Positions 1 to 64,000 of a stretch of 64,000 nucleotides of DNA are shown here, in pieces. The translations under genes and the position numbers were made by a program. Position 1 is the stretch's first letter, and every line of letters begins with the position of its first letter. Source of the DNA: an uncultured Desulfovibrionaceae bacterium (lineage in GTDB: Bacteria; Desulfobacterota; Desulfovibrionia; Desulfovibrionales; Desulfovibrionaceae); the NCBI GenBank assembly GCA_944325195.1, contig CALUZB010000026.1, positions 1 through 64,000 of the forward strand. The letters are read 5' to 3'. The notes under the pieces were generated by a model. That model ran no database searches. It had not been told where the DNA came from and worked only from the letters and a program-made list of their open reading frames with translations.

Positions 1-1
1 C

Positions 2-127
2 CAGGAATGGATGAAGGGCAGCGCGCACCGGGCAAAAATGTGGAACGGCTCGGAGTTGCGCACAGATACAGTTGAACATCATATAGAAGACATGCTGGCC
101 GCTGAACTGATTGAGGCCCTGCAATGA
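2..127 (+). CDS. C-terminal end of an unidentified phage protein (partial)
   Basis: An open frame enters from the left edge and ends in TGA at 125-127. The last 41 codons are visible and end with an acidic, probably helical stretch (EHHIEDMLAAELIEALQ). The stop overlaps the ATG of the next gene (ATGA at 124-127), a typical sign of translational coupling. Family not recognised; the gene lies at the outer tip of the late arm, where Mu-like phages keep accessory genes. Confidence 0.6.
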   Translation, partial: QEWMKGSAHRAKMWNGSELRTDTVEHHIEDMLAAELIEALQ

Positions 128-411
128 GCGGGGAAATAATCTCTTTTACCGAAGCGCTGAAGCAATCCGGGCTCAAACCGCTCCAGTTCTGCCGGGCAGT
201 GGAGAAACTTACCGGGGCGAGCTATTCGCCCACCATGCCCAGCCGCTGGATTCACGGCATTCACGCGGCCCCTCCGCCGGCAATAGCCCTGGCGGCATTG
301 CTTGGCCGCCTGCCCCCGGAAGAACGGGCGGCCTTGACAGCCGGGCCGCCGCGCAAGAAATACACCCGCAAACGACAATCCGGGACTTGTGTAAGCCGTC
401 ACGGAAAATGA
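124..411 (+). CDS. Small hypothetical phage protein, possibly DNA-binding
   Basis: A 95-residue protein coupled by ATGA overlap to the upstream partial gene. Residues 5-55 (TEALKQSGLKPLQFCRAVEK followed by a PSRWIHG-like turn) resemble a helix-turn-helix of the kind seen in small phage regulators, but no family is certain. The C-terminus is rich in Lys and Arg. An intrinsic terminator follows at 485-510, so these two genes form the end of a rightward transcript, opposite to the late arm. Confidence 0.55.
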   Translation: MSGEIISFTEALKQSGLKPLQFCRAVEKLTGASYSPTMPSRWIHGIHAAPPPAIALAALLGRLPPEERAALTAGPPRKKYTRKRQSGTCVSRHGK

Positions 412-484
412 GAAAGGAAGGCAGAAATATTTGAAATTTATCAGGGGGATAAGCCCTGTTTCGGGTAAGGACTTTGTAACGACT

Positions 485-510
485 AAAAGGCGGTGGACGC
501 CGCCTTTTTT
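485..510 (+). terminator. Intrinsic terminator after the 124-411 gene
   Basis: AAAGGCG and CGCCTTT arms close an 8-base loop and are followed by a T run (505-510). Confidence 0.7.
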
Positions 511-587
511 GGGGTTGTGGGGATTGGCCGGATTTCCGCAATCCCGGCTTATCATTTTGTGATGTATGCCGAATTCGCCGCCTTATC

Positions 588-815
588 TTATTCCCCTTCC
601 CGGCGCAATTCCATAATCACCCCGGTGCGCGGGTTTTTCCAGGCCAGGTATCCCAGGTAATCGCCCTCAACCGGTTCGGTGAAGCCGTTTTCCCCGGCGT
701 ACGAGTTGAAGGCAGCCCAGAGGGGGTTCATGACTTTCCCGGCCAATTTAAAGTTTTTGGGACGGGAGCCGCAGTTGCCGTCGCGATATACACGGAATAT
801 GGTATGGGTTTTCAT
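588..815 (-). CDS. Hypothetical phage protein, 75 aa
   Basis: The ATG at 815 has an excellent Shine-Dalgarno (AAGGAG, 6 bases away), so it is chosen over the in-frame start at 884. The protein begins MKTHTIFRVYRDGNCGSRP and is basic at the start and acidic in the middle, with no membrane segment. Family not recognised. It sits beyond the dam terminator, between com-dam and the outer rightward pair, and has its own leftward transcription unit. Confidence 0.6.
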   Translation of the reverse strand: MKTHTIFRVYRDGNCGSRPKNFKLAGKVMNPLWAAFNSYAGENGFTEPVEGDYLGYLAWKNPRTGVIMELRREGE

Positions 816-923
816 TTGCTTCTCCTTGTTGGGTTTTATCGTTTGCGTCAACTGTGTGTTCGCTCTGTCCGCAAACAATTGCAAGTGAATTTTGCGAATA
901 TTTCCAACAAGTTAAGCCAAAAT

Positions 924-947
924 AAGGGCGGGTGTTTCACCGCCCTT
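924..947. terminator. Terminator, probably bidirectional, at the end of com-dam
   Basis: AAGGGCGG and CCGCCCTT arms around an 8-base loop. A TTTTT run follows on the plus side and TTATTTT on the minus side. It lies 34 bases past the dam stop. Confidence 0.75.
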
Positions 948-980
948 TTTCATTATATATCAGGTTGCATCGGGCCAACA

Positions 981-1805
981 TCAGGTCAGCTCCGTGCTGT
1001 AATTGCTGATAAACAGCTCCCCGGCGGGAACGCTTTTGCGGTTGCTGCAGGAGTATCTCGTCCGCACCTCCTCAATTGGAAACTCCCGGAAAGTCTCCCG
1101 CACACCGGGGGTGTCGTTCAGGCTGAGCAGGAATTTCCCCTTAAGCCCGGCCAGTTGCTCGGCCAGTTTCGTAAAGTCTTCCCGGCTGAAAACCCCTGCT
1201 CCGTAGTAATCCTCACAGTCCCAGTAAGGCGGGTCGATATAAAAGAAGGTATCCGCCCCGTCATAGCGGGCAATTACCTCGGAGTACGACAGACACTCCA
1301 CGTTTACCCGGGCCAGGCGCAGGTGGGCGGCGGATAAAGATTCTTCAATGCGCAACAAATTAAACCTGGGGGCGCTGGTTATGCCGTAACCGTAACTGGG
1401 GTTAACAATCCGCCCCCCAAACCCCACCTGATGCAGATAATAAAACCTTGCCGCCCGCTGGATATCGGTCAGGGTATCGGGATTGGCCGCTTTCAGGCGC
1501 TCAAACTCGTCGCGGGCCACCAGGGCCCACTTGAAACAGCGCACAAATTCCTCCAGATGCCACTGAACGCAGCGGTAGAGGTTAACCACGTCTTTGTTGA
1601 TATCGTTGATTACCTCAACCTTGCTTTCCGGTTTGCGGAACAGCACCCAGGCCGCGCCCGCGAAAGGCTCACAATAACAGGTGTGGGGGGGGATGCGCTC
1701 AATAATCCGCCTGGCCAGCAGACTTTTACCGCCCGTCCAGCCCGCCAGAGGCGGACGGATGAACGGGGCCGCGCGGTTAAAATTCGGTTTTTCAGTTTCA
1801 GGCAT
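981..1805 (-). CDS. dam: DNA adenine (N6) methyltransferase, D12/Dam class
   Basis: A 274-residue protein predicted to transfer a methyl group from S-adenosylmethionine to adenine N6 in duplex DNA. Visible motifs: the PPLAGWTGGKS segment near residue 18-28 (motif X), EPFAGAAWVLF near 46 (motif I, SAM binding) and IDPPYW near 190 (catalytic motif IV). Length is usual for the family. The gene follows com by 33 bases, the place held by mom in phage Mu; other Mu-like prophages also pair com with an adenine methylase. The ATG at 1805-1803 and its ribosome-binding site lie inside a perfect hairpin (1801-1832), so translation is probably blocked until Com acts. Target sequence cannot be read from the protein. 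Confidence 0.92.
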   Translation of the reverse strand: MPETEKPNFNRAAPFIRPPLAGWTGGKSLLARRIIERIPPHTCYCEPFAGAAWVLFRKPESKVEVINDINKDVVNLYRCVQWHLEEFVRCFKWALVARDEFERLKAANPDTLTDIQRAARFYYLHQVGFGGRIVNPSYGYGITSAPRFNLLRIEESLSAAHLRLARVNVECLSYSEVIARYDGADTFFYIDPPYWDCEDYYGAGVFSREDFTKLAEQLAGLKGKFLLSLNDTPGVRETFREFPIEEVRTRYSCSNRKSVPAGELFISNYSTELT

Positions 1806-1832
1806 AGAGCCTCCTTGATGAGGCTCTATGCC
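1801..1832 (-). promoter_or_regulatory. Hairpin sequestering the dam start codon and ribosome-binding site
   Basis: A perfect 13-bp inverted repeat (arms GGCATAGAGCCTC and GAGGCTCTATGCC) around a 6-base loop. In the dam mRNA the 3' arm contains most of the AAGGAGG ribosome-binding site and the AUG itself. In Mu, a hairpin over the mom start region is opened by Com; position and logic match here. Direct action of this Com is inference. Confidence 0.85.
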
Positions 1833-1838
1833 TTCTGG

Positions 1839-1985
1839 TTATGCGGTCTGGCCGCTGGTTATCCGATTGATGGTCTTGCAGCGCGGACATTTAATCGCAA
1901 TGTCCACGACCTCGCCTTTAAGCAGCAGGCGGCCGCACTGGCCGCAGCGGATTTCCCTTTCCGGTTGCTTTTCGGCTCTTGGCAT
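1839..1985 (-). CDS. com: Com-like zinc-finger translational activator
   Basis: A 48-residue protein with two Cys pairs, RCGQCG (residues 13-18) and KCPRCK (32-37), the zinc-binding arrangement of the Mu Com family, which binds mRNA and activates translation of the DNA-modification gene downstream. The ATG at 1985 has AAGGGG 6 bases upstream. The stop lies 6 bases before the hairpin that covers the dam start, matching the com-mom layout. The protein is too short for automated gene calling but the Cys pattern and context are strong. Confidence 0.9.
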   Translation of the reverse strand: MPRAEKQPEREIRCGQCGRLLLKGEVVDIAIKCPRCKTINRITSGQTA

Positions 1986-2165
1986 TGGGAACCCCTTGTG
2001 TTTCAGGCCGTTCGCTGTTACCTTTTTCCCGTCCCGCGCGTGGACTAAAGGCAGCGGATCGAACCGGCGCGTTTACCCCGCGCCGGGGGCCGTGGGCTGT
2101 GCCCCCGCACAGCTCGGTGGGGCGCTCACACGCCCCGCCTGCCTACTTTTATACTTGAGGTTTAT

Positions 2166-2801
2166 ATGATGAATGCTACTATTGGAGCACTTACTTCATC
2201 CAACTATATTCTAAACTATCTATTTACTCATCTAATGGAAATAGCCACGTTTATGTTGGCTGTATGTACTTTCTGGATGGCAGTTATAGCCAGAAGGGCA
2301 AATAAAATCTCCGAGCAAACACTTAAATCCATATATAAGCCGAACGTCATTGTTCATATAGAGCAAGGACAAATGGCTCCAACGCTTCTTTATTTAGTCA
2401 TTGAAAATTTTGGGAATGCCCCGGCACACGATATAAAGTTTTCAAGCTCAATCCCAATTCCACATCGTGCGGTAGACGATAAAGAAATCAAATACATGAC
2501 CAGCGGCCCCATTATCCAGGGAATTCCTTTTATGTCCCCTAACTCCAAATTCAAAATCCTTTGGGGAAGGTTAATATATCTAGAAAAAGCACTTAATAAA
2601 AAAGCATTGGAAATCAGATGCACATTCAAGAACCAATATGGTGAAATGATTGAAACCTTATCTGTCTTGGAAGTATCATGCCTAATGACCATTGATGCAG
2701 CCAGAGAACCTCTTGCAGAACTTGCCACACAGATTCGAATATTTAATAAGGATCATCTTCCCATTATCAAAGCCATGATAACGAAGAAGGCATTAAAATG
2801 A
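2166..2801 (+). CDS. AT-rich membrane-anchored cargo protein (moron)
   Basis: A 211-residue protein with a hydrophobic N-terminal segment (about residues 20-42) followed by a soluble domain with VHIEQG, VIENFGNAPAHDIKF and a C-terminal helical part. Base composition is clearly AT-richer than the flanking late genes, it is on the opposite strand, and it has its own perfect terminator: the marks of a recently acquired moron. GAGG lies 5 bases before the ATG. Family not recognised; a role in lysogen fitness or superinfection exclusion would be a guess. Confidence 0.75.
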   Translation: MMNATIGALTSSNYILNYLFTHLMEIATFMLAVCTFWMAVIARRANKISEQTLKSIYKPNVIVHIEQGQMAPTLLYLVIENFGNAPAHDIKFSSSIPIPHRAVDDKEIKYMTSGPIIQGIPFMSPNSKFKILWGRLIYLEKALNKKALEIRCTFKNQYGEMIETLSVLEVSCLMTIDAAREPLAELATQIRIFNKDHLPIIKAMITKKALK

Positions 2802-2871
2802 TGATTCCGGGAGCAGATACCCCGCCTGCCCGCTGAAGCGTTTCCCTCACAGCCCGGCTGATTGCAACTGA

Positions 2872-2910
2872 CCCGGCCCGGCCGTTATAATGGCCGGGCC
2901 GGGCTTTTCT
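2872..2910 (+). terminator. Strong intrinsic terminator of the AT-rich cargo gene
   Basis: A perfect 12-bp G+C stem (CCCGGCCCGGCC and GGCCGGGCCGGG) with an 8-base loop, followed by CTTTTCT. Confidence 0.85.
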
Positions 2911-2945
2911 GAAAAATCACTATCTGATTGTCAAACATCTCAATC

Positions 2946-3029
2946 TCAGCGGATATGCCCGCAGGAGCGGCAGACCCACCCAACGCCGGGCACAAGGTAC
3001 ATGCGGTGGCCGCAGTTATCGCAACTCAT
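2946..3029 (-). CDS. 27-residue zinc-ribbon microprotein
   Basis: ATG at 3029, 14 bases inside the end of the upstream gene, with GGAG at good spacing. The product has two CxxC pairs (SCDNCGH and VCRSCGH) separated by a short Gly/Val hairpin, a minimal zinc ribbon. It is the last gene before the cargo island. Function unknown; it may bind nucleic acid or be a structural mini-protein. Confidence 0.6.
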   Translation of the reverse strand: MSCDNCGHRMYLVPGVGWVCRSCGHIR

Positions 3030-4185
3030 ACTCAGCTCCAACCCGGTAAATCAACCCTGCCGGGAAAATCACGTCCAGGCCCTGACCGGCCCGCTGGTTA
3101 TCATTATATATATAGCCCTTGAGCGGGTTGCGCTCCCAGACATAATCATTGCCGCGGCTTTCCGGCGGGGCGAAACTCCCGGACAGCGCTTCAATTTTCG
3201 GGGGGAGCCCCAACGCCAGATATTTCCTGTCCGCCGGGCAGTCATATGTGCCTTTGATTGCGGCTGACGCGAGCAGGTGAAGCGTGTAGTCGCTCCACTC
3301 ATCATTCAATTCCTTCTTCGGTACAGCCCCGCCTGCAGCCGCCAATAGCCGGATATCGGCGTTATAGCCGCCGTGCCGCCTGTAGGCGACTTTAAGCGCA
3401 CCCCGGAACCAGCGTGAGCCGGTAATCCGCTCTCCCACAAAATTAACCAGGGCGCGGCTGTGGGTGTTGTGGGCGGAAAGCATGTACACCCGCCCAACGA
3501 AAATCTGGGCATCCGGGCAGGTTAAAAGCAGTGAGGGCGACAGCAAAATCATCATCAGCCGGTATGCAACCTTGTATTTAATTTTGCCGGTCAGCGCATG
3601 GCCCAAGGCCAGCCAGGCCAGGCACATCAGGATTTCCTCGCTGCCGCAAATCCACCAGAAGCGATATACATGCCCGCGCCCGAAAAGCCGCTTGCCCCTG
3701 TCGGCGGACGAGAGCAGCATCGGGAAACCTTCCCAGCTCGCCCGTTCCCAAACTTTGGCCAATCTTTCCCGCTCATCCGCCGTCATCCGGTCAAGGTTGC
3801 CGTACACGCCAAGGAGAAATCCGGAAAGCATGTCCGTGGAAAAATCCGGAGTGTACGCCGGATAGGGCTCGCGCAGATTGCGCTTGAGGTTGCCGTTGTC
3901 GTCAACCAGGCGCATCAGCTTGCCCCATTCCGTTCCCGGCCGCACATACGCCAGCATGCCCATAAATTTAGCGGAATCATCGTCCAGGCCGTATTTGAGC
4001 CGGTCAAGGGGCTGGTACAGTGCGTTGGCCCGGTCAAACAGCTCCGTCTGATTTATCGGGTTGTTCGCTCGGGGCGGAGTGATTTGCGGCGGACACCACA
4101 AAAAGCGTATGGCAAATCCGATAACGCAGCGCAACGGCTGCAATACCAGGGCGTCAAAAACCAGCAGCAGCACAAATTTCCACAT
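3016..4185 (-). CDS. Hypothetical late phage membrane protein, 389 aa
   Basis: Not recognised. It starts with a hydrophobic helix (residues 2-30), has a soluble part with LAYVRPGTEWGKLMRLVDDN near 75-100, and two further hydrophobic segments (about 185-200 and 205-225: ILMCLAWLALGHALTG, MMILLSPSLLLTC), then a soluble C-terminal half. It sits downstream of the tail-fibre cluster on the late strand, so it could be a host-recognition or lysogenic-conversion protein. The start is 9 bases after the preceding stop. Confidence 0.6.
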   Translation of the reverse strand: MWKFVLLLVFDALVLQPLRCVIGFAIRFLWCPPQITPPRANNPINQTELFDRANALYQPLDRLKYGLDDDSAKFMGMLAYVRPGTEWGKLMRLVDDNGNLKRNLREPYPAYTPDFSTDMLSGFLLGVYGNLDRMTADERERLAKVWERASWEGFPMLLSSADRGKRLFGRGHVYRFWWICGSEEILMCLAWLALGHALTGKIKYKVAYRLMMILLSPSLLLTCPDAQIFVGRVYMLSAHNTHSRALVNFVGERITGSRWFRGALKVAYRRHGGYNADIRLLAAAGGAVPKKELNDEWSDYTLHLLASAAIKGTYDCPADRKYLALGLPPKIEALSGSFAPPESRGNDYVWERNPLKGYIYNDNQRAGQGLDVIFPAGLIYRVGAEYELR

Positions 4186-4194
4186 ATCCGCCCC

Positions 4195-4680
4195 CTAATC
4201 AGCAGCCGGGCCTTCCAGCCCGGCCAGCTCCAGGCGCAGGGCAGAGGCTTCCCGTTCCAGCTCCGTGTAGCGCGCCTCGTCTTCCGCAGTGGCCGTTCCA
4301 GCCAGCTTGGCACGCAAGGGGCGGATTGAGGCGGCGTCAATCTCCTGCAGTTTTCCCCGGATTTCGGCAGCCCGCTTTGCGGCCGTCTCTTCCGGTGTGG
4401 GTTTTGGCGGCGTGCCGCTGAAGCCGTCCGGCAAGGGGCCGAGCTCGCTGATAGTGTGAGGGCGGCTGTTCAGCCAACCGGCCTCACCGCGGTGGTCTTC
4501 CTTAAGCTCCCAGGTGGAGCCGTTCCAGACGGCGACAAATCCCGCCTCCGTTTCCGGCGGCGCAACCGGGGTGGCGTCCAGGCAATCGGTAATCGGCGCG
4601 CCGTTCGGCCGGGTCTGGGCCGGACGGTTGCCCAGATAAACGCCGCTTTGTAAATCGAAAATGTACAATTTAGTGGACAT
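4195..4680 (-). CDS. Tail-fibre assembly chaperone-like protein
   Basis: 161 residues. The N-terminal half (SGVYLGNRPAQTRPNGAP, then a W-rich VWNGSTWELKEDHRG) and a C-terminal Ala/Glu/Arg-rich helical segment are typical of tail-fibre assembly proteins encoded right after fibre genes in Mu and P2-type phages. The start ATG overlaps the previous stop by one base (TAATG at 4678-4682), indicating coupling to the fibre gene. Confidence 0.6.
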   Translation of the reverse strand: MSTKLYIFDLQSGVYLGNRPAQTRPNGAPITDCLDATPVAPPETEAGFVAVWNGSTWELKEDHRGEAGWLNSRPHTISELGPLPDGFSGTPPKPTPEETAAKRAAEIRGKLQEIDAASIRPLRAKLAGTATAEDEARYTELEREASALRLELAGLEGPAAD

Positions 4681-5348
4681 TATGCGTCACCTCCGGTTTG
4701 GGCGGGTAAGCCCATGTAGATACATGTTGGTTGGGCGACGTTAACCGGTCTCACAGATACTAAAGAATAGCTTAAAGTTGCCGGGCCGGACATATCGGCA
4801 TCCACGCCGAACCCATTGGGAGCGTTCGCATAATCAATATACGGGGGTTCATGTTCCAGTATATGCGGCCCCCCGAATTCGTTCGGCCCTACTACCGCCT
4901 GGTATATATCCCGTGCGCTGATTTGCGTGGCCTTTTGCTTGGTTCCCGCTGCGCGGCCTACATCTACATCCGCTTGCCCCGGCGCCCAGTTTCGCATAAA
5001 GTACCCGCCCAGGCGGGGGGTGTAGAGGCCGGTTCCGACCTCGTTCATGACCCACTTGCCGGGGTTGGCGGCAATGGTGTCGGCAGTGGCATCGGCGGGC
5101 AGGGTCATGCCGGAAAGGCCGCCGCTCTGGTACACTTGCGCAAACTCGGGCCAGTCGGCAAACAGGGCCAGGCTCCCGTCGGCCCAGACGTGATTGGGGG
5201 GCAGAATGGTGCTTCTGCACCAGCGGGGCGCGCCGATGAAGGATTGGCGGAAGGTGTCGAGATCGTCCAGGGGGACGATTTCACGGCGCAGCATGGGGCC
5301 GTAGCCGTTGTTATCAAACAATCGCCGAAAAATGCCGGGAAGACTCAT
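4680..5348 (-). CDS. Tail-fibre / receptor-tip protein
   Basis: 222 residues, rich in Gly, Pro and aromatic residues (HVWADGSLALFADWPEF, GGYFMRNWAPGQ), the texture of distal tail-fibre and collar domains. It lies in the fibre cluster directly before the assembly-chaperone-like gene. No membrane segment or enzyme motif. The call rests on position and composition. Confidence 0.55.
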   Translation of the reverse strand: MSLPGIFRRLFDNNGYGPMLRREIVPLDDLDTFRQSFIGAPRWCRSTILPPNHVWADGSLALFADWPEFAQVYQSGGLSGMTLPADATADTIAANPGKWVMNEVGTGLYTPRLGGYFMRNWAPGQADVDVGRAAGTKQKATQISARDIYQAVVGPNEFGGPHILEHEPPYIDYANAPNGFGVDADMSGPATLSYSLVSVRPVNVAQPTCIYMGLPAQTGGDA

Positions 5349-5367
5349 ACAAACCTCTCACAAAAAT

Positions 5368-5685
5368 TTATTTGCTGCGGACAAGAATATCCCTGTCCGT
5401 GGATATTTCGATATTCCAGATAATTTTATCTGACGGGGCGTCGGTTTCTCCCACTTCGGAGTATTGCCCGCCCTGCATGCAGGCCGCGCCGTCCAGATAG
5501 ACCTCAAGCTGGGCGCCCCCCACTACATAGGCGGGCACTGTAAACTCCGCGCCCGCCGGGATGGCGGCGGCGCGCACTCCTGAAAAAGAGCGCAGTTCCG
5601 CCGCCAAGCCCACGTCGCGAAAGGAGCGGGGCAGCACGCCCAGCAAATTACCGTCAGCGTCCAGGACATTGTACACGTTCATCAC
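5368..5685 (-). CDS. Small tail-fibre-associated protein
   Basis: 105 residues, predicted mostly beta (FTVPAYVVGGAQLEVYLDG). Located between two fibre genes on the late strand with short spacing, so it probably belongs to the tail tip. Family not recognised. Confidence 0.5.
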   Translation of the reverse strand: MMNVYNVLDADGNLLGVLPRSFRDVGLAAELRSFSGVRAAAIPAGAEFTVPAYVVGGAQLEVYLDGAACMQGGQYSEVGETDAPSDKIIWNIEISTDRDILVRSK

Positions 5686-5703
5686 CGCTCCCTCCGCTTG
5701 CAG

Positions 5704-6294
5704 TTAAACCGCTTCCACTTTCTGCAGGACAATCCCGCCGGGGTGCATATCAGCGGGGATGGGCTCGCCCGCTTCCAGCACGACTACCTGACGCCCGGAA
5801 TAGTAGGTCTTGCCGCCGATGGTCACGGTTCCGGCGGCTTCATCCAGCACAATCCCGTCCAGCAGGGCCTTGTTGGCGTGCTCGTGCTTCTTGGCCACTG
5901 CGTCCTGCACCGCTTCCGTGCCCTGCACGTTGCCCCACTGCACTACCACGTCCATGCTTTCGGTCTCGGCGGTTTTCACCCAGCCGGTTTCAGTGCTGAC
6001 GTAAATGTATTGGGCCGCGCCGCTATTGACTGTGGCGTCGGCAGTGGCGTCAAGCACCCAGACCTGGTCGCCCGGTTTCATCCCGGTGAGGGCGTCGCGC
6101 TCGGCAATGTCGGCCACCACCTGACAGCCGGTCTGGCCGGAAACGGCCGATTTAACGGCTGTAAGTTCGGACTCCACAGTGGCGCCGGAAGCGGTGTGCA
6201 CCGCATCGGCACGGGTTTTGATGGCGATGACATTGCCCTGGTAGTCTTTGGCGTCATACACAGGGGCGTTCAAAATGGGGTTGGTATCAGGCAT
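5704..6294 (-). CDS. Tail-fibre protein, shaft-like
   Basis: 196 residues. The N-terminus (PILNAPVYDAKDYQGNVIAIKTRADAV) and the GTEAVQDAVAKKHEHANKA segment with later GTVTIGGKTYYSG resemble the repetitive shaft and C-terminal parts of phage side-tail fibres. It follows the 6328-7212 fibre gene in the same operon. Confidence 0.6.
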   Translation of the reverse strand: MPDTNPILNAPVYDAKDYQGNVIAIKTRADAVHTASGATVESELTAVKSAVSGQTGCQVVADIAERDALTGMKPGDQVWVLDATADATVNSGAAQYIYVSTETGWVKTAETESMDVVVQWGNVQGTEAVQDAVAKKHEHANKALLDGIVLDEAAGTVTIGGKTYYSGRQVVVLEAGEPIPADMHPGGIVLQKVEAV

Positions 6295-6327
6295 AGTTTA
6301 CTCCTCCCCCTTGCAGGGGCGTTAAGG

Positions 6328-7212
6328 TTATTCCGCATCCGGCCCGGCCAGATAGGCGGCGCGCACGGCCACGGAGTTAAGTTGATTTTCCAGCGCGTTT
6401 ACCCGGGCGGTAAGCCCGGTGGCGGTTTCCGGCGCGTCGTGCAGAGACAGGGCGTCGGAATGGCCGCGGATTGAAATTTCGAATTCACTGCCCGCCGGGG
6501 CGTTGAACAGCAGCCGCAGGGCGCGGGCGAACCCGTCGGCATCGGCTTCGGCCTCCGCAAACTGCGCCCCCTGATGGCAGTTAACCCCCTCAAAGGACAG
6601 GCTTACCGCGCTGTGCCCGGGGATATAGGTCAGTCCTTCCGGCAGCGGGAGCGGCTCCCCGGCGGCAACCGCCGTCTCCAAAGTCCAGCGGGCCCGACGG
6701 GTATGGCGCAACGCCTCAACCAGGGCGGAGAGCAGCAGATATTCCTGGCGGGTGGCGTAGCCGTCGTCCGCCACTTCAATGTGCAGTTGCGCGTCCGTGC
6801 TCTGGATAATCGGGATTGTCAGCTCGTGGGTGATGGTCTGGCCGTCCTGGGGCAGCATTTTGTAATAGCGGCCGTGATTGGCGTAGGCGTAGAGGACTTC
6901 TTCCGCCTCGCCTTCCAGGCGGCCGATTACGCCCAGTTCGTAAATCCAGAACCCGCCTACGTCCGCCGGTAAGGTGGCGTGCAGCAAAGTCACTTTTGGG
7001 TCGTTCGCGTCCCGACTGCGGGCGTCGATGGGGCGGCGGCAGACCTCATGCACCAGGGCGCTCACGCCCGGTTCCGGGGTTACCGCCTGTAAATTCGCGT
7101 CGCCCACAACAATGTGGGTGAGCACAACGCCCTTGCCGGTTTCCAGGGCGCGGGCTTCCAGGGCCGCGCCCGCATCGGTTAATACCGCGAAATACTTAGG
7201 CGCCTCAGACAT
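6328..7212 (-). CDS. Tail fibre protein with collar-type N-terminal domain
   Basis: About 294 residues. The N-terminus (YFAVLTDAGAALEARALETG, later VGGFWIYELGVIGRLEG and an AYANHGRYYK segment) matches the tail-collar fibre N-terminal domain that anchors fibres to the P2/Mu baseplate. I use the ATG at 7212 (GGAG 6 bases upstream) rather than the GTG at 7227. It overlaps the gpI stop by 8 bases, as expected for the J-I-H order of P2-type baseplate operons. Confidence 0.8.
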   Translation of the reverse strand: MSEAPKYFAVLTDAGAALEARALETGKGVVLTHIVVGDANLQAVTPEPGVSALVHEVCRRPIDARSRDANDPKVTLLHATLPADVGGFWIYELGVIGRLEGEAEEVLYAYANHGRYYKMLPQDGQTITHELTIPIIQSTDAQLHIEVADDGYATRQEYLLLSALVEALRHTRRARWTLETAVAAGEPLPLPEGLTYIPGHSAVSLSFEGVNCHQGAQFAEAEADADGFARALRLLFNAPAGSEFEISIRGHSDALSLHDAPETATGLTARVNALENQLNSVAVRAAYLAGPDAE

Positions 7213-7939
7213 ATTCTGCTCCAACACGGGTTGAGGTGATGCCGGTCACTCCGGCCGGATTACGCCGGGAGAGTGCCGGACGGCAGGGCGGAAAATACAG
7301 ACGCAGCCGGGTCCCGCTCACCCCGCCCAGCCCCAGGCCAATCCGCCTGCACATAACCGGCGGTTCAGGCGGGGCGAAATACATAAAACTCCGGCTCAGG
7401 GTGCGCGAACGCAACCCCACCCCCACCCGCTCTTCCAACGGCGTGCGGCTTTCTGTTTTCAGATATTCCAGCCAGCTCCGCACGTTCTTCCAGGCAAAGA
7501 TGAGCCGGAAGGCGTCGCGCCCGGTTTCCGGCCCGAAATACGCCCCGGTAACGTCCAGGCCAACCCGGAAGAAATACGGCTCCCCGCCGTAATCAAACCA
7601 TTCCGATATCTCCGCAGGCAGGGCCAGCGCGGTTTCCAGGGCATGGGCCACGGCCCAGGGCGTGCCCTTATGTCGGTGCAGCTCCACGGCCTTTTTGAGC
7701 AGCTTGCGGCGGGCGGCGTCGGTTGCGGCCGCGTTCCAGCCCTCAACGCCCATGACATGGAACTGTTCGCCAAGTGAGGCCAGGGCCGAAGCGTCAACCA
7801 GGTCAATCAGATTGACAATGGGCGTATCCACCGGCAGCTTTGACAGACGGGCGATAAGCCGGGCCAGGGCCTCCATGCGCGCGTCGCCCCGCAGGCTCGG
7901 CTGCAGCAGAAAATCATCAGACAACAAGCCGTCAGCCAT
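7205..7939 (-). CDS. Tail protein I (P2 gpI family)
   Basis: 244 residues. The central region (LIDLVDASALASLGEQFHVMGVEGW and AVELHRHKGTPWAVAHALET) is the hallmark of the P2 gpI baseplate wedge family. The C-terminal 60 residues are Arg/Pro-rich and variable. It overlaps gpJ upstream and the fibre gene downstream, in the conserved order W-J-I-fibre. Confidence 0.88.
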   Translation of the reverse strand: MADGLLSDDFLLQPSLRGDARMEALARLIARLSKLPVDTPIVNLIDLVDASALASLGEQFHVMGVEGWNAAATDAARRKLLKKAVELHRHKGTPWAVAHALETALALPAEISEWFDYGGEPYFFRVGLDVTGAYFGPETGRDAFRLIFAWKNVRSWLEYLKTESRTPLEERVGVGLRSRTLSRSFMYFAPPEPPVMCRRIGLGLGGVSGTRLRLYFPPCRPALSRRNPAGVTGITSTRVGAEYV

Positions 7940-9047
7940 CTTCCCGCTCCGCCGCGAAAGTTATTTCCCCGATTTGCCAGTCGGCCCACTGGCCGGGTCC
8001 CAGCCGCATATCCGCCGCCGGTTCCGGCAAGTCCACCCGATACACGCCGTAAACGGACAACAGGGCAATAATCTGGCTGCGCACAATATCCCGCCCCAAC
8101 AGGGCGCGCCGCTCCGCCAGCCAGGCGGCCAGAGCCGTGTCCAGACTTTCCCGCACGCTCTGCGCGTCGGCCCAGTCGTATAAGGTCAGTTCCGCCTGAA
8201 TGCGGGCGGGCACGGCTTCAGGGGGCAGAACCCGCACGGTGTCGGTTAAAGGCCGCACTTTTTCGCCGCTGATATACGCTTCCAGCAGAGCCAGCAGCCC
8301 TTCTCCGGGCAGGCCGTCCGCGGTGAGGGGGTAAAGATCCACCGCGCCCGGCTCCGGCGACATCACCCCCACATCCACAATCAGGGGCGATGCGGACAGG
8401 GCGTGGTAACGGTAGGCGAGCTCGCTGCCGGCCACGGAAAAGGCTTCCGGGGCCAGGATGATCCGCTCGCGCAAATGCTCGTCGTCTTCAGCGTCCGCGC
8501 CGCCGCCGCTGGTCTCCAGGTTAGACACGCTTACGTCCGCGTCGGCCGGGGGATCCGCCAGGCGGCTCACTCCGCCAGGCAGAATGCCGTTGGCCGCCGC
8601 GCCCGCTTCCGCGGCCAGCGCAACCGTGTCAGCGCCGGTTTCGCCTGCCGGGATAACGCAGGCGTCCCGAGTCAGAAATTTATGGCCGCCGTCCCGACTG
8701 TAAATGACCGCGCCCGCCGCAATGTCCAGGTCTTCGGTCAGGGGAGCCTCAAGACTGAAGCGCACAAGGCAGGAAGCCGGGGCCGCCGCCAGGCGGGTAA
8801 CACCCACCAGCTCGCCCAACAAATCGAGCATGGGCGCTCTGGCGTAACGCACCAGGTTCTGCTTGGCCGCCTCCTGAATGCCCACCCGGATCAGGTGCTC
8901 GCGATAGGCGATCAGGTTGATCAGCAGGCGTTCGGATTGCGCCGGGTACAGGGTGCGCCCGGTAATCTCCTCATATTCCCGGATGCAGGCTTCCAGCACG
9001 GTCTGCTGGTCGGTCTCAATAAAGCGCGGTTCGGGCAGGTCGCTCAT
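7932..9047 (-). CDS. Baseplate wedge protein J (P2 gpJ family)
   Basis: 371 residues with the Baseplate_J organisation: an N-terminal helical part (RFIETDQQTVLEACIREYEEITGRTL), LLDLGELVGVTRL-like segment, then a beta-rich core with ETSGGGADAEDDEHLRERI, the conserved GGxDxEDDExxR signature. Overlaps gpW by 4 bases and gpI by 8. Forms the baseplate periphery with gpI and gpW. Confidence 0.93.
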   Translation of the reverse strand: MSDLPEPRFIETDQQTVLEACIREYEEITGRTLYPAQSERLLINLIAYREHLIRVGIQEAAKQNLVRYARAPMLDLLGELVGVTRLAAAPASCLVRFSLEAPLTEDLDIAAGAVIYSRDGGHKFLTRDACVIPAGETGADTVALAAEAGAAANGILPGGVSRLADPPADADVSVSNLETSGGGADAEDDEHLRERIILAPEAFSVAGSELAYRYHALSASPLIVDVGVMSPEPGAVDLYPLTADGLPGEGLLALLEAYISGEKVRPLTDTVRVLPPEAVPARIQAELTLYDWADAQSVRESLDTALAAWLAERRALLGRDIVRSQIIALLSVYGVYRVDLPEPAADMRLGPGQWADWQIGEITFAAEREDG

Positions 9048-9442
9048 GCCGCCCCCAAAGCAACAACGCCGGTTTGTCCGCGCACGGAAAGATCGGTTGC
9101 GGACCAGACCAGCCGGGCCAGGGCATGGCCGCCGCTCTGGCTGTCTCCCGGCTCAATGCTCACGGCCTCGAGCCTGATGCGGGGCTCCCAGGCCAGGGCG
9201 GCCCGGATTTCCCGCACCAGGTGAGGGCGGGCCGCGGGCAGGGGCAGATCCAGCCAGTTGCCCGCGTCGCAGCCGAAGTCAGGCCGAAGGGGATCGCTCC
9301 CCTTGGGAGTGGTGAGGATAATGCGGATGCACTGAGCAATATCGGCAAGCTGCTGGGCCACGCCGTCCGCGCCCAGGGCTAATTGCCAGTGGGGCGTGTC
9401 CGGCGTGACCGTGTGTAAGGAAGATGCGAGCAGCTTGACCAT
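9044..9442 (-). CDS. Baseplate protein W (gpW/gp25 family)
   Basis: 132 residues with the family core IRIILTTPKGSDPLRPDFG followed by WEPRIRLEAVSI. First gene of the baseplate-fibre operon. The ATG at 9442 lies only 7 bases after a predicted -10 box (9450-9455), so the late mRNA may be leaderless or nearly so; no alternative in-frame ATG exists downstream. A hairpin (CATGCCCC / GGGGCATG) spans the start. Confidence 0.9.
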   Translation of the reverse strand: MVKLLASSLHTVTPDTPHWQLALGADGVAQQLADIAQCIRIILTTPKGSDPLRPDFGCDAGNWLDLPLPAARPHLVREIRAALAWEPRIRLEAVSIEPGDSQSGGHALARLVWSATDLSVRGQTGVVALGAA

Positions 9443-9449
9443 GCCCCCG

Positions 9450-9492
9450 GTATAACAGGGGCATGGCTAGGCAGTCTTTGAAAGGGTTTTAG
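9450..9492 (-). promoter_or_regulatory. Predicted late promoter A (baseplate/fibre operon)
   Basis: On the minus strand: CTAAAACC then CTTTCAAAGAC (9474-9484), 18 bp, then TTATAC (9450-9455). The same box and spacing occur at 23447-23489 and 33334-33376. The box replaces a -35, as expected for promoters activated by the Mor/C family. Confidence 0.7.
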
Positions 9493-9511
9493 AAAAAGTG
9501 CGGCGTAGTAC

Positions 9512-10096
9512 CTATTCCGGATTGACGGATTGCTTGTATTTTCGTCTTTCCGCCGCATCTTGCGCGCTTTTCATGCGGCGAAACTTGGCATAATGAAACG
9601 CGGCCTTTTCGCTGTATGCTTCCAGCAAATCTAAACGCTTCTGACGCTTACAAGCCGTCTGCATATGTCCATATATTTCTGAAAGCCGCAAATGAAGGAA
9701 TCTTTCCCTCACATTTTTACGTTGGTGCCCGAACTCATGTTCAATGGCCAGTTCGGCATTGTCCAGCAGTTCCTGGAACTCCGCAAGGGCCTCCTCAAAG
9801 TGTCCGGCCTGCTGCAGAAAAAGCGGCAGCCGGCAAAGACTCTGAACGGTATTCCCGTCCCCGCAGGGGCTTGTCAGTTCCTTAGCCTTTCGCAGGCAGG
9901 CTATGGCTTCTTCCCATTGCTTGGCGTCCTTGAACTTTGTGGCTCTGCGGTGTAGTTCAGCAAATTCTTCCTGGACAGGTGTTTTCCCACTGACTGTAAC
10001 TTCCAGTACAATTTTACACCCAGGGTTTTCAATTCTGGTAAATCCTTTGGCGCGGGCAGCCCTGCCGTCATCACGCGGAGAAGAAAAAATGCTCAT
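9512..10096 (-). CDS. Cargo protein with TPR-like helical repeats
   Basis: 194 residues. Residues 45-150 form helical repeats (TKFKDAKQWEEAIACLRKAKEL, AGHFEEALAEFQELLDNAELA) of tetratricopeptide type, which usually mediate protein binding. The N- and C-terminal ends are basic. It is placed between the antirepressor cassette and late promoter A, transcribed leftward alone, so it looks like an accessory gene of the lysogen rather than a virion gene. Function unknown. Confidence 0.7.
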   Translation of the reverse strand: MSIFSSPRDDGRAARAKGFTRIENPGCKIVLEVTVSGKTPVQEEFAELHRRATKFKDAKQWEEAIACLRKAKELTSPCGDGNTVQSLCRLPLFLQQAGHFEEALAEFQELLDNAELAIEHEFGHQRKNVRERFLHLRLSEIYGHMQTACKRQKRLDLLEAYSEKAAFHYAKFRRMKSAQDAAERRKYKQSVNPE

Positions 10097-10185
10097 GCAG
10101 CCCCCTTTCCATATGGTTTCGTTTTAATCACGCCGTTATTATGCTTGGCAGCCGACAATCTTTCAAGCCTATATGTGCCGTTTTT

Positions 10186-10198
10186 GTAATTTTATTAC
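10186..10198. repeat. 13-bp palindrome GTAAT-TTT-ATTAC, copy 1
   Basis: Perfect dyad with a 3-bp spacer; relatives at 11588, 25053, 33792 and 41754, all intergenic and at module borders. Confidence 0.6.
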
Positions 10199-10313
10199 AA
10201 TTCAGCTTGACAAAGTTCAGCGGTTCGGCGTAAAGGGAAATTGAAGGTGCTAGAAACACCGACAGGCGGTCACGCCACCCGACAGCATGGCATTTTTCAT
10301 GTCTTTTAACCCG

Positions 10314-10350
10314 GTAAAATCTTGATTTTACAAGGGTTTCCCGCTATAAT
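10314..10350 (+). promoter_or_regulatory. Sigma-70 promoter with overlapping dyad operator, antirepressor cassette 1
   Basis: TTGATT (10322-10327), 17 bp, TATAAT (10345-10350). An 18-bp inverted repeat (GTAAAATC-TT-GATTTTAC, 10314-10331) covers the -35, a likely repressor site. The rest of the 10097-10493 gap holds no gene that I can support; the leader of about 140 bases before the ATG is G+C-rich and could be structured. Confidence 0.75.
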
Positions 10351-10493
10351 CATGCCATCTTGCCGGGCGTGGGCGAAGTACAATACCCGCAAGGGGAGAC
10401 AGTCCGCAGCTCCTGTTGCTGTTTCTAGCGTCCGGCAAGCTTCATTGGGAAGCCTGCCCAAACCGGCCCTAGAAAGGCCAACAGGAGTCAATC

Positions 10494-11162
10494 ATGACTA
10501 ATTCTCTTCTTCCCCCGGCAGATACCCCGGAACTGCTCACCAACACCCTGCACGGCCGACCCGCGATTAGTTCGCTGGAGCTGGCCGAACATTTTGAGAT
10601 TAAACACAAAAATGTTTTGCGTGATATCAGAGCGCTCTTGCTTAAATGCCCAGGCCAATTCACTGGGCTCAATTTTGAGCTTATCAGTATTTCCACGGAC
10701 TTAGGCCATACAACCCGGCAAGACCCCGCCTATCTGCTCACCCGCGATGGCTTTACCCTGCTGGCCATGGGCTACAACTCCAAGCGGGCGATTGAATGGA
10801 AAATCCGCTACATCGAAGCGTTCAACGCCCTGGAAGCGCACGCGCTGGAGCTGGCCCGTGAGGCGGGCTACCGCCAAGGCCTGGCCAGCGGGGTGACCCC
10901 GCTTGCCCTGGAAGCAGCGGAAAAGGCGAGCTGGCTTAAGGGTTTTAAAGAAGGCGAACGCCAAATGCGGCGCAAGGACGGGCTTAACCGTTTGGAAAAG
11001 GCCGTGCCCTATCTGCAAAAGGGGCTCACCCGCACTGAAATCGCCCGCCTGCTCGACTGCCCGCCCAGCACCCTGCGGGATACGCTCAGACGTTTTGAGC
11101 GGCTTTCGGGACAGGCGGCGGCCCCGACCCAACCCACCCCGCAACAGGGGGTGTTGCTGTGA
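10494..11162 (+). CDS. Rha-family phage regulatory protein / antirepressor
   Basis: 222 residues. N-terminal Rha domain: SSLELAEHFEIKHKNVLRDI (about 25-44), NFELISIS, then YLLTRDGFTLLAMGYNSKRAIEWKIRYIEAFN (about 80-112), the family signature. A second helix-turn-helix-like region follows near 175-205 (GLTRTEIARLLDCPPSTLRDTLRRFE). Rha proteins interfere with temperate phage growth or relieve repression. It is driven by its own sigma-70 promoter and coupled (GTGA overlap) to the 82-residue partner gene. The segment LAREAGYRQG and the terminal QQGVL are shared with the BRO-type regulator at 23754-24401. Confidence 0.88.
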   Translation: MTNSLLPPADTPELLTNTLHGRPAISSLELAEHFEIKHKNVLRDIRALLLKCPGQFTGLNFELISISTDLGHTTRQDPAYLLTRDGFTLLAMGYNSKRAIEWKIRYIEAFNALEAHALELAREAGYRQGLASGVTPLALEAAEKASWLKGFKEGERQMRRKDGLNRLEKAVPYLQKGLTRTEIARLLDCPPSTLRDTLRRFERLSGQAAAPTQPTPQQGVLL

Positions 11163-11407
11163 GCGCTCCCCTCAATGCATCCCTGATTGAAAAAGGTGAA
11201 TATGTATCGGACAACCTGAGCCGGATTCAGGATATCCTGCAATTTCTGGAAGAAACAGCGGGCAACTACGCCAGTTATCCGACAGCCTGCGAACATGGCT
11301 ACAGTGTGGACGGCTGGGCCGGGTTTAACTTGGCGCTCGCCCTGGCCCGTGAAAACTTGGCTGCTTTAAGGGAAAACCCGGCGCTTAAGGATATTGTCAC
11401 TGAATAA
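11159..11407 (+). CDS. 82-aa partner of antirepressor cassette 1
   Basis: Starts at GTG (11159), overlapping the regulator stop. 82 residues, acidic/hydrophobic helices (LSRIQDILQFLEETAGNYAS, then WAGFNLALALARENLAALRE). Family not recognised. A copy at 23509-23757 differs at only two residues by my comparison (positions 15 and 78) and is about as close in DNA, indicating recent duplication. Both copies follow a different regulator gene with overlapping stop/start, so the product probably acts with the regulator. Confidence 0.75.
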   Translation: MSAPLNASLIEKGEYVSDNLSRIQDILQFLEETAGNYASYPTACEHGYSVDGWAGFNLALALARENLAALRENPALKDIVTE

Positions 11408-11512
11408 CTATATACAAATAAACAAACGCCCCCGTCCGGCGGGCACCGGCGGGGCGTAACAAATAGGATTATATAGCCGCGCAACGTACAGGGGGCGTTG
11501 ACGCACCGTGCC

Positions 11513-11552
11513 TGCCGGGATGATGTTGACGCATCATCCCGGCACCCTTTTT
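11513..11552 (+). terminator. Terminator of antirepressor cassette 1
   Basis: Perfect 13-bp stem (TGCCGGGATGATG / CATCATCCCGGCA), 6-base loop, then CCCTTTTT. Confidence 0.9.
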
Positions 11553-11587
11553 ATAACTCCCCTTACGCCCAGGCTCAAGCCCCCATT

Positions 11588-11600
11588 GCAATAAAATTAC
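11588..11600. repeat. 13-bp palindrome, copy 2 (GCAAT-AAA-ATTAC)
   Basis: One mismatch from the perfect dyad; lies just after cassette 1. Confidence 0.5.
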
Positions 11601-11637
11601 AAAACGGGTCGGAGGCTGGCCGGTTTTCATTCCCCCG

Positions 11638-11734
11638 AAACGTCCGACATGTCGGACGTTTTAGAGGCCGGCTGGAAGCACAACATATTGAAAATACTGA
11701 TATTGCCAAAAAGAAACAGTCCGACATGTCGGAC
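11638..11734. repeat. Paired 16-bp palindrome element, intergenic copy
   Basis: GTCCGACATGTCGGAC occurs at 11642-11657 (inside a 24-bp perfect palindrome 11638-11661) and at 11719-11734. The start-to-start distance is 77 bp, identical to the pair inside the repressor gene (34025-34117), and the DNA between is related. No gene is supported in 11553-11788; frames across it are not coding by composition. Confidence 0.8.
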
Positions 11735-11788
11735 GTTTCAGTAAGTCTGTATTTCCTTCCCGGCCGGAGTCGCCTGTCTGTGTCCGGC

Positions 11789-12451
11789 CTACACCGGGCC
11801 GCCGCTTTCGCCGCCGCCGGTATCAACGCCGGTATGTCTGTGTTCGGCGAGAGAAATGCCTTTGGCGGTTACATCGTTATCGGGCACGCTTATTCCGCCG
11901 CTTTGGACGGTCAGGCTGCCGGTCAGGGCGGCTGTGGTCGGGCCTGAGCCGCTGTAATTGTTCATGCTGATCGCCCCCTGCAGGTTGATTGCCGGGGCGG
12001 CCAGAGTCAGGGCGGCCTGTGATTCCAGATGCGCCGGGCCGTCCGCCGTTACCCGCGCCTGACCGGAGCAGCGTATTTCAATGTCGCCCCGCACGTCCGC
12101 GGTTAATTTATGGGCCTTGCGGTCGTAGCAAACCCGGGTGCCGTCGGCGTAAAGGCGCGCGTCCACATCCGGGCCGCCCGCGTCCGGCACGGCGTCGGCC
12201 TTTGACCAGATTGCGCCCAGAATCACCCCGTCCTCGCCGCGCAAATCCAGAATCAGCGCCACCTGCTCGCCCACATCGAACAGGTCAAGGGCCTTGTCCT
12301 GATGAGTGCGGCTCTGCAGCACGGGCAGCCATGCGGTTTCAAGGTTGTCGTATTCGGGCAGGCGCGCCCTGGCCCAGCCGCGGGCGGCGTCCACAGCGGT
12401 TATAATGCCGAAGGCGAAAGTGGCCCCAACCTCATTGAAGGTTTGGTTCAT
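11789..12451 (-). CDS. Baseplate spike protein V (P2 gpV family)
   Basis: 220 residues. N-terminal OB-like domain (GIITAVDAARGWARARLPEYDNLETAWLPVL, then GEQVALILDLRGEDGVILGAIW), central beta-helix-like repeats, and the C-terminal EHRHTGVDTGGGESGGP tip with a HxH metal site, as in P2/Mu membrane-piercing spikes. Overlaps gene D by 4 bases. Confidence 0.93.
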   Translation of the reverse strand: MNQTFNEVGATFAFGIITAVDAARGWARARLPEYDNLETAWLPVLQSRTHQDKALDLFDVGEQVALILDLRGEDGVILGAIWSKADAVPDAGGPDVDARLYADGTRVCYDRKAHKLTADVRGDIEIRCSGQARVTADGPAHLESQAALTLAAPAINLQGAISMNNYSGSGPTTAALTGSLTVQSGGISVPDNDVTAKGISLAEHRHTGVDTGGGESGGPV

Positions 12452-13512
12452 GTTTCCTCCAGCGGCCCGGTGCGGGCCAGGGTCAGGGCTGTGGAATAGC
12501 CCTGCCGGCCCAGCTCGTGGCGTGAGGTTTTAATCAGGTATTTACCCGCTGGCGCGCCGAAGCCCGCATCCAGATTAAGCGATATCCCGGCCCGCAGAGA
12601 GGGATCGCCAGGCAGGGTGAGTTCCGCCCGGCAGCGTTCCAGTTCCGCGTCCTGCAGGGCAGCGTCGCCCTTGGCGGCCAGTTGGGCCTCTCCGCCGCGC
12701 CCCGCAATGCGCAGTTCATCGGCGGATGCGGTTCTGGATGCGCGGCCCCGCTTTTTTCCGGCCTGTTCAGTGGTGGAGACAACGGCCAGACCCCCGTCGC
12801 CGGCTTTACCGTAAACCTTAAGCGACTTCCGGCCCGCGTCCTGCTTCCGGATTTTCACCTTGGCGGGCGCTTCTTTCAGACTATCCTGGAAAGAGGCGCT
12901 GACGACATCGGCGCGGGAAAGCGTGAGCGACGCGGGAGCGGCCAGAACAGCGCCCCGGCTCTGAAAGATCAGGCGGGCGCCGCAAACCTTAAAGGTATGG
13001 CCGTATTCCCCGGCCAGGCGTTTCAGAAAGGCCAGATCGCTTTCCTGATACTGGGTTACCCGGTCAATGGGGATATCCGCCACTTCCCCGGCCGGGGTGA
13101 GATTCAGGCGGCCGCAGACTTCCCGCACCACCGCGGCCAGAGTGGTGTTTTCATAGCCCCGGCTCTTGCGGGTGCGGCAGGGAACGGTCAGGCCGGTGGC
13201 CAGGGCGCGGATGCGCACCACATCCGGCGGAAAGGAAAGCTCTATCTCATCGATCTCAAATTCCCCGCAGGGTATCAGTTCCTGCCCGGCGTAACCGATG
13301 GCCGCGCTCAGACGGTCGCCTTTGCCGGGATACCAGTCGCCGCGCCAGCGCCCATCCGTGTCTTCCAGACTGATTTCCAACTCGTCCGATTCTCCGGACA
13401 GGTTGTCGGTATAGGACACGCTCAACAGATAGGGCGCGAGTTCGGCGGAGATGTCTTTCCGCTCATAAACTATGCGGGCCTGGGGTACGGGAACATCAGC
13501 GATATTTGTCAT
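12448..13512 (-). CDS. Tail hub / late control protein D (P2 gpD family)
   Basis: 354 residues, GPD family: DNLSGESDELEISLEDTDGRWRGDWYPGKGD in the first 70 residues and FLKRLAGEYGHTFKVCG near 170 are characteristic. Forms the baseplate hub that carries the spike. Placed X-D-V as in P2-like tails. Confidence 0.92.
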   Translation of the reverse strand: MTNIADVPVPQARIVYERKDISAELAPYLLSVSYTDNLSGESDELEISLEDTDGRWRGDWYPGKGDRLSAAIGYAGQELIPCGEFEIDEIELSFPPDVVRIRALATGLTVPCRTRKSRGYENTTLAAVVREVCGRLNLTPAGEVADIPIDRVTQYQESDLAFLKRLAGEYGHTFKVCGARLIFQSRGAVLAAPASLTLSRADVVSASFQDSLKEAPAKVKIRKQDAGRKSLKVYGKAGDGGLAVVSTTEQAGKKRGRASRTASADELRIAGRGGEAQLAAKGDAALQDAELERCRAELTLPGDPSLRAGISLNLDAGFGAPAGKYLIKTSRHELGRQGYSTALTLARTGPLEET

Positions 13513-13538
13513 TATTCCACTGCTCCTTGCCGGGATGT

Positions 13539-13775
13539 TTACGCCGGATCAAAGCCGCCGCACCAGGGCGGAAGACTCGCCGCGCTTTCCAGGTCGGAAG
13601 GGCGAACCACGGGAATGAACAGACGGACGCCGCCCGGAAGGGTCGGCGTAATGGGCATATGCGGATTAGCCCTGATGATGCGCTCCGCCTCGTTTACACT
13701 GCCGTAGTATTTCCAGGCGATGCTGTCCCAGCGTTCGCCTTCGGAGGTCACATGCACAAGCTGATTGTTTTCCAT
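13539..13775 (-). CDS. Tail protein X (P2 gpX, LysM-like)
   Basis: 78 residues with a LysM-type fold: HVTSEGERWDSIAWKYYGS, ANPHMPITPTLPGGVRLFIP. P2 gpX-family proteins join the hub to the tail tube. The start overlaps the gpU stop (13775). Confidence 0.92.
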   Translation of the reverse strand: MENNQLVHVTSEGERWDSIAWKYYGSVNEAERIIRANPHMPITPTLPGGVRLFIPVVRPSDLESAASLPPWCGGFDPA

Positions 13776-14725
13776 TAAACTTCCTTTCTTGCCGCCACAT
13801 CGGCGGAAAAGCGCTGCAACAGAGGGGAGCAGCGATAAAGCGCCGACTGCCCGGCGTCCAGACAGGCGTTGACGCGGGAGAGCGTCCGGCCTGTATCGCC
13901 GATATCCGCTCCCAAAGATTCAGCCAATCGCACACCCTCGGCCATAAGGGCGCCGGTTTCAGCCGCGGCTTCCAGGGCCGGGGCGATCTCTTCCAGGGGC
14001 AGGCTTTCCGTGAGCGCGGTCAGCGTATCCTGAAGACCGGAAGAAAGCAGCCCCGCCGAGTTTAAAAGCCCGCCAAGCCGGCCCGCTCCCCCCATGGCAA
14101 GATTCACCGCTTCCCAGGGGCTTCCCGCATCCGCAACGCGCCTGCCCAGAGCCGCCAGGTCAGCGGCTTGGGAAATGACGCTTCCGGCCTGCCCGGCAAA
14201 CGACACGGCCGCGCGCACAGCGTCCCACACCCCGCCGCCCGCGGAGGGAACCGGCAGAGATAGCAGCGAGGAAGAGCCGGGATATACGGCCGGAAGGGGC
14301 GCGCCGTCGCTCACAGCCGGGCGTTCAGGCGGGGCGGCCGGGTCGCCGGTGAATTCCTTGAGTTCCGCCTGCATACTGATCAGCCAGGGCGTGCCGCCGG
14401 GCGAGCACTGCTCCAGGGTGGTGGAGAGGCTTTCCAGCACAAACCAGCCCCAGAAGGAACCGTCTCCAAAGACCAGGGCCTGGGCCTGGTGGCCGCGCAG
14501 CATGGCCTCAAGCTTCGCCCGTTCCTGCGCCGGCGTGCAGAAGCTGAAATGCAGGTCAAAAGCCAGGCTCAGAATATCCGGTTGCCGCCCGGTGTATTGC
14601 AGACGCGACGGCCCGGAAAACACAGCGTGCTCGGCAAAGACCTCGCTCTGGCGAACTTCCAGGCTTGAAGGGGAAAGCTTGGGCGAAATAAGCGCTTCGC
14701 CCAGCACAGCGAAAATATTAAACAT
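13775..14725 (-). CDS. Tail protein U (P2 gpU family) with extended C-terminus
   Basis: The first 140 residues carry the gpU core (MFNIFAVLGEALISPKLSPS, then LEAMLRGHQAQALVFGDGSFWGWFVL and WLISMQAELKEF). The C-terminal half, rich in Ala/Gly/Ser helices, goes beyond the usual family length and may be an added hub-contact domain. I choose ATG at 14725 since the longer frame starts with TTG inside the tape measure gene. Overlaps the tape measure stop by 8 bases. Confidence 0.85.
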   Translation of the reverse strand: MFNIFAVLGEALISPKLSPSSLEVRQSEVFAEHAVFSGPSRLQYTGRQPDILSLAFDLHFSFCTPAQERAKLEAMLRGHQAQALVFGDGSFWGWFVLESLSTTLEQCSPGGTPWLISMQAELKEFTGDPAAPPERPAVSDGAPLPAVYPGSSSLLSLPVPSAGGGVWDAVRAAVSFAGQAGSVISQAADLAALGRRVADAGSPWEAVNLAMGGAGRLGGLLNSAGLLSSGLQDTLTALTESLPLEEIAPALEAAAETGALMAEGVRLAESLGADIGDTGRTLSRVNACLDAGQSALYRCSPLLQRFSADVAARKEV

Positions 14726-17360
14726 AGGCGCGCCTGTCCTTTTCATGGGCGATGCGGGCCAGCATCCGCTTGAGGTCTTCAAGGGTGAGGGTAAGGCCCT
14801 CGCGCACAGCCCCGGCGTCGGCGTTGCCCTGAATGGTCACAGCGGGGGAAAAAGTGATGTTCATGCCGCCCCCGGCCGGAGCCGCTCCGATGCGGGCGGG
14901 GCCGTCCGAGTCGGTGAGCAGGCGCGGAGCCTGCCAGGCTCCGGCGGTGGCGGCCGCGAGCGAGGCTGAAGCGCTGCCGGCAGCGGCTTCGCCGGAGCGG
15001 ATGCCCAGAGCCGCGCCCTGAGCCACATTCAGGCCGTATTCCACAAACAGTTTGCTGGGGCTGGAAATGCCGAGCCAGTCCGCAAAGGTGTTTTTAACCC
15101 CCTCCGCCATACCGGCAATGGCGGCGGCGGCGGCTCCGATGCCTTCCCTGATGCCGTTGACCAGGCCCAAGGCTATATCCTTGCCCATCTGCAAAAAGCG
15201 GGCGGGCAGGCCCAGGATCCAGTCAATGCCCTTGCCGATGGCGGCCTTGATGGTCTCCCAGTTTTCGTAAATGTATTTAGCCGCGGCAACGCCCGGCAGA
15301 ATTTTGGAAGCGATTTCAAGCCCCTGCTTCAGAAACTTGGGGCCCATGGTTTTAAGCCAGTTCCAGGCGGCGGCAAAGGCGTTTTTGATTTTATCCCAAT
15401 TCTGATAAATCAGTACCGCGGCTACGCCGACGGCGGTTACGATCAGCCCGATGGGGTTGAGCATGAGCGCCCGCCCCAGAAACAAAACGGCCTTGCCGGC
15501 AGCCTGGAACCCCTTGACCAAGCCCCCGCCCAACGCCTTGCCCAGGGAAAGCGAGGCCTTCCCCATATCGCGCAGGGCTGGGCCGATTTTGCTGAACTGG
15601 TTACCGACCGCTTTAGCTACACCTGAAAAAGCTTTACTCATACCGCCCCCCGGGCCTTGCCCCTTTTCTCCCATGCCGAATACGCTTAATATCGATCTGC
15701 CCAAGCCCCCGCGCAGAGCGCGCCCCAGGGAAAGCGAAGTCTTCCCGGCTTTGGCCAGACTCACAGTAAACAGGGAAGCCGCCTTGGGCGACATACCGAA
15801 GATGCGCAGCAGCGCCTGCACAGGCCCCAAACCCGCTTTGGTCATAGTCCGGAAAGCCAGCATTTTCACTCCGGCCCCGGCCAGGGGAGAGATAAACAGG
15901 TTAAACCCCAGACGCAGCCCCAGAAGTCCGGCCCGGAAACCCAGCACCAGGGCCGCGCCCTTGGCCAGGGTTACCACCAGTTCCTGGTTGGCGCTGATCC
16001 AGTCGGCAAGGGACGAAAGCATGGGCAGCAGGGTGTCGCCCAGGGCCAGAGCGGACGGCAACAGCGCGTTGCCCAGGCTTTCCGTAAGGCGTTCCGCCTC
16101 TACCCGCATGGCTTTCCACCGCTCCACCGGACTTTCCATACGCTTGTCGAAATCCTGCCCGATTACATCGGCTTTTGCCGCGCCCAGGCTTTCATCTTTA
16201 ATCTGCCGGTAATCCTCCATCTGCATGGCCATTGGGCGCAGGAAGTTCATTGCCTGCATGTCCCGGAAAAGATCCGACAGGGCGTAGGCTTCGCTGATGC
16301 GCGACAGCATCTGCGCCCGCTCGGCGTCGTCCTTCACCTGCATGGCCCGCTGAAATTCCGCGGCCGCGGCCGGGCTTTGACTGCGCAGATATTCCATAGC
16401 CAGCATCACGGAACCTTCAAAAGGCCCGATGCCGTCTTTGGCCAGTTGCTGCAGCGAGCCTTTGAGATCAATACCCGCATCTGCAAAATTCTTTACCGTG
16501 TCCGGCGCGAAAATCTTCTGCAGATAGTTGCGCATATTGGTAGCGGCTTCGTCATTACTGCCCGCGCCGCGTCTGGCTATTTGCAGGGCGGCGGCGATTT
16601 CGGCCACGGCCTCATTGCCGGTAACGCCCATGCTGGCGAGCGTGGGCGCCATTTGCGGCAGAAACTTGGCCATATCCTTCAATTCCACCAGACCGGCCTT
16701 GCCCGCTGAGGCCAGAATATTGAATGATGCGCCGAGATCCTGCGCGGTAATGCCCAGGTTATCCCGCAAAGCCAGGGTGGTGGCTCCAAGATCATCCATG
16801 CTCGCCCGTGTGGCTGTGGCCACGCGGGAAAGTTCCCTGCCGTAAGCCTCCAGTTCCGCGCGACTTTGTACGCCGCCTGCCACCAGCACCTGCATTCCGG
16901 CCAGGACATCGGTCTGCATCTGGTTAGACTGCCCGGCAATGTCACGCACCGCAAGGGAAAGAGCCGCTTCATCCGCCGCATTCATCCCGCCGGTGATGGC
17001 CATGTCCCGAATAGTGTCCTGTTTGGCGGCCGCAGCGGACACGGCCATCCCCATCGGCGCCAGCAGAGCCGCGGCTTGAAGCGAGAGCCTGGCCAGATCG
17101 CCGTAGATGCGGGAGCGTTGTTCCGCCAAGGCGTTGCCTCCGCGCAGGAGCCGGTTGACGGCTTCTTCGTTCTTGCGGATTTCTTCCTGACGGCGGACAT
17201 GCCTCAGCAGGGTTGCATCGGTCTTGGCATAAACGCCGCGCACATCCTCCACGCCTTTGCGTAAGCCGGACAGGCGTTTCCCGGCCGCGTCCATCGCGGC
17301 GCGGAAAGAAGAGGACAACTGCCCGCTGATGCGCACGGCGAGCGTTAAATCTTTCGGCAT
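14718..17360 (-). CDS. Tail tape measure protein (TP901 type)
   Basis: 880 residues. N-terminal coiled coil (about 20-90), the TP901 core (about 95-400: GMNAADEAALSLAVRDIAGQSNQMQTD region, ASMDDLGATTLALRDNLGI, ADAGIDLKGSLQQL), then alternating hydrophobic segments (about 440-650) and repeats of KAGKTSLSLGRALRGGLG type at about 550-620. Sets tail length and contacts the gpE/E' chaperones encoded just upstream. Confidence 0.95.
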   Translation of the reverse strand: MPKDLTLAVRISGQLSSSFRAAMDAAGKRLSGLRKGVEDVRGVYAKTDATLLRHVRRQEEIRKNEEAVNRLLRGGNALAEQRSRIYGDLARLSLQAAALLAPMGMAVSAAAAKQDTIRDMAITGGMNAADEAALSLAVRDIAGQSNQMQTDVLAGMQVLVAGGVQSRAELEAYGRELSRVATATRASMDDLGATTLALRDNLGITAQDLGASFNILASAGKAGLVELKDMAKFLPQMAPTLASMGVTGNEAVAEIAAALQIARRGAGSNDEAATNMRNYLQKIFAPDTVKNFADAGIDLKGSLQQLAKDGIGPFEGSVMLAMEYLRSQSPAAAAEFQRAMQVKDDAERAQMLSRISEAYALSDLFRDMQAMNFLRPMAMQMEDYRQIKDESLGAAKADVIGQDFDKRMESPVERWKAMRVEAERLTESLGNALLPSALALGDTLLPMLSSLADWISANQELVVTLAKGAALVLGFRAGLLGLRLGFNLFISPLAGAGVKMLAFRTMTKAGLGPVQALLRIFGMSPKAASLFTVSLAKAGKTSLSLGRALRGGLGRSILSVFGMGEKGQGPGGGMSKAFSGVAKAVGNQFSKIGPALRDMGKASLSLGKALGGGLVKGFQAAGKAVLFLGRALMLNPIGLIVTAVGVAAVLIYQNWDKIKNAFAAAWNWLKTMGPKFLKQGLEIASKILPGVAAAKYIYENWETIKAAIGKGIDWILGLPARFLQMGKDIALGLVNGIREGIGAAAAAIAGMAEGVKNTFADWLGISSPSKLFVEYGLNVAQGAALGIRSGEAAAGSASASLAAATAGAWQAPRLLTDSDGPARIGAAPAGGGMNITFSPAVTIQGNADAGAVREGLTLTLEDLKRMLARIAHEKDRRAYV

Positions 17361-17365
17361 GGGGA

Positions 17366-17789
17366 TCAGCCCTCCAGGGATTTGTTGTGAGCTTCTATCT
17401 GTTCAGCGGCGTCTTCCACCGCTTCCTTCCATTCCCGCATGGTCAGATAATCCACATCCCGCGGCGACCAGCGCCACCAGCGGGCCAGCATGGCATTACC
17501 TTTCCTGAATACGCCCGGCGATACCGACTCGGAGAAAAAAGATATCCCGCAGGGCAAGATAATCTTCCGCGTCCATATCCATGATATCTTCCACCGGCAG
17601 GCCGCAAAGCACAGATACGCCCGACATTTCATATTCGTCAGGGCTTTGAGTGCGCCGGTTCACTTCGCGGATATCCCGCGCCGTCAGTCGGTCGCGCAGG
17701 GTAACTTCCTTCAGCTCCAGTCCGGCGGGCGTGGTATAGGGGTAGCGCAGCGTGTACACGCGTTCCTGTTCTTTTTTGTCATCAGTCAT
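17366..17789 (-). CDS. Tail assembly chaperone E-E' fusion by predicted -1 frameshift
   Basis: P2-type chaperones E and E' come from one start; a -1 shift near the end of E extends it into E'. Here E (17496-17789) reads ...RDIFFLRVG, and the run of six T on the coding strand (17535-17540 as A on plus) allows entry to the -1 frame, giving SESVSPGVFRKG and then the gpE' motif (LARWWRWSPRDVDYLTMREWK) to 17366. The slippery run C TTT TTT C is not the classic heptamer, so the exact shift codon is inference. E' stops 6 bases before the tape measure start, the usual place. Confidence 0.8.
17496..17789 (-). CDS. Tail assembly chaperone E (unshifted product)
   Basis: 97 residues; TLRDRLTARDIREVNRRTQSPDEYEMSGVSVLCGL-type sequence (P2 gpE / phage gp41-gp14 tail assembly family). 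Encoded between tube and tape measure genes. Shares its first about 85 residues with the E-E' fusion. Confidence 0.88.
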   Translation of the reverse strand: MTDDKKEQERVYTLRYPYTTPAGLELKEVTLRDRLTARDIREVNRRTQSPDEYEMSGVSVLCGLPVEDIMDMDAEDYLALRDIFFLRVGIAGRIQER

Positions 17790-17791
17790 GG

Positions 17792-18316
17792 TTATCCTCC
17801 AATGTTCAGGCGGTAGTCGCTTAAGAGATCAACTCCGTCCACCTTGTAGATGTTGGCAAGCACGTCCAGTTCCAGTTTGTCCTTTCCATTCAGCACCTGC
17901 TTGATATAGGTGCAGGAAAATTTGGCGGTGAGGCCGACGCCCTCATGCTGGGCGAATTCGCCCAGAGGGGAACCCTTGAACTGCACAGTCAGAAAGGTGA
18001 CCAACGGCGCCTGGCGAATGCGGCCGGGGGAAGAGTAGGTTTCCACATTTGAGCGGCACTGAATGGAATACCAGGTGAAAATATCGCCCTGCAGGCGCAT
18101 GGCATCCTCATAAAAGGAATTCCATTTGATTTCACCCTCCATCTTGTCAAAACCGGCCGGCAATTCAAATTTGCCCACCAGCCCCAGGCCCTTATGCTCT
18201 TTCATCACAGCTGTGATTTCCGGCAGTTTTACTTCCTCAGCCCGGCCCAGGAAGCTGACGCCGTTCAGATAGAGCGCGGCGTTGACCACGTTATTGACCG
18301 ATATTTTGGGCGGCAT
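17792..18316 (-). CDS. Major tail tube protein (P2 FII family)
   Basis: 174 residues. NAALYLNGVSFLGRAEEVKLPEI at the start and KLELDVLANIYKVDGVDLL at the end are typical of contractile-tail tube proteins. Follows the sheath by 11 bases. Confidence 0.94.
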   Translation of the reverse strand: MPPKISVNNVVNAALYLNGVSFLGRAEEVKLPEITAVMKEHKGLGLVGKFELPAGFDKMEGEIKWNSFYEDAMRLQGDIFTWYSIQCRSNVETYSSPGRIRQAPLVTFLTVQFKGSPLGEFAQHEGVGLTAKFSCTYIKQVLNGKDKLELDVLANIYKVDGVDLLSDYRLNIGG

Positions 18317-18327
18317 AGTCTTACTCC

Positions 18328-19770
18328 TTATTCATTGTTGCCGGAGGCAAGCATAACCAGATATTCTCCGGTGATTTCCGTTTCATAAGTCAGGCGTTCC
18401 AGCGGCGGCGGGGGCGTAACCTTGTAGGAAATGAGCAGATGCCCCTTTTTCAATTCTTCTTCCGCATTGCGGTTTGTGTCATACCAGGCGAGCCCGCCGA
18501 GCAGAGCTCCGTCCCCGATCAGTTTGCGGAAGAAGCCGTTGACACTTTCCAGGATTGCGTCGATCAGCGGGTTGCTGATCGGTCGGTCAATGAACTGGGC
18601 CGAACTGTAGCGAATACTTTCATCAATAATGTCCTTGGTGCGGCGCACGCTGATGAAGGTTTCCATGCCGGTTTCCGAAGGATAGGCGCAGGAACGGTTG
18701 CCCCAGACCTTGTAGCCGCTGCCGTAACTGTTGAAGACGGTCACAATGCCCTGCTCGTTGAGCAGATTCACCTGGCTCTGGGGGTCGTCAATTTTGGCGG
18801 AAAGAGGCAGCTCCACGCCGGTAATGCCCTGAATAGCTTCATTGGAGGGGCTTTTCCAATAGCCCTCGTCGTTGTCTGTCTTGCAGATCACTCCGGCCAG
18901 GCGCTGGGAAAGAGGTTCCAGCGCGTCTGCATCCAGATCAGCGCTGTACACCTTAACATGTGGGTAACAAAGCGCGGCGTACTGACTGGCAAAGGCGAAA
19001 TTGATTGTGCCCGCCGGGCCCCGCCCGGTAACGGCTTCCTGAAAGGTCGTGCCTATAGGCGCGTCAATCAAAGCCATTGCCTTGAGCTTTTCAGCGCGGG
19101 CCACCATATCCGCAGCCACGCTCCTCTGGGTACACCAGCCGGGAGCAATGAGGATTTTCGGCTCAAACCCGAAAAGCTGATAACAGTTTTCCAGGGCGGC
19201 AAGACCGCTTGCCTCGCCGTCGGCGTCCACTCCGCCGATGATCTCACCGGCTTTGAGTTTGGATGGGTCGGCAAAAACATAGGATGCGAGCGCGGCGCTA
19301 CCGGCTGGGATTGCTCCGTTTGAGAGACGGGTGATCAGCCCGGCGGCCGGATCAAGAGTGTAATCCTCTCCCTCGACATACGCGCTTCCGTCCGCATCGG
19401 TAAGCGCCACATCGCGCACAGCCGTATGGGCAAGCTTAACGCGCCCGTTAACCGAGGTGAAAAACAGCTCTTCATTGCTTACAGCTTCGCAATGCACTGC
19501 CGGGTCAAGCACATTGACCACAATTATCGTGCCGTAGCCGTGATCATAGATGGCGTCGAGCGCCTGGGGAATGGTAAAACCGTCGGTTCCACCTGAGGTG
19601 GAGCCGAACAGAGCGGCATCATCGCTTGAAAGCACCAATGTCGGTTCATTCACCGGGCCGGTGGGCGCGGTTCCCACCAATCCCACCACGGCGGACTTAA
19701 CCACGGTAATAGGGACGCTGCCGTTTTTAACTTCCACTGTTTCCACGCCGTGCAGAAAGTTGGCGGCCAT
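18328..19770 (-). CDS. Tail sheath protein (P2 FI family)
   Basis: 480 residues. FLHGVETVEVKNGSVPI at the start, SAVVGLVGTAPTGP, and the conserved C-terminal sheath region (VWGNRSCAYPSETGMETFISVRR, then INPLIDAI-like SNPLIDAILESVNGFFRKL). Polymerises around the tube and contracts on infection. Confidence 0.96.
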   Translation of the reverse strand: MAANFLHGVETVEVKNGSVPITVVKSAVVGLVGTAPTGPVNEPTLVLSSDDAALFGSTSGGTDGFTIPQALDAIYDHGYGTIIVVNVLDPAVHCEAVSNEELFFTSVNGRVKLAHTAVRDVALTDADGSAYVEGEDYTLDPAAGLITRLSNGAIPAGSAALASYVFADPSKLKAGEIIGGVDADGEASGLAALENCYQLFGFEPKILIAPGWCTQRSVAADMVARAEKLKAMALIDAPIGTTFQEAVTGRGPAGTINFAFASQYAALCYPHVKVYSADLDADALEPLSQRLAGVICKTDNDEGYWKSPSNEAIQGITGVELPLSAKIDDPQSQVNLLNEQGIVTVFNSYGSGYKVWGNRSCAYPSETGMETFISVRRTKDIIDESIRYSSAQFIDRPISNPLIDAILESVNGFFRKLIGDGALLGGLAWYDTNRNAEEELKKGHLLISYKVTPPPPLERLTYETEITGEYLVMLASGNNE

Positions 19771-19772
19771 AA

Positions 19773-20057
19773 TCAGTTCTCCTTCTGTTCAGGCATAGTC
19801 TGGAGCGCAGCCTGTCCTTCAGCCGGTTCCGGGGCGGGAACCGCTTCGGCTTTAGCGTTAATTTTTTTAGAGTTTGCGTCGCCGCTTTCGACAAGAGTCA
19901 GAAAACCACGCCTGACCATGCGTTTTACCCAGGGGTGCTCTTCCGGCAATTCAGCCGGGCGGCCGGGGAAGAGCATCACTTCCAGAACTTCATCGTTTAC
20001 CTCCAGCGTAACGCCGGTGGTATTGGCTCCGGTATATTTATATGTATTCATCTTCAT
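19773..20057 (-). CDS. Small hypothetical tail-region protein
   Basis: 94 residues from the ATG at 20057 (AAAGGA 8 bases upstream); the longer frame to 20111 lacks a ribosome site. N-terminal half (NTYKYTGANTTGVTLEVNDE, HPWVKRMVRRGFL) looks folded; the C-terminal 40 residues are Ala/Pro/Glu-rich and likely disordered. It is in the slot of the short Mu gp38-like gene between gp37 and the sheath. Confidence 0.6.
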   Translation of the reverse strand: MKMNTYKYTGANTTGVTLEVNDEVLEVMLFPGRPAELPEEHPWVKRMVRRGFLTLVESGDANSKKINAKAEAVPAPEPAEGQAALQTMPEQKEN

Positions 20058-20162
20058 CAAAAATTCCTTTGTGGTTTGAAACCTCCCCCTTCGGGGGGAA
20101 AAGAGAGGCAATCCGCACGCCCCCTATCCGTCGGCGGCTTCAGTCAGTCGGCGGATGGGGCG
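20052..20162 (-). repeat. Phage copy of a repeat also present in host DNA at 50677-50848
   Basis: Contains the last codons of the gp37-like gene, an intergenic hairpin (TTCCCCCC / GGGGGAGG type) and the ribosome site plus start of the next gene. About nine bases in ten match the host copy, which carries an extra segment of about 60 bp. Confidence 0.85.
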
Positions 20163-20658
20163 ATTTTGGATTAAAATGAATATTGATTTGCTTAAGGGGC
20201 GTGTCCGCATCCGGTTCCAGACCATATTCCGGGCTGTTTTCCGGTTCCGGCTTCGCGTCCTCCACAGCCATAGTGCGGCAGGCAAAGGTCATCTCGTACC
20301 ACCAGAGCCGGTCTTCCTCTCCGGCGAAGCGTTCAGCCTGAAGCAAAAGTTTGGTGCAGTCCGGTGGGGCAAAGCCGAGTAAAAGCAGGCGCACCCTGTC
20401 CAGCATGTCCATGGCCCCGTTCGGGCCGTTCAGTTGCCGGAAGCAGAGAATTACAGGAATAACCATATCCCGGTCTTGGATGCACAGCCCCACATCACGA
20501 GCGTCGCCGTATTCAGCTCCGGCGTAGCCCACCAAGGCCGCGCCAGCCGGATGATTCAGGCGGTAACCGTCCTGTTTTTCCGGCCAGAACTCCGCCGCCA
20601 GTGGAAGCATCGCCAGACGGGCGCGGATTGATTCCAGAATTTCGTTGGTGGTTGCCAT
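20140..20658 (-). CDS. Gp37-like tail terminator/connector protein
   Basis: 172 residues. Starts MATTNEILESIRARL and has VIPVILCFRQLNGPNGAMDMLDRVRLLLLGF and ERFAGEEDRLWWYEMTF, as in Mu gp37 family proteins between gp36 and the sheath. The last residues are encoded by the repeat described at 20052-20162, so the C-terminus may have been remodelled. Confidence 0.78.
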   Translation of the reverse strand: MATTNEILESIRARLAMLPLAAEFWPEKQDGYRLNHPAGAALVGYAGAEYGDARDVGLCIQDRDMVIPVILCFRQLNGPNGAMDMLDRVRLLLLGFAPPDCTKLLLQAERFAGEEDRLWWYEMTFACRTMAVEDAKPEPENSPEYGLEPDADTPLKQINIHFNPKSPHPPTD

Positions 20659-20660
20659 AC

Positions 20661-21107
20661 TCAGCAGTCCTCGTAGGCTTTGTTCATGCCTTCATCCATA
20701 AACCGGTTGCGTGCATACATGCGGTGTTCGCCCGGCTCCACCACAGGCTTTGCGGTTTCCCGTGTGCCCAAAGTGATATGACCGACCCGGATCTGTTCCA
20801 GGGTTTTGATCGCATTTTTAAAGGTTTCGCTCACCGCTTCCGGGATTGCGGCTTCCGGTCGCCGCTCATACAGGCGGTAGCGGGCGATGATTCCGGTCAG
20901 ATCACGCACAATTGTCGGCGTCTTTTCCAGCGGCAGGGCATAGCGGCCGCGCAGATAGCCGTCCACAAGCTCCCGGGCGGAGCCCAGGGCGGCGTCGATA
21001 ATCGCCGTATCCGGCTCGTCCGGCATGTTGTAGGGATCGTCGCAGGTCAGTTCAAGCGCGGCCTGCCTGGGCATGAAGCTGAGTAACTCTTCGCGGGTCA
21101 GATACAT
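20661..21107 (-). CDS. Gp36-like head-tail connector (DUF1320)
   Basis: 148 residues from MYLTREELLSFMPR at 21107; the longer frame would run into the capsid gene. ARELVDGYLRGRYALPLEKTP and RDLTGIIARYRLYERRPE are the DUF1320 / Mu gp36 signature. Completes the head-tail joint. Confidence 0.88.
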   Translation of the reverse strand: MYLTREELLSFMPRQAALELTCDDPYNMPDEPDTAIIDAALGSARELVDGYLRGRYALPLEKTPTIVRDLTGIIARYRLYERRPEAAIPEAVSETFKNAIKTLEQIRVGHITLGTRETAKPVVEPGEHRMYARNRFMDEGMNKAYEDC

Positions 21108-21117
21108 ACCGTTATTC

Positions 21118-22116
21118 TCATTTAATGGACAACTCAGCCAGAGCCCCGGGCACATGGCAGATGAATACGGGATTGCTCTGCACCTCCAGATCCCAACCTT
21201 TGCCCATGCGGCGCGGCTCGGTCTTGGCGTAAAAAGGCAGCCCCACAGTATTCACGGTTTCATTCCAGTTGGCCGGAGCGTAAAAGGCGCTGAACAGACC
21301 GGCCCCCACCGGGTAGAAATGGGCTTTGCCGTCTTCCACCAGGGCTTTGCCGTTGATCTCGTCTGAGCAGTCCCAGAAGGTGACTCCGCCGTAAGTAAAG
21401 CCCTTGCGGTCGTCCTCGCCGAAGCGATCCTGGGCGGCCTGCCAGCGCTCGTAAGCCTCGCGCACCAGGGCGTGCCCGGTAAGCGCGTCAAAAAAGGCGG
21501 GCGAGCACATACATTCAAAACGTTTAATCCCGAAACCGGAAAGGTGCTTTCTGGCATTGCGCTTTACATTGTAAATGGCCGCCTTGATCGGATTTTCCGT
21601 GGTCGGAACAGCTGTAGGCAGGGGGATTGTGAACTTAGGCTTGGTTACTCCGGACGCTTCAAAAAGATCCAGCAGTGCCTCGCCGTCGGCGTCATAAACC
21701 ACTCCCTTAACCGCTCCGGTGCGGTGATATTCCAGAGTGGCGGTGATGGAGTCCTTCAAGTCCTGCATACGGTCGTTCAGCACCTGATCCACTGTGGTCA
21801 GATTTTCCGTTCCGAAAGCCCGCAAGTCCTGCACGTCGTCAGGCAGCAGCACGTCGGTCAACGGCAGGTGGGCGGTGGCGAATGTCCGGGTCTTCCATTT
21901 GCTGCCGCGCCCGGCAAGGGCGGTGGCTTCGCCCCGGCGGTCTTTATGGGGCACCAGCACAAAACGACCGTGCCGGATATCCAGGGCAACGCTGGTTGTG
22001 CGGGAACCTTTTTCCTCAAACAGGCCCAGATCGCCGAAATAGGTCGGTTTCACCGGCAAGAGGTTAATCGCGCGGGTCAGTTCATGCGCTGTGCGCATCT
22101 GTGTATGTAAAGCCAT
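21118..22116 (-). CDS. Major capsid protein, lambda E type
   Basis: 332 residues. FGDLGLFEEKGSRTTSVALD near 27-46, GRGSKWKTRTF-like segment, and the C-terminal TVGLPFYAKTEPRRMGKGWDLEVQSNP are diagnostic of the lambda gpE capsid family. Classical Mu uses the unrelated-by-family gpT, so the capsid module has been exchanged in an otherwise Mu/P2 genome. Confidence 0.93.
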   Translation of the reverse strand: MALHTQMRTAHELTRAINLLPVKPTYFGDLGLFEEKGSRTTSVALDIRHGRFVLVPHKDRRGEATALAGRGSKWKTRTFATAHLPLTDVLLPDDVQDLRAFGTENLTTVDQVLNDRMQDLKDSITATLEYHRTGAVKGVVYDADGEALLDLFEASGVTKPKFTIPLPTAVPTTENPIKAAIYNVKRNARKHLSGFGIKRFECMCSPAFFDALTGHALVREAYERWQAAQDRFGEDDRKGFTYGGVTFWDCSDEINGKALVEDGKAHFYPVGAGLFSAFYAPANWNETVNTVGLPFYAKTEPRRMGKGWDLEVQSNPVFICHVPGALAELSIK

Positions 22117-22129
22117 ATTTTCTCCTTAA

Positions 22130-22498
22130 TTAACGGACAATTATCCCAAGTGCGGCCAGAGCGGACTTGGCGGTCGCTTTCTGTTCATCAGTGACGGATT
22201 CAGGCCATTTCAGTTTGGCGGCTGAAACCAGGGCGCCTCGCCTTAATACCGGCACCAGCACATCTTCACTGCTGGCGGGCGTATCCCGCAAAGCGATCCC
22301 GGCCACATCCGTATCCGCGGATTCCCAGGGGGTAAAACTGCCGTCAGCGTTTTTCACGAGCAGAGAACCCATGAAAATATCAGTCGCCGGGGCGGAAACA
22401 GTGACCGTTTCCCGGCAATAGTCCGGGTTAATTTCGAAAAGCAGCAATTCCCCCAGGAGTTCCGGGGCGTCATAAGTTACGGGTTTAAGTACAGACAT
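22130..22498 (-). CDS. Head decoration protein, lambda D type
   Basis: 122 residues, beta-rich: NPDYCRETVTVSA, GSFTPWESADTDVAGIALRDT, VLVPVLRRGALV. Lambda gpD-like proteins trimerise on the capsid and stabilise it. Located between protease/scaffold and capsid as in lambda-like head operons. Confidence 0.85.
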   Translation of the reverse strand: MSVLKPVTYDAPELLGELLLFEINPDYCRETVTVSAPATDIFMGSLLVKNADGSFTPWESADTDVAGIALRDTPASSEDVLVPVLRRGALVSAAKLKWPESVTDEQKATAKSALAALGIIVR

Positions 22499-22500
22499 AC

Positions 22501-23424
22501 TTACCTCCTGTTGAAAGCCGCGGCTTCAGCCCGGCGGCGGGCGTCTGCCAGGAGCGGCGATTCTTTGGGCGCATCTTCTCCGCCTTGTACAGCGAACTCT
22601 CCAAACATCACGCTGGGTTCGGCTGACGAGAGAAAGGAGCGGAAGCTCTCGGCCAGGGGCGTCTGGTTTTCCCCTTCCGAGAAAAGGATACTTTCGCCGT
22701 CCGCCAGAGGCGCGCTCAGCGCGTCAAGCGTGGCCACAACCACAGCCCGATCAGCCGGGGCCAGTTTTCCCGCCTCCACCAGGCCTTCCGCAAAGGCGGC
22801 GTTGTCGGCATGGCGGCGCATGGTTTCCTGCTCCCGCATTCGGGTTTTCAGCTCTTCCAGCTCTCGTTTCAATGCCGCGTTCTCCGTAGCGGCGTTTTCA
22901 TTGTGTCTGTCCATATTTTCTCCGTTAATAGAGTTGTCTGGCTCCCGGTTGCCTGATTCAGGGATTGCCGTTGGGGTGGCGGGCGGCGCGTCATCTTCGC
23001 CAAAGGCCACAAAGACCGTATCGTCCTCAGCAAAGGCGAGAGGGCCAAGCCCCTTTACCGCCGGCGGCATGGCCCCGAGCACGCCCACATGCCGCAGGTA
23101 GTACACGCCGGGTTTGGGGTTGCGCGGCGAGTCCGGCGGATAAAAAGCGGCGGACACATGCCGGAAACGTCCGGCGTTCACCGCTTCGGCAAAGGCGGGA
23201 TCAAGCTGCCTGAATTCCGCTGTGAGCAACGGCCCGTTCTGGTTCAGGCCCGATACCCAGCCCATTGCCGGGTCGTCGGTTTTAGGATGCCCGATAACCA
23301 CCGGGGCTTCGTGCGCCGCCGGGTCGTAGGCGGCGGCGATGGCGGCAATATCCGCCTCGCTGAAGGCAAGCGGCCTGCCGTCCATAGTCCGGTGCGTACC
23401 AGCTTTAAAAATGATTGCGCTCAT
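22501..23424 (-). CDS. Mu I-like head maturation protease/scaffold
   Basis: 307 residues from the ATG at 23424 (GGAGG 7 bases upstream). N-terminal domain (FKAGTHRTMDGRPLAFSEADIAAIAAAYD, APVVIGHPKTDDPAMGWVSGL, FRHVSAAFYPP, YLRHVGVLGAMPPAVKGL) matches Mu gpI; His (GHPK) and Ser (HVSAAF) are the likely catalytic residues. The C-terminal 130 residues form a coiled coil (LKRELEELKTRMREQETMRR) serving as scaffold. First gene behind late promoter B. Confidence 0.92.
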   Translation of the reverse strand: MSAIIFKAGTHRTMDGRPLAFSEADIAAIAAAYDPAAHEAPVVIGHPKTDDPAMGWVSGLNQNGPLLTAEFRQLDPAFAEAVNAGRFRHVSAAFYPPDSPRNPKPGVYYLRHVGVLGAMPPAVKGLGPLAFAEDDTVFVAFGEDDAPPATPTAIPESGNREPDNSINGENMDRHNENAATENAALKRELEELKTRMREQETMRRHADNAAFAEGLVEAGKLAPADRAVVVATLDALSAPLADGESILFSEGENQTPLAESFRSFLSSAEPSVMFGEFAVQGGEDAPKESPLLADARRRAEAAAFNRR

Positions 23425-23446
23425 GCAAAAACCTCCTTTGCTGCCT

Positions 23447-23489
23447 GTTATACAAGCAATCAAAAAGGAGGTCTTTGAAAGAGCTTTAG
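23447..23489 (-). promoter_or_regulatory. Predicted late promoter B (head/tail operon)
   Basis: CTAAAGCT, CTTTCAAAGAC (23471-23481), 18 bp, TATAAC (23447-23452); same layout as promoters A and C. Confidence 0.75.
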
Positions 23490-23508
23490 GAAATGGAAAG
23501 AGCCGGAG

Positions 23509-23757
23509 TTATTCGGTGACAATATTCTTCAGGGCCGGGTTTTCCCTTAAAGCGGCCAGGTTTTCCCGGGCCAGGGCGAGCGCCAGGTTAAACCCGGCCC
23601 AGCCGTCCACACTGTAGCCGTGTTCGCAGGCTGTCGGATAACTGGCGTAGTTGCCCGCTGTTTCTTCCAGAAATTGCAGGATATCCTGAATCCGACTCAG
23701 GTTATCAGACACAAACTCGCCTTTTTCAATCAGGGATGCATTGAGGGGAGCGCTCAT
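23509..23757 (-). CDS. 82-aa partner of antirepressor cassette 2
   Basis: Near-identical duplicate of 11159-11407, here beginning with ATG and overlapping the upstream regulator stop (ATGA-type overlap at 23754-23757). The opposite orientation of the two copies makes a 245-bp inverted repeat around the head-tail operon. Product unrecognised; conservation with two unrelated regulators suggests a shared accessory role. Confidence 0.78.
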   Translation of the reverse strand: MSAPLNASLIEKGEFVSDNLSRIQDILQFLEETAGNYASYPTACEHGYSVDGWAGFNLALALARENLAALRENPALKNIVTE

Positions 23758-24401
23758 ATCAACACCCCCTGCTGCAGGGCGGGTTGGCGTGAAGCGGCCT
23801 TCTCCGGCAGCAGACCCATGACCCGGGCGGCCTTGAGCAGGAAGCTGATTTCCCGGCTGTCCGTATCCAGCAGTTTGGCTATGGAGTTGACCCCCAGGCC
23901 AAGGGAACGCCAGCGCACAACCGAACGCAGACGGCGCTTGCGGGCCGGGCCAAGCGCCCAGATCAGCCGGGCCTGCTCCCGCATGGCGGGCAGGGCGCGC
24001 GCTTCGTCCCGGCCTTGGCGGTAGCCCGCCTCGCGGGCGAGTTCAACCTGACGTTGCAAAGCTTCCTGACGCAAACGACGCAAAAGCAAGGCCACACGAG
24101 CACGGAATTTCTTGGCCTCGTTAGTGCGGGCCAACATTGAAATTATGTACACGCCTTCTTCTGTGAATACTCGTAACTCTTTGTAATTATTACTCTCCCT
24201 CACTTTGAGGATAGAGGAATATAGTTTAAGTTCATTATGGTTTCGCTGGAACAGATTGGAAATTGCCTTGGCGGGGTCGCCATAGCCGAGATGCTTGCCG
24301 ATTTCCTCGGCAGTGAACAGAATCTCACCGCCTTTTTCAAGATAATTGAGTTCATAACCATTGTCGAAAACAGCTAAAGCGTTTATGGTTTCTTCAGCCA
24401 T
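23754..24401 (-). CDS. BRO-N-type phage antirepressor-like regulator
   Basis: 215 residues. BRO-N-like N-terminus: ELNYLEKGGEILFTAEEIGKHLGYGDPAKAISNLFQRN (about 18-55) then ELRVFTEEGVYIISMLARTNEAKKFRARV (about 74-102). The C-terminal part (RSLGLGVNSIAKLLDTDSREISFLLKAA) is a second HTH-like region. LAREAGYRQG and the terminal QQGVL match the Rha regulator of cassette 1, as if the DNA-binding head was swapped on a common tail. The gene lies directly behind the RHH gene 24472-24633. Confidence 0.85.
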   Translation of the reverse strand: MAEETINALAVFDNGYELNYLEKGGEILFTAEEIGKHLGYGDPAKAISNLFQRNHNELKLYSSILKVRESNNYKELRVFTEEGVYIISMLARTNEAKKFRARVALLLRRLRQEALQRQVELAREAGYRQGRDEARALPAMREQARLIWALGPARKRRLRSVVRWRSLGLGVNSIAKLLDTDSREISFLLKAARVMGLLPEKAASRQPALQQGVLI

Positions 24402-24438
24402 AACACTACCTCCTGTATAGGTGTGTTGAGGTTAGGTA

Positions 24439-24464
24439 TTGCCGGAGATTAGCCCCTCCGGCAA
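24439..24464 (-). terminator. Hairpin between the RHH gene and cassette 2
   Basis: TTGCCGGAG / CTCCGGCAA stem, 8-base loop. There is no clear T run on the minus side, so it may be a weak terminator or leader structure of the BRO-type gene. Confidence 0.45.
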
Positions 24465-24471
24465 TATCCGT

Positions 24472-24633
24472 TTAATTTTTCCTATTATCCCGCCATCCGG
24501 GAAACATTTTGTCCAAGGCTGTTAAAATCAAGTCTTGAATGCTTTTTCTCTCCTTTGCTGCTAAAATTTTTAATGCCTGATGATCTGACTCTTTCAACCT
24601 AAAGGTCGTTTGTTTTAATTTGTCTTCTGGCAT
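24472..24633 (-). CDS. Ribbon-helix-helix DNA-binding protein, copy 1
   Basis: 53 residues from the ATG at 24633 (AAGGAG, 5-base spacing). KQTTFRLKESDHQALKILA then RKSIQDLILTALDKMF is the strand-helix-helix of the Arc/CopG-like family. Shares its plan and several positions (ILAAKERKSIQDLI / QLAAKQRMTIKQLL) with the neighbour at 24832-24996. It has its own strong promoter with an inverted repeat over the -10, which suggests autorepression. Confidence 0.8.
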   Translation of the reverse strand: MPEDKLKQTTFRLKESDHQALKILAAKERKSIQDLILTALDKMFPGWRDNRKN

Positions 24634-24645
24634 TGCATCTCCTTG

Positions 24646-24682
24646 TTGATACCTTTATATCAAGGTACCAAAACACTGTCAA
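24646..24682 (-). promoter_or_regulatory. Promoter and operator of RHH copy 1
   Basis: On the minus strand TTGACA (24677-24682), 17 bp, TATAAA (24654-24659). The inverted repeat TTGATA-CCTTTA-TATCAA (24646-24663) covers the -10. Confidence 0.8.
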
Positions 24683-24779
24683 CTTTTTTCAAAACTGAGA
24701 ATTGAAACAAAATAAAAACCCCGCTTGCGCGGGGTCTTTTGACGATGGGCGTGATTTGAGATACTGTATTTTCAGTCAT
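24660..24779 (-). CDS. Possible 39-aa leader peptide (weak)
   Basis: ATG at 24779 with GAGG 5 bases upstream opens a 39-codon frame (MTENTVSQITPIVKRPRASG...) that runs through the hairpin at 24718-24735 and ends in the RHH copy 1 promoter. The ribosome site is good, but the terminator inside the frame argues that only the first half would usually be transcribed. May be a coincidental frame. Confidence 0.25.
   Translation of the reverse strand: MTENTVSQITPIVKRPRASGVFILFQFSVLKKVDSVLVP
24718..24735 (-). terminator. Terminator of RHH copy 2 transcript
   Basis: ACCCCGC / GCGGGGT stem with a 4-base loop; followed on the minus strand by TTTTATTTT. Confidence 0.85.
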
Positions 24780-24831
24780 TTTAACCTCTCCTTCAGGTTA
24801 AAGTGGTTAGGCTTCAAGCGGGATGGCCGTC

Positions 24832-24996
24832 CTACTTGGAGCCGTTTTCTTTTTCTTCCTTGTTCCAATCCGGGTATAGTTTATTCAAGGCATCGATAAG
24901 CAGTTGCTTAATAGTCATCCGCTGTTTAGCAGCAAGTTGTTTAATTTTAGCATGCTCATCTTCGGAAACAGGGAAGGATACATTTTTCCTTTGCAT
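24832..24996 (-). CDS. Ribbon-helix-helix DNA-binding protein, copy 2
   Basis: 54 residues from ATG 24996 (AAGGAGG, 4-base spacing), chosen over the longer frame because of that site. RKNVSFPVSEDEHAKIKQLA then MTIKQLLIDALNKLYPDW is the RHH fold. Its promoter region holds a perfect 26-bp palindrome (25014-25039), the probable operator. Tandem RHH genes with separate operators suggest a small regulatory circuit controlling cassette 2. Confidence 0.82.
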   Translation of the reverse strand: MQRKNVSFPVSEDEHAKIKQLAAKQRMTIKQLLIDALNKLYPDWNKEEKENGSK

Positions 24997-25013
24997 TGTA
25001 CCTCCTTCCCTTG

Positions 25014-25039
25014 AAACATAAAAACATGTTTTTATGTTT
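25014..25039. promoter_or_regulatory. Perfect 26-bp palindromic operator upstream of RHH copy 2
   Basis: Arms AAACATAAAAACA and TGTTTTTATGTTT. On the minus strand TTGACA (-35) lies at its upstream edge, so a bound dimer or tetramer would cover the promoter. Confidence 0.8.
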
Positions 25040-25052
25040 GTCAAGTCAAATG

Positions 25053-25065
25053 GTAATAAAATTAC
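25053..25065. repeat. 13-bp palindrome GTAAT-AAA-ATTAC, copy 3
   Basis: Perfect dyad between the RHH region and the end of the first late operon. Confidence 0.6.
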
Positions 25066-25226
25066 AAAATCGCTTGCCGTGTATTTCTTCCCGGACTTAT
25101 GGAAGCCCGCACCTCACTGCTCCCATGCCTGTTTAAAAACGTTTATAAACGGGTTTTCCGGCCTGAAAAAGGCAAGTCGCCACTCCAGGTTCAGACAATA
25201 TCACAAGAGCCGGTCAGGGGAGTTGC

Positions 25227-25793
25227 TCAGACTGATTGCGCCAGATGGTCATAAATGGCGGCCAGCACGCCGCGCTCCGCTTCAGAGGAAAGGTTGCCGT
25301 CCGTATCAACGGGAATGTAGGGGCGGGCCGGGATACGGACTTTCCTGTTGCGTCCGGCCTTGCCCCCGAACTGGTGGATAGCCGCATACTTGACTTTACT
25401 GGAACCGATAATGACGGAAACCGGGTCAGGGTAGTATGCCTGGACGCTGTTCCTCAGATCGCCGCTGTCCTGCAAAATGGCGATGCCCCCTTCCAGCTTG
25501 CGCCGGGCCCGGGCGCGCATCTCGCCGTTTTTGCGGAACACGCTGCTCCGGCCCTTGCGTTTGCCGCTGTTTCTGTCCCTGCCCATCAGCCGGTTGATGA
25601 TGGTAACCTGAGAAAGCGGCTTCCAGGCGGGCCGCCCCTGGGCGCGGAAATTATCGAAAGTTTCCTTTTCCAGCAGGCCGCCGATATCGCGCATGGCCGG
25701 GCGCAGATCGCGGGTTGACCGGGCCAGACGTTTCAAAGCCTCTTCAAAGGGCTTCATGTTTACGTCGACTTCTATCAGCTTCTGATCGCTCAT
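25227..25793 (-). CDS. Virion morphogenesis protein (Mu gpG / P2 S-like)
   Basis: 188 residues. LRPAMRDIGGLLEKETFDNFRAQGRPAWKPLS, then LQDSGDLRNSV and IHQFGGKAGRNRKVRIPARPYI, the standard pattern of the phage tail-completion family that finishes head-tail joining. Separated from MuF by 430 bases with the toxin-tip remnant. Confidence 0.92.
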   Translation of the reverse strand: MSDQKLIEVDVNMKPFEEALKRLARSTRDLRPAMRDIGGLLEKETFDNFRAQGRPAWKPLSQVTIINRLMGRDRNSGKRKGRSSVFRKNGEMRARARRKLEGGIAILQDSGDLRNSVQAYYPDPVSVIIGSSKVKYAAIHQFGGKAGRNRKVRIPARPYIPVDTDGNLSSEAERGVLAAIYDHLAQSV

Positions 25794-25867
25794 TTTTGTA
25801 ATTCCGTTGACTTTCCGTAAATGAGGCTTTATCCTAGTTTAGGAAAGACTGACGTTGTGTGCGTGAG

Positions 25868-25898
25868 CTGTCCGGGCCGCAAGGGGCGATGCGGACAG
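25868..25898. other. Conserved hairpin, copy 1
   Basis: CTGTCCG / CGGACAG arms around a G+C-rich loop. Its partner at 26134-26165 keeps the loop sequence and changes one pair T-A to C-G, a compensatory change. Confidence 0.6.
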
Positions 25899-25950
25899 TG
25901 AAGGCGGGGCAGGCAACCTTGCAGCCTGTCTGGTTGGGCCCGCATGATGA

Positions 25951-26083
25951 TCAGTCTTTTTCTTTTTCGGAACTGTACAGCAAGATCCCCATTCTGTTTT
26001 TGTCTATTTCCTTATCCCTGTACTTCATGCCGTTCCAGAACAAACTGCCGTCCCGGTTTACCCGGTATATTCTATAATCTTGT
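25951..26083 (-). pseudogene. Orphan second copy of the MuF toxin C-terminal tip
   Basis: A frame without start codon at its head reads YRIYRVNRDGSLFWNGMKYR then DKEIDKNRMGILLYSSEKEKD and stops at 25951. It aligns with the end of the MuF gene upstream (VRVNRDGSLFWNGIRAKDQY, IDKQRLGILL). Both copies are followed by the related hairpin, so a unit of tip plus hairpin is duplicated in tandem and has diverged. It may be a spare tip that can recombine into the full gene, or decay after duplication. Confidence 0.8.
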
Positions 26084-26133
26084 TGACTTTACAAGGCTGC
26101 GGCACTATTCTAAATCTTAACGAAGGGCGAGAA

Positions 26134-26165
26134 CCGTCCGGGCGTCAGGGGCGCAATGCGGACGG
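26134..26165. other. Conserved hairpin, copy 2
   Basis: CCGTCCG / CGGACGG arms; loop related to copy 1. Lies just past the MuF stop. Confidence 0.6.
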
Positions 26166-26223
26166 GAAAGAGGATTTCGGTACCCTGAAGGCCGAATTTG
26201 CAAATCCCCTTTCAAAGGTCGGA

Positions 26224-27555
26224 CTATTGTTCCGGCCTTTCATTTTTTTGATGGAGTAGAATGCCAAGGCGCTGTTTATCGATATATTGATCCTTTGCCC
26301 TTATTCCATTCCAAAAGAGGCTTCCATCCCGATTAACGCGAACGATTATAACAATGTTTGCATCATGAAAAAAAGATATATATCGTTTTCTGAACCCATC
26401 CTGATAAGCTGTTAGCCAGACCTCATCCGGTTGTTCAAGCGTAGGCAAAACAAATTGAGCATATCTTTCTCTTTTTGAATCTTCTTTCTGCACCATATGT
26501 TTTATCAAGTCTTTCTGTATAATCACAGGCCCCACCGGGGTTTCCACCATGCGAGGTTTATCGCCTTTAAGGGCCAAAGCTCTGGCAAGCTGTTCTATGG
26601 CTGCTTCCCTTGTTTCAACTTCCGGAAGTCTGGGCGGGGATTTCCGTTTCCGTTCCATATCCTTTGCCCTGGGAAGGCCGTAATCCGCATAAGTTAGCTG
26701 GCCCGGCAGAATATTGGTTTTGCCGCTGGTTTTTCCGCCCAGCCCAGGCGGGATATCAGGCAGAACACCCGCCCCGTCCCAGGTCTCCCAGCCCGCGCCC
26801 GGGTTGCGGGAAAAGCCGGGATCAACATAAACCACGCGCCCGGAAGGAGTTCCGTCCAGCATGTAACCGCCTACCTTTACAGTGTGGACTTCACCGGTAT
26901 CTCTGTCCGCCTTAAGCTCCACATCCTGCTCCAACATGCGGCCCCGCCCGTGTTCCACCTGGCCGGCGCTTACTTCCCGGCGGGAAAGCGATACCACCGC
27001 ACAACGGCAGCGAAAACCGTTGGGCGGGTAAAATATATCCCAGAAGGGGTCGTCTATGGAGAAAATCTTACCGTCCAAGGCGCGGTGGGCAGGGCGGGTG
27101 CGCCCGTCCAGAATCGCCGAATAGCGCAGGTAGGGGCGTTCTTTTTTCGCCTCCTGCTGGCGCTGCCAGCGTCCGGCGGCATAGGCGGTCTGGACATTCT
27201 GGCGGAAAATCAGGTCAAGGCGCGAGGCGTTGCCTTTCTGGTATACGCGGGACGTTCCGTCTTCGTAAGCAATAACCTCCGCCCCCCACCAGCCTTTGCG
27301 TTTCAAAAAGGGGGTGATTTCCTTTGCCCATTGCTCCTGGCTCCATCCTTCTTTCAGAGCGGCGGTCAGCGACTTGCGGATTTCAAACAGCACATCATCG
27401 CGGGCCACACCAGCCACGGTAAATACTTTGTCGTGTTCTTCCTGCCAGACCTGCCGCCAGTCAAAGGATATCTTATAGCCCTTGCTCTCAAAATATTTCA
27501 CCGCTTCTTCCGGAGGCAGACCAAAGGCCTGTTTCAGGCTGAAGGCTTCAGGCAT
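26224..27555 (-). CDS. MuF minor head protein with C-terminal nuclease-like (PBECR-type) domain
   Basis: About 443 residues; ATG 27555 chosen for spacing from GGGG, with 27561 possible. Residues 1-270 form the MuF domain (LDLIFRQNVQTAYAAGRW, LDGRTRPAHRALDGKIF, FYPPNGFRCRCAV). Residues about 310-440 (VETPVGPVIIQKDLIKHM, RERYAQFVLPTLEQPDEVW, RKRYISFFHDANIVIIVRVN) resemble the barnase/EndoU/colicin-E5/RelE-like nuclease domains found at the ends of MuF polymorphic toxins of temperate phages. It is injected or packaged with the head in the general model; toxicity here is inference. No immunity gene is recognisable next to it; a second copy of the tip follows instead. Confidence 0.85.
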   Translation of the reverse strand: MPEAFSLKQAFGLPPEEAVKYFESKGYKISFDWRQVWQEEHDKVFTVAGVARDDVLFEIRKSLTAALKEGWSQEQWAKEITPFLKRKGWWGAEVIAYEDGTSRVYQKGNASRLDLIFRQNVQTAYAAGRWQRQQEAKKERPYLRYSAILDGRTRPAHRALDGKIFSIDDPFWDIFYPPNGFRCRCAVVSLSRREVSAGQVEHGRGRMLEQDVELKADRDTGEVHTVKVGGYMLDGTPSGRVVYVDPGFSRNPGAGWETWDGAGVLPDIPPGLGGKTSGKTNILPGQLTYADYGLPRAKDMERKRKSPPRLPEVETREAAIEQLARALALKGDKPRMVETPVGPVIIQKDLIKHMVQKEDSKRERYAQFVLPTLEQPDEVWLTAYQDGFRKRYISFFHDANIVIIVRVNRDGSLFWNGIRAKDQYIDKQRLGILLHQKNERPEQ

Positions 27556-29089
27556 TGACATATCCCCACAGACGGCAGACAAAACGGGCGCGGGCCAGGA
27601 ATTCCGCTGTTTCTTCCAGCTTCATCTCCGGGTATTCCGCCGCGACCGCCTCGGCCAGGGCCTTTTCCGACAGCTCACCCGCTTTGACCATGCGTTCGAT
27701 AAGCGGTGCGAGCATGTCTTCAAACGCCGGAGATAGATCAGCGTTAAAGGCATCAACTTCGATTTGAGCGTTTGCCTCTTTCACAAGCGAGTTACCCTGC
27801 TCGGCGAATGTCGGGGCTTGCTCTTCTCCTTCCCCGTGTTTTTGTGGGTTCATCTGTTGAGAAGCAGCAGCTATCTCTCCAACGTTCTCTCTTTCTAGCA
27901 ATGAACCCGACGGCAGATGGTAGGTTTCTTCCAGATATTCATCCGTATAATATTGTCTGAGTTCCGCCACGGCTTTGTCCCGCGCCGCTTTTTTGAAGTC
28001 TGTCTCGACATTGGCAACCGCGTCTTCCTGCTCATACAGGATAAATTCCGGTATCTCGGCCTCATGACTGATATTCAAATCAACTATCCAGCGCAGGAGA
28101 GGTTGAATTGCGGCCTGAATCATGGCTGCGTCCGCATCCCGAATATCTGTGGCGACTTCCAGACCGGCAGTCGCCGAAGCGTGGTTGGTGTCCGCCTCGG
28201 TAGTCTGATCCTGACCCAACAGGGCAATAGAAATTTCCGAGCGGCAGAACCGCAGGAAAGCCTCATAGTTTTCAGCCGCGCCGGAAAGACCTGAGCCATC
28301 TGTAGCCAGAGTTTCAACAGAGTTGTCGTTGGGGATGACCATGACCGCGTCCTGAACGCAGGCTTTCAGCAGCTCCAACAAATCGTTCTGTTCTTTTTCC
28401 GATGTATTGCGGTCGAACTTGCCCACCAGCTTGGGGGAGCCGTATTTTTCCACAAACTGGAGCCAAAATTTAAGCCCACCTTTTTTAAATGTATAAGGCC
28501 AGAAGCATCGGGCCAGATCAGCGATGCCGTAAGGATTTTTAAGACTTGGATCTTGCCGGGCCAGCAAAAACTTTCTTTCCGGCACGGGAATCCCGGTGGC
28601 GGAGCCCATAGCCATAAACAGCAGCACGCCCCTGCTGTCAAAGGAAAACCATTCCTGTGGCTTGGTCAGAACGGCTTTCGGCAGCACAAAGTCGCCGTGT
28701 TTTTCCCAAAGAATTTCGGCACAGGCAAAACCAAACAGGGTCGCCTCCCATAACCCGCCTACCAGAGCGGATACATCAATTCGTGCGAACGCATTCTCCA
28801 GGAGTTTTATTGTTTTGGTTTTCGCCCTGCCCGGCTCAAGTCGGTATTCCAGAGATTTCACCGCAGCGCGGCGTCTTCTGGCCAGGCCGCCCACATGGGC
28901 ATCATAGAGCATACGTCTGTATGTAGGCAGCGCCGCTCCCATAGCCCGTAAAATGGGATCGGGGTTCGGCAGGGGCCAACCGGTAAAAAGCCAGCCTCCT
29001 TCCGCCGCCTGCCAGGTGGCAAGCTCATTCAGCAGTAGTGTTATTTCTCCACGTCCGCCGCTTTTCGGAAAATGTTCAATCATACTCAT
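27548..29089 (-). CDS. Portal protein (Mu gp29, DUF935)
   Basis: 513 residues. LPNPDPILRAMGAALPTYRRMLYDAHV, FARIDVSALVGGLWEATLFGFACAEILWE, and QDQTTEADTNHASATAGLEV are the DUF935 portal signature. Overlaps terminase upstream and MuF downstream, as in Mu. Confidence 0.95.
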   Translation of the reverse strand: MSMIEHFPKSGGRGEITLLLNELATWQAAEGGWLFTGWPLPNPDPILRAMGAALPTYRRMLYDAHVGGLARRRRAAVKSLEYRLEPGRAKTKTIKLLENAFARIDVSALVGGLWEATLFGFACAEILWEKHGDFVLPKAVLTKPQEWFSFDSRGVLLFMAMGSATGIPVPERKFLLARQDPSLKNPYGIADLARCFWPYTFKKGGLKFWLQFVEKYGSPKLVGKFDRNTSEKEQNDLLELLKACVQDAVMVIPNDNSVETLATDGSGLSGAAENYEAFLRFCRSEISIALLGQDQTTEADTNHASATAGLEVATDIRDADAAMIQAAIQPLLRWIVDLNISHEAEIPEFILYEQEDAVANVETDFKKAARDKAVAELRQYYTDEYLEETYHLPSGSLLERENVGEIAAASQQMNPQKHGEGEEQAPTFAEQGNSLVKEANAQIEVDAFNADLSPAFEDMLAPLIERMVKAGELSEKALAEAVAAEYPEMKLEETAEFLARARFVCRLWGYVNA

Positions 29090-30401
29090 ACCCGTTTAAT
29101 ATGGCGGCTGAGGCCCTTGAACCGCCGGAACGCACGAAAGGAACAGGCGGAGCGTTGTCAGAGGCGGCGGCCACAGCCAGGAAACAGGCCCAGGCCCGGT
29201 CTGCGTGGCCTGAGGAATCAGATTCAGCCACAAACCTGGGGTTGCCTGTAGGCCCGGATACCTTGCGCAGCTTGTGTAAATCTGCCCGCAGCGCTTCCTT
29301 CCCCAGCGGTATGCGGATGCGCCGGTCTTCGAACGCCTGCTTGCCCAGTGTGGCCAGAGTCAATTTGCGTGAGACCGTGAACAGCACGCCTTCAACCCGG
29401 TTGGAACCATGCCGACGTTTTGCGTCTTCCACCGGCTTTTCACCCATGCCGGTCTGATCCATGCAGACCCGCAGTACCCGGTAGCGAGCCATTACATCAT
29501 CCAACAGAGCGTCCTGCTCGGCAAACGATGCGCCGCGGCGTTCCACAATTTCACGCGTCCACAGCACATCGCCCACCTTTTCCAATACCCAAATAACAAA
29601 CAGGTCTTTGCGACGTCCGATGTCGATTCCCACAAAGCAGGGGCCCCCGGAGCAGTTTTCCGCCAGACCTGCGCGATCATCCTCAACAGCGTTGATTAAG
29701 TCGTAAGGCAGCCATGCGCTGGCCTCATCAAGCCATTTAAGTTCATATTCCTGCGCCCAAGCGTCCTCATCGCCCAAGGCAGCTTTCAGTTCAGCGGCAT
29801 CATAGGGCAACCCCTCTCTGATCGCCTGATAAATATCGACCACATGGCGCGACCAACCGGAGGTTTTATCCGAAGTCATCAAGTCATAAAATTTATTGCC
29901 CTTACCATTGGGTGTACTGACTACACGCAGTTTCAGTCCGGGCTTGGAGATCACTGGGAACAGAGCAGCCCAGATTTTGCGCGAGTCCGCATGAAAAGCG
30001 AACTCATCCAAAAATACATTGGCGGAAAAACCTCGTGCGGTATCTGGATTGGCAGGCAACGCCGTCACACGGCTTCCATACCTTGTGACCACTTCCAGGG
30101 TTTTGATTGCCGTGTTATCGGATAAACGAAATTCATCGGTAAATGCCTCAAACCCAGCGCCCATCGCTCGCAGATGCAGGTGTAATCCTTCATTCATAGC
30201 TTCCCGCGCCTGCCTTTCCCCACGTGACAGAATTACCCAGCGAATTCTGCGTTTTTCAATTTCAGCCGCCACCAGGTCATCCGCGATTTCCAAGGTAGTT
30301 GTAAAGGTTTTGCCTGTCTGACGCGCGAACATCCCAATTTTGAAACGGCTGTCATCATCAAACCAACGACGCTGATAAGGATAAAGAATAGCCCCATTCA
30401 C
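29076..30401 (-). CDS. Terminase large subunit (Mu gp28 type)
   Basis: 441 residues. ATPase: ARQTGKTFTTT near 27 (Walker A) and NVFLDEFAF near 128 (Walker B with catalytic Glu). Nuclease: GIDIGRRKDLF near 250, CMDQTGMG near 310 and HADRAW near 405 supply the acidic residues. Packages DNA by headful from integrated copies in Mu-like phages. Confidence 0.95.
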   Translation of the reverse strand: MNGAILYPYQRRWFDDDSRFKIGMFARQTGKTFTTTLEIADDLVAAEIEKRRIRWVILSRGERQAREAMNEGLHLHLRAMGAGFEAFTDEFRLSDNTAIKTLEVVTRYGSRVTALPANPDTARGFSANVFLDEFAFHADSRKIWAALFPVISKPGLKLRVVSTPNGKGNKFYDLMTSDKTSGWSRHVVDIYQAIREGLPYDAAELKAALGDEDAWAQEYELKWLDEASAWLPYDLINAVEDDRAGLAENCSGGPCFVGIDIGRRKDLFVIWVLEKVGDVLWTREIVERRGASFAEQDALLDDVMARYRVLRVCMDQTGMGEKPVEDAKRRHGSNRVEGVLFTVSRKLTLATLGKQAFEDRRIRIPLGKEALRADLHKLRKVSGPTGNPRFVAESDSSGHADRAWACFLAVAAASDNAPPVPFVRSGGSRASAAILNGYEYD

Positions 30402-30961
30402 ATCTCGCCCCGATATATGGCCCGAACCCGTTCCAAGACTTCTTGCGGACTCAGACCATCAGATTCTTCCGCTGCTCTGGCCGTGGCATTCTCTAATTTC
30501 TTTTCCATTTCCCGCGCCACACGTTCCCGCACCTTTGCCTCAAAGTCCTGATCCAAACGGTTAGCCTGCGACATTTCTTTTAATGCCTTAGCCAGGAAGA
30601 AAAATCCCTGGTTGTCGATATCCTGCTCTTCATCTTCTGCGGTCAGACGTTTTTCCAGATAGTCAAACACAAGTCGGCGCAACACCTCTACCAATACGCG
30701 GCCTTGCTGCCCCTCGGCCACATCCGGGCCAAGTTCCCTGACTAAGGCTTCTGTCATTTCCCGGCTTTGACGCAGCTTAGCTGCTACCTTGTCTATCTTC
30801 TGCTTTTGGCGGCCCAGGGCGGAGCGGGAAATACTGCTTACTCCCATACCGCGTAAATGCTCTAAAATCTCATCAAGAGTAAATCGCCCATCAGATAACA
30901 GGCGGTTAATCTCCGCCAGAATCTCCGGCGGCAGACGGCGTAAAGATGATTTACGGCCCAT
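30398..30961 (-). CDS. Terminase small subunit-like (Mu gp27, DUF3486)
   Basis: 187 residues. GRKSSLRRLPPEILAEINRLL and the HTH (FTLDEILEHLRGMGVSSISRSALGR) identify the DUF3486 family; a long helix and Glu-rich tail follow. Overlaps the large subunit by 4 bases. Confidence 0.92.
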   Translation of the reverse strand: MGRKSSLRRLPPEILAEINRLLSDGRFTLDEILEHLRGMGVSSISRSALGRQKQKIDKVAAKLRQSREMTEALVRELGPDVAEGQQGRVLVEVLRRLVFDYLEKRLTAEDEEQDIDNQGFFFLAKALKEMSQANRLDQDFEAKVRERVAREMEKKLENATARAAEESDGLSPQEVLERVRAIYRGEM

Positions 30962-30962
30962 C

Positions 30963-31271
30963 TCAATACCCCGGCCCAGGACGTTTCACACCTGGAACTA
31001 CAGCCTTGCCACGGGCAACGTCAAGCCCATGTTGAGTGATCCTGACTACAAGGATACCCGCAACATCCTCACAAAGCGCCAACCCCGCCTCTTCCAGCCA
31101 TGTCGCGTCAGCATTTACGCAGTCACGAGAAACTCCATGCCCGATAGCCTCAAGGGCGCTTTGAAGCAGGCTTGTATTCATAGCGTAATCAACATCCTCA
31201 GAAAGGAAACGGAGGATGGCTAAGCGGCGATCCTCAACTACTTTTTGTTGGAATTCCCTGTTATAACTCAT
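30963..31271 (-). CDS. Mu gp26-position winged-helix-like protein
   Basis: 102 residues from ATG 31271 (GAGG 8 bases upstream). QKVVEDRRLAILRFLSEDVDYAMNTSLLQSAL and ADATWLEEAGLAL look like a winged helix, as in the short phage family found before gp27 in Mu-like genomes. Probably aids packaging initiation; role not proven. Confidence 0.78.
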   Translation of the reverse strand: MSYNREFQQKVVEDRRLAILRFLSEDVDYAMNTSLLQSALEAIGHGVSRDCVNADATWLEEAGLALCEDVAGILVVRITQHGLDVARGKAVVPGVKRPGPGY

Positions 31272-31276
31272 CAAAT

Positions 31277-31660
31277 TTACCTCATATGTACTTCTGTGAA
31301 CATATCAACAGCTTTTTCCAGGCGCTTCGTTGCGTGGGAAAGGCCACCCAACTCACCTCTCAATCCCTGGATATCGCCTTCCACACCCCGCAGTGATAGA
31401 GCTAAATCCTGTAGCTGCTCAGAGGTTGGCAAGCTATCCAGCTTAGCATTTATTTCCTGCAGGGCGGTAGCTCGTTCATACTGTCTTGTTTCAATGGTCT
31501 TTAGGCGGGCGCTGATATCAGTCTTATAATTCTCGAATCCCGCCCTGGTTACAAAAACACGCTTAAGACTCCACCAAACCCAGACAACTAACCCTGTTGT
31601 TACAGCCTGAATGATGCCCGGCAGGTACTTCCAGAACATAAGGGAGATTTCTTCCGTCAT
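31277..31660 (-). CDS. Mu gp25-like membrane/coiled-coil protein (DUF2730)
   Basis: 127 residues: one transmembrane helix (about 10-32, GIIQAVTTGLVVWVWWSLK) then a coiled coil (ISARLKTIETRQYERATALQEI, LRGELGGLSHATKRLEKAVD). Family DUF2730, always between lysis and terminase genes in Mu-like phages. Function unknown. Confidence 0.85.
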   Translation of the reverse strand: MTEEISLMFWKYLPGIIQAVTTGLVVWVWWSLKRVFVTRAGFENYKTDISARLKTIETRQYERATALQEINAKLDSLPTSEQLQDLALSLRGVEGDIQGLRGELGGLSHATKRLEKAVDMFTEVHMR

Positions 31661-32262
31661 GGCCCTTTCTCCTCTGTCCAGGTAATCAGAGCGTCATACC
31701 CGGATTCTAATTTGCGGCAGTAATATCCATAGTCCCGAATATGCGCGAGTATGTCTTCAGGGGTAGTCAGCGACTGTATCCCGGCACAAGCGGCCCCGGA
31801 GGAATGGGGAGAACCAGCAAAGCTGCGGGAGGCGATGTGCGTATCTCCGGAGCAATTATCGGAGGCGGTAAGGCCAAGGGCCTCGTTGTAGAGGCGCACC
31901 CAATCGGTAGGCAAGCCAGCGCAATCACGGCGAGCGTTTTCAGATACTTCATAGATTCTCCTGGTCATGGCGGAGCGCTCTGACTCCAATTCCTGATTCT
32001 TTTGTAACAGTTCTTGTTCCAGTTGCCGGCCTTTCTCCAGGGCAGCTTCCATCTGTTCACGGGCAGCCTTTTCAACAGCGGCTATCGCTTCAGTGCGCGC
32101 ACGTTCCTGTTCTGCCTGGGCTTCACGCATGGCGGATATTTCCGCTTTATACTTCAACCGCGTCACGCGTTCACCGCAGCTATAAGCGATAATTGTTACA
32201 AGACAAAGTGCGATCAGAGGCAGTAGGCGTGGAAAAAATAATCGCGTCACCTGTCCAAACAT
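31657..32262 (-). CDS. Rz-like inner-membrane spanin
   Basis: 201 residues: N-terminal membrane anchor (about 8-28, [21 protein letters not shown]), then a long periplasmic coiled coil (about 40-110, Glu/Gln/Arg-rich) and a C-terminal domain. Pairs with the embedded Rz1 lipoprotein to fuse inner and outer membranes at lysis. The C-terminal part is coded by the same DNA as Rz1 in another frame. Confidence 0.85.
31767..31952 (-). CDS. Rz1-like outer-membrane spanin lipoprotein, embedded in Rz
   Basis: 61 residues, wholly inside the Rz gene in a different frame. GGAG 5 bases before ATG 31952. Signal peptide [19 protein letters not shown] with the lipobox Cys at 19, then a Pro-rich mature part ([25 protein letters not shown]), typical of Rz1. 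Confidence 0.88.
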   Translation of the reverse strand: MKYLKTLAVIALACLPIGCASTTRPLALPPPIIAPEIRTSPPAALLVLPIPPGPLVPGYSR

Positions 32263-32942
32263 TGTGCAAGCTCCTTTAAGGCAGGACGGTAACGATGCCG
32301 ACGGCCTTTATCGTCTGGCTCCGTGCCCATAATATTATGTACATAGACGCGGTTGATGTCGTAAGGCGATCTGTCGGCATAAGCCTTGCCTATTCCTTGC
32401 CTTGATTTACGGCTGTGTGTTTCCACATGACCCCACCAGCGGGATTGGTCACACCCCGGAATCTTACCGCAATAAGCGCGGTCTTGCAGTACGCCGCCCA
32501 ATCCGCCATTATAGGCGGAGAGCATCATGGCCGCCCGATCTTCATCTGTGGCGCAGCCTTTAAGAGCGTTCCAGTTGATCCGATTTTTCAGAATCAGAGC
32601 ACGTAATTGCAAACGGGGATTATAGCGCTCTTTCCATTGCCAACGTTTGAGAGAGCTATGTAGACGCTTAACTTCCTTAAATGAGTTGAAACGCTCACTT
32701 CCATCTGCCCGGTAAGTAATCGTCAGTTGACCAAGCCCAAAGCCATATTCGCGGGATGTCTTCAACTCTGTGCGTGGATTCCAGCAGCCTTTATGTGTAA
32801 GGCTGTAGCAGGTTTCCTGTTCAACCTGTCCAGCATAGATTGACGGATCGTAAAAGTCCGGGCTGTAGGCCAGATGCTCTTCCCAGAGCATAGGGAGATA
32901 TAGTTGAGCTAGGAGTGGTAAGGCTAGAAAAGCTGAATTCAT
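32247..32942 (-). CDS. Endolysin, lytic-transglycosylase-like with N-terminal export helix
   Basis: 231 residues from ATG 32942, overlapping the holin stop (TGATG). A hydrophobic N-terminus ([18 protein letters not shown]) could act as a signal or signal-arrest-release segment. [39 protein letters not shown] includes the Glu and GLGQ region of the SLT fold; [11 protein letters not shown] matches the family AYNxG motif. Mu gp22-like enzymes occupy this place. Confidence 0.82.
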
Positions 32943-33262
32943 CACTTCCCCCAGACCATAAGGCAAATCACTATACCAAGGAGCAGTATGACTCGCGCCA
33001 GAATGACGAGTGCGGCAGCCAGATTGCCGTCATTAAGGGCTGAGTGCGCGTAGTGACTGAGACGCAAATAGGGCATCAGGAGTTTACTCAGCATCAACGC
33101 CGCGCCAGCCATGCCGATGACATAAGCCAGGTAGCCGGCCAGCCCCAGTGTTGCCTCCGGGTCAATAGTGTGTCCGATAACGAAACAGATACAGAGTAAA
33201 AGCAACGCCCTGAAGTCGTAGAAAGGGCGCAGAGAGGAAATGATTTTTTTTAATAAGGGCAC
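32942..33262 (-). CDS. Holin-like membrane protein
   Basis: About 106 residues with three hydrophobic segments (about 18-34, 42-62, 84-103). GTG 33262 has AGG at 9 bases; TTG 33268 is closer to it. First gene of the lysis-head operon behind late promoter C and directly before the endolysin, so a holin by position and topology; no family assigned. Confidence 0.72.
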
Positions 33263-33333
33263 AAGCAAAAACCTCGCCTTGGTTTGGCCTACCCACTAAA
33301 AGCGGGAAGAGGCTAATTAACACAGACATGGCC

Positions 33334-33376
33334 AGCATACGGCAGTCTGTACAAGGCGTCTTTGAAAGCCCTTTAA
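33334..33376 (-). promoter_or_regulatory. Predicted late promoter C (lysis/terminase operon)
   Basis: TTAAAGGG, CTTTCAAAGAC (33358-33368), 18 bp, TATGCT (33334-33339). It lies at the end of the Mor/C gene. Confidence 0.72.
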
Positions 33377-33726
33377 AAAAGTGAGTCTGAAAGTCCAGGC
33401 AAAGGAGGCTGACGCCGTGTTCGGCGAGCCCGTTCAGCTTTGATAATGGCGTATACCCGCTGTTGTGTAATACCATACTTGCGGGCCAGCTCGGAAATAT
33501 TATTGCCGTTGTATTCGAGATACAGCCTCGCGTCCCGGTTGCGAAAACGCGAAGCAAGATTTTTGGGAATGTATATACTTGAGCCTCCCCAATCTTCAGC
33601 AAGCATATCAGCCACCCGCCGTCCGAAGTCTCCGGCATCTGTATCGCTTATTGCGGGGAGGCAGCGCGCCATACTCGCCACCTTTGAGGCCACATCATCC
33701 AGCAGCTCAGCATATCGATCAGCCAT
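33373..33726 (-). CDS. Mor/C-family transcription activator
   Basis: 117 residues from ATG 33726 (AAGGAGG, 6-base spacing). DFGRRVADMLAEDWGGSSIYIPKN, then GNNISELARKYGITQQRVYAIIKAE is the dimerisation region plus HTH of the Mu Mor/C family. Only one such gene is present, next to the late arm, so it probably activates the late promoters A-C, whose CTTTCAAAGAC box replaces a -35. Confidence 0.92.
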   Translation of the reverse strand: MADRYAELLDDVASKVASMARCLPAISDTDAGDFGRRVADMLAEDWGGSSIYIPKNLASRFRNRDARLYLEYNGNNISELARKYGITQQRVYAIIKAERARRTRRQPPLPGLSDSLF

Positions 33727-33791
33727 GCGCATCCTCCTTTGAGGGAGAAGATACACCAAATTTTCAGCTTTGGGGAAAAATTACAATATAT

Positions 33792-33804
33792 GTAATAAAG
33801 TTAC
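33792..33804. repeat. 13-bp palindrome, copy 4 (GTAAT-AAA-GTTAC), in the Mor/C promoter region
   Basis: One mismatch; a second ATTAC/GTAAT pair overlaps it on the left (33780-33796). It lies between the repressor and activator genes. Confidence 0.55.
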
Positions 33805-33826
33805 AGTTTATACGCTTCTATACACC

Positions 33827-34345
33827 TTAACCAGCCGACCCAAGTGCTGCACGGTGTAAATTGGCAGATCCTTTAAGTGCCTCCTTAAGATTTTTTATTT
33901 CCTGTTCAAGCATGTATATTTGCATTTCCTTTCGTCCAATCTGTATTCGAAGTTCCGCATTCTCAGATAGCAGTAAATTTTTCTCTTTCAGTAATTCAAT
34001 AATTTCTTGTTGAAGCTTGGGAATGTCCGACATGTCGGACGCTTTTTTTTCAACAAGGCTAGTATTTTCAGGATGTTGCGTTTCTGCGTTATCTGAAAAA
34101 TGTCCGACATGTCGGACATTTTTCAGATAACGCTCCTCTTGATACATAGATCCTTCACCCGTTACAAGCCATTGTTCACTTATATTAAATTGTTCACATA
34201 TTGCCTCTAAAATTTTCTTTTTCGGTGTTCTTCCGTGGACTTCATAGTTTACAACAGCTCTTTGAGTAATACCAAGAAGTAACGCAAATTCTTTTTGAGT
34301 CAGTTTTCCTCTTACCTCTCTAATTCTATTGCCAATCCCAAGCAT
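33827..34345 (-). CDS. Lysogeny repressor, Cro/CI-type HTH with coiled-coil C-terminus
   Basis: 172 residues. HTH: GNRIREVRGKLTQKEFALLLGI then TQRAVVNYEVHGRTPKKKIL (about 5-50). Linker 75-110 (NVRHVGHFSDN ... ASDMSDIPK) is encoded by palindromic DNA; residues 110-160 form a coiled coil for oligomerisation. There is no peptidase domain, so induction would need an antirepressor, consistent with two such cassettes in the prophage. Divergent from the early promoter. Confidence 0.88.
   Translation of the reverse strand: MLGIGNRIREVRGKLTQKEFALLLGITQRAVVNYEVHGRTPKKKILEAICEQFNISEQWLVTGEGSMYQEERYLKNVRHVGHFSDNAETQHPENTSLVEKKASDMSDIPKLQQEIIELLKEKNLLLSENAELRIQIGRKEMQIYMLEQEIKNLKEALKGSANLHRAALGSAG
34025..34133. 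repeat. Palindrome pair inside the repressor gene, including a perfect 48-bp palindrome
   Basis: GTCCGACATGTCGGAC at 34025-34040 and at 34102-34117, 77 bp apart. The second is the core of a perfect 48-bp palindrome, 34086-34133. The element is in frame with the repressor and related to 11638-11734. Confidence 0.88.
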
Positions 34346-34348
34346 TTT

Positions 34349-34419
34349 TTGTTCACCTTTTTATGAAATTTATTGTGAACAATATTGACTTATTTTTAAT
34401 TTGTTCATATGTTGTTCAC
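34349..34419 (+). promoter_or_regulatory. Early promoter and repressor operator region
   Basis: TTGACT (34385-34390), 17 bp, TATGTT (34408-34413) drives the early arm. Half-sites TTGTTCAC (34349, 34412), GTGAACAA (34375) and TTGTTCAT (34401) surround it and are likely repressor sites. Confidence 0.7.
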
Positions 34420-34487
34420 AGCAAACAAGGTATTACCCTTTTTCAGTAAATCTTACAGTAGGGAACAGAACGACACAAGGAGAAAAC

Positions 34488-34709
34488 ATGAAAACTCAAG
34501 ATAACTTTTTACGTCCCCTAGAGGAGGTTGAACGCGAGTTTGACCTCCGCGGTATTAGTAAAGCGGATTGGGCAAGGGCGCATGGGATCAGACCTGGCGT
34601 TGTTTATGAAATCTTTTCTCGCCGCTCCGCCTGTAAACGGGGTGAGGCGCATCGCGCCGCTGTCCTTCTGGGGCTGAAGGAGGGATTTGCAGAGCGGGTA
34701 GCTGTATGA
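34488..34709 (+). CDS. Small HTH DNA-binding protein in Ner position
   Basis: 73 residues from ATG 34488 (AAGGAG 7 bases upstream). EFDLRGISKADWARAHGIRPGVVYEIFSRRSACKRGEAHRAAVLLGL is an HTH similar to small phage regulators that act at the early promoter. First gene of the early operon, the position of Mu ner. Family relation to Ner itself is not certain. Confidence 0.78.
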   Translation: MKTQDNFLRPLEEVEREFDLRGISKADWARAHGIRPGVVYEIFSRRSACKRGEAHRAAVLLGLKEGFAERVAV

Positions 34710-35080
34710 GTCTGCTTGTGCATAAAAATATTATTCGCTTACGGCGGATTATCCGACGACAGGCAGCAAGGATTAATCGGCCGAGGAGAGAAATTAAGAA
34801 ACTGAAACAAAAAAAAGCCGCGCCAGCAGCCACTGGCACGGCAAAACATAAGGAGAAACTCCTCATGAAAAACACTTCTTCTAATAGCACTTTTCGGAAA
34901 TCCACGCAACTCCCTCCCCTTTCTGCGGATCTGGAAGGTCTGGCCGTTTCCCTTGGAATTCTGGCCGGAAATGTTTCCCCTGAGCAATGGGAATTTTTAA
35001 AGATATTCCGCTCCAATCTCCGCTCTATTGCTGAACGGGTAGCAGCATTGGAATGCAATCTGGAGATCAGCCATGAGTAG
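34706..35080 (+). CDS. Early hypothetical protein with two possible starts
   Basis: The frame opens at 34706 with ATGA coupling, giving 124 residues with a very basic first 50, or at 34865 with its own AAGGAG, giving 71 residues (MKNTSSNSTFRKSTQLPPLS...). I lean to 34865 because a minus-oriented terminator-like hairpin lies in the first part. The C-terminal half (LEGLAVSLGILAGNVSPEQWEFLKIF) looks helical. Family unknown. Confidence 0.55.
   Translation: MSLLVHKNIIRLRRIIRRQAARINRPRREIKKLKQKKAAPAATGTAKHKEKLLMKNTSSNSTFRKSTQLPPLSADLEGLAVSLGILAGNVSPEQWEFLKIFRSNLRSIAERVAALECNLEISHE
34808..34842 (-). terminator. Minus-strand terminator within the early operon
   Basis: GCCG-c-GCCAG / CTGGC-a-CGGC hairpin followed on the minus strand by T8. 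It would stop antisense transcription heading towards the repressor region. Confidence 0.5.
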
Positions 35081-35390
35081 AGAACGCCAGAATCAACTGG
35101 CCCGCTGCGTCAGCCTGGTGACAGTTTTAGCCCCCCATATTGTTTCCGGGCTGTCTGTTACGGAGCTGGCTGAAAAAACAGGTCTGGCCGCTCCGGTGGT
35201 GTGTAGGGATATGGAGTCGCTCGCCTCTGTGGGGTGGGCCGGGAAACTGGAGTCAGGGCGCTGGGCACTGACCACTAAGCCCATATCCTTGGCAACCGCT
35301 TGCGATCTGGCCTTACAAAATGCCCGTGAGCGTCAAGAAGATTTTCGTCGTAATGTTACTGCCGGAGCCTTCCGGCTGATGGAGGTTTAA
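35073..35390 (+). CDS. IclR-like winged-helix early protein
   Basis: 105 residues. LAPHIVSGLSVTELAEKTGLAAPVVCRDMESLASVGWAGKLESGRWALT is an IclR-type winged helix. Overlaps the previous gene by 8 bases. Common in Mu-like early regions before the transposase; exact role unknown. Confidence 0.78.
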   Translation: MSRERQNQLARCVSLVTVLAPHIVSGLSVTELAEKTGLAAPVVCRDMESLASVGWAGKLESGRWALTTKPISLATACDLALQNARERQEDFRRNVTAGAFRLMEV

Positions 35391-35391
35391 T

Positions 35392-36366
35392 ATGGCAAGC
35401 AATTTACCTTCTACCATAGACGCTGAGTTAGAAGCAGCTCGTACAGACACAGTATCCATTTCTGAGGCTGATTATATGGATTCCCTGATTATGGTTGAGG
35501 AAATTGGTAAGGTAAAGATGGCGCAGGCTGTCAGCAGCAGCCTCAACCTTACAGTCATTCGCTGGTTTTCAGCAATGAAGGAATCCGGCTCATACAAAAA
35601 CAAGCTACTTATAGGGCCAGGCAATATACCGTTTCGCCCAGAGAACTTCGAGCAACTTTGCGAAGGCATGGGGTTCTCCAAAAGTACTATCCACGAATAT
35701 TTACAGAACTTCGCCGCTCTTGGTGAGCGTTGCCTGTCCGAAGCCCAGGAGCTTGGCCTTAAGGTCAGAGATTTGCGTAAGGTGCGCAAAGCCTTGAAGG
35801 ATGCTCCGGAAGAAAAGAAGCAGGAAGTGTTAGCTGCGATCAGGAGTGCTAAGGAATCCACACCAGAAGAACTTAAAAGTGCGATTGACGTTATTTGCGA
35901 ACAGCTTAGCTCAGCCAGGGGTGAAACTAAGAAACTCACTGAGCAAATTAAAAAATTAAAGACAGACAGCGAGGAACTGCGCAAGGACTATGAAGCGCGA
36001 GGCCAGGTACTGGAAGCGAAAAGTGCGCAGTATCAGGAACTGAACGAAAAATACATCCGTGTAATCAGTCCTCATCCATCTGATGTGGAAATACTCAAAC
36101 TAACTAAAAATCAGACTGCCAGAAAGGAATTGGACAGCAAATGCAATGAAGCCTTGCTGGCTGTATCTGCCCTTGCAGCTCAAGGCGCGGCGATCCTCTC
36201 AGATGAAACAATAGACGATGACACGGCCGCCTATGTACACAGACGGCTTTCCCTGGCGATTAAAGATATGGCAGCCCGTATTTTAGGCGCAGGGATTGAT
36301 GTAGATCTCACCACAGAATTTACGGTGGATTTCGGCATTGAAGATGGCTCTGAAACTTATGAATAA
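35392..36366 (+). CDS. Early coiled-coil protein upstream of transposase
   Basis: 324 residues. N-terminal 130 residues contain LLIGPGNIPFRPENFEQLCEGMGFSKSTIHEYL, an HTH-like turn; residues 145-215 are a coiled coil (ETKKLTEQIKKLKTDSEELRKDYEARG); the C-terminus is acidic. No family name is certain. It is the gene directly before A in the early operon, so may assist replication or regulation. Confidence 0.7.
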   Translation: MASNLPSTIDAELEAARTDTVSISEADYMDSLIMVEEIGKVKMAQAVSSSLNLTVIRWFSAMKESGSYKNKLLIGPGNIPFRPENFEQLCEGMGFSKSTIHEYLQNFAALGERCLSEAQELGLKVRDLRKVRKALKDAPEEKKQEVLAAIRSAKESTPEELKSAIDVICEQLSSARGETKKLTEQIKKLKTDSEELRKDYEARGQVLEAKSAQYQELNEKYIRVISPHPSDVEILKLTKNQTARKELDSKCNEALLAVSALAAQGAAILSDETIDDDTAAYVHRRLSLAIKDMAARILGAGIDVDLTTEFTVDFGIEDGSETYE

Positions 36367-36377
36367 AGGCGAGCGGT

Positions 36378-38192
36378 ATGTCTTCTCATCTTACTTCAGA
36401 ACAAATCCGACTCGTAGGAGACGCGGCGCGCGAACTTGACGCAGCGGACGCATGTTCCGGCGAGCGAGGAGCTATTGTGGCCCGTCTTGCCGACACCCTG
36501 AAGGTATCTGTAAACACCGTCTATAGTTACCTTAAACGGCATGCGGGTTGGAGCAGCGGTAAAAAGCCGCGCAAGGGTAAAGGCCAGACATGCGTACCAC
36601 AGGAGCTTTGCCGTATGGCAGCCGGGATTGTTCTTTTTGGAGCCCGCGCAAACGGCAAAAAGCCCATGACATTAAAAATGGCTGTACGCGTTCTGAAGGA
36701 GAATGGAAAAGGCGTAGTCAATCCAGTAACAGGAGAAATTACAATGCCTTCAGTAGAAACAATCAGCCGGGCGATGCGGCAATACGGCTGTCATCCCGAT
36801 CAGCTCAGCAAGGGAACGCCATCGAGCCAAGTCCGCTCATTGCATCCTAATCATGTATGGGAACTCGACGCGTCAGTCTGCGTCCTATACTACATCCGAG
36901 GCACAAAGCGGGTGGGAATTATGGACGAAAGAAAATTCAATGAGAAAAAGCCTGCCAATCTTGTTGAAATTCAAAACAAACGCGTTGTCCGCTATATCGT
37001 TGTAGATCACGCTTCTGGCGTTTTTTATCTGCATTACGAGCAGGCCGCAGGCGAGAATGCCCAGGGGGTATTGCGCACCTTGATTAACTTTGCCGTAAAC
37101 CGAGGGCATCAAGACCCGGCGCATGGTTTGCCACGTATCCTGTACATGGACCCAGGTTCAGGTAACGCCTCGTCCCTTGTCATGGGATTTTGCGAGCAAT
37201 TAGAAATCAGGGCTATCCACCATAAACCAGGTGAGGCCAGAGCTACAGGCGCGGTGGAACAATGCCATAACCTCGTTGAGTGTCAGTTTGAAAGCCGTCT
37301 AAGGTTTATGGAGATTCCAGACCTTGCCTCCCTGCAAAAGGAAGCAGACCGTTGGAGGCGACATTTCTGCGCAACGGCAATACATTCCAGAACAAAAGTT
37401 ACGCGTAACGGAGCCTGGCTAACCATTCAAGAGGAGAATCTGCGTATAGTAGAAAAGGAAATTCTGGAAGCCATCGCCGCCTGGAAAGATGTCAGACGCC
37501 AGGTCGGCTCAGACCACATACTAACCGTAGATACACGCACATCCTTTGGCACCCAATCTTACGATTTAAGCGACCTGACTTATCACGGCCTTGGAATTAA
37601 GGACTCTGTACGGGTTCGCCTAAATCCCTTCAAGGCTCCGGAAATCACTGTTGTTATGGATATGCCCGACGGAGAGGAAAAACTGTTCAATGTAAAACCA
37701 ATCGAAAAAGACCGTTATGGCTTCAATCTTGAAGCGCCTGTATTCGGCGAAACCTTCAGGTCTCAACCAGACGGTAAAACAGATACGTTACTGAAACAGA
37801 TTAAAAAGGAAGCATTCGGAGCCGCTACCCTGGAAGATGCGGAGAAGCTGCGTAAGTCAGGCCAGCTTCCATACACGGATATAAATATCATGGCTGATAT
37901 TAAAGATGCCCCTCTGTACCTTGGCAGGACAGGACAAGCTTTCACGCTTGACTCTCCAACCGCAGACCCCACGCCTATGTCCCGTGTTGCCTTTGCCATG
38001 ATGATGCAGCGGGAACATGCTGACGTGTGGCATGAAGGCAATGCGTCAGAGTGTATGGAATGGCTCGTGGCCCGCTACCCTGATTCAATTCCCGGCAGTG
38101 ACATCAATACACTGATTGCCAAAATGCATGAGCATTTCGCGCCGAGCCGGGCAACTATTATCCCATTTGAAAGGAGCGTCGTATGTCAATAG
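36378..38192 (+). CDS. A: Mu-type transposase A (DDE recombinase)
   Basis: 604 residues. N-terminal HTH region (TLKVSVNTVYSYLKRHAGW), then the RNase-H-like core: VWELDASVCV near 165 (first Asp), RILYMDPGSGNASS near 252 (second Asp) and GAVEQCHNLVE near 294 (Glu); C-terminal Mu-transposase beta-barrel (VDTRTSFGTQSYDLSDL) and end domain. Performs integration and replicative transposition with MuB. Confidence 0.96.
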   Translation: MSSHLTSEQIRLVGDAARELDAADACSGERGAIVARLADTLKVSVNTVYSYLKRHAGWSSGKKPRKGKGQTCVPQELCRMAAGIVLFGARANGKKPMTLKMAVRVLKENGKGVVNPVTGEITMPSVETISRAMRQYGCHPDQLSKGTPSSQVRSLHPNHVWELDASVCVLYYIRGTKRVGIMDERKFNEKKPANLVEIQNKRVVRYIVVDHASGVFYLHYEQAAGENAQGVLRTLINFAVNRGHQDPAHGLPRILYMDPGSGNASSLVMGFCEQLEIRAIHHKPGEARATGAVEQCHNLVECQFESRLRFMEIPDLASLQKEADRWRRHFCATAIHSRTKVTRNGAWLTIQEENLRIVEKEILEAIAAWKDVRRQVGSDHILTVDTRTSFGTQSYDLSDLTYHGLGIKDSVRVRLNPFKAPEITVVMDMPDGEEKLFNVKPIEKDRYGFNLEAPVFGETFRSQPDGKTDTLLKQIKKEAFGAATLEDAEKLRKSGQLPYTDINIMADIKDAPLYLGRTGQAFTLDSPTADPTPMSRVAFAMMMQREHADVWHEGNASECMEWLVARYPDSIPGSDINTLIAKMHEHFAPSRATIIPFERSVVCQ

Positions 38193-39337
38193 CCTTAGCT
38201 GAAATCCTGGACAGATGCGCTCCATCACGGCGTCAGCTTGCAGGCATGCTGAACATATCACCCGCGGCGCTTAGCCAGATGCTGAACCACGGGAGTTTAC
38301 CAAAACGATGCTGGCCTGAATTACAGCAAGCGATCATCAATTTAGCCGCAGAAAATAATATCGACAGCTCTGAAATAGAATCGGCGCTGAAAGAACTTGA
38401 GCAAAGCACGGAACCCGCCCCGGAAACGGCGGATAAGGAGGAACCCATGATCCTGCGTAAGCAAACTCTCACCATGCAGGCCAGACAGGTTTTCAGTCTG
38501 ACGCGCAACCCCTTCAGTGATCCGGAACATCCGGCGGATGTTTATATGTCACCAAGCATCCGCTTCGCGCGTGAAACAATGTATCAAACAGCCGTAAGCA
38601 ACGGATTTTTAGCTTTAATTGGCGAGTCCGGCAGTGGTAAATCCACACTTAAAGATGAGCTTATTACTCGCATAAGTATGGAAAATCTGCCGGTAATAAT
38701 AATCGAACCCTATACCTTGGCAATGGCAGATAATGAGGCACAGGGTAAACCACTTCGCTCATCCCATATTGCCGAGGCAATTATCAGTACCGTACAGCCC
38801 GGCGCAAAGATTCCCAGAAGCCCGGAGATGCGTTTCCGGCGTTTACATGAAATCCTGAAAGCCAGTCATACGGCAGGGATGCACCACTGCCTGATTATTG
38901 AGGAAGCGCATGACTTGCATCGTCATACGCTCAAAAGTCTGAAACGATTTCACGAACTGAAAGACGGCTTGGCCAGGCTTCTCTCAATAATCCTGATCGG
39001 CCAAACAGAACTTGAGAAAAAGTTACGTGTCACCGACGCCAGTGTGCGTGAAGTTGTACAACGTTGTGACATAGTCCATTTGCATCCTATCCAAAATGCC
39101 GGTGAATATCTGCATCACCGCTTTGAACGGATGGGAGCTGATTTTGAAGCAATCTTTACCCCTGAATCTCTGGATGCCATCCAGGCAAGCCTGACAGTCT
39201 CTCAGGATCATAATGGCGAGGGAATATATATGGGATATCCCCTTATGATTGCCAATTTAGCAATAGCAAGCATCAACCTTGCCGCGAGCGTTGGTGAGAA
39301 ACGTGTAACCGCTGACGTTGTAAAAATGGTGAGATAA
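38183..39337 (+). CDS. B: Transposition ATPase B (MuB family)
   Basis: 384 residues. N-terminal HTH (RQLAGMLNISPAALSQMLNHG) followed by an AAA+ domain: LIGESGSGKSTLKDEL near 153 (Walker A) and HCLIIEEAHDLHRHT near 235 (Walker B). Starts 10 bases inside A. Delivers target DNA to the transposase and gives target immunity. Confidence 0.95.
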   Translation: MSIALAEILDRCAPSRRQLAGMLNISPAALSQMLNHGSLPKRCWPELQQAIINLAAENNIDSSEIESALKELEQSTEPAPETADKEEPMILRKQTLTMQARQVFSLTRNPFSDPEHPADVYMSPSIRFARETMYQTAVSNGFLALIGESGSGKSTLKDELITRISMENLPVIIIEPYTLAMADNEAQGKPLRSSHIAEAIISTVQPGAKIPRSPEMRFRRLHEILKASHTAGMHHCLIIEEAHDLHRHTLKSLKRFHELKDGLARLLSIILIGQTELEKKLRVTDASVREVVQRCDIVHLHPIQNAGEYLHHRFERMGADFEAIFTPESLDAIQASLTVSQDHNGEGIYMGYPLMIANLAIASINLAASVGEKRVTADVVKMVR

Positions 39338-39351
39338 AAAGGAGCAATATC

Positions 39352-39900
39352 ATGGCAAAACGAGTAAAACCAATGTTAAATGTACCCACAATTACCACTC
39401 TTGAGGAAGTTGACTCCACCTTGGCAGTGATTTCTATCCGAAAGCGGGAACTTTCCCTGCTCGAACTTGGCCTGAAAGAAAATGTTGATACGCTCAAACT
39501 CAGGTGCGCTGAACTAAGCGAACCAATTAAGCAAGAGATTGAGCTGCTTGAGCAATCGCTCATCCGCTTCGCTGAATCAAAGAAATCTGAGCTTTTCACA
39601 AAGAAACGCTCAAGAACTCTTAATTTTGGAGAGATTGGTTTCCGCGCCTCATCCAGCGTAAAAACAATGAAGAAAACCACATGGGAGCAGGTTCTCGCAT
39701 TGTTGCGAACCAAGGCTGACACCGTCTTTACCGGCTGTATCCGCGTAAAACATGAGGTAGACAAAGAGGCGCTTCGTCAACTTTCAGCAGAGCAACTGGC
39801 AGAGGTTGGGTGCCGCCTGGAACAGACAGATACGTTTTATTATGAACTTGATGAAGTTGAGCTTCACGGAACCCAGACACAGGAGATGCATAATGAATAA
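39352..39900 (+). CDS. gam: Gam-like host-nuclease inhibitor
   Basis: 182 residues, Phage_Mu_Gam family: an N-terminal coiled coil then TLNFGEIGFRASSSVKTMKK and TWEQVLALLRTKADTVF. Binds DNA ends, Ku-like, and blocks exonucleases. Confidence 0.93.
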   Translation: MAKRVKPMLNVPTITTLEEVDSTLAVISIRKRELSLLELGLKENVDTLKLRCAELSEPIKQEIELLEQSLIRFAESKKSELFTKKRSRTLNFGEIGFRASSSVKTMKKTTWEQVLALLRTKADTVFTGCIRVKHEVDKEALRQLSAEQLAEVGCRLEQTDTFYYELDEVELHGTQTQEMHNE

Positions 39901-40342
39901 TACGATTAACTTAATAAAGGCCGTCCAGACCGGACGCCACGCACTTCGACTGACGGATGAGGAATACAGGGCCCTGCTGGGGAGCATGAGCGATGGCAAG
40001 ACATCTACTAAGGAGCTTAACGAATCTGAACTTAAAAAGGTGTTACTGCATATGCGCAAGCTTGGCTTTATCCGGGTAACGGAACATCAGCTTAACAAAA
40101 TCCGGAGTCTTTGGTTTCAGATGCACGACCAGGGAATCGTCAGGAGCGGGACGGAACAGTCAATAGCCGCTTACATCCGGCGGATAACCAGAAAAGAGAT
40201 TAAAGCCTGCACGGTCAAAGATCTGCAGAGAGTGATTGAAACCATGAAAAAATGGATTGAACGGATGGATGATCCCTCAGCACGGGAACATTTGCTTCAA
40301 ATCCTTATGGATATGCCGCCTGAATCACGACTTATTCAATAA
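39893..40342 (+). CDS. Mu gp16-like (GemA-type, DUF1018) protein
   Basis: 149 residues from ATG 39893 (AGGAG 7 bases upstream), overlapping gam by 8 bases. NLIKAVQTGRHALRLTDEEYRALL, then HMRKLGFIRV and SLWFQMHDQGIVR are the DUF1018 signature. GemA-like proteins change host gene expression and supercoiling in Mu. Confidence 0.9.
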   Translation: MNNTINLIKAVQTGRHALRLTDEEYRALLGSMSDGKTSTKELNESELKKVLLHMRKLGFIRVTEHQLNKIRSLWFQMHDQGIVRSGTEQSIAAYIRRITRKEIKACTVKDLQRVIETMKKWIERMDDPSAREHLLQILMDMPPESRLIQ

Positions 40343-40371
40343 CCTTTAAAAGGGTTTCTGAAGCAAATACC

Positions 40372-40764
40372 ATGTCAGCAGCGATTTCTTTTCAACAATT
40401 AGTAAGGTCAGCCAGAATAGCCCGTAAAATGACGCTCAGGGCGATGGGGGAGGCGCTTAACCGTTCACCGAGCCAACTGTCTGAAATTGAAACAGGAAAA
40501 AGGTTGCCGCCCAAGAAAAAAGCACTTCTGATAAGCTGGTCGCAATTGCTTGAGCTTGACTATGTGGAAGTTTACAAACTCGCGCATCAGACTCGTAAGC
40601 TCAAAACCGATAAGCGCATAAGCAGGCTGCTTAAACAGGACGACGAGTTTGCTGTGGCATTTTCAAAAGCCGCTGAAAACATGTCTGACGAAGAGCTGAA
40701 AACAACCCTGCTTAATGCCTTAAGGCAGGGGGGAATTGATGGAGAAGAAAAAAAGTTACTTTGA
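40372..40764 (+). CDS. XRE-family regulator
   Basis: 130 residues. SFQQLVRSARIARKMTLRAMGEALNRSPSQLSEIETGKRLPPKKKALL is a Cro/CI-type HTH; the C-terminal part (about 80-115) is helical. In the early operon; may control a late early-to-late step. Confidence 0.85.
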   Translation: MSAAISFQQLVRSARIARKMTLRAMGEALNRSPSQLSEIETGKRLPPKKKALLISWSQLLELDYVEVYKLAHQTRKLKTDKRISRLLKQDDEFAVAFSKAAENMSDEELKTTLLNALRQGGIDGEEKKLL

Positions 40765-40828
40765 TAAAGGTGGATACAGGGTATTTGTGGGTTTTGATTC
40801 ATGTATAGGCAAATGGGTAGCCATGTGA
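40739..40828 (+). CDS. Possible 29-aa microprotein overlapping the XRE gene
   Basis: ATG 40739 lies inside the XRE gene's last codons behind a G-rich stretch; it reads MEKKKSYFDKGGYRVFVGF then DSCIGKWVAM. The aromatic/Gly pattern could be a small fold, but length and overlap allow chance. Confidence 0.3.
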   Translation: MEKKKSYFDKGGYRVFVGFDSCIGKWVAM

Positions 40829-40846
40829 GAAATAGGGTTATACTCA

Positions 40847-40981
40847 ATGGCAGTAATAAACTCTCCCGTTCTTCCTTATAGGGATGACCCCTCACAGGCT
40901 AAGGCAGATCTTGAAGACTACGCTCAAAAACGGAAGAGGGAACCTCTTGCTCGCTGGGACGCCCTCTGCATGAGGAGATAA
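40847..40981 (+). CDS. 44-aa early microprotein
   Basis: ATG 40847 to TAA 40979-40981, one base before the start of the DUF2786 gene. Sequence MAVINSPVLPYRDDPSQAKA, then Lys/Arg-rich, ending RWDALCMRR. The ribosome site is weak, but it fills the gap exactly and is in operon order. Confidence 0.45.
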   Translation: MAVINSPVLPYRDDPSQAKADLEDYAQKRKREPLARWDALCMRR

Positions 40982-40982
40982 G

Positions 40983-41690
40983 ATGTATCACGAAAAGTCA
41001 CAAAGAGTATTGGAAAAAATCCGCAAGTTGTTAAATCTCGCACACTCCGGAAATGAACATGAGGCGGCTGCGGCTGCCGCTAAAGCGCAGTTATTGTTGT
41101 CTGAATATAATCTGACTATGTCCGGTCTGGAAGAAGAGGAAGCGGCGGAAACTCTGCGGGCATCCCTGAATGATCACAAGACACGGCAAAGACTGGAGCC
41201 CTGGGCGTTTATGCTGGCGGCGACAGTTTCCACAAACTTTGACTGCAAATATTATCACAACCAGGCTACAGGTCATACTGTGTTTGTCGGTTGCGGCGCT
41301 GATTCTGAGGTATGCGCCTGGACTTTCGGATATCTGTATAAGACCTTGCTGGCTCTGGCTTCCATCCATATGCGGGGCCCGGCGCGGCGGCTGAGATCGC
41401 CCCGATCCAAAAGGGCGGCGCGGGAATCGTATTTGATCGGCGCTGTAAGTGTGATCGCCCGGCGTCTGGAAGAGCAGAAAGCGGAAATCCCGGTCACTCC
41501 CGGAGCGTTGGTGCCGGTTAAGGATGCTGCTATCAATAAGGCATTGCCGCAACTTCTCAGGGAAAGGCCATGCCGATATGGCAAAATCAGAGATGAGCAT
41601 TTTTCAGCGGGTGCCGATGCGGCAAAAGGGATTCCACTTTCCCGCCCACTGCATCCCGGAGCTTCTCCAAGAGGGGTGTTGTTCAAATAA
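40983..41690 (+). CDS. DUF2786-domain protein
   Basis: 235 residues. KIRKLLNLAHSGNEHEAAAAAAKAQLLLSEYNL (residues 12-44) is the DUF2786 signature; the middle (FMLAATVSTNFDCKYYHN) is like the companion domain that often follows it. Common as last early gene in Mu-like phages; function unknown. AGGAG 5 bases before the ATG; a terminator follows. Confidence 0.85.
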   Translation: MYHEKSQRVLEKIRKLLNLAHSGNEHEAAAAAAKAQLLLSEYNLTMSGLEEEEAAETLRASLNDHKTRQRLEPWAFMLAATVSTNFDCKYYHNQATGHTVFVGCGADSEVCAWTFGYLYKTLLALASIHMRGPARRLRSPRSKRAARESYLIGAVSVIARRLEEQKAEIPVTPGALVPVKDAAINKALPQLLRERPCRYGKIRDEHFSAGADAAKGIPLSRPLHPGASPRGVLFK

Positions 41691-41710
41691 TATTCATGGC
41701 TCTGTTATAT

Positions 41711-41740
41711 GGAAAAGGAGACGGTGAAGTCTCCTTTTCC
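41711..41740 (+). terminator. Terminator of the early operon
   Basis: Perfect 12-bp stem (GGAAAAGGAGAC / GTCTCCTTTTCC), 6-base loop. Part of its 3' arm is also the inner end repeat. Confidence 0.8.
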
Positions 41741-41841
41741 CATTACATATTTGTTAATAAAATTACATTGGTGTCAGTATTTAATCCCACGACATCCCAG
41801 GTTATCTCGTTTTTTCCCATTACTTTTCATGACGTTATTCA
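41735..41841. repeat. Right prophage end with two transposase-site-like repeats
   Basis: TTTTCCCATTAC occurs at 41735-41746 and 41812-41823 in the same orientation. The terminal dinucleotide is CA (41840-41841), TG when read inward. MuA binds repeated sites at the ends; that these are the sites is inference. Confidence 0.7.
41754..41766. repeat. 13-bp palindrome, copy 5 (TTAAT-AAA-ATTAC)
   Basis: One mismatch from the perfect dyad; near the right end. Confidence 0.4.
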
Positions 41842-42621
41842 AACAAGCACCAAGTCCGCTTCTCCTGCCGAAATTACTCTATGCTCGTTGTAAAGCATAT
41901 CAACTCCCAACTTTTCGAAGACAGAAGACCATGCGCGCGCTCCATAGTAATATTCATGGTTGCCGGTCACTCCATAAACGCCATGCCGCGCGACAAGCTC
42001 TCCCAAAGGTTGCACTTCCCGTTCCAACGGTTTCGGCCAACCGTCAATCATATCCCCGGTAAGGACAATAACGTCCGGATTGAGGGCATTTGTTCTGCTC
42101 ACCACTGCCTGCAGCCAGGCTCCTTTCAGCAGAGGGCCGATATGCAGATCGGAAAGCTGCACAAGGGAAAAACCCTCCAGTTGTTGCGGAAGGCCTGGAA
42201 TGACAAGTTCCACGGTATGAACAGCCGGAACGCGTATGGATTGCCAAACCCCGAATCCACCCAAAGCAAAAGCAACAAAGGCCAGCCCAACTCTTTGTAT
42301 GTCGGGCGAAAACGGTGGCTTCCACTGTATGCCGAGAGGGCGGGCCAGGCGCAGAAGCAGCAGCAAAATATCTCTTGCCAGAAGTAACAGGACAAGGAGC
42401 AGCAGTGCCGCATAGGACAACTCCAGGCCTAAGATGACAGGACGGGGCAAGTCCGGCGCAAAGAGAAAACCGCCGATCCCTTCATAGATTTGAAACTTGC
42501 AACTGATGACGATAATCGCAATTGCCGTAAGTAACTTGGCGAAAATTCCGCAGGTCAGGGGAAAGACAAAGCGGAGCAGAGCATATACGATAAGAAAGAG
42601 GGAGATGTACGAAAGAATCAT
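41839..42621 (-). pseudogene. Metallophosphoesterase truncated by the prophage
   Basis: 260 residues remain. N-terminal membrane helices (about 1-25, 30-50, 60-90, 110-130), then SDLHIGP (near 157), TGDMIDG (near 190) and TGNHEYY (near 220) of the calcineurin-like metallophosphoesterase fold. The frame stops at LVLV followed by TGA formed by the phage terminus; the final His-containing GHxH-type motif is absent, so the enzyme is probably inactive. Intact relatives are about 100 residues longer. Confidence 0.88.
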
Positions 42622-42737
42622 AAGCAGTTATCTCGCTGTATGGTGAATTTCATAATACCAGTCGCCTTATTCTGCAAGGGAAACGTCCCGGCCGTTTCAG
42701 AGGAAAAGGCGGATATCCCGAAAAACATGATTTTACC

Positions 42738-43349
42738 TTAGTTATGGCGCAGCCCAAGTCTGCCGAGCCATGTCGTCACATTCCTGTGCGCCTCTGAAAC
42801 AGCGCTTCCCCTTACTGCCAGCCCTTCCGCAAGATTTGCACGGGGGGCAAACCGCCTGATGTCGGAAGCGGCCCGGCCCAGCCCGCTTCCCCCATGTGTC
42901 ATGAACGGCGCTATCGTTTTCCCCGACAAGTCGTGTTCGGAAAGAAAGGTTTTAACCGGCGGAGCAATGGAGCCGCCCCAGTTGGGTGAGCCCAGGAGAA
43001 TGAGGTTATAGGCGTCGATATCATCAATTTTTGTCTTCAATGGCGGGTGGACATCTGAAGCGAGTTCCCGACGCGCGCGACTGACCGTCAACCGGTAATC
43101 CGCCGGGTACGGCTCAACAGGTTCAAGCTCGACCAGTTTCCCGCCCGTTGCCGTCTGTATTTGTTCGGCAAGTGCTCTTGTGTTTCCGGAACGGGAGAAA
43201 CAGACTATCAGTATTTTATGGTCTGTTTCCGCTGCCTGAGCCTGTGAAATCGGCACGAGGCATGGGAAGAGTCCTGTAAAAAATGCAAATGCAACCAGGA
43301 AAAAGCGCGCCGCAAGTTCAAAACCTTGAGATGTATGTTGAATTTTCAT
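42738..43349 (-). CDS. Sec-exported flavodoxin
   Basis: 203 residues. A long signal peptide (about 1-40, ending AQAAE) precedes a flavodoxin fold: ILIVCFSRSGNTRALAEQI (FMN phosphate loop), LILLGSPNWGGSIAPPVKTFL and FMTHGGSGLGRA. Predicted periplasmic one- or two-electron carrier using FMN. Its relative is fused to a SUMF1 domain at 46207-47601 three genes away. It lies left of the two-component system, separated by about 420 bases. Confidence 0.88.
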   Translation of the reverse strand: MKIQHTSQGFELAARFFLVAFAFFTGLFPCLVPISQAQAAETDHKILIVCFSRSGNTRALAEQIQTATGGKLVELEPVEPYPADYRLTVSRARRELASDVHPPLKTKIDDIDAYNLILLGSPNWGGSIAPPVKTFLSEHDLSGKTIAPFMTHGGSGLGRAASDIRRFAPRANLAEGLAVRGSAVSEAHRNVTTWLGRLGLRHN

Positions 43350-43770
43350 ATACTTTTTGCCTTCATCTCCTGTATTGAGTTATCCGGTACCGCTCAGAGG
43401 GATGCAAGAGCAGACGTCCTCGCCCGACTATAAAATACGATTTGCAGCATAGGGCGGTGTGGTCTGACATCTCCCTGAGCAGGGGAAGATATCTTAAAGC
43501 AGACCGGTTTTTTAACGCTCGCTTCGGCGTTAGCAGCGGAAGTGAACTCCGCCTGTGCCTACGCGGTGGACAGCGCTTTGCAGTGGCAAAGCACTTAACC
43601 AGTTTCAATGTTTACGTTTCAAGGATACAGGATCTGTCTGTCTTCAATACGGACAAAGTTAATCTTAATGCAACAAAACGTGTCAATATATTACAAACTG
43701 AACAGCTTGGCGCTTTCGCTATAATGCCGGCCGGGGAAATATCCGGCGGTCGGTTTGCTGCAGAGCTGCT
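43350..43770. other. Gene-free stretch between flavodoxin and kinase genes
   Basis: About 420 bases. No frame with a ribosome site and coding texture is seen on either strand, and no RNA gene is recognised. It presumably holds the flavodoxin promoter (ribosome site GGAG 11 bases before the ATG at 43349). Confidence 0.4.
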
Positions 43771-45171
43771 TCAACTTTGCCGGGGTAAGATAACTCTGGC
43801 CAGAAGACCGCCCTCAGGGAGATTATGTAATTCTATGTCGCCGTTATTGAGCAACGCCATGTTTCGGGCAATGGTCAACCCCAGGCCAATCCCGCCTGAT
43901 GAGCGGTTGCGCGATGATTCCAGACGGAAGTAGGGCTCGAAAACACGTTCCAGCATTTCATCAGGAATGCCCGGTCCGTTGTCACTGACACTGACCACAA
44001 CCTGCCCGTCTTCTTCCGAAAGGGCTATTTTGGCGCCGCCTCCATATTTGCAGGCGTTGACAATGAGGTTTTCCAGACAGCGCTTGAGGCAAAGCGGGCG
44101 GGCCTTAATAATGACGGAACCGGTTTCAGTTTGCCCGGAATTGACCATGACGACATTATTGCCCACATCAGCGTAGTCATCTGCCATACTTTGTAAAAAG
44201 GCGCGCATATCCAACCGGATCGCGGCTTCTTCTGTACTCAGGCTTTTGGCAAGCTCCAATCCCTGGCTGATGATGGCCCGCATCTCGGAAACCGTTTCCT
44301 GCAGTTTGCGACGCAGATTCTCCGGCTCCACCCTGTCCAGGCGAAGCTGCAATTTAGTCAACGGGGTGCGTAAATCATGGGCCATGGCTGCAATCATTCG
44401 GTCCCGCTCAGCAAGATTGCCGCATATTCTTTCCCGCATGCGATTGAACGACTGGGCGGCATCGCGCAACTCCTTCACCCCTTTTTCCGGGAAAGGCACG
44501 GACAACTCCGGCTGTTTCCCGAATGAGTCCGCCGCACCGCTCAGTTTGCGGATTGGCCTGGTTACGCGCAGCAGCAGCATGGCCGTCAACACGAGCATGA
44601 CCAGGGCTTCCAGCAGCACAAAAAGTCGTTGTGACCAGACCACATAGCGGTCGTCAATATTGAAAGGCTGAGTGACTTTCAGCCATGTTCCGTCTGAGAG
44701 TTGAATGGCTGTTTCCAGCACGGTAAGGTGTACGGGGAAGATGCCGACGCCGTTTTCATGCGTTCCGGCAACAACCGCCGGGGCTTCTTCTCCGCCGTTT
44801 CCGAAGCCGTCCGCAATCATTCGGAGCAGTCTTTCCACTCCGTCTGTCCTGTCTTCCCAGTCCGGCCTGACCGGCAAGAGTTCCACCATTTCCCGCAGCT
44901 TTTCCGGCCTGTGGGAATCGGCCATATGCTCTATGGCGGCTTTCCTTTGATTGGCGGTCATGGAGTTGAACAGAAACCAGTAGGTGACAAGGTGTTCCGC
45001 GCGGCTTTTTTCAGCCTGTTGAACATAGAGACGCTGCACTCTGCACACCACCTCAAAATTGGCTGCCTGCAAGATGACAATGCCGAAGAACAGAATGGAG
45101 AAGAGCTGCCCGAACAGGGAATCCGGCAATCTGAAAAAACGGCGTTTTGCCTGTGGTGTATTTTGAGTCAT
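43771..45171 (-). CDS. Sensor histidine kinase (OmpR-type partner)
   Basis: 466 residues. Two membrane helices (about 22-40 and 185-205) flank a periplasmic sensor domain of about 140 residues; HAMP (about 205-255); phosphoacceptor AHDLRTPLTKLQL near 268; ATP-binding boxes NLIVNACKYGG, DNGPGIPDEMLERVFEPYF and GGIGLGLTIA. Coupled by start/stop overlap to the response regulator. Likely senses an envelope or redox signal and controls the neighbouring flavodoxin genes. Confidence 0.93.
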   Translation of the reverse strand: MTQNTPQAKRRFFRLPDSLFGQLFSILFFGIVILQAANFEVVCRVQRLYVQQAEKSRAEHLVTYWFLFNSMTANQRKAAIEHMADSHRPEKLREMVELLPVRPDWEDRTDGVERLLRMIADGFGNGGEEAPAVVAGTHENGVGIFPVHLTVLETAIQLSDGTWLKVTQPFNIDDRYVVWSQRLFVLLEALVMLVLTAMLLLRVTRPIRKLSGAADSFGKQPELSVPFPEKGVKELRDAAQSFNRMRERICGNLAERDRMIAAMAHDLRTPLTKLQLRLDRVEPENLRRKLQETVSEMRAIISQGLELAKSLSTEEAAIRLDMRAFLQSMADDYADVGNNVVMVNSGQTETGSVIIKARPLCLKRCLENLIVNACKYGGGAKIALSEEDGQVVVSVSDNGPGIPDEMLERVFEPYFRLESSRNRSSGGIGLGLTIARNMALLNNGDIELHNLPEGGLLARVILPRQS

Positions 45172-45923
45172 AGTTCTCCTTTCTCCACAGGAACAGCAAG
45201 CATATAGCCGTCGCCGCGCATGGTGCGGATCAGCGTCGGATTACGTCCGCTGTCGCGCAGCTTTGCCCGTAACCTGCTCACCTGAACGTCGATGCTGCGA
45301 TCATAGGAATCGCAACGGTCAGCCATGTGCTCCAGAATGCTTTCCCGGCTGATAATCCGCTGGGGCTGTTGCAAAAACAGCATAAGCAGCCTGAATTCCA
45401 CAGCGCTCAAGGCAACTGTCACATCATGCTCATCGATGAGATGACGCGCCCCGATATTCACCCGCCAAGGGCCGAATTTCCAGATAAGACATTGTGAACC
45501 GGCACGTTCGGCGGTCAGCCCGTTGTCGGCTTTTGGCGCGGCGGCGCGGCGCAGAAGAGCCCGGATACGCGCCACCAGTTCGCGCATTTCAAAAGGTTTC
45601 GGCAGGTAGTCGTCACCGCCCAGTTCAAGACCCACGACGCGATCCGTCAATTCACCCAAGGCGGTGAGAAAAATGACCGGCGTATGTTCGTAAGGCGCTC
45701 CCGGGGTTCTCAGCCGGCGGCAGAGCGAGAGGCCGTCTTCGCCGGGCAGCATGATGTCCAGCAGGATGAGATCGTACTTGTTTTGCGTCAGTTCGGCGAA
45801 CATACCCGCTCCATCGGGCACGGCAAGGGTATGAAAGCCCAGGGCATTCAGGTTTTCTTCAAGCAGTTCCGAAATTTCCGGCTCGTCCTCAACAATCAGA
45901 ATATCCGCTACAGAATTGCTCAT
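45168..45923 (-). CDS. OmpR/PhoB-family response regulator
   Basis: 251 residues from ATG 45923 (GAGG 4 bases upstream); the much longer frame upstream has no coding texture and overlaps the divergent gene. Receiver: ILIVEDEPEISELL, LILLDIMLPGEDGLSL (phosphoacceptor Asp), VIFLTALG, YLPKPFEM. C-terminal winged helix: SAVEFRLLMLFLQQPQRIISRESIL, SIDVQVSRLRAKLRD, GDGYML. Divergent from the SUMF1-flavodoxin gene with a 283-base regulatory gap. Confidence 0.94.
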   Translation of the reverse strand: MSNSVADILIVEDEPEISELLEENLNALGFHTLAVPDGAGMFAELTQNKYDLILLDIMLPGEDGLSLCRRLRTPGAPYEHTPVIFLTALGELTDRVVGLELGGDDYLPKPFEMRELVARIRALLRRAAAPKADNGLTAERAGSQCLIWKFGPWRVNIGARHLIDEHDVTVALSAVEFRLLMLFLQQPQRIISRESILEHMADRCDSYDRSIDVQVSRLRAKLRDSGRNPTLIRTMRGDGYMLAVPVEKGEL

Positions 45924-46206
45924 ATGTCCTCTTAAATCCTTTATGTCCGGCAAGAGATTTTTGACGGCGAGCGCTTCCCCGGTCCCGTCAAAAAGGTTCC
46001 ACCCGGAATTCCCATATAGCATATCCCGGGGCGGACAACCAGTTTCAAACTCTTGCAACTGCACGGCATGACAGCAGTGACTGATTGAATATGACAGATT
46101 TCTGAAACACATCTGCAAGATTTGTCCCGTATCCTGCCCTCCATACAGCCATTTGGTTTGATTGTTCCTTCGGCTGTAACCGTATAAAGGAAAAGGAGAG
46201 TTTTCG

Positions 46207-47601
46207 ATGAAGTGTTTTTCAAGGTGGGCTGCAACCCTGTTTTCATCTGCTCTGCTCTTGGCGGCGGGCACGGCGCACGGGGCGGCTGCATCTTCCGTCA
46301 ATGACGGCTTTATTCTTCTGCCCGGCGGAAGTTTCCGGCTGGGAAGCCCCGATAACGAACGGCAGCGCGGCAACGATGAAGTGCTCCACCAGGTGAGCGT
46401 CAGTGCGTTTTATGTTGACCCGCATGAGGTCACTCAAGCGGATTATGAAGCCATGATGGGCGAGAATCCCAGTCAGTCCAAGGGCGCCCGGTTGCCGGTG
46501 GAAAATGTGACCTGGCTTGACGCTGTGCGCTATTGCAACGCTCTCAGTCTGCACAGAGGTCTGGAACCTGCTTATGTGATTAACGGGGAAGCGGTGCGCT
46601 GGAACCGCAGAGCCGACGGCTACCGCCTGCTTACTGAGGCGGAATGGGAATATGCTGCCCGCGCGGGAACCGATACCGTTTTCAATGTGGGCAATCAGGT
46701 GCACAGCGATCAGGTTAACTTTGAGGGGTCTTACCCCTATCTGATTGAAGAAAACTATGTGTCCCGCCGCGATCCCACCGTGCAGCCCAGCCGGAATCGG
46801 GGCAAAACCATGGATGTGGACACGCTTCCGCCCAATGCCTTTGGACTTCATCACATGCACGGCAATGTTTCGGAATGGGTATTCGACTATTACGGCGCGT
46901 ATGACGCCGGACATACAGAGAACCCCGCCGGGCCTTCCGTCGGCGCCATGCGCGTGAACCGGGGCGGCGGCTATAACGACTTCGGCAAGCACCTGCGCAG
47001 CGCCTACCGTTCCGCCACCAATCCCATTGACCCCGATCCGAATCTCGGCTTCCGCATCTGTCGCAATGCCGCGCCTCTTGACGAAGTGGTGGATACTGCT
47101 CCGCCTGCCCGTATCGCCATGCCGGAGCAGCCCCGGGTACTGGTCGCCTATTATTCCTATTCGGGCAACACCGGACGCGCCGCTGAAATCATCAGTGAGC
47201 GCCTGGGGGCCGATCTGTTCGAAATTCGTATGCAAAATCCCTACCGGGGCAATATCTATGAGGTTTCACAGGCGGATCTGAATAACGGGGTGCGCCCGCC
47301 GCTGGCCGCGCGCGTTGAGGATATGAACAATTATGATGTCATCTTACTGGGGTATCCCACCTGGTGGGCCACCATGCCCATGCCCGTACTTTCCTTCCTG
47401 GAATCCGGCGACTTTCAGGGCAAGATAGTCATTCCGTTCAGCAGTCACGGCGGCACTGTGTGGGGCGACAGTGTTTCCGATCTTGCCAAGGCCGTGCCCG
47501 GCGCGTATGTGGGAATTGGCTTGGAGTTCCACTATTCAGGCGGGAGCAGCCTTTCCGGGCGTATTGACGACTGGCTGCGCGCAAGTGGGCTGGAAAAATG
47601 A
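46207..47601 (+). CDS. Periplasmic SUMF1 (FGE-sulfatase)-flavodoxin fusion protein
   Basis: 464 residues with a Sec signal peptide (about 1-26). Residues 35-290 are a SUMF1 domain: FILLPGGSFRLGS, YVDPHEVTQADYEAMMG, VTWLDAVRYCNALSL, YRLLTEAEWEYAARAGT, HGNVSEWVFDYYG, NRGGGYND, LGFRICRNA. The Cys pair of copper-dependent formylglycine enzymes is missing (RSAYRS where YRCAARS is expected). Residues 310-464 are a flavodoxin: YYSYSGNTGRAAEIISERL, LLGYPTWWATMPMPVLSFLE, SSHGGTVWGDSVSDLA. It overlaps the DUF4405 gene by ATGA, so the two probably form an electron-transfer pair. AAGGAG lies upstream of the ATG. The substrate is unknown. Confidence 0.9.
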   Translation: MKCFSRWAATLFSSALLLAAGTAHGAAASSVNDGFILLPGGSFRLGSPDNERQRGNDEVLHQVSVSAFYVDPHEVTQADYEAMMGENPSQSKGARLPVENVTWLDAVRYCNALSLHRGLEPAYVINGEAVRWNRRADGYRLLTEAEWEYAARAGTDTVFNVGNQVHSDQVNFEGSYPYLIEENYVSRRDPTVQPSRNRGKTMDVDTLPPNAFGLHHMHGNVSEWVFDYYGAYDAGHTENPAGPSVGAMRVNRGGGYNDFGKHLRSAYRSATNPIDPDPNLGFRICRNAAPLDEVVDTAPPARIAMPEQPRVLVAYYSYSGNTGRAAEIISERLGADLFEIRMQNPYRGNIYEVSQADLNNGVRPPLAARVEDMNNYDVILLGYPTWWATMPMPVLSFLESGDFQGKIVIPFSSHGGTVWGDSVSDLAKAVPGAYVGIGLEFHYSGGSSLSGRIDDWLRASGLEK

Positions 47602-48233
47602 GCGCCCGGCGGGCTGTGAAAATCGCCGTGGATGCGGCTATGTTCGGGCTCATGCTCTGGCTTATGAGTTATCCCTTAACGCGCGGTCTGTTGCGGCACG
47701 GTGTGTGCGGCTGTCTGCTTTTTGCGCTGTTCATTTGTCATCATCTGTTGAACGCGGGCTGGTATCGCGCTTTGGGGCGGGGCCGCTGGAACTTCCGGCG
47801 CGCCCTGCTCACAGCCACGGATGCATTGCTGCTGATTGACATCGTCGCCCTGGCCGCAAGTTCCCTGGCCTTGGCGGGCGAAGTGTTTCCCTTTGCGCCC
47901 TTTCCCATGAGTTTCTGGGGGCGCGGCCTGCATACGGCGTCAGCCGCCTGGTGCTTTGTGCTCGTGGCGTTTCACCTTGGTTTGCATGGGCAAGGTTTGT
48001 GGAGTAGGGCACAGAGAGGCATGGGCCGTGCCTGGCCGGTAGCCGCAACGGCGCTGGCGGCTTTTGGCGGTTTCTCTTTTCTGGAAAGCGGGCTGTGGAG
48101 CGATATGCTGCTTTTGGGGGAGCCGAAGCTGTATCCGGCAAATCTGCCGGCCTTTGTGGCGCAATACCTGGGGGTTACCCTGTTCTTTTGCTTGGCGGCG
48201 CAGGCATTTCTGAGGTGCGGAAGCCGGAAATAG
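47598..48233 (+). CDS. DUF4405 membrane protein, probable b-type haem carrier
   Basis: 211 residues with about five hydrophobic helices. His residues inside helices (FICHHLLNAGW near 52, VAFHLGLHGQGLW near 130) fit bis-His haem ligation of the DUF4405/cytochrome b-like family. Coupled by ATGA to the flavodoxin fusion, so it may pass electrons between the quinone pool and the periplasmic flavodoxin. Haem binding is inference. Confidence 0.82.
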   Translation: MSARRAVKIAVDAAMFGLMLWLMSYPLTRGLLRHGVCGCLLFALFICHHLLNAGWYRALGRGRWNFRRALLTATDALLLIDIVALAASSLALAGEVFPFAPFPMSFWGRGLHTASAAWCFVLVAFHLGLHGQGLWSRAQRGMGRAWPVAATALAAFGGFSFLESGLWSDMLLLGEPKLYPANLPAFVAQYLGVTLFFCLAAQAFLRCGSRK

Positions 48234-48399
48234 CCGATAAGCCGTATATATAGGAGATGCGCTCATAAGCTTATTTCGGAGCTTGAGTTGGCATACCGGT
48301 GACGACAGCTTAAGCAGTTGATGTTTGTTCCAGTGAACCGGGAAGTCCCCGGGAGATGGCAATTGCCTCTGCACGCCACGAGACGTCAAGACTGCGGGG

Positions 48400-49380
48400 C
48401 TAGTTCTGTTTCGGCTCTATTTCAGTAATGATCTGGAACGCCTTGTTTGATTTTACTGTTCCACAAATGCCGGTAAATTTCGGGACGCCGGCCACTGTGC
48501 ATTCCAGCATATCATCGGTGTCTGTATTTAAAAGCAGGACGTCGCCCACCTGCAAACGCAAGAGCTGGTTTCCGGTGATCTGGGTTTCGCCGAAATCAAT
48601 TTTCAGCTCCACCGGAGTTTCCATGAGCCGTTCTTTCAGACGGGCCACCCAGGCGTGGTCCACTTCCAGGCGCTCAGTTTGGAAGCTGGCGTGCAACTTG
48701 GAGCGAATGGGTTCAATTGTGGCATAGGGCAGACACACCACCAGCGAACCCATGGATGACTCCAGTTCCACCTCAAAGGTGATAACCACCACCACGTCGC
48801 TGGGGGGGACAATTGCCGCGAACTGGGGGTTGATTTCCGAGCGCACCAGTTCCATATTCACTTCATGCACCGGGCGCCATGATTCCTCCATTTTATCCAG
48901 AGCAATTCTGATAACCCGGTCAACAATCGTCTGCTCAATGCGGGTGAATTCACGGCCTTCAATTTTGGGCTGTGAACCGGCTCCGCCAAAGAAGTTTTCC
49001 ACCAGAGCAAATACCAGGCGGGCGTCAACCACCATAATTGCGTTGCCCCGCAACGGCTCCATCTTAAAGATATTGATGCTTGTGGGCACAGGCAGTGAGC
49101 GCATGAAATCGCCGAACTTGGTCATATCTATGGAAATCGGGTTCAACTCAACCCGTTTGCGCACAGCATTGGATAAAGCGTTGGTGGCAAGGCGGGCGAA
49201 ACGGTCGTTGACAATTTCCAAAACCGGCATCCGGCCGCGGATAATTCTGTCCTGGTTGGCCAGGTCGAACGGCACTATCCCCGATTCATCGAACGGTATA
49301 TCTGTTTCACTTTCGATTTCGCCGCCGGTCAGTCCGCGCAACAGGGCATCAACTTCATCTTGCTCAAGCACTTTGTTCAT
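48400..49380 (-). CDS. fliM: Flagellar motor switch protein FliM
   Basis: 326 residues from ATG 49380 (GAGG 9 bases upstream). N-terminal LEQDEVDALLRGLTGG, the CheY-binding peptide type; middle domain with FGDFMRSLPVPTSINIF and ALVENFFGGAG; C-terminal SpoA domain (PVELKIDFGETQITGNQLLRLQVGDVLLL). Switch component of the flagellar C-ring. Confidence 0.97.
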   Translation of the reverse strand: MNKVLEQDEVDALLRGLTGGEIESETDIPFDESGIVPFDLANQDRIIRGRMPVLEIVNDRFARLATNALSNAVRKRVELNPISIDMTKFGDFMRSLPVPTSINIFKMEPLRGNAIMVVDARLVFALVENFFGGAGSQPKIEGREFTRIEQTIVDRVIRIALDKMEESWRPVHEVNMELVRSEINPQFAAIVPPSDVVVVITFEVELESSMGSLVVCLPYATIEPIRSKLHASFQTERLEVDHAWVARLKERLMETPVELKIDFGETQITGNQLLRLQVGDVLLLNTDTDDMLECTVAGVPKFTGICGTVKSNKAFQIITEIEPKQN

Positions 49381-49512
49381 GGAAAGTAACCTCAATCTTG
49401 GTTAACTGGAATTGCCTATTATAATCCGCACATATGTTCCAGGTCAAGTAAGCTTTTGCAAAATGGTTAACTGCACCGGTAAAGCAAAGATTAAAAAAGT
49501 AGCATATCTAGC

Positions 49513-49541
49513 TTGACACTTTTACCGGTTCAGGATAGCTA
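49513..49541 (+). promoter_or_regulatory. Promoter of tRNA-Met
   Basis: TTGACA (49513-49518), 17 bp, TAGCTA (49536-49541), 10 bases before the tRNA. Confidence 0.6.
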
Positions 49542-49551
49542 AAGTGGTTCC

Positions 49552-49627
49552 GGGCCTATAGCTCAGTTGGCAGAGCCGCCGGCTCATAACCGGCACGTCC
49601 CAGGTTCAAATCCTGGTGGGCCCACCA
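49552..49627 (+). tRNA. tRNA-Met (CAT)
   Basis: 76 bases with full cloverleaf: acceptor GGGCCTA / TGGGCCC, D arm GCTCAGTTGGCAGAGC, anticodon stem CCGGC and GCCGG around CTCATAA, T arm CCAGG-TTCAAAT-CCTGG, encoded CCA. CAT also serves Ile2, but body and acceptor fit elongator Met. Confidence 0.95.
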
Positions 49628-49641
49628 GAACGCAATCCCAC

Positions 49642-49677
49642 AAAGTCCGCTGCGGTGAACTCCCCGGCGGACTTTTT
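49642..49677 (+). terminator. Terminator after tRNA-Met
   Basis: AAAGTCCGC / GCGGACTTT stem, 16-base loop, TTTTT. Confidence 0.85.
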
Positions 49678-49991
49678 CATGCCCGGTTTACCGGGGTTCA
49701 AATCGGGCGGAGAGTTTCTTCAGGCGGCTTGATCATGCAGAACACAGCATTTCACAGCTGGTGGACACTCCGCCGGCCAAGAAGTTATGTATTGTAACCG
49801 GATTTTCCGTACAGCGATATTTCAAGCGTGCAACTTAGGGGGATTTGCGCTGTTTCCTCGCGACTGTTGCGGCAGTCCGTCACGAAGCCTGACCGGGCCG
49901 ACGGGCATAAACTTTCCGGGCAAAGGGTTTCACGGGAGCCGTTCGTCAGAGCTTTTTACCCTCTTCACCCTCATTGTTGCCGCCGTACCTT
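49678..49991. other. Gene-free stretch
   Basis: About 314 bases between the tRNA terminator and the queD stop. No gene, RNA or clear repeat seen. Confidence 0.4.
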
Positions 49992-50384
49992 TCAGTTTTC
50001 AAAGTAGGTAGCAGACTGTTTTTCGCTTTCTGAAACTGTAACCGATACCAGACTGACCCCCAATTTTTCGATATCCGGCCGTAAACGGCGGAAGATGAGC
50101 CGGGACAGGTTTTCGGAAGAGGGGTTCATCGTCTGAAATTCCGGAAGCTCGTTGAGGTGCTTGTGATCTGCAAAGCTTAAAGCCGCTTTCAACGTGCGTT
50201 TCAATTCGGTAAAGTCAGCCAGAAATTCCACCGGTTGGCTCAGGGTATCCCCGCGCACACAGATTTCAACCCCGAAATTATGCCCGTGCAGGGCCTCGCA
50301 TTTTCCCTGATAGTGGCGCAAGGCGTGGGCGGCGGAGAATTTGTCACGCACCACCAACTGCCAGTATCCGTTCTTGCCGCTCAT
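49992..50384 (-). CDS. queD: 6-carboxytetrahydropterin synthase (QueD family)
   Basis: 130 residues. KFSAAHALRHYQGKCEALHGHNFGVEI carries the zinc His residues and the catalytic Cys; DFTELKRTLKAAL, DHKHLNELPEF and a Glu near 114 (SESEK) complete the T-fold site. Makes a queuosine precursor from dihydroneopterin triphosphate. Stand-alone gene here. Confidence 0.94.
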   Translation of the reverse strand: MSGKNGYWQLVVRDKFSAAHALRHYQGKCEALHGHNFGVEICVRGDTLSQPVEFLADFTELKRTLKAALSFADHKHLNELPEFQTMNPSSENLSRLIFRRLRPDIEKLGVSLVSVTVSESEKQSATYFEN

Positions 50385-50676
50385 TCGTAATTCCTTTGCA
50401 CTTCCGCGCTGTTTTACTTGCTTGTTCAGTTTTCTTAAACCATTACTTTAAGTATTCTTGAAAAATACTTAATCCGGGTATTACAAGCAGGGCATCAGGC
50501 TTTCTTTGCTCCCTCGAGTTGCCCGGTTGCCTGTGAAAATTTGCAGTTCCTGCGTTTTGTAAACGTAAGGCTGATCATGGCGAGCGCCCGGGAGTTTAAA
50601 CGTTTGCTTTAATTCTAATCCCAGATAAGCGGCTGCCTTTCCAGGGTTGGCTCTTCACTATGTTTCAATCCACAGT

Positions 50677-50848
50677 CGCCCCAGCCGCCGACTGATTGAA
50701 GCCGCCGACGGATAGAGGGCGTGCGGATTGCCTCTCGCCTTTCGGGAGAGGTTGCGGAAATGGATATTATCGGCTCAAAGTTTTGTCAAATCATCTTTTC
50801 CCCCCTGAAGGGGGGAGGCTTCAAACCGCAAAGGAATTTTTGATGAAG
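50677..50848 (+). repeat. Host copy of the prophage gp37-19773 junction sequence
   Basis: Aligns with the phage minus strand 20162-20052, including GCCGCCGACGGATAG, GGGCGTGCGGATTGCC and AAAGGAATTTTTGATGAAG, with a 60-base extra segment starting at a small hairpin (CCTCTC / GAGAGG). The rest of the 50385-51040 gap shows no gene. Confidence 0.85.
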
Positions 50849-51040
50849 CGCCCTTTAACTTCAAGCTGAGCATTCTGAAAAGTTAAAGTGCTCTGCCTTC
50901 AGAAGCGATACAATGCGCTACTTTAACTTTTAACTGCTGGTAATTTCAAACAGTTTGCTTGGTAAGCAGTTCTTAATTCAGCTTACAGCCATGTTTTCTG
51001 TCCTGCCCCTGTGGAGCAGTGCTTTGCGCCCTGAATGCAC

Positions 51041-54000
51041 TCAGGCGCTTTTCCATTCATTGAACAGCTTATAAAAATAATGCCCCGGCTTGATGTTGTG
51101 CCCGGGAAGGCGCAAGCTGTAAATCATACCGGCATCCGCAAAGTGGATATCCACCGGGGCCCGGCCCGGGAATTGCGCCAGCAGATCGGACAGGTTGTCT
51201 AAATCCGCATCGGTGATTTTATTCAGAGGCACAAGCAGCGGCACCGGAGCATCGCTTTGCTCGCAGATTTCCGAAAGCAGTCTGGCCTGGTTCACGGTGA
51301 TTTTCAGTTCTTTCTGGGCGGCTTCATCGTCGTCGTCGCCGTTACCGTTGTTGGATGAATAACCTTGGCGCGCATCAATTCTCCCTTCAATCAGCAGGGG
51401 CTGTTCTGTGCTTAGAAACGGTTTGGCCGCCTCATATTCTTTGGGCATGAACGTGCATTCACCCAGACCGCTTAAGTCTTCAATCTGGCAAAAGGCCATT
51501 TTGTCGCCTTTTTTGTTAATGTATTCCTTGATATGGGTAATCAGCACTGCCAGGCGCACCTCACTGCCAGGCGCATATTCGCGGGCGTCTTCAATGGTCA
51601 GGGTATTTATGCGTTGCATTTCCTGACGATAATACTCCAGCGGATGTGAAGTGAGATAGAAGCCGAGCGCCTCTTTTTCATAGGCGAGTTTGAGATCGTC
51701 ATTCCATTCCTCAAGCTGCTGCTCCGGGCAGTCAAAGCCGATGCCCGGCTGAGGGGCGGGCGCAGCCGCGCCCATCATGCTGAACAGGGAGGCCTGGTTT
51801 GAATTCTTCTCTTTGATCTTTTTTTGCGCGCGGGCCACGGCGCCTTCCAAAGCGTTGGCCAGCCCGGAGCGGGTAACCTCAAAACAATCGAAGGCCCCGC
51901 CCTTGATCATGCTTTCCAGGGCGCGTTTGTTCAGTTTACGGGAATTCACCCGGGTGCAGAAATCCAGCAGCGAGTTGAACGGACCTGCTGCCGCACGTTC
52001 CGCCACCAGCTCCAGCACGGCTTCCTTGCCCAGGTTCTTGATTGCCCCCAAGCCGAACACTATTTTGTTGTCATGCACGGAAAAGGCCCATTGGGAAAGC
52101 TGTACGTTGGGCTGCAGCACCTCAATGCCCATATCCTTGCACTCAGTGATGTAGCGCAGCAGTTTATCCTGATCGCTGATTTCCGAAGTAAGCAGGGCGG
52201 CCATGAACTCCACCGGGTAGTGCGTTTTCAGGTAGGCGGTGAAATACGAGATCAGCGCGTAAGCAGCGGAGTGCGACTTGTTGAACCCATATTCCGCGAA
52301 TTTTTCCATCAAGTCGAAAATTTCATTGGCCTTGGCTTCGCCCACGCCGTGCTCTTTGGCTCCGCTTACAAAGTTTACCCGTTCGCGGGCCATTTCCTCC
52401 ACATTCTTTTTCCCCATGGCCCGGCGCAGCAAGTCGGCCTGACCCAGCGAATAACCGGCCACAATCTGGGCGATCTGCATTACCTGTTCCTGATAAACAA
52501 TCACCCCGTAGGTACCTTTCAGGCAGTCCTCAAGCTCCGGCAGAGGGTATTTCACTTCCCGCTGTCCGTGTTTGCGGAAGATGAACTCTTCCACCATGCC
52601 CGATCCGAGCGGGCCGGGCCGGTACAGGGCCAGCATGGCGATGATGTCTTCAAACAGGGTGGGGCGCAGCATGGTCAGGTAACGGCGCATGCCGGCGCTT
52701 TCCACCTGGAAAATGCCGTAGGTATCTCCGCGCGAGTAAAGCTCATACACCGCCGGGTCGTCCAGGGGCAGGTTGGACAGGTCAGGGGCCTGACGCCCAC
52801 CTGCGGTGATCAGGTCCAGAGTGTCCTGAATCAGGGTCATGGTGCGCAGGCCCAGGAAGTCGAATTTGATCAGCCCGATTTTCTCGACCATTTTCATGTC
52901 GAACTGGGTGACAATTTCGTCCCCTTTGCCTTTATAGAGAGGCAGATATTCCACCATGGGCTTGTCGGAAATCACCACCCCGGCCGCATGGGTTGAAGCG
53001 TGCCGGTTCAGGCCCTCCAGGCGGATGGACGTGTCCAGCAGACGGCGAATGGTTGCGTCTGTGTTATACAGGGTGGTCAGTTCCGGTTCCTGGTCCATGG
53101 CCTTCTTAATGGTCATTTTCAATTCTTCCGGAATCAGCTTGGCAATTCTGTCGCCGTCGGCGTAGCTCATGCCCAGGGCCCTAGCCACGTCGCGCACCAC
53201 CGCTTTGGCTTTCATTTTTCCGAAGGTGGTGATTTGGGCCACGGAATCAGCCCCATATTTCCGGGCCACATAATCAATGACCTCAGTACGGCGGCGTTCG
53301 CAGAAGTCCACGTCAATATCGGGCATACTGACCCGCTCGGGGTTGAGGAAGCGCTCAAACAGCAGATTGTAGGGAATCGGGTCAAGATCGGTGATTTTTA
53401 ACGCCCAGGCCACCAGCGAACCTGCGGCCGAGCCGCGGCCGGGCCCCACCGGAATGTTCTGTTTTTTGGCCCAGTTGATGAAGTCCTGCACAATCAGAAA
53501 ATAGCCGGAAAAGCCCATTTTGCAGATCACGTCCAGTTCGCGTTCCAGCCGTTTCTCATAGGCGGCGCGGTCTATGGAGGCTTTGTGCGGGGCGGTGTCG
53601 ATGCGCTGGGCCAGACCGGCGCGGCTCATGGCCCGCAGTTCCTCGTCAAGACTGGTCCCGGCATCTACCGTGTAAGTCGGGAAGTGATAGCTTTTTAAAT
53701 CCAGCTCCACATTGCACTGCTCGGCAATGCGCAGAGCGTTTTCCAGGGCTTGCGGAGCATAGGAAAAGGCGGCTTCCATTTCTTCCGGCGATTTGTAATA
53801 AAGTTCCCTTGTTTCAAAGCGCATGCGCCGCTCATCGTTGATGGTGTTCTGGGTCTGGATACAGAGCAGAATATCGTGGGCGTCAACATCTGATTTGTCG
53901 AGATAGTGGCAGTCGTTAGTGGCCACCAGGGGTAGTCCGGTTTTTTCGGCCAGTTCCATCAACCGTCGGTTCAGAATGCGCTGCTCTTCCAGTCCGTTTT

Positions 54001-54580
54001 CCTGCAACTCCAGATAAAACCGTCCGGGGAACATGCGGGAGTAAATTTCCGCCATTTCCAGGGCCGCGTCCATGCCGCCCCGGTCGGGACTGCCGTCCCC
54101 AAAGTCTTCCGCATTGCGGTGAATGCTCTGGTCAGTCATCAGAATGCGGGGAATTTCTCCGGCCAGACAGGCGGAAAGGGCAATCAGCCCTTCGCTGTGC
54201 TTGGCCAAAATCTCCTTGTCTATTCGGGGCTTATAGTAATAACCTTCGGTGAAGCCGCAGGTAATCAGCTTGAGCAGGTTTTGATAGCCGATTTTGTTCT
54301 GGGCCAGCAGCACCAGGTGATAGCGGGTGCGCGCGTAGGCCGAGTCGCGATCAAAGCGGTTGCTGTGGGCCACATAGGCTTCGCAACCGATAATCGGTTT
54401 CAGCCCGAAGTTTCTGGCCTGAAGGTAAAAGTCAATGGCGCCGAACAGGTTGCCGTGATCGGTAATGGCTACCGAATCCATGCCGTAATCTTTGGCACGA
54501 GCGCACAGATCCTTGATCCGGATTGCTCCGTCAAGCAGGCTGTATTCCGTATGACAATGCAGATGTACAAATTCAGACAT
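51041..54580 (-). CDS. dnaE: DNA polymerase III alpha subunit
   Basis: 1179 residues. N-terminal PHP domain (HLHCHTEYSLLDGA, VAITDHGNLFGAI), polymerase core with GPGRGSAAGSLVAWAL and MPDIDVDFCERRR (catalytic Asp residues), YGFNKSHSAAYALIS, then HhH, OB fold (LAVLITHIKEYINKKGDKMAFCQIED) and C-terminal tau-binding part. Replicative polymerase. A run of Asp (NGDDDDEAAQ) follows the OB fold. Confidence 0.97.
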   Translation of the reverse strand: MSEFVHLHCHTEYSLLDGAIRIKDLCARAKDYGMDSVAITDHGNLFGAIDFYLQARNFGLKPIIGCEAYVAHSNRFDRDSAYARTRYHLVLLAQNKIGYQNLLKLITCGFTEGYYYKPRIDKEILAKHSEGLIALSACLAGEIPRILMTDQSIHRNAEDFGDGSPDRGGMDAALEMAEIYSRMFPGRFYLELQENGLEEQRILNRRLMELAEKTGLPLVATNDCHYLDKSDVDAHDILLCIQTQNTINDERRMRFETRELYYKSPEEMEAAFSYAPQALENALRIAEQCNVELDLKSYHFPTYTVDAGTSLDEELRAMSRAGLAQRIDTAPHKASIDRAAYEKRLERELDVICKMGFSGYFLIVQDFINWAKKQNIPVGPGRGSAAGSLVAWALKITDLDPIPYNLLFERFLNPERVSMPDIDVDFCERRRTEVIDYVARKYGADSVAQITTFGKMKAKAVVRDVARALGMSYADGDRIAKLIPEELKMTIKKAMDQEPELTTLYNTDATIRRLLDTSIRLEGLNRHASTHAAGVVISDKPMVEYLPLYKGKGDEIVTQFDMKMVEKIGLIKFDFLGLRTMTLIQDTLDLITAGGRQAPDLSNLPLDDPAVYELYSRGDTYGIFQVESAGMRRYLTMLRPTLFEDIIAMLALYRPGPLGSGMVEEFIFRKHGQREVKYPLPELEDCLKGTYGVIVYQEQVMQIAQIVAGYSLGQADLLRRAMGKKNVEEMARERVNFVSGAKEHGVGEAKANEIFDLMEKFAEYGFNKSHSAAYALISYFTAYLKTHYPVEFMAALLTSEISDQDKLLRYITECKDMGIEVLQPNVQLSQWAFSVHDNKIVFGLGAIKNLGKEAVLELVAERAAAGPFNSLLDFCTRVNSRKLNKRALESMIKGGAFDCFEVTRSGLANALEGAVARAQKKIKEKNSNQASLFSMMGAAAPAPQPGIGFDCPEQQLEEWNDDLKLAYEKEALGFYLTSHPLEYYRQEMQRINTLTIEDAREYAPGSEVRLAVLITHIKEYINKKGDKMAFCQIEDLSGLGECTFMPKEYEAAKPFLSTEQPLLIEGRIDARQGYSSNNGNGDDDDEAAQKELKITVNQARLLSEICEQSDAPVPLLVPLNKITDADLDNLSDLLAQFPGRAPVDIHFADAGMIYSLRLPGHNIKPGHYFYKLFNEWKSA

Positions 54581-54588
54581 GATTATAC

Positions 54589-55275
54589 TTACAGCAGGCC
54601 GGCGTCCGCCAGGCCGCGCATCAGCTCAGGGCAGCTTTCCGCGACGAAATCGGGCTTGCAGGCCAGCAGGGTTTCTTTAGGCACATGGCCGCAAAAGACA
54701 GCGGCTGTACGGGTGTTGCATTTCTGACCAACCAGAATGTCCATGGGATCGTCCCCAATCATCAGCACGTTTTCCGGCTCAAGCTTCATGCTTTTCAAGG
54801 CAGCGCGCAAATGAGCGGGGTGGGGCTTCCATTCAGATACGTCATCCCGGCTTAAAATACAAGTGAAAAGCCGGACATTGTCGCCCAAAGCAGTTTGAAC
54901 AGCCCGGGTGCAGTTGCGGGTGATGATCCCGGTTTTGATTTTGCGTTCCAGCAACAGCCGCAACATTTCCGGCACGCCGGGAAACAAGCCGCCCCGTTTT
55001 GCAGCGGCAATTTCCACCCGGGCCATGGCCGCATCGGCGGCGCTTCGTACTTTGGCGGCAAACTCCGCCCCTTTTTGGGCTGTAGCGGCTTTTTCCACTT
55101 CAACCAGCCACTCCAGGGCCGGACCTGTTTTGGGCGGGCAGACCGGCAGCAGTGCCTGCACGGCGTTGACGGCGGCCCGGTTCATTTCCTGAAAATCCAG
55201 GGCGGGAACAGCCAGAGTGCCGTCGAAATCAAAAATAACCCCGCGAAAAGGCGAACCGGAGACGGGCATAGGCAT
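54589..55275 (-). CDS. HAD-superfamily phosphatase, phosphoglycolate phosphatase-like
   Basis: 228 residues. Motif I FDFDGTLAV (nucleophile Asp), motif II in GIITRNCT, Lys in SEWKPHPAHL, motif III MIGDDPMDILVG. Helical cap between about 20 and 85. Substrate not certain. Lies 8 bases before dnaE on the same strand. Confidence 0.88.
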   Translation of the reverse strand: MPMPVSGSPFRGVIFDFDGTLAVPALDFQEMNRAAVNAVQALLPVCPPKTGPALEWLVEVEKAATAQKGAEFAAKVRSAADAAMARVEIAAAKRGGLFPGVPEMLRLLLERKIKTGIITRNCTRAVQTALGDNVRLFTCILSRDDVSEWKPHPAHLRAALKSMKLEPENVLMIGDDPMDILVGQKCNTRTAAVFCGHVPKETLLACKPDFVAESCPELMRGLADAGLL

Positions 55276-55278
55276 TGC

Positions 55279-56019
55279 TTATAAACCAAGTTCCGCCAAC
55301 AGCGCGTCCACGTCCTGCTGATTGGAATCGAGAGTAGGCCCTTTCAGCTCGGAAGCCTTTTGCTTTGCCTCGGAATGAATGGTTTTGATGTCTTTATCCG
55401 GGTTCTGCACATGGGCCTTCATGGCCAGCCCGGAGCTTACGAACAACTCAAAGGCGATGCTCTCAATTTGAGTGAGCGTGGCGATAATCTTCTTGATGCG
55501 CTGGCCGGTCAAATCCTGAAATGAAAGCTCTGTAAGAATGGCGGTTAAATCGTTCTCAAGGTTTGCGTTGAGTTCCTTCAGACGCTCAACTTCAGCCGGT
55601 TCAAGCCGACGCTCGCCCGCCAGCTCAATTAAGGCGATATTTTCCGGTGAGAGATCCTGCTGACGCTCAATCGCTTCCATAATCTTGTCCGTGGCCTGTT
55701 CCGTGGTGGTCATTATTTCATCAAGCTGTTTTGAAGCTTCATTAAACAGCATCTCTGTTTCAGCCTTGTCCACCTTATCCATGCCCTGCTCGCGCGACTC
55801 TTTCGCCTGATTTATTTTCTGGAATATATTCTGAATGCCGCTGAGCATTTCTTCGCTGAGCTTGCGGTAAAACTCCCCCTCCATCAGGTTCTTGGAAATC
55901 TTTTCTGTAAGCAGCGGGCGCAGCACAGGGGCAAGTTCCGTTGCGGCGTCTGAGGGAAGGGCGGAGATGATTTCGTCAACCATGTTTGTGACAATAGGCA
56001 ATGTGGCGATGTTCGGCAT
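55279..56019 (-). CDS. cheZ: CheZ-like chemotaxis phosphatase
   Basis: 246 residues, mostly helical. TELSFQDLTGQRIKKIIATL (near 170-190) holds the Asp and Gln used by CheZ to dephosphorylate CheY. The C-terminal VDALLAELGL resembles the CheY-tethering peptide. Length is usual. Overlap-like 3-base spacing to the HAD gene suggests one operon. Confidence 0.87.
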   Translation of the reverse strand: MPNIATLPIVTNMVDEIISALPSDAATELAPVLRPLLTEKISKNLMEGEFYRKLSEEMLSGIQNIFQKINQAKESREQGMDKVDKAETEMLFNEASKQLDEIMTTTEQATDKIMEAIERQQDLSPENIALIELAGERRLEPAEVERLKELNANLENDLTAILTELSFQDLTGQRIKKIIATLTQIESIAFELFVSSGLAMKAHVQNPDKDIKTIHSEAKQKASELKGPTLDSNQQDVDALLAELGL

Positions 56020-56149
56020 AAATGAACCTCAGTTGAAAAGTTGTTGAGAAATTATGATATAAATTGTCATAACCAGGCTGTTCTACTCCTTTGCCGGTTT
56101 TTTTTCAAATGTAAATCATGGACAAGACGGCGAGTTATGTGCCTAAGGT

Positions 56150-59100
56150 TCAACCGCGGAAGAAGCGGCGGGCGGACACAAAGAGGTTCCGGATATGAAA
56201 ACGGCCTGCCCGGGCGAATTTATCGAGATAAATAAAGTAAACCGGCGTGAAATAGAGGGTGATTATTTGCGAAAACAGCAAACCGCCCACCACAGCCAGG
56301 CCCAGCGGCTGGCGGGACTCGCCGCCAACGCCGAAACCGACGGCTATGGGCAGAGTACCCATCAGGGCCGCCATAGTGGTCATCATGATTGGGCGGAAAC
56401 GGACCATGCAGCCCTGGAAAATTGCGTCACGCGCGCTTTTATGTTCATGGCGTTGCGCTTCCAGGGCGAAGTCGATCATCATGATCGCGTTCTTTTTAAC
56501 TATGCCCACCAGCATGATGATGCCCACAAATGAGTAAAGGCTCAGGTCCACCCGGAAAATCAGCAAGGTGAGCAGGGCGCCGCAAGCCGCGGACGGCAGC
56601 CCGGACAGAATGGTGATCGGGTGAATGAAGCTTTCATACAAGATGCCCAGAACCATATAAATGACCAGAATGGACAGGGCCAGCAAAATGGCCATGCCGC
56701 CCAGAGAATCCTGGAAGGCCTGGGCCGTGCCCTGAAACTGCCTGATGATCTCTCCCGGCAGGGTTTGATCGGCCAGGCTTTCCACTTCCTGTACGGCTTG
56801 GCCCAAGGACACTCCGGGGCGCAGATTAAACCCGAAAGTCACAGAGGGGAATTGCCCGGAATGGTTGACCATCAGCGGTCCGGCGGCCTGTTTAAAACTG
56901 ACGATAGTGGAAAGGGGAGCCAGGCCGCCGTGCTCCGAGCGGACATACACATAGGAAGACAGCACATTGGCGTCGCGTTTGAATTCCGGCTTTAACTCCA
57001 TGATTACCTGGTAGTCGTTTACCGGGGCGTAAATGGTGGACACTTCGCTGGAGGCAAAAGCCAGTTGCAGGGTGCGGTCGATGCTTTGGGCGGAAATGCC
57101 CATTGCGCTGGCTTTATCCCGGTTGATTTCCATTTGCAGTTCCGGGTTGTTCAACTGCATATCGCTGGATACTTCCTGCAATATGGGCAGGGCTTTCAGT
57201 TTTTCCTCAAACAGAGCCGCACTTTGGTAAAGCGTTTCCAGGTCGGGATGCTGAAGCGTATATTGATAGAGCCCTTTGCCCATGCGTCCCCCGATATTGA
57301 TCAGCGGCGGGTTGACCACAAACGCTTTTACTCCGGGCAGGGCGTTGACTTTCGGCCGCAGTTGGTTCGCCACTTCATCAGCGGAATGCTCCCGCCGGCT
57401 GAATTCTTTCAGGTTCATGCTGATCGTGCCGCTGTTGCGTCCGCTGTTGCCGGAGCCCAACATGCTCATGGTACTGTCCAGGTCTGGGTGCTCCATGACG
57501 ATTTTCTGCAGGGATCTTTGCTCTTTCACCATGCCCTCGAAGGAAATGGACTGGTTGGCTTCAGTGAAAATCATCAGGCGCCCGGTATCGGCGCTGGGCA
57601 GAAAGCCCTTGGGGGTGATGATGAACAACAGCACAGTAAGCCCCAACAGAAAGAGCGAGAAGAAAAAGGTTGCCCTGTGATGCCGCAGACAGAGTTCCAG
57701 GGTTTTCTGATAAAATGCGGTCAGGCGTTCAAACCAGATCTCAAACAACTCATAAATCCGGTTGGAGCGGCCTTCCCGGCGAATTCCGGGGGTGAGAAAA
57801 CGGCTGCAGAGCATGGGGGTGAGGGTAAGCGAGACCAGGCCGGACAGAGCAATGGCAATCATGATCACCGCGGCGAATTCTTGGAACAGGCGCCCGATGA
57901 TCCCACCCATAAACAACACGGGCAGAAATACCGCGGCCAGAGAAACCGTCATGGAAAGAATGGTGAAGGTAATTTCGCGCGCTCCGTCCAAAGCCGCCTG
58001 CAGAGGCGTTTTCCCCATTTCCAGGTGGCGCACGATGTTTTCCAGCATGACTATGGCGTCGTCCACCACAAAGCCCACGGCCAGGGTCAGAGCCATGAGT
58101 GAGATATTGTCGATGGAATAGCCCAGCGCTTTCATGGCTGCAAAGGTACCGATAATGGAAATGGGCAGGGCCAGACTGGGAATGATTGTGGCTGAGGCTG
58201 TGCGCAGAAAGACGAAAATGACCCCCACCACCAGAATTACGGTGAGTATGAGGGTGAATTTGACGTCGGCCACCGATTCGCGAATGGACTGGGAACGGTC
58301 ATATTGAATATTGATGTTTACGGAAGCGGGAATTTGCGCTTCTATCGTCGGCAGTATTTCTTTAATTGCATCCACCACCTCAATGGTGTTGGAGCCGGGC
58401 TGGCGCTCCACGGCCAGAGTTATGGAGCGGTCGTCGTTGCGCCAGGCCGCTACTTTGTCTTCCTCAACACTGTCTTCCACGTCGCCCAATTCAGACAAAC
58501 GCACCGGTGAGCCGTTGCGCCAGGTGACGATCAGCGGGCGGAATTCCGCGGCGTTCAGCAACTGGCTGCTGGTCTGAATGTTTTGCGACTGGTTTGCTCC
58601 GTCCAGACTGCCGGTGGGGGTGAGTACGTTGCCCAGGGTAATGGCGTCGGCCACTTCTTCCAGAGCAATGCCGCGAAAGGCCAGCAGCCGGGGGTCCAGT
58701 CTTGCCCGCACCGCATATTTCTGTTTGCCCCACACCTGCACCTGGGCCACGCCGCTGACCATGGAAATGCGTTGGGCCACCATAGTTTCGGCGTACTCGT
58801 TCACCTGAGTCAGGGGTAGGGTGGGCGAGGAAAAGGAAATGAACAGGATCGGCTGTTCGGCCGGGTTTACCTTGCGGTAGGTGGGGGGAGTGGATAGGCC
58901 GTCGGGCAGACGGCGGGTGGCTTTGCTGATGGCCGACTGCACGTCCTGGGCGGCCGCGTCGATATTGCGGTCAAGATCAAACTGGACGGTGATGCGGGTG
59001 TTGCCCTGCGTGCTTTGTGAAGTGATGCTGTCTATGCCGGCAATGGTTCCCAGCTCTTTTTCCAGAGGCGTGGCTACCGATGCGGCCATTGTTTCCGGAC

Positions 59101-59263
59101 TGGCCCCGGGAAGGGAAGCCGATACGGAAATTGTCGGGAAATCCACATTGGGCAGATCGTTCACCGGAAGCGTGCGATAGCCCATCACTCCGAATAAAAA
59201 CAGACCGGCCATTAACAAGGTGGTGGCCACCGGGCGTTGGATGAAAAAAGCGGTAAAATTCAA
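56150..59263 (-). CDS. RND efflux pump inner-membrane transporter (AcrB/MdtB-like)
   Basis: 1037 residues: FFIQRPVATTLLMAG helix 1, two large periplasmic loops, transmembrane blocks at about 335-530 and 860-1020, and VGFVVDDAIVMLENI near 405 with the proton-relay Asp pair. Works with the adaptor encoded 247 bases upstream; no outer-membrane channel gene lies in the window. Probably exports drugs or toxic small molecules. Confidence 0.95.
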   Translation of the reverse strand: MNFTAFFIQRPVATTLLMAGLFLFGVMGYRTLPVNDLPNVDFPTISVSASLPGASPETMAASVATPLEKELGTIAGIDSITSQSTQGNTRITVQFDLDRNIDAAAQDVQSAISKATRRLPDGLSTPPTYRKVNPAEQPILFISFSSPTLPLTQVNEYAETMVAQRISMVSGVAQVQVWGKQKYAVRARLDPRLLAFRGIALEEVADAITLGNVLTPTGSLDGANQSQNIQTSSQLLNAAEFRPLIVTWRNGSPVRLSELGDVEDSVEEDKVAAWRNDDRSITLAVERQPGSNTIEVVDAIKEILPTIEAQIPASVNINIQYDRSQSIRESVADVKFTLILTVILVVGVIFVFLRTASATIIPSLALPISIIGTFAAMKALGYSIDNISLMALTLAVGFVVDDAIVMLENIVRHLEMGKTPLQAALDGAREITFTILSMTVSLAAVFLPVLFMGGIIGRLFQEFAAVIMIAIALSGLVSLTLTPMLCSRFLTPGIRREGRSNRIYELFEIWFERLTAFYQKTLELCLRHHRATFFFSLFLLGLTVLLFIITPKGFLPSADTGRLMIFTEANQSISFEGMVKEQRSLQKIVMEHPDLDSTMSMLGSGNSGRNSGTISMNLKEFSRREHSADEVANQLRPKVNALPGVKAFVVNPPLINIGGRMGKGLYQYTLQHPDLETLYQSAALFEEKLKALPILQEVSSDMQLNNPELQMEINRDKASAMGISAQSIDRTLQLAFASSEVSTIYAPVNDYQVIMELKPEFKRDANVLSSYVYVRSEHGGLAPLSTIVSFKQAAGPLMVNHSGQFPSVTFGFNLRPGVSLGQAVQEVESLADQTLPGEIIRQFQGTAQAFQDSLGGMAILLALSILVIYMVLGILYESFIHPITILSGLPSAACGALLTLLIFRVDLSLYSFVGIIMLVGIVKKNAIMMIDFALEAQRHEHKSARDAIFQGCMVRFRPIMMTTMAALMGTLPIAVGFGVGGESRQPLGLAVVGGLLFSQIITLYFTPVYFIYLDKFARAGRFHIRNLFVSARRFFRG

Positions 59264-59510
59264 AGCGCCTCCTTAAACCAGATTAACTTTGAAATTTGAT
59301 TATTCTTACTGGAACATTTTCAGATTGAAACGGGTAACATTTCAATCCTTGCGCCGTTGTTCATTTCGCGGAGAAAGCGGTTTTTTCCACTTATTTCCGG
59401 CGCGGGCGTCCGCTGTGCAGCCGCCGGGCAAATTAAACAGGCGCAAGGGGGTGGGGCGGTTTCGGCAAGACCACTTGTACGCGCTCTCGACAACCGACAT
59501 TTCACAAACT

Positions 59511-60686
59511 TCAGGCCTTACCGGGCGCAGCCGCTTCTCCGGACGGCTGGGGATCCGGTTTAAGAATTTCCACTTCGGTTCCCGGAGTGAGGCGGATCTG
59601 GCCGCTGGTCACCACCAGTTCGCCCTCGCTCAGACCCTTGACAATCACCGTTTCCCGCTCTGTGCTGTATCCGGGCGTGACCAGCTTCATTTCCGCCACA
59701 TGAACGGTCTTCCCCTGCTCAGTCCGGACCGGTTCAACCACATAAACGTATGGTCCACGCTGGCTTTGCTGAATGGCCTCGCTGGGAATGATGATTGCGT
59801 CGGCGATATTGTCCAGCCGCAACTCCACATCCACGAATTGCCCGGGCCACAAGTTCTCATCTTCATTAGCGAAAATCGCCTTGAGCAGGATAGTGCCGGT
59901 GGGCGAGTTGACTGCATTGTCGATGAACGAAAGTGTCCCGCTTTCCGGCTCGAAAGTAGACTGGGGCGGCCGTGCCAGCACCGGCAACTCAACGGATTTC
60001 ATCCGGGCCCGAATTCGGTTCAGGTAAAGTTCCGGTACCGGAAAAGTTACGCGCACCGGCCGGATCTGCTCGATAGTGACCAGGGGCGTGTCGGCATTGG
60101 CCTGAATGATGTTGCCCCGATGCACCAGGATCCGTCCGGTGCGTCCGCTGATCGGGGCGCGGATATTGCAATATTCCAACTGCAACTGGGCGCTGGCCAG
60201 AGCCGCCTGGTCGGAGCGCACGGTTGCCTCAAGCGCATCGGCATTGGCCACGGCCTGTTCATATTCCTCGCGGCTCACGGCTTGCTTGTTGATTAATGAA
60301 CTATAGCGGCGTAAATCTTCCCTGGCCTTGTTCAGAGTGGCCTGATCGCGCTGCAGAATGGCTTTGGCTTCGTTGACCCTGGCTGTATAAGGGCGCGGGT
60401 CGATTGTGAACAGGGGTGCGCCCTCCTTTACAAAGGAGCCTTCCGCAAAGAAAATTTCAGTTATCTCGCCCTCAACCCGCGACTTTATTTCCACTGTGGA
60501 GAATGATTCCACAGCTCCTACCGTATGGATTTTCTCTTCAATGTTTCCCTTCCGGGCGCTGGCTACAAAAACCGGCGCGGCTTGGGGCGTGTAGCCTACC
60601 GGCTTGCTGTTAAAAAGCAGAAAGCAGACCAGAAGGGCCGCTGCCAGCCCCGCGCCTGCAAGCAGGTGTATTTTCCTGAGTTTCAA
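59511..60686 (-). CDS. RND membrane fusion protein (HlyD/AcrA-like)
   Basis: 391 residues. N-terminal anchor (about 8-25, LLAGAGLAAALLVCFLLF), lipoyl half GEITEIFFAEGSFVKEGAPLFTIDPRPY, a coiled-coil hairpin (about 105-170), second half IRAPISGRTGRILVHRGN, beta-barrel and Pro-rich tail. Bridges the pump and an outer-membrane channel. Confidence 0.94.
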   Translation of the reverse strand: MKLRKIHLLAGAGLAAALLVCFLLFNSKPVGYTPQAAPVFVASARKGNIEEKIHTVGAVESFSTVEIKSRVEGEITEIFFAEGSFVKEGAPLFTIDPRPYTARVNEAKAILQRDQATLNKAREDLRRYSSLINKQAVSREEYEQAVANADALEATVRSDQAALASAQLQLEYCNIRAPISGRTGRILVHRGNIIQANADTPLVTIEQIRPVRVTFPVPELYLNRIRARMKSVELPVLARPPQSTFEPESGTLSFIDNAVNSPTGTILLKAIFANEDENLWPGQFVDVELRLDNIADAIIIPSEAIQQSQRGPYVYVVEPVRTEQGKTVHVAEMKLVTPGYSTERETVIVKGLSEGELVVTSGQIRLTPGTEVEILKPDPQPSGEAAAPGKA

Positions 60687-60689
60687 AGC

Positions 60690-61172
60690 TTACTCCAACC
60701 CTAACGGTGACGTGAGGTGTTGAATAGGGGTGAGCGCATGGGGGGTTATTTGATTTATGTTCACGCCCACAAGCCGCCACTGGTAAGACGGGGCTTTGCG
60801 CTCCGGGCAGTAGGTCAGGGCAATGGTGGCGGTTTGAACTGTTCCGTCGGCGGCGGTTGAAGTCGGCTTGAAGTCGGCGGCCCGGCGGGAAAAGGTTTCG
60901 CGCTCAACCGGCAGGAACGGACAGCCGATGCAGAAGTCTTCCGTGGTTGAGGGCTGCAATTCCAGCACCACTTCATAGAAATTGTCCATATTGCCCTCCA
61001 GACCACCTTGAACGGCCAGGCACTGGTTGACGATTTCCGCCCTGGTCCAGGTCCATGCAAATTGCTGCACCCCGCCCGGGGGCATGGGGGGGCTGCTTTT
61101 CCCGCATGCGGCAAGTCCAGCTGCAAGGGCGATTATCAAAAGCAGGGAAGACCATTTCTTGCTTATGTCCAT
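60690..61172 (-). CDS. Outer-membrane-type lipoprotein, unknown
   Basis: 160 residues from ATG 61172. Signal peptide with lipobox LAAC (Cys near 23); mature part has four Cys, two in DFCIGCPF. Family not recognised. It sits between mutS (overlap of 10 bases) and the adaptor gene, so it may belong to the efflux operon. Confidence 0.75.
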   Translation of the reverse strand: MDISKKWSSLLLIIALAAGLAACGKSSPPMPPGGVQQFAWTWTRAEIVNQCLAVQGGLEGNMDNFYEVVLELQPSTTEDFCIGCPFLPVERETFSRRAADFKPTSTAADGTVQTATIALTYCPERKAPSYQWRLVGVNINQITPHALTPIQHLTSPLGLE

Positions 61173-63865
61173 ATCTTTTTCCATTCCGTTATCAGATTAA
61201 TGGCCTCAAGCGGCGTGATGTTATCCGGATTAGTATCCCTCAGCACGGTAAGCAACGGGTGCTCCGGAGCGGCGGGCGGTTCCGGCGGCGCTGTTTCTTT
61301 CGGTTCAGGAGTCGGCTCCAAGGACGGCAACATGGTTTGAGTCGGCTCACCGATTTTTTCCAAAGCCGCAAGCGCTTCGCGTCGGCGCGAGCTTTGTTCC
61401 AATTGGGCCAGAATGGTTTTGGCCCGTTTTATCACAGATTGGGGAACCCCGGCAAGTCGAGCCACTTCAATGCCGTAACTGCGGTCGGAGGGCCCGGGCA
61501 CCAGGCGGCGCATAAACACAATTTCGCCGCCCTGCTCAGTGATGGCCACATTCATATTATATACGCCGGGGATTTTGCGCTCAAGCGCCACCAATTCGTG
61601 GTAGTGAGTGGCGAACAGGGTGCGGATTGCCCCGGTTTTGCGCAAGGCTAAATCTTCCGCCACGGCCCAGGCCAGCGACAATCCGTCAAAGGTACTGGTT
61701 CCCCGTCCGATTTCATCTAAAATCACCAGACTGGTTTTGCCGGCCTGGCGCAGAATGCGGGCGGTTTCCATCATTTCCACCATGAAGGTGCTCTGGCCGT
61801 GCGACAGATTGTCCGATGCGCCCACCCGGGAGAAAATCCGGTCACAAATACCTATTCTGGCTTCGCGGGCGGGCACATACGAGCCCATCTGGGCCAGCAG
61901 GCAGATTATTGCCGTCTGGCGCAAAATGGTGGATTTGCCCGACATATTCGGCCCGGTGATGAGCAGCACCCGGCGCTTGTCGTCCATGTGCAGATCGTTG
62001 GGCACAAACCCGGCTTCCCCCTGAATGGCTTCCACCACCGGATGCCGGCCTCCGTGAATATTTATGCCGGTACCCTGGTGCAGGGCCGGACGCACCCATT
62101 TGCGTTTTCTGGCCGTTTCAGCCAGCGCTTGGGCAAAATCGAGCAGGGCCAGCACCTCCGCCATCAGCATCAGGCGATCGCGTGCGCTTTCCATTGTCTG
62201 GCGCAAATTCTGGAACAGGGTGTATTCCAATCTATGTCGTTCTTCCGCGGCTGAAGCCAGTCTGTCTTCCAGTTCCTTCAGCTCAGGGGTAACGAAGCGC
62301 TCGGCATTGGCCAGAGTCTGTTTGCGGATAAAGTGCCCGGGCACGTTTTCCGCATTACTGTGGGTAAGCTCAAAATAGTAGCCGAATACCTTGTTATAGC
62401 CTTTTTTCAGGCGGGGAAGCGCTTGCTGTTCTTTTAAGAACAACTCTTCCAGCAGCTCGGCCCCGTGTTCAGTGAGGTCGATCAGCTCGTCCAGCCTATC
62501 GTTAAAGCCTTGTTTGAACAGACCGCCCTCGGTAATCGCCTGGGGAGCCGGTTCCAGCAGGGCTTTTTCCAACAGTCCGGAATAGTCGTCCAGATCGTCC
62601 CATTCTTTAAGCACCCGTTGCAGCAGACTGGGAAGCATATCGCCGCGCCATTCTCTGGCTGTGGGATAACCCGCATCGGGCAGAGCTGCTTTCTCCAGAA
62701 GGACGCGCAGCTTCGGCAACACCAACAGACTGTGCTTGAGGGCGGTGAAATCCTTAGGGCTGGCTTTGTTCAGAACTATGCGGGTGGTCAGCCTCTCGAT
62801 ATCATAGCTCTTTTCAAGAATGGAGCGCAAAGATTGACGCAAGCCGTCTCTTTCAGCAAAAAACTGCACGGCGTCAGCGGTCATTTCAATCATACGCCAG
62901 TCGCGGAAGGGGTGGCGCAGGCGCTCTTCCAGCAGCCGCCCGCCCATGGGGGTAAGGGTTTCGTCCAGCACCGCCCACAGAGTGCCGGCCCCCTTGCGCC
63001 CATCCAGGCGCCGGAAAATTTCCAGATTGCGCTCGGTGATGTCGTCGATAATCAAATGCTTGCTTAAATTCAGCGGCTTAAACGCCTTGAGGTGAGTGAG
63101 CTGCTTGCGCTGAATTTGGGAAGAATAGAAAATCAGGGCCCCGCAGGCTTTGACCAGTTCGCTTCCGGCGGTGAGGCCAACCGCGCCCAATTCAGCTATA
63201 TTCTGGGCTTTCAGAATCCGCTCTTCAGACAGAGCGGAGTTGAAGGCGCTGCGCTCAGGCTGGCGCACCGGGACTATCCCCACCAGTTCCTGTTTGTTCG
63301 GAAGCCGGAAATCAGCGGGAATGATCAGCTCGCGGGGGGCGAGTTTATAAACCCATTGCCAGAGGTCTTCCTGTCGCCCCGATTCCAGCCCGGCCCATTC
63401 TCCGGTGGAGAAATCGAGCCAGGCAAAGGCGCCGTTACCGCTGCCCGCGTTCCAATAAAATGCGCCCAGATAGTTGTGTTGTTTTGCCGAAAGGTTGGAG
63501 TCTTCCACCGCCAGGCTGGGGGTTCTGATTTCAGACAGACCGCGTTTCACCAGCCCCTTGGCGGCTTTAGGGTCTTCCAACTGTTCGCAGATAGCAACAT
63601 GGTAGCCTTTATCCAGAAGCTGGGAAATATAGCTTTCGGCATTGCGCCAGGGCACGCCCGCCATAGGGATTTTATCAGCCGCACCGGGGTTGCGACAGGT
63701 CAGGGCTATGCCCAACTCCCGTGCGGCAACTTGGGCGTCTTCAAAAAACAACTCGTAGAAATCCCCCATGCGATAAAAGAGCAGGGCGTCCGGACACTCC
63801 TGTTTAATGCTCGCATATTGCTCAAACATCGGGGTGAGCTTCTTAGCTTCAGTTAAATCTTGCAT
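61163..63865 (-). CDS. mutS: DNA mismatch repair protein MutS
   Basis: About 900 residues. N-terminal mismatch-binding motif (RMGDFYELFFEDA), connector and clamp domains, then ATPase ITGPNMSGKSTILRQ (Walker A), VILDEIGRGTSTFDG (Walker B) and ATHYHELVAL. The tail has a Pro/Glu-rich linker and a short terminal helix. ATG 63865 is preferred; an in-frame GTG at 63880 is also possible. Confidence 0.97.
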   Translation of the reverse strand: MQDLTEAKKLTPMFEQYASIKQECPDALLFYRMGDFYELFFEDAQVAARELGIALTCRNPGAADKIPMAGVPWRNAESYISQLLDKGYHVAICEQLEDPKAAKGLVKRGLSEIRTPSLAVEDSNLSAKQHNYLGAFYWNAGSGNGAFAWLDFSTGEWAGLESGRQEDLWQWVYKLAPRELIIPADFRLPNKQELVGIVPVRQPERSAFNSALSEERILKAQNIAELGAVGLTAGSELVKACGALIFYSSQIQRKQLTHLKAFKPLNLSKHLIIDDITERNLEIFRRLDGRKGAGTLWAVLDETLTPMGGRLLEERLRHPFRDWRMIEMTADAVQFFAERDGLRQSLRSILEKSYDIERLTTRIVLNKASPKDFTALKHSLLVLPKLRVLLEKAALPDAGYPTAREWRGDMLPSLLQRVLKEWDDLDDYSGLLEKALLEPAPQAITEGGLFKQGFNDRLDELIDLTEHGAELLEELFLKEQQALPRLKKGYNKVFGYYFELTHSNAENVPGHFIRKQTLANAERFVTPELKELEDRLASAAEERHRLEYTLFQNLRQTMESARDRLMLMAEVLALLDFAQALAETARKRKWVRPALHQGTGINIHGGRHPVVEAIQGEAGFVPNDLHMDDKRRVLLITGPNMSGKSTILRQTAIICLLAQMGSYVPAREARIGICDRIFSRVGASDNLSHGQSTFMVEMMETARILRQAGKTSLVILDEIGRGTSTFDGLSLAWAVAEDLALRKTGAIRTLFATHYHELVALERKIPGVYNMNVAITEQGGEIVFMRRLVPGPSDRSYGIEVARLAGVPQSVIKRAKTILAQLEQSSRRREALAALEKIGEPTQTMLPSLEPTPEPKETAPPEPPAAPEHPLLTVLRDTNPDNITPLEAINLITEWKKIWT

Positions 63866-63883
63866 AATCCGTTCAAACACGCG

Positions 63884-64000
63884 TTAATTGTTCAGTTTGC
63901 GTCTGAACAATGCGGAATGCCAGCTGCGACATTTGGGGCAGGCAAAAAACAGACTGGGGCGGGTAAAGCCGCAGCTTGAGCAGACAAAGAGCTTGGCGTT
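63884..64000 (-). CDS. C-terminal zinc ribbon of a LapB (YciM)-like protein (partial)
   Basis: 38 residues enter from the right edge and end at TAA 63884-63886, just before mutS. KLFVCSSCGFTRPSLFFACPKCRSWHSA has two CxxC pairs in a rubredoxin-like ribbon, as at the end of LapB, which follows TPR repeats. A RadA-type ribbon is less likely as it would be N-terminal. Confidence 0.65.
   Translation of the reverse strand, partial: NAKLFVCSSCGFTRPSLFFACPKCRSWHSALFRRKLNN

Follow-up and report, generated by a model that had tools for sequence, protein, structure and literature searches.

We report that in the window, that is, the whole 64,000-nucleotide stretch of Desulfovibrionaceae DNA analysed here, the start codon of a phage adenine methylase gene, dam, is buried in a perfect hairpin just after a gene for a Com protein. 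We propose that this junction is a late, Com-activated translational switch on the phage DNA adenine methylase, a reading to which we give a probability of roughly two in three. Counted in its favour are the conservation of the stem, the enrichment of Com sites, the complementarity of these sites to the ribosome-binding site, the agreement with a motif selected in vitro, the Mu-like context and the signs of purifying selection. The features concerned are collected in Table 1.

Table 1. Features of the com-dam junction and of the surrounding prophage (positions in the window)
Feature	Positions	Strand	Description
D12-class N6-adenine DNA methyltransferase (dam), 274 aa	981-1805	minus	PF02086 E=3.1e-29, DPPY motif intact
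Inhibitory hairpin	1833-1800	minus	14-bp stem including the flanking A-U pair, 6-nt loop
Shine-Dalgarno AAGGAGG of dam	1816-1810	minus	first three bases in loop, remainder in stem
Candidate proximal Com site B, AGGC(AUAGA)GCCU	1833-1821	minus	same position as relatives' AGGC(CNNGA)GCCU
Candidate distal Com site A, GCGG(CCAGA)CCGC	1855-1843	minus	C-N2-GA loop on 4-bp stem
com	1985-1839	minus	48-aa zinc-finger protein, CGQC...CPRC; PF10122 match
Structured leader element	2078-2146	minus	two covarying hairpins in 33 sequences; model R1 E=3.9e-10
MuA-like gene	36378-38192	plus	
MuB-like gene	38183-39337	plus	
Gam-like gene	39352-39900	plus	

A conserved hairpin over the dam start codon

On the minus strand, the UAA of com is followed after 6 nt by the hairpin and then by dam. 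The sequence-only reading had described a perfect 13-bp hairpin at this distance from com, and the stem was confirmed at 1832-1801 (GGCATAGAGCCTC-ATCAAG-GAGGCTCTATGCC), reaching 14 bp with the flanking A-U pair. The same reading had placed both the ribosome-binding site and the AUG of dam in the 3' arm; the AUG (1805-1803) and most of the Shine-Dalgarno sequence are indeed there, but the first three bases of the latter lie in the loop. The buried AUG is the credible start for dam, since no further in-frame ATG, GTG or TTG occurs ahead of the conserved GGKS motif in the reading frame. The assignment of the product as a D12-type N6-adenine methylase also stands (Table 1), and its solved relatives include E. 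coli Dam and the DpnII methylase.

The isolated stem has a predicted energy of -26.6 kcal/mol. Perfect stems of at least 11 bp with loops of 3-12 nt number only 7 in the 64-kb window, with 0.1 per window expected by chance under a first-order Markov model, and none of at least 13 bp arose in ten simulated windows. Within the genome, the hairpin stretch is found only in the window and at one homologous com-dam junction. No relevant match for the com-dam RNA was obtained in Rfam 15 at E values of up to 1. A strong, GC-rich palindrome between two genes might equally be a transcription terminator, a mobile palindrome or a chance structure, and we hold it very improbable that any of these accounts for the hairpin. 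A terminator reading is contradicted by the absence of a U-run after the hairpin, and a mobile palindrome by the absence of repeats elsewhere in the genome; as for chance, the expectation is near zero, and the stem covaries and is fixed on the start codon. On these grounds we rejected a terminator, a dispersed repeat and a chance origin.

Homologous com-dam junctions are present in C17 (G000:C17, L090, L002), the second com-dam copy of this genome, and in three relatives, G009, G020 (apparently Desulfovibrio cuneatus DSM 11391) and G171. Compensatory changes among relatives are what the switch envisaged in the sequence-only reading would lead one to expect, and the stem proved to be conserved, with two such pairs. 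The window, G009 and G171 share the seven innermost pairs, GAGCCUC/GAGGCUC. Moving outward, the following pair is G-C in G171 but A-U in the other three (window, G009, G020), and beyond it G009 and G171 have G-C at a pair that is U-A in the window and G020. This makes two compensatory pairs (U-A to G-C and A-U to G-C) among G020, G009 and G171. The stem of C17 has one A.C break, and that of G020 an internal 2x2 loop. The comparison of these pairs was manual, since an extra base before the AUG in G009 and G171 shifts the pairing partner and makes counting by alignment column unsuitable for the start-codon stem. One alignment row gave the C17 junction minus its insertion, and none of the conclusions depends on that row. 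An IUPAC pattern for the hairpin, AAGGCNNNGAGCCTCN{4,16}GAGGCTC, matched in 3 of the 288 family genomes, always at a com-dam junction, while the reversed control had no match in the same 288 genomes and the strict hairpin pattern none among the viral contigs.

The two other copies in the genome have altered junctions. In C17, where dam is intact, Com site A is split by an insertion of 106 bp that is rich in hairpins and occurs once in the genome. C23 (G000:C23, L003 at ~1028-1075) is a remnant in which the first 16 codons of com are fused in frame to dam after a deletion that took away the entire proposed switch and lies at a short shared sequence resembling GCAGCGG.

Com and the RNA sites that accompany it

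The protein encoded by com, noted at the outset as a Com homologue of 48 residues with two CxxC pairs, is a genuine Com. In profile searches it matches PF10122, the Pfam Com family, with E=3.3e-15 and 55.7 bits (cut-off 22.9) and the PHROG translational regulator profile at 6e-14. Between the window and the C17 copy, dN/dS is 0.10 for com and 0.145 for dam, values that point to purifying selection on both genes.

The motif selected by SELEX with the Com protein of H. sputorum, CC(N)2-3GAG, occupies a hairpin loop that is closed by a C-G pair; in Mu, the native Com site, GAAUGCCUGCGAGCAUCCC, adjoins a stem containing GUG (PMC6483171). A cysteine-pattern search of genomes, viral contigs and phages supplied 143 non-redundant Com-like loci, in which we tabulated by loop type, over the 150 nt after the zinc finger, hairpins of four Watson-Crick pairs and 5-6 nt loops. 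A C-N2-3-GA loop on a 4-bp hairpin was found at 98 of the 143 loci, a conservative count because the set includes a few unrelated zinc ribbons; the next commonest loop type reached 20, and shuffled controls gave a mean of 3.3 and a maximum of 7. No comparable C..GA loop peak was seen in the zinc-finger coding region. This hairpin is the core of the published in-vitro Com motif.

The C..GA hairpins comprise 36 stem sequences, closed by C-G (115), G-C (14), U-A (13) or A-U (4) pairs. Outside the fixed GC/GC core, the pairs are of Watson-Crick type at 83 and 87 of the 103 sites, as against 33 and 41 after permutation (a count made on an earlier set of 85 loci), and loop position 1 is C in 94 of the 103 GCN-type sites. 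Moreover, Com-type sites occupy all three reading frames as well as positions past the com stop; the constraint therefore acts on the RNA, and protein-level conservation was rejected as the cause of the motif. In the 160 nt before D12 genes, C-N2-3-GA sites are present in 40 of 55 cases with com versus 7 of 90 without it, and the background rate of the site in the window is 0.028 per 150 nt. Paired sites are frequent, with spacings of 22 nt (31 pairs), 23 nt (8) and 20 nt (6), and the loop of the proximal site lies ~21-34 nt ahead of the start of the next gene. Four Methylotenera-type com-dam loci (L116, L119, L182 and L183), from which the usual motif is absent, carry a related GAGCGTCATGAACGCC hairpin with another closing; these hairpins possibly belong to a Com subtype with shifted specificity.

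The window has a candidate site at each of two positions. The loop of site A starts 46 nt before the AUG, and its hairpin, encoded within the com codons for SGQTA, lies 9 nt upstream of the start-codon hairpin. G171 has GCGG(CGAGA)CUGC at this position, and in G020 site A is not clean. The loop of site B starts 24 nt before the AUG and 22 nt from site A, and the site is at the same time the 5' arm of the inhibitory stem. At site B, G020, G009 and G171 all carry AGGC(CNNGA)GCCU, and in the window and C17 the first loop base is A instead of C; in the window this A pairs with the U of the AUG, completing the stem. Relative to CC(N)2-3GAG, each of the two window sites is off by one position, site A being closed by a G-C pair, a minor natural variant, and site B having AUAGA. 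Judged from these sites, the window junction is likely to be responsive to Com.

The hairpin stretch also appears to serve as an antisense strand. We compared the pairing of each upstream segment with its own ribosome-binding site against its pairing with those of other loci (2000 permutations, which reduce but leave some shared ancestry; for the wide set, start codons were assigned automatically, by rule). At com-dam loci the duplex energy was -13.4 versus -10.9 permuted, with none of the 2000 permutations as good, and at com-less dam loci -10.3 versus -9.8, with 40 of 2000 as good. In the presence of a Com site, the values were -14.6 versus -12.0 for dam and -14.2 versus -12.1 for other genes (0 of 2000 in both cases), and at loci lacking a Com site complementarity did not go beyond permutation (511 of 2000 as good for dam, 55 of 2000 for other genes). 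The effect is present for the A segment and for the B segment. At several loci the stretch that pairs is recognisably the Com hairpin: in L191 and L230, for example, the hairpin contains GCCACGAG, which pairs with CUCGUGGC at the GUG start codon. Since the same stretch doubles as the strand that pairs with the ribosome-binding site, the Com hairpin and the burial of the start often exclude each other. The start-codon hairpin of the window is real, but complementarity that would bury the ribosome-binding site is a general property of Com loci, before dam and other genes alike, and not a peculiarity of this junction. Mean ribosome-site accessibility predicted by folding showed no difference between com-dam and com-less dam loci, because part of the Shine-Dalgarno sequence sits in a loop, and the permutation test of complementarity was used instead.

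A proposed switch and its alternatives

We propose that, by default, the 5' arm after com would pair with the Shine-Dalgarno sequence and AUG of dam, keeping dam silent. This arm and the hairpin just upstream would also be able to form two Com-binding hairpins, A at -46 and B at -24. Com produced from that same RNA would trap the antisense strand within these small hairpins; the helix over the ribosome site would then be blocked or displaced, and dam translated. The capture is probably a co-transcriptional event: at the time A and B fold, the 3' arm has yet to be made, and the finished stem is far stronger than site B alone (-26.6 versus -4.8 kcal/mol). In the predicted stepwise folding, A forms, then B, and the long stem replaces B as the 3' arm emerges, an order that suggests capture during transcription. 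Ribosomes terminating com beside the stem probably assist. Binding by the window Com, activation and co-transcriptional capture are what we infer from the arrangement as a whole, and methylation only late in the lytic cycle, as predicted in the sequence-only reading, and an anti-restriction role would follow by analogy with Mu and from the position of the genes. The sequence-only reading had supposed that Com opens the start-codon hairpin, as in Mu. The Com protein, the buried AUG, the covarying stem and the com/mom-like layout are in keeping with this, but the target of Com has to be drawn more widely than that hairpin, to take in site A (1855-1843) and the 5' arm in its capacity as site B.

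Several observations were counted against a Com switch. Both window sites fall short of an exact match to CC(N)2-3GAG; the stem owes its perfect pairing to the replacement of C by A in site B, which could mean drift to a permanently off state; in G020 the stem is interrupted by an internal loop and a clean site A is lacking, and C17 has a broken pair and the 106-bp insertion; and mean accessibility of the ribosome-binding site is the same at com-dam and com-less dam loci. The second of these bears on the idea that the switch of the window prophage is locked off or decaying, with a stem perfected, and recognition by Com weakened, by the change in site B. Consistent with it, the window and C17 both have A where C so strongly prevails at loop position 1, C23 is the remnant of a com-dam deletion and C17 carries an insertion in site A. 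We nevertheless consider it quite unlikely, since com and dam are intact and under purifying selection between the copies, and since site A keeps its C-N2-GA loop. Plain translational coupling is a different matter: ribosomes ending com would melt the 5' arm and load on dam, with no need for the Com protein. The com UAA does lie only 6 nt before the stem, and com overlaps the start of the next gene in 63 of 95 loci with Com sites. Coupling leaves unexplained, however, the conserved and covarying C-N2-3-GA hairpins, their match to the in-vitro motif and their scarcity before com-less dam genes; moreover, the com stop of C17 is 122 nt upstream of the aligned dam start, and yet stem and dam persist. 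As the entire explanation coupling is therefore rather unlikely, but as a co-explanation it is a serious one, which goes beyond the sequence-only reading, and com-terminating ribosomes may co-operate with Com.

How Com opens its target RNA has been described as unknown, and its role before other genes as unexplored (PMC6483171, PMC6240691). Our comparison of loci yields a concrete, testable rule for what Com recognises, where its sites lie and why binding would free the start codon; Com targets would become predictable from sequence, and the Mu paradigm would come to include adenine methylases as well as other genes. With its compact 14-bp stem, the version in the window makes the two competing structures easy to test. 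In our estimate the balance tips slightly towards a broader view, in which Com-binding hairpins constitute a general class of protein-triggered RNA switches in phages: ~22-nt-spaced pairs of C-N2-3-GA sites would double as antisense to the ribosome-binding site of whichever gene follows com, binding and burial being mutually exclusive.

Known Com systems and the prophage setting

The com-mom module of Mu shares with the window junction a Com homologue directly upstream of a DNA-modification gene, a C...GA-loop hairpin just before the start-codon stem and a location at the distal end of the late strand. The Mu site is AUGC(CUGCGA)GCAU, its loop 26 nt before the GUG, in a 19-nt Com site. The two differ in that the target in Mu is Mom, whereas the com target gene in the window encodes a D12 methyltransferase of the PF02086 family; Mu has one site and the window two site positions 22 nt apart; the proximal site of the window is inside the inhibitory stem and the Mu site beside it; the stem has 14 bp in the window and ~5 in Mu; and com stops before dam in the window but overlaps its target gene in Mu. 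The window junction would work like com-mom, but it is not itself com-mom, since its target is not Mom. Pseudomonas phage B3 and its relatives (UMP151 and similar) also have com-dam, with a D12 methylase ~50% identical to that of the window and C...GA hairpins upstream of dam. In these phages, however, com overlaps the dam start, there is no compact perfect stem, and the strand complementary to the ribosome-binding site lies at a greater distance upstream, so that the loop is longer. A PF10122 gene likewise precedes the target gene at the Com-linked bacteriocin, lysis and levansucrase loci of Pseudomonas, but the targets are other than phage modification; the general role of Com in this setting has been described as unexplored (PMC6240691). 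Our analysis included one Pseudomonas prophage com locus (DVM-2008).

The MuA/MuB-type transposition genes and Gam (36378-39900) identify the element in the window, by gene content, as a Mu-like prophage. Its minus strand carries a late block with terminase, portal, head, sheath, tape measure, baseplate and tail fibre genes, and com-dam is the last module, at the distal end of this strand. Mu-type control of com/mom transcription involves a GATC cluster and a C-activated late promoter before com; a single GATC (2057-2060) was noticed by eye in the com leader of the window. The structured leader element (Table 1) may provide further control, outside the switch proper. It is located 60-200 nt ahead of com, or ahead of dam at loci that lack com, and is confined to the family of the window (12 of 59 relatives searched), nearly all matches adjoining com or a D12 gene; it had no Rfam match in the loci scanned. 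A 211-aa open reading frame on the plus strand (2166-2801) separates the com leader from the tail-side genes upstream and looks inserted because it is absent from the C17 copy. Elsewhere in the window, an intergenic, perfect 22-bp inverted repeat with a 4-nt loop (34086-34133) precedes the early genes.
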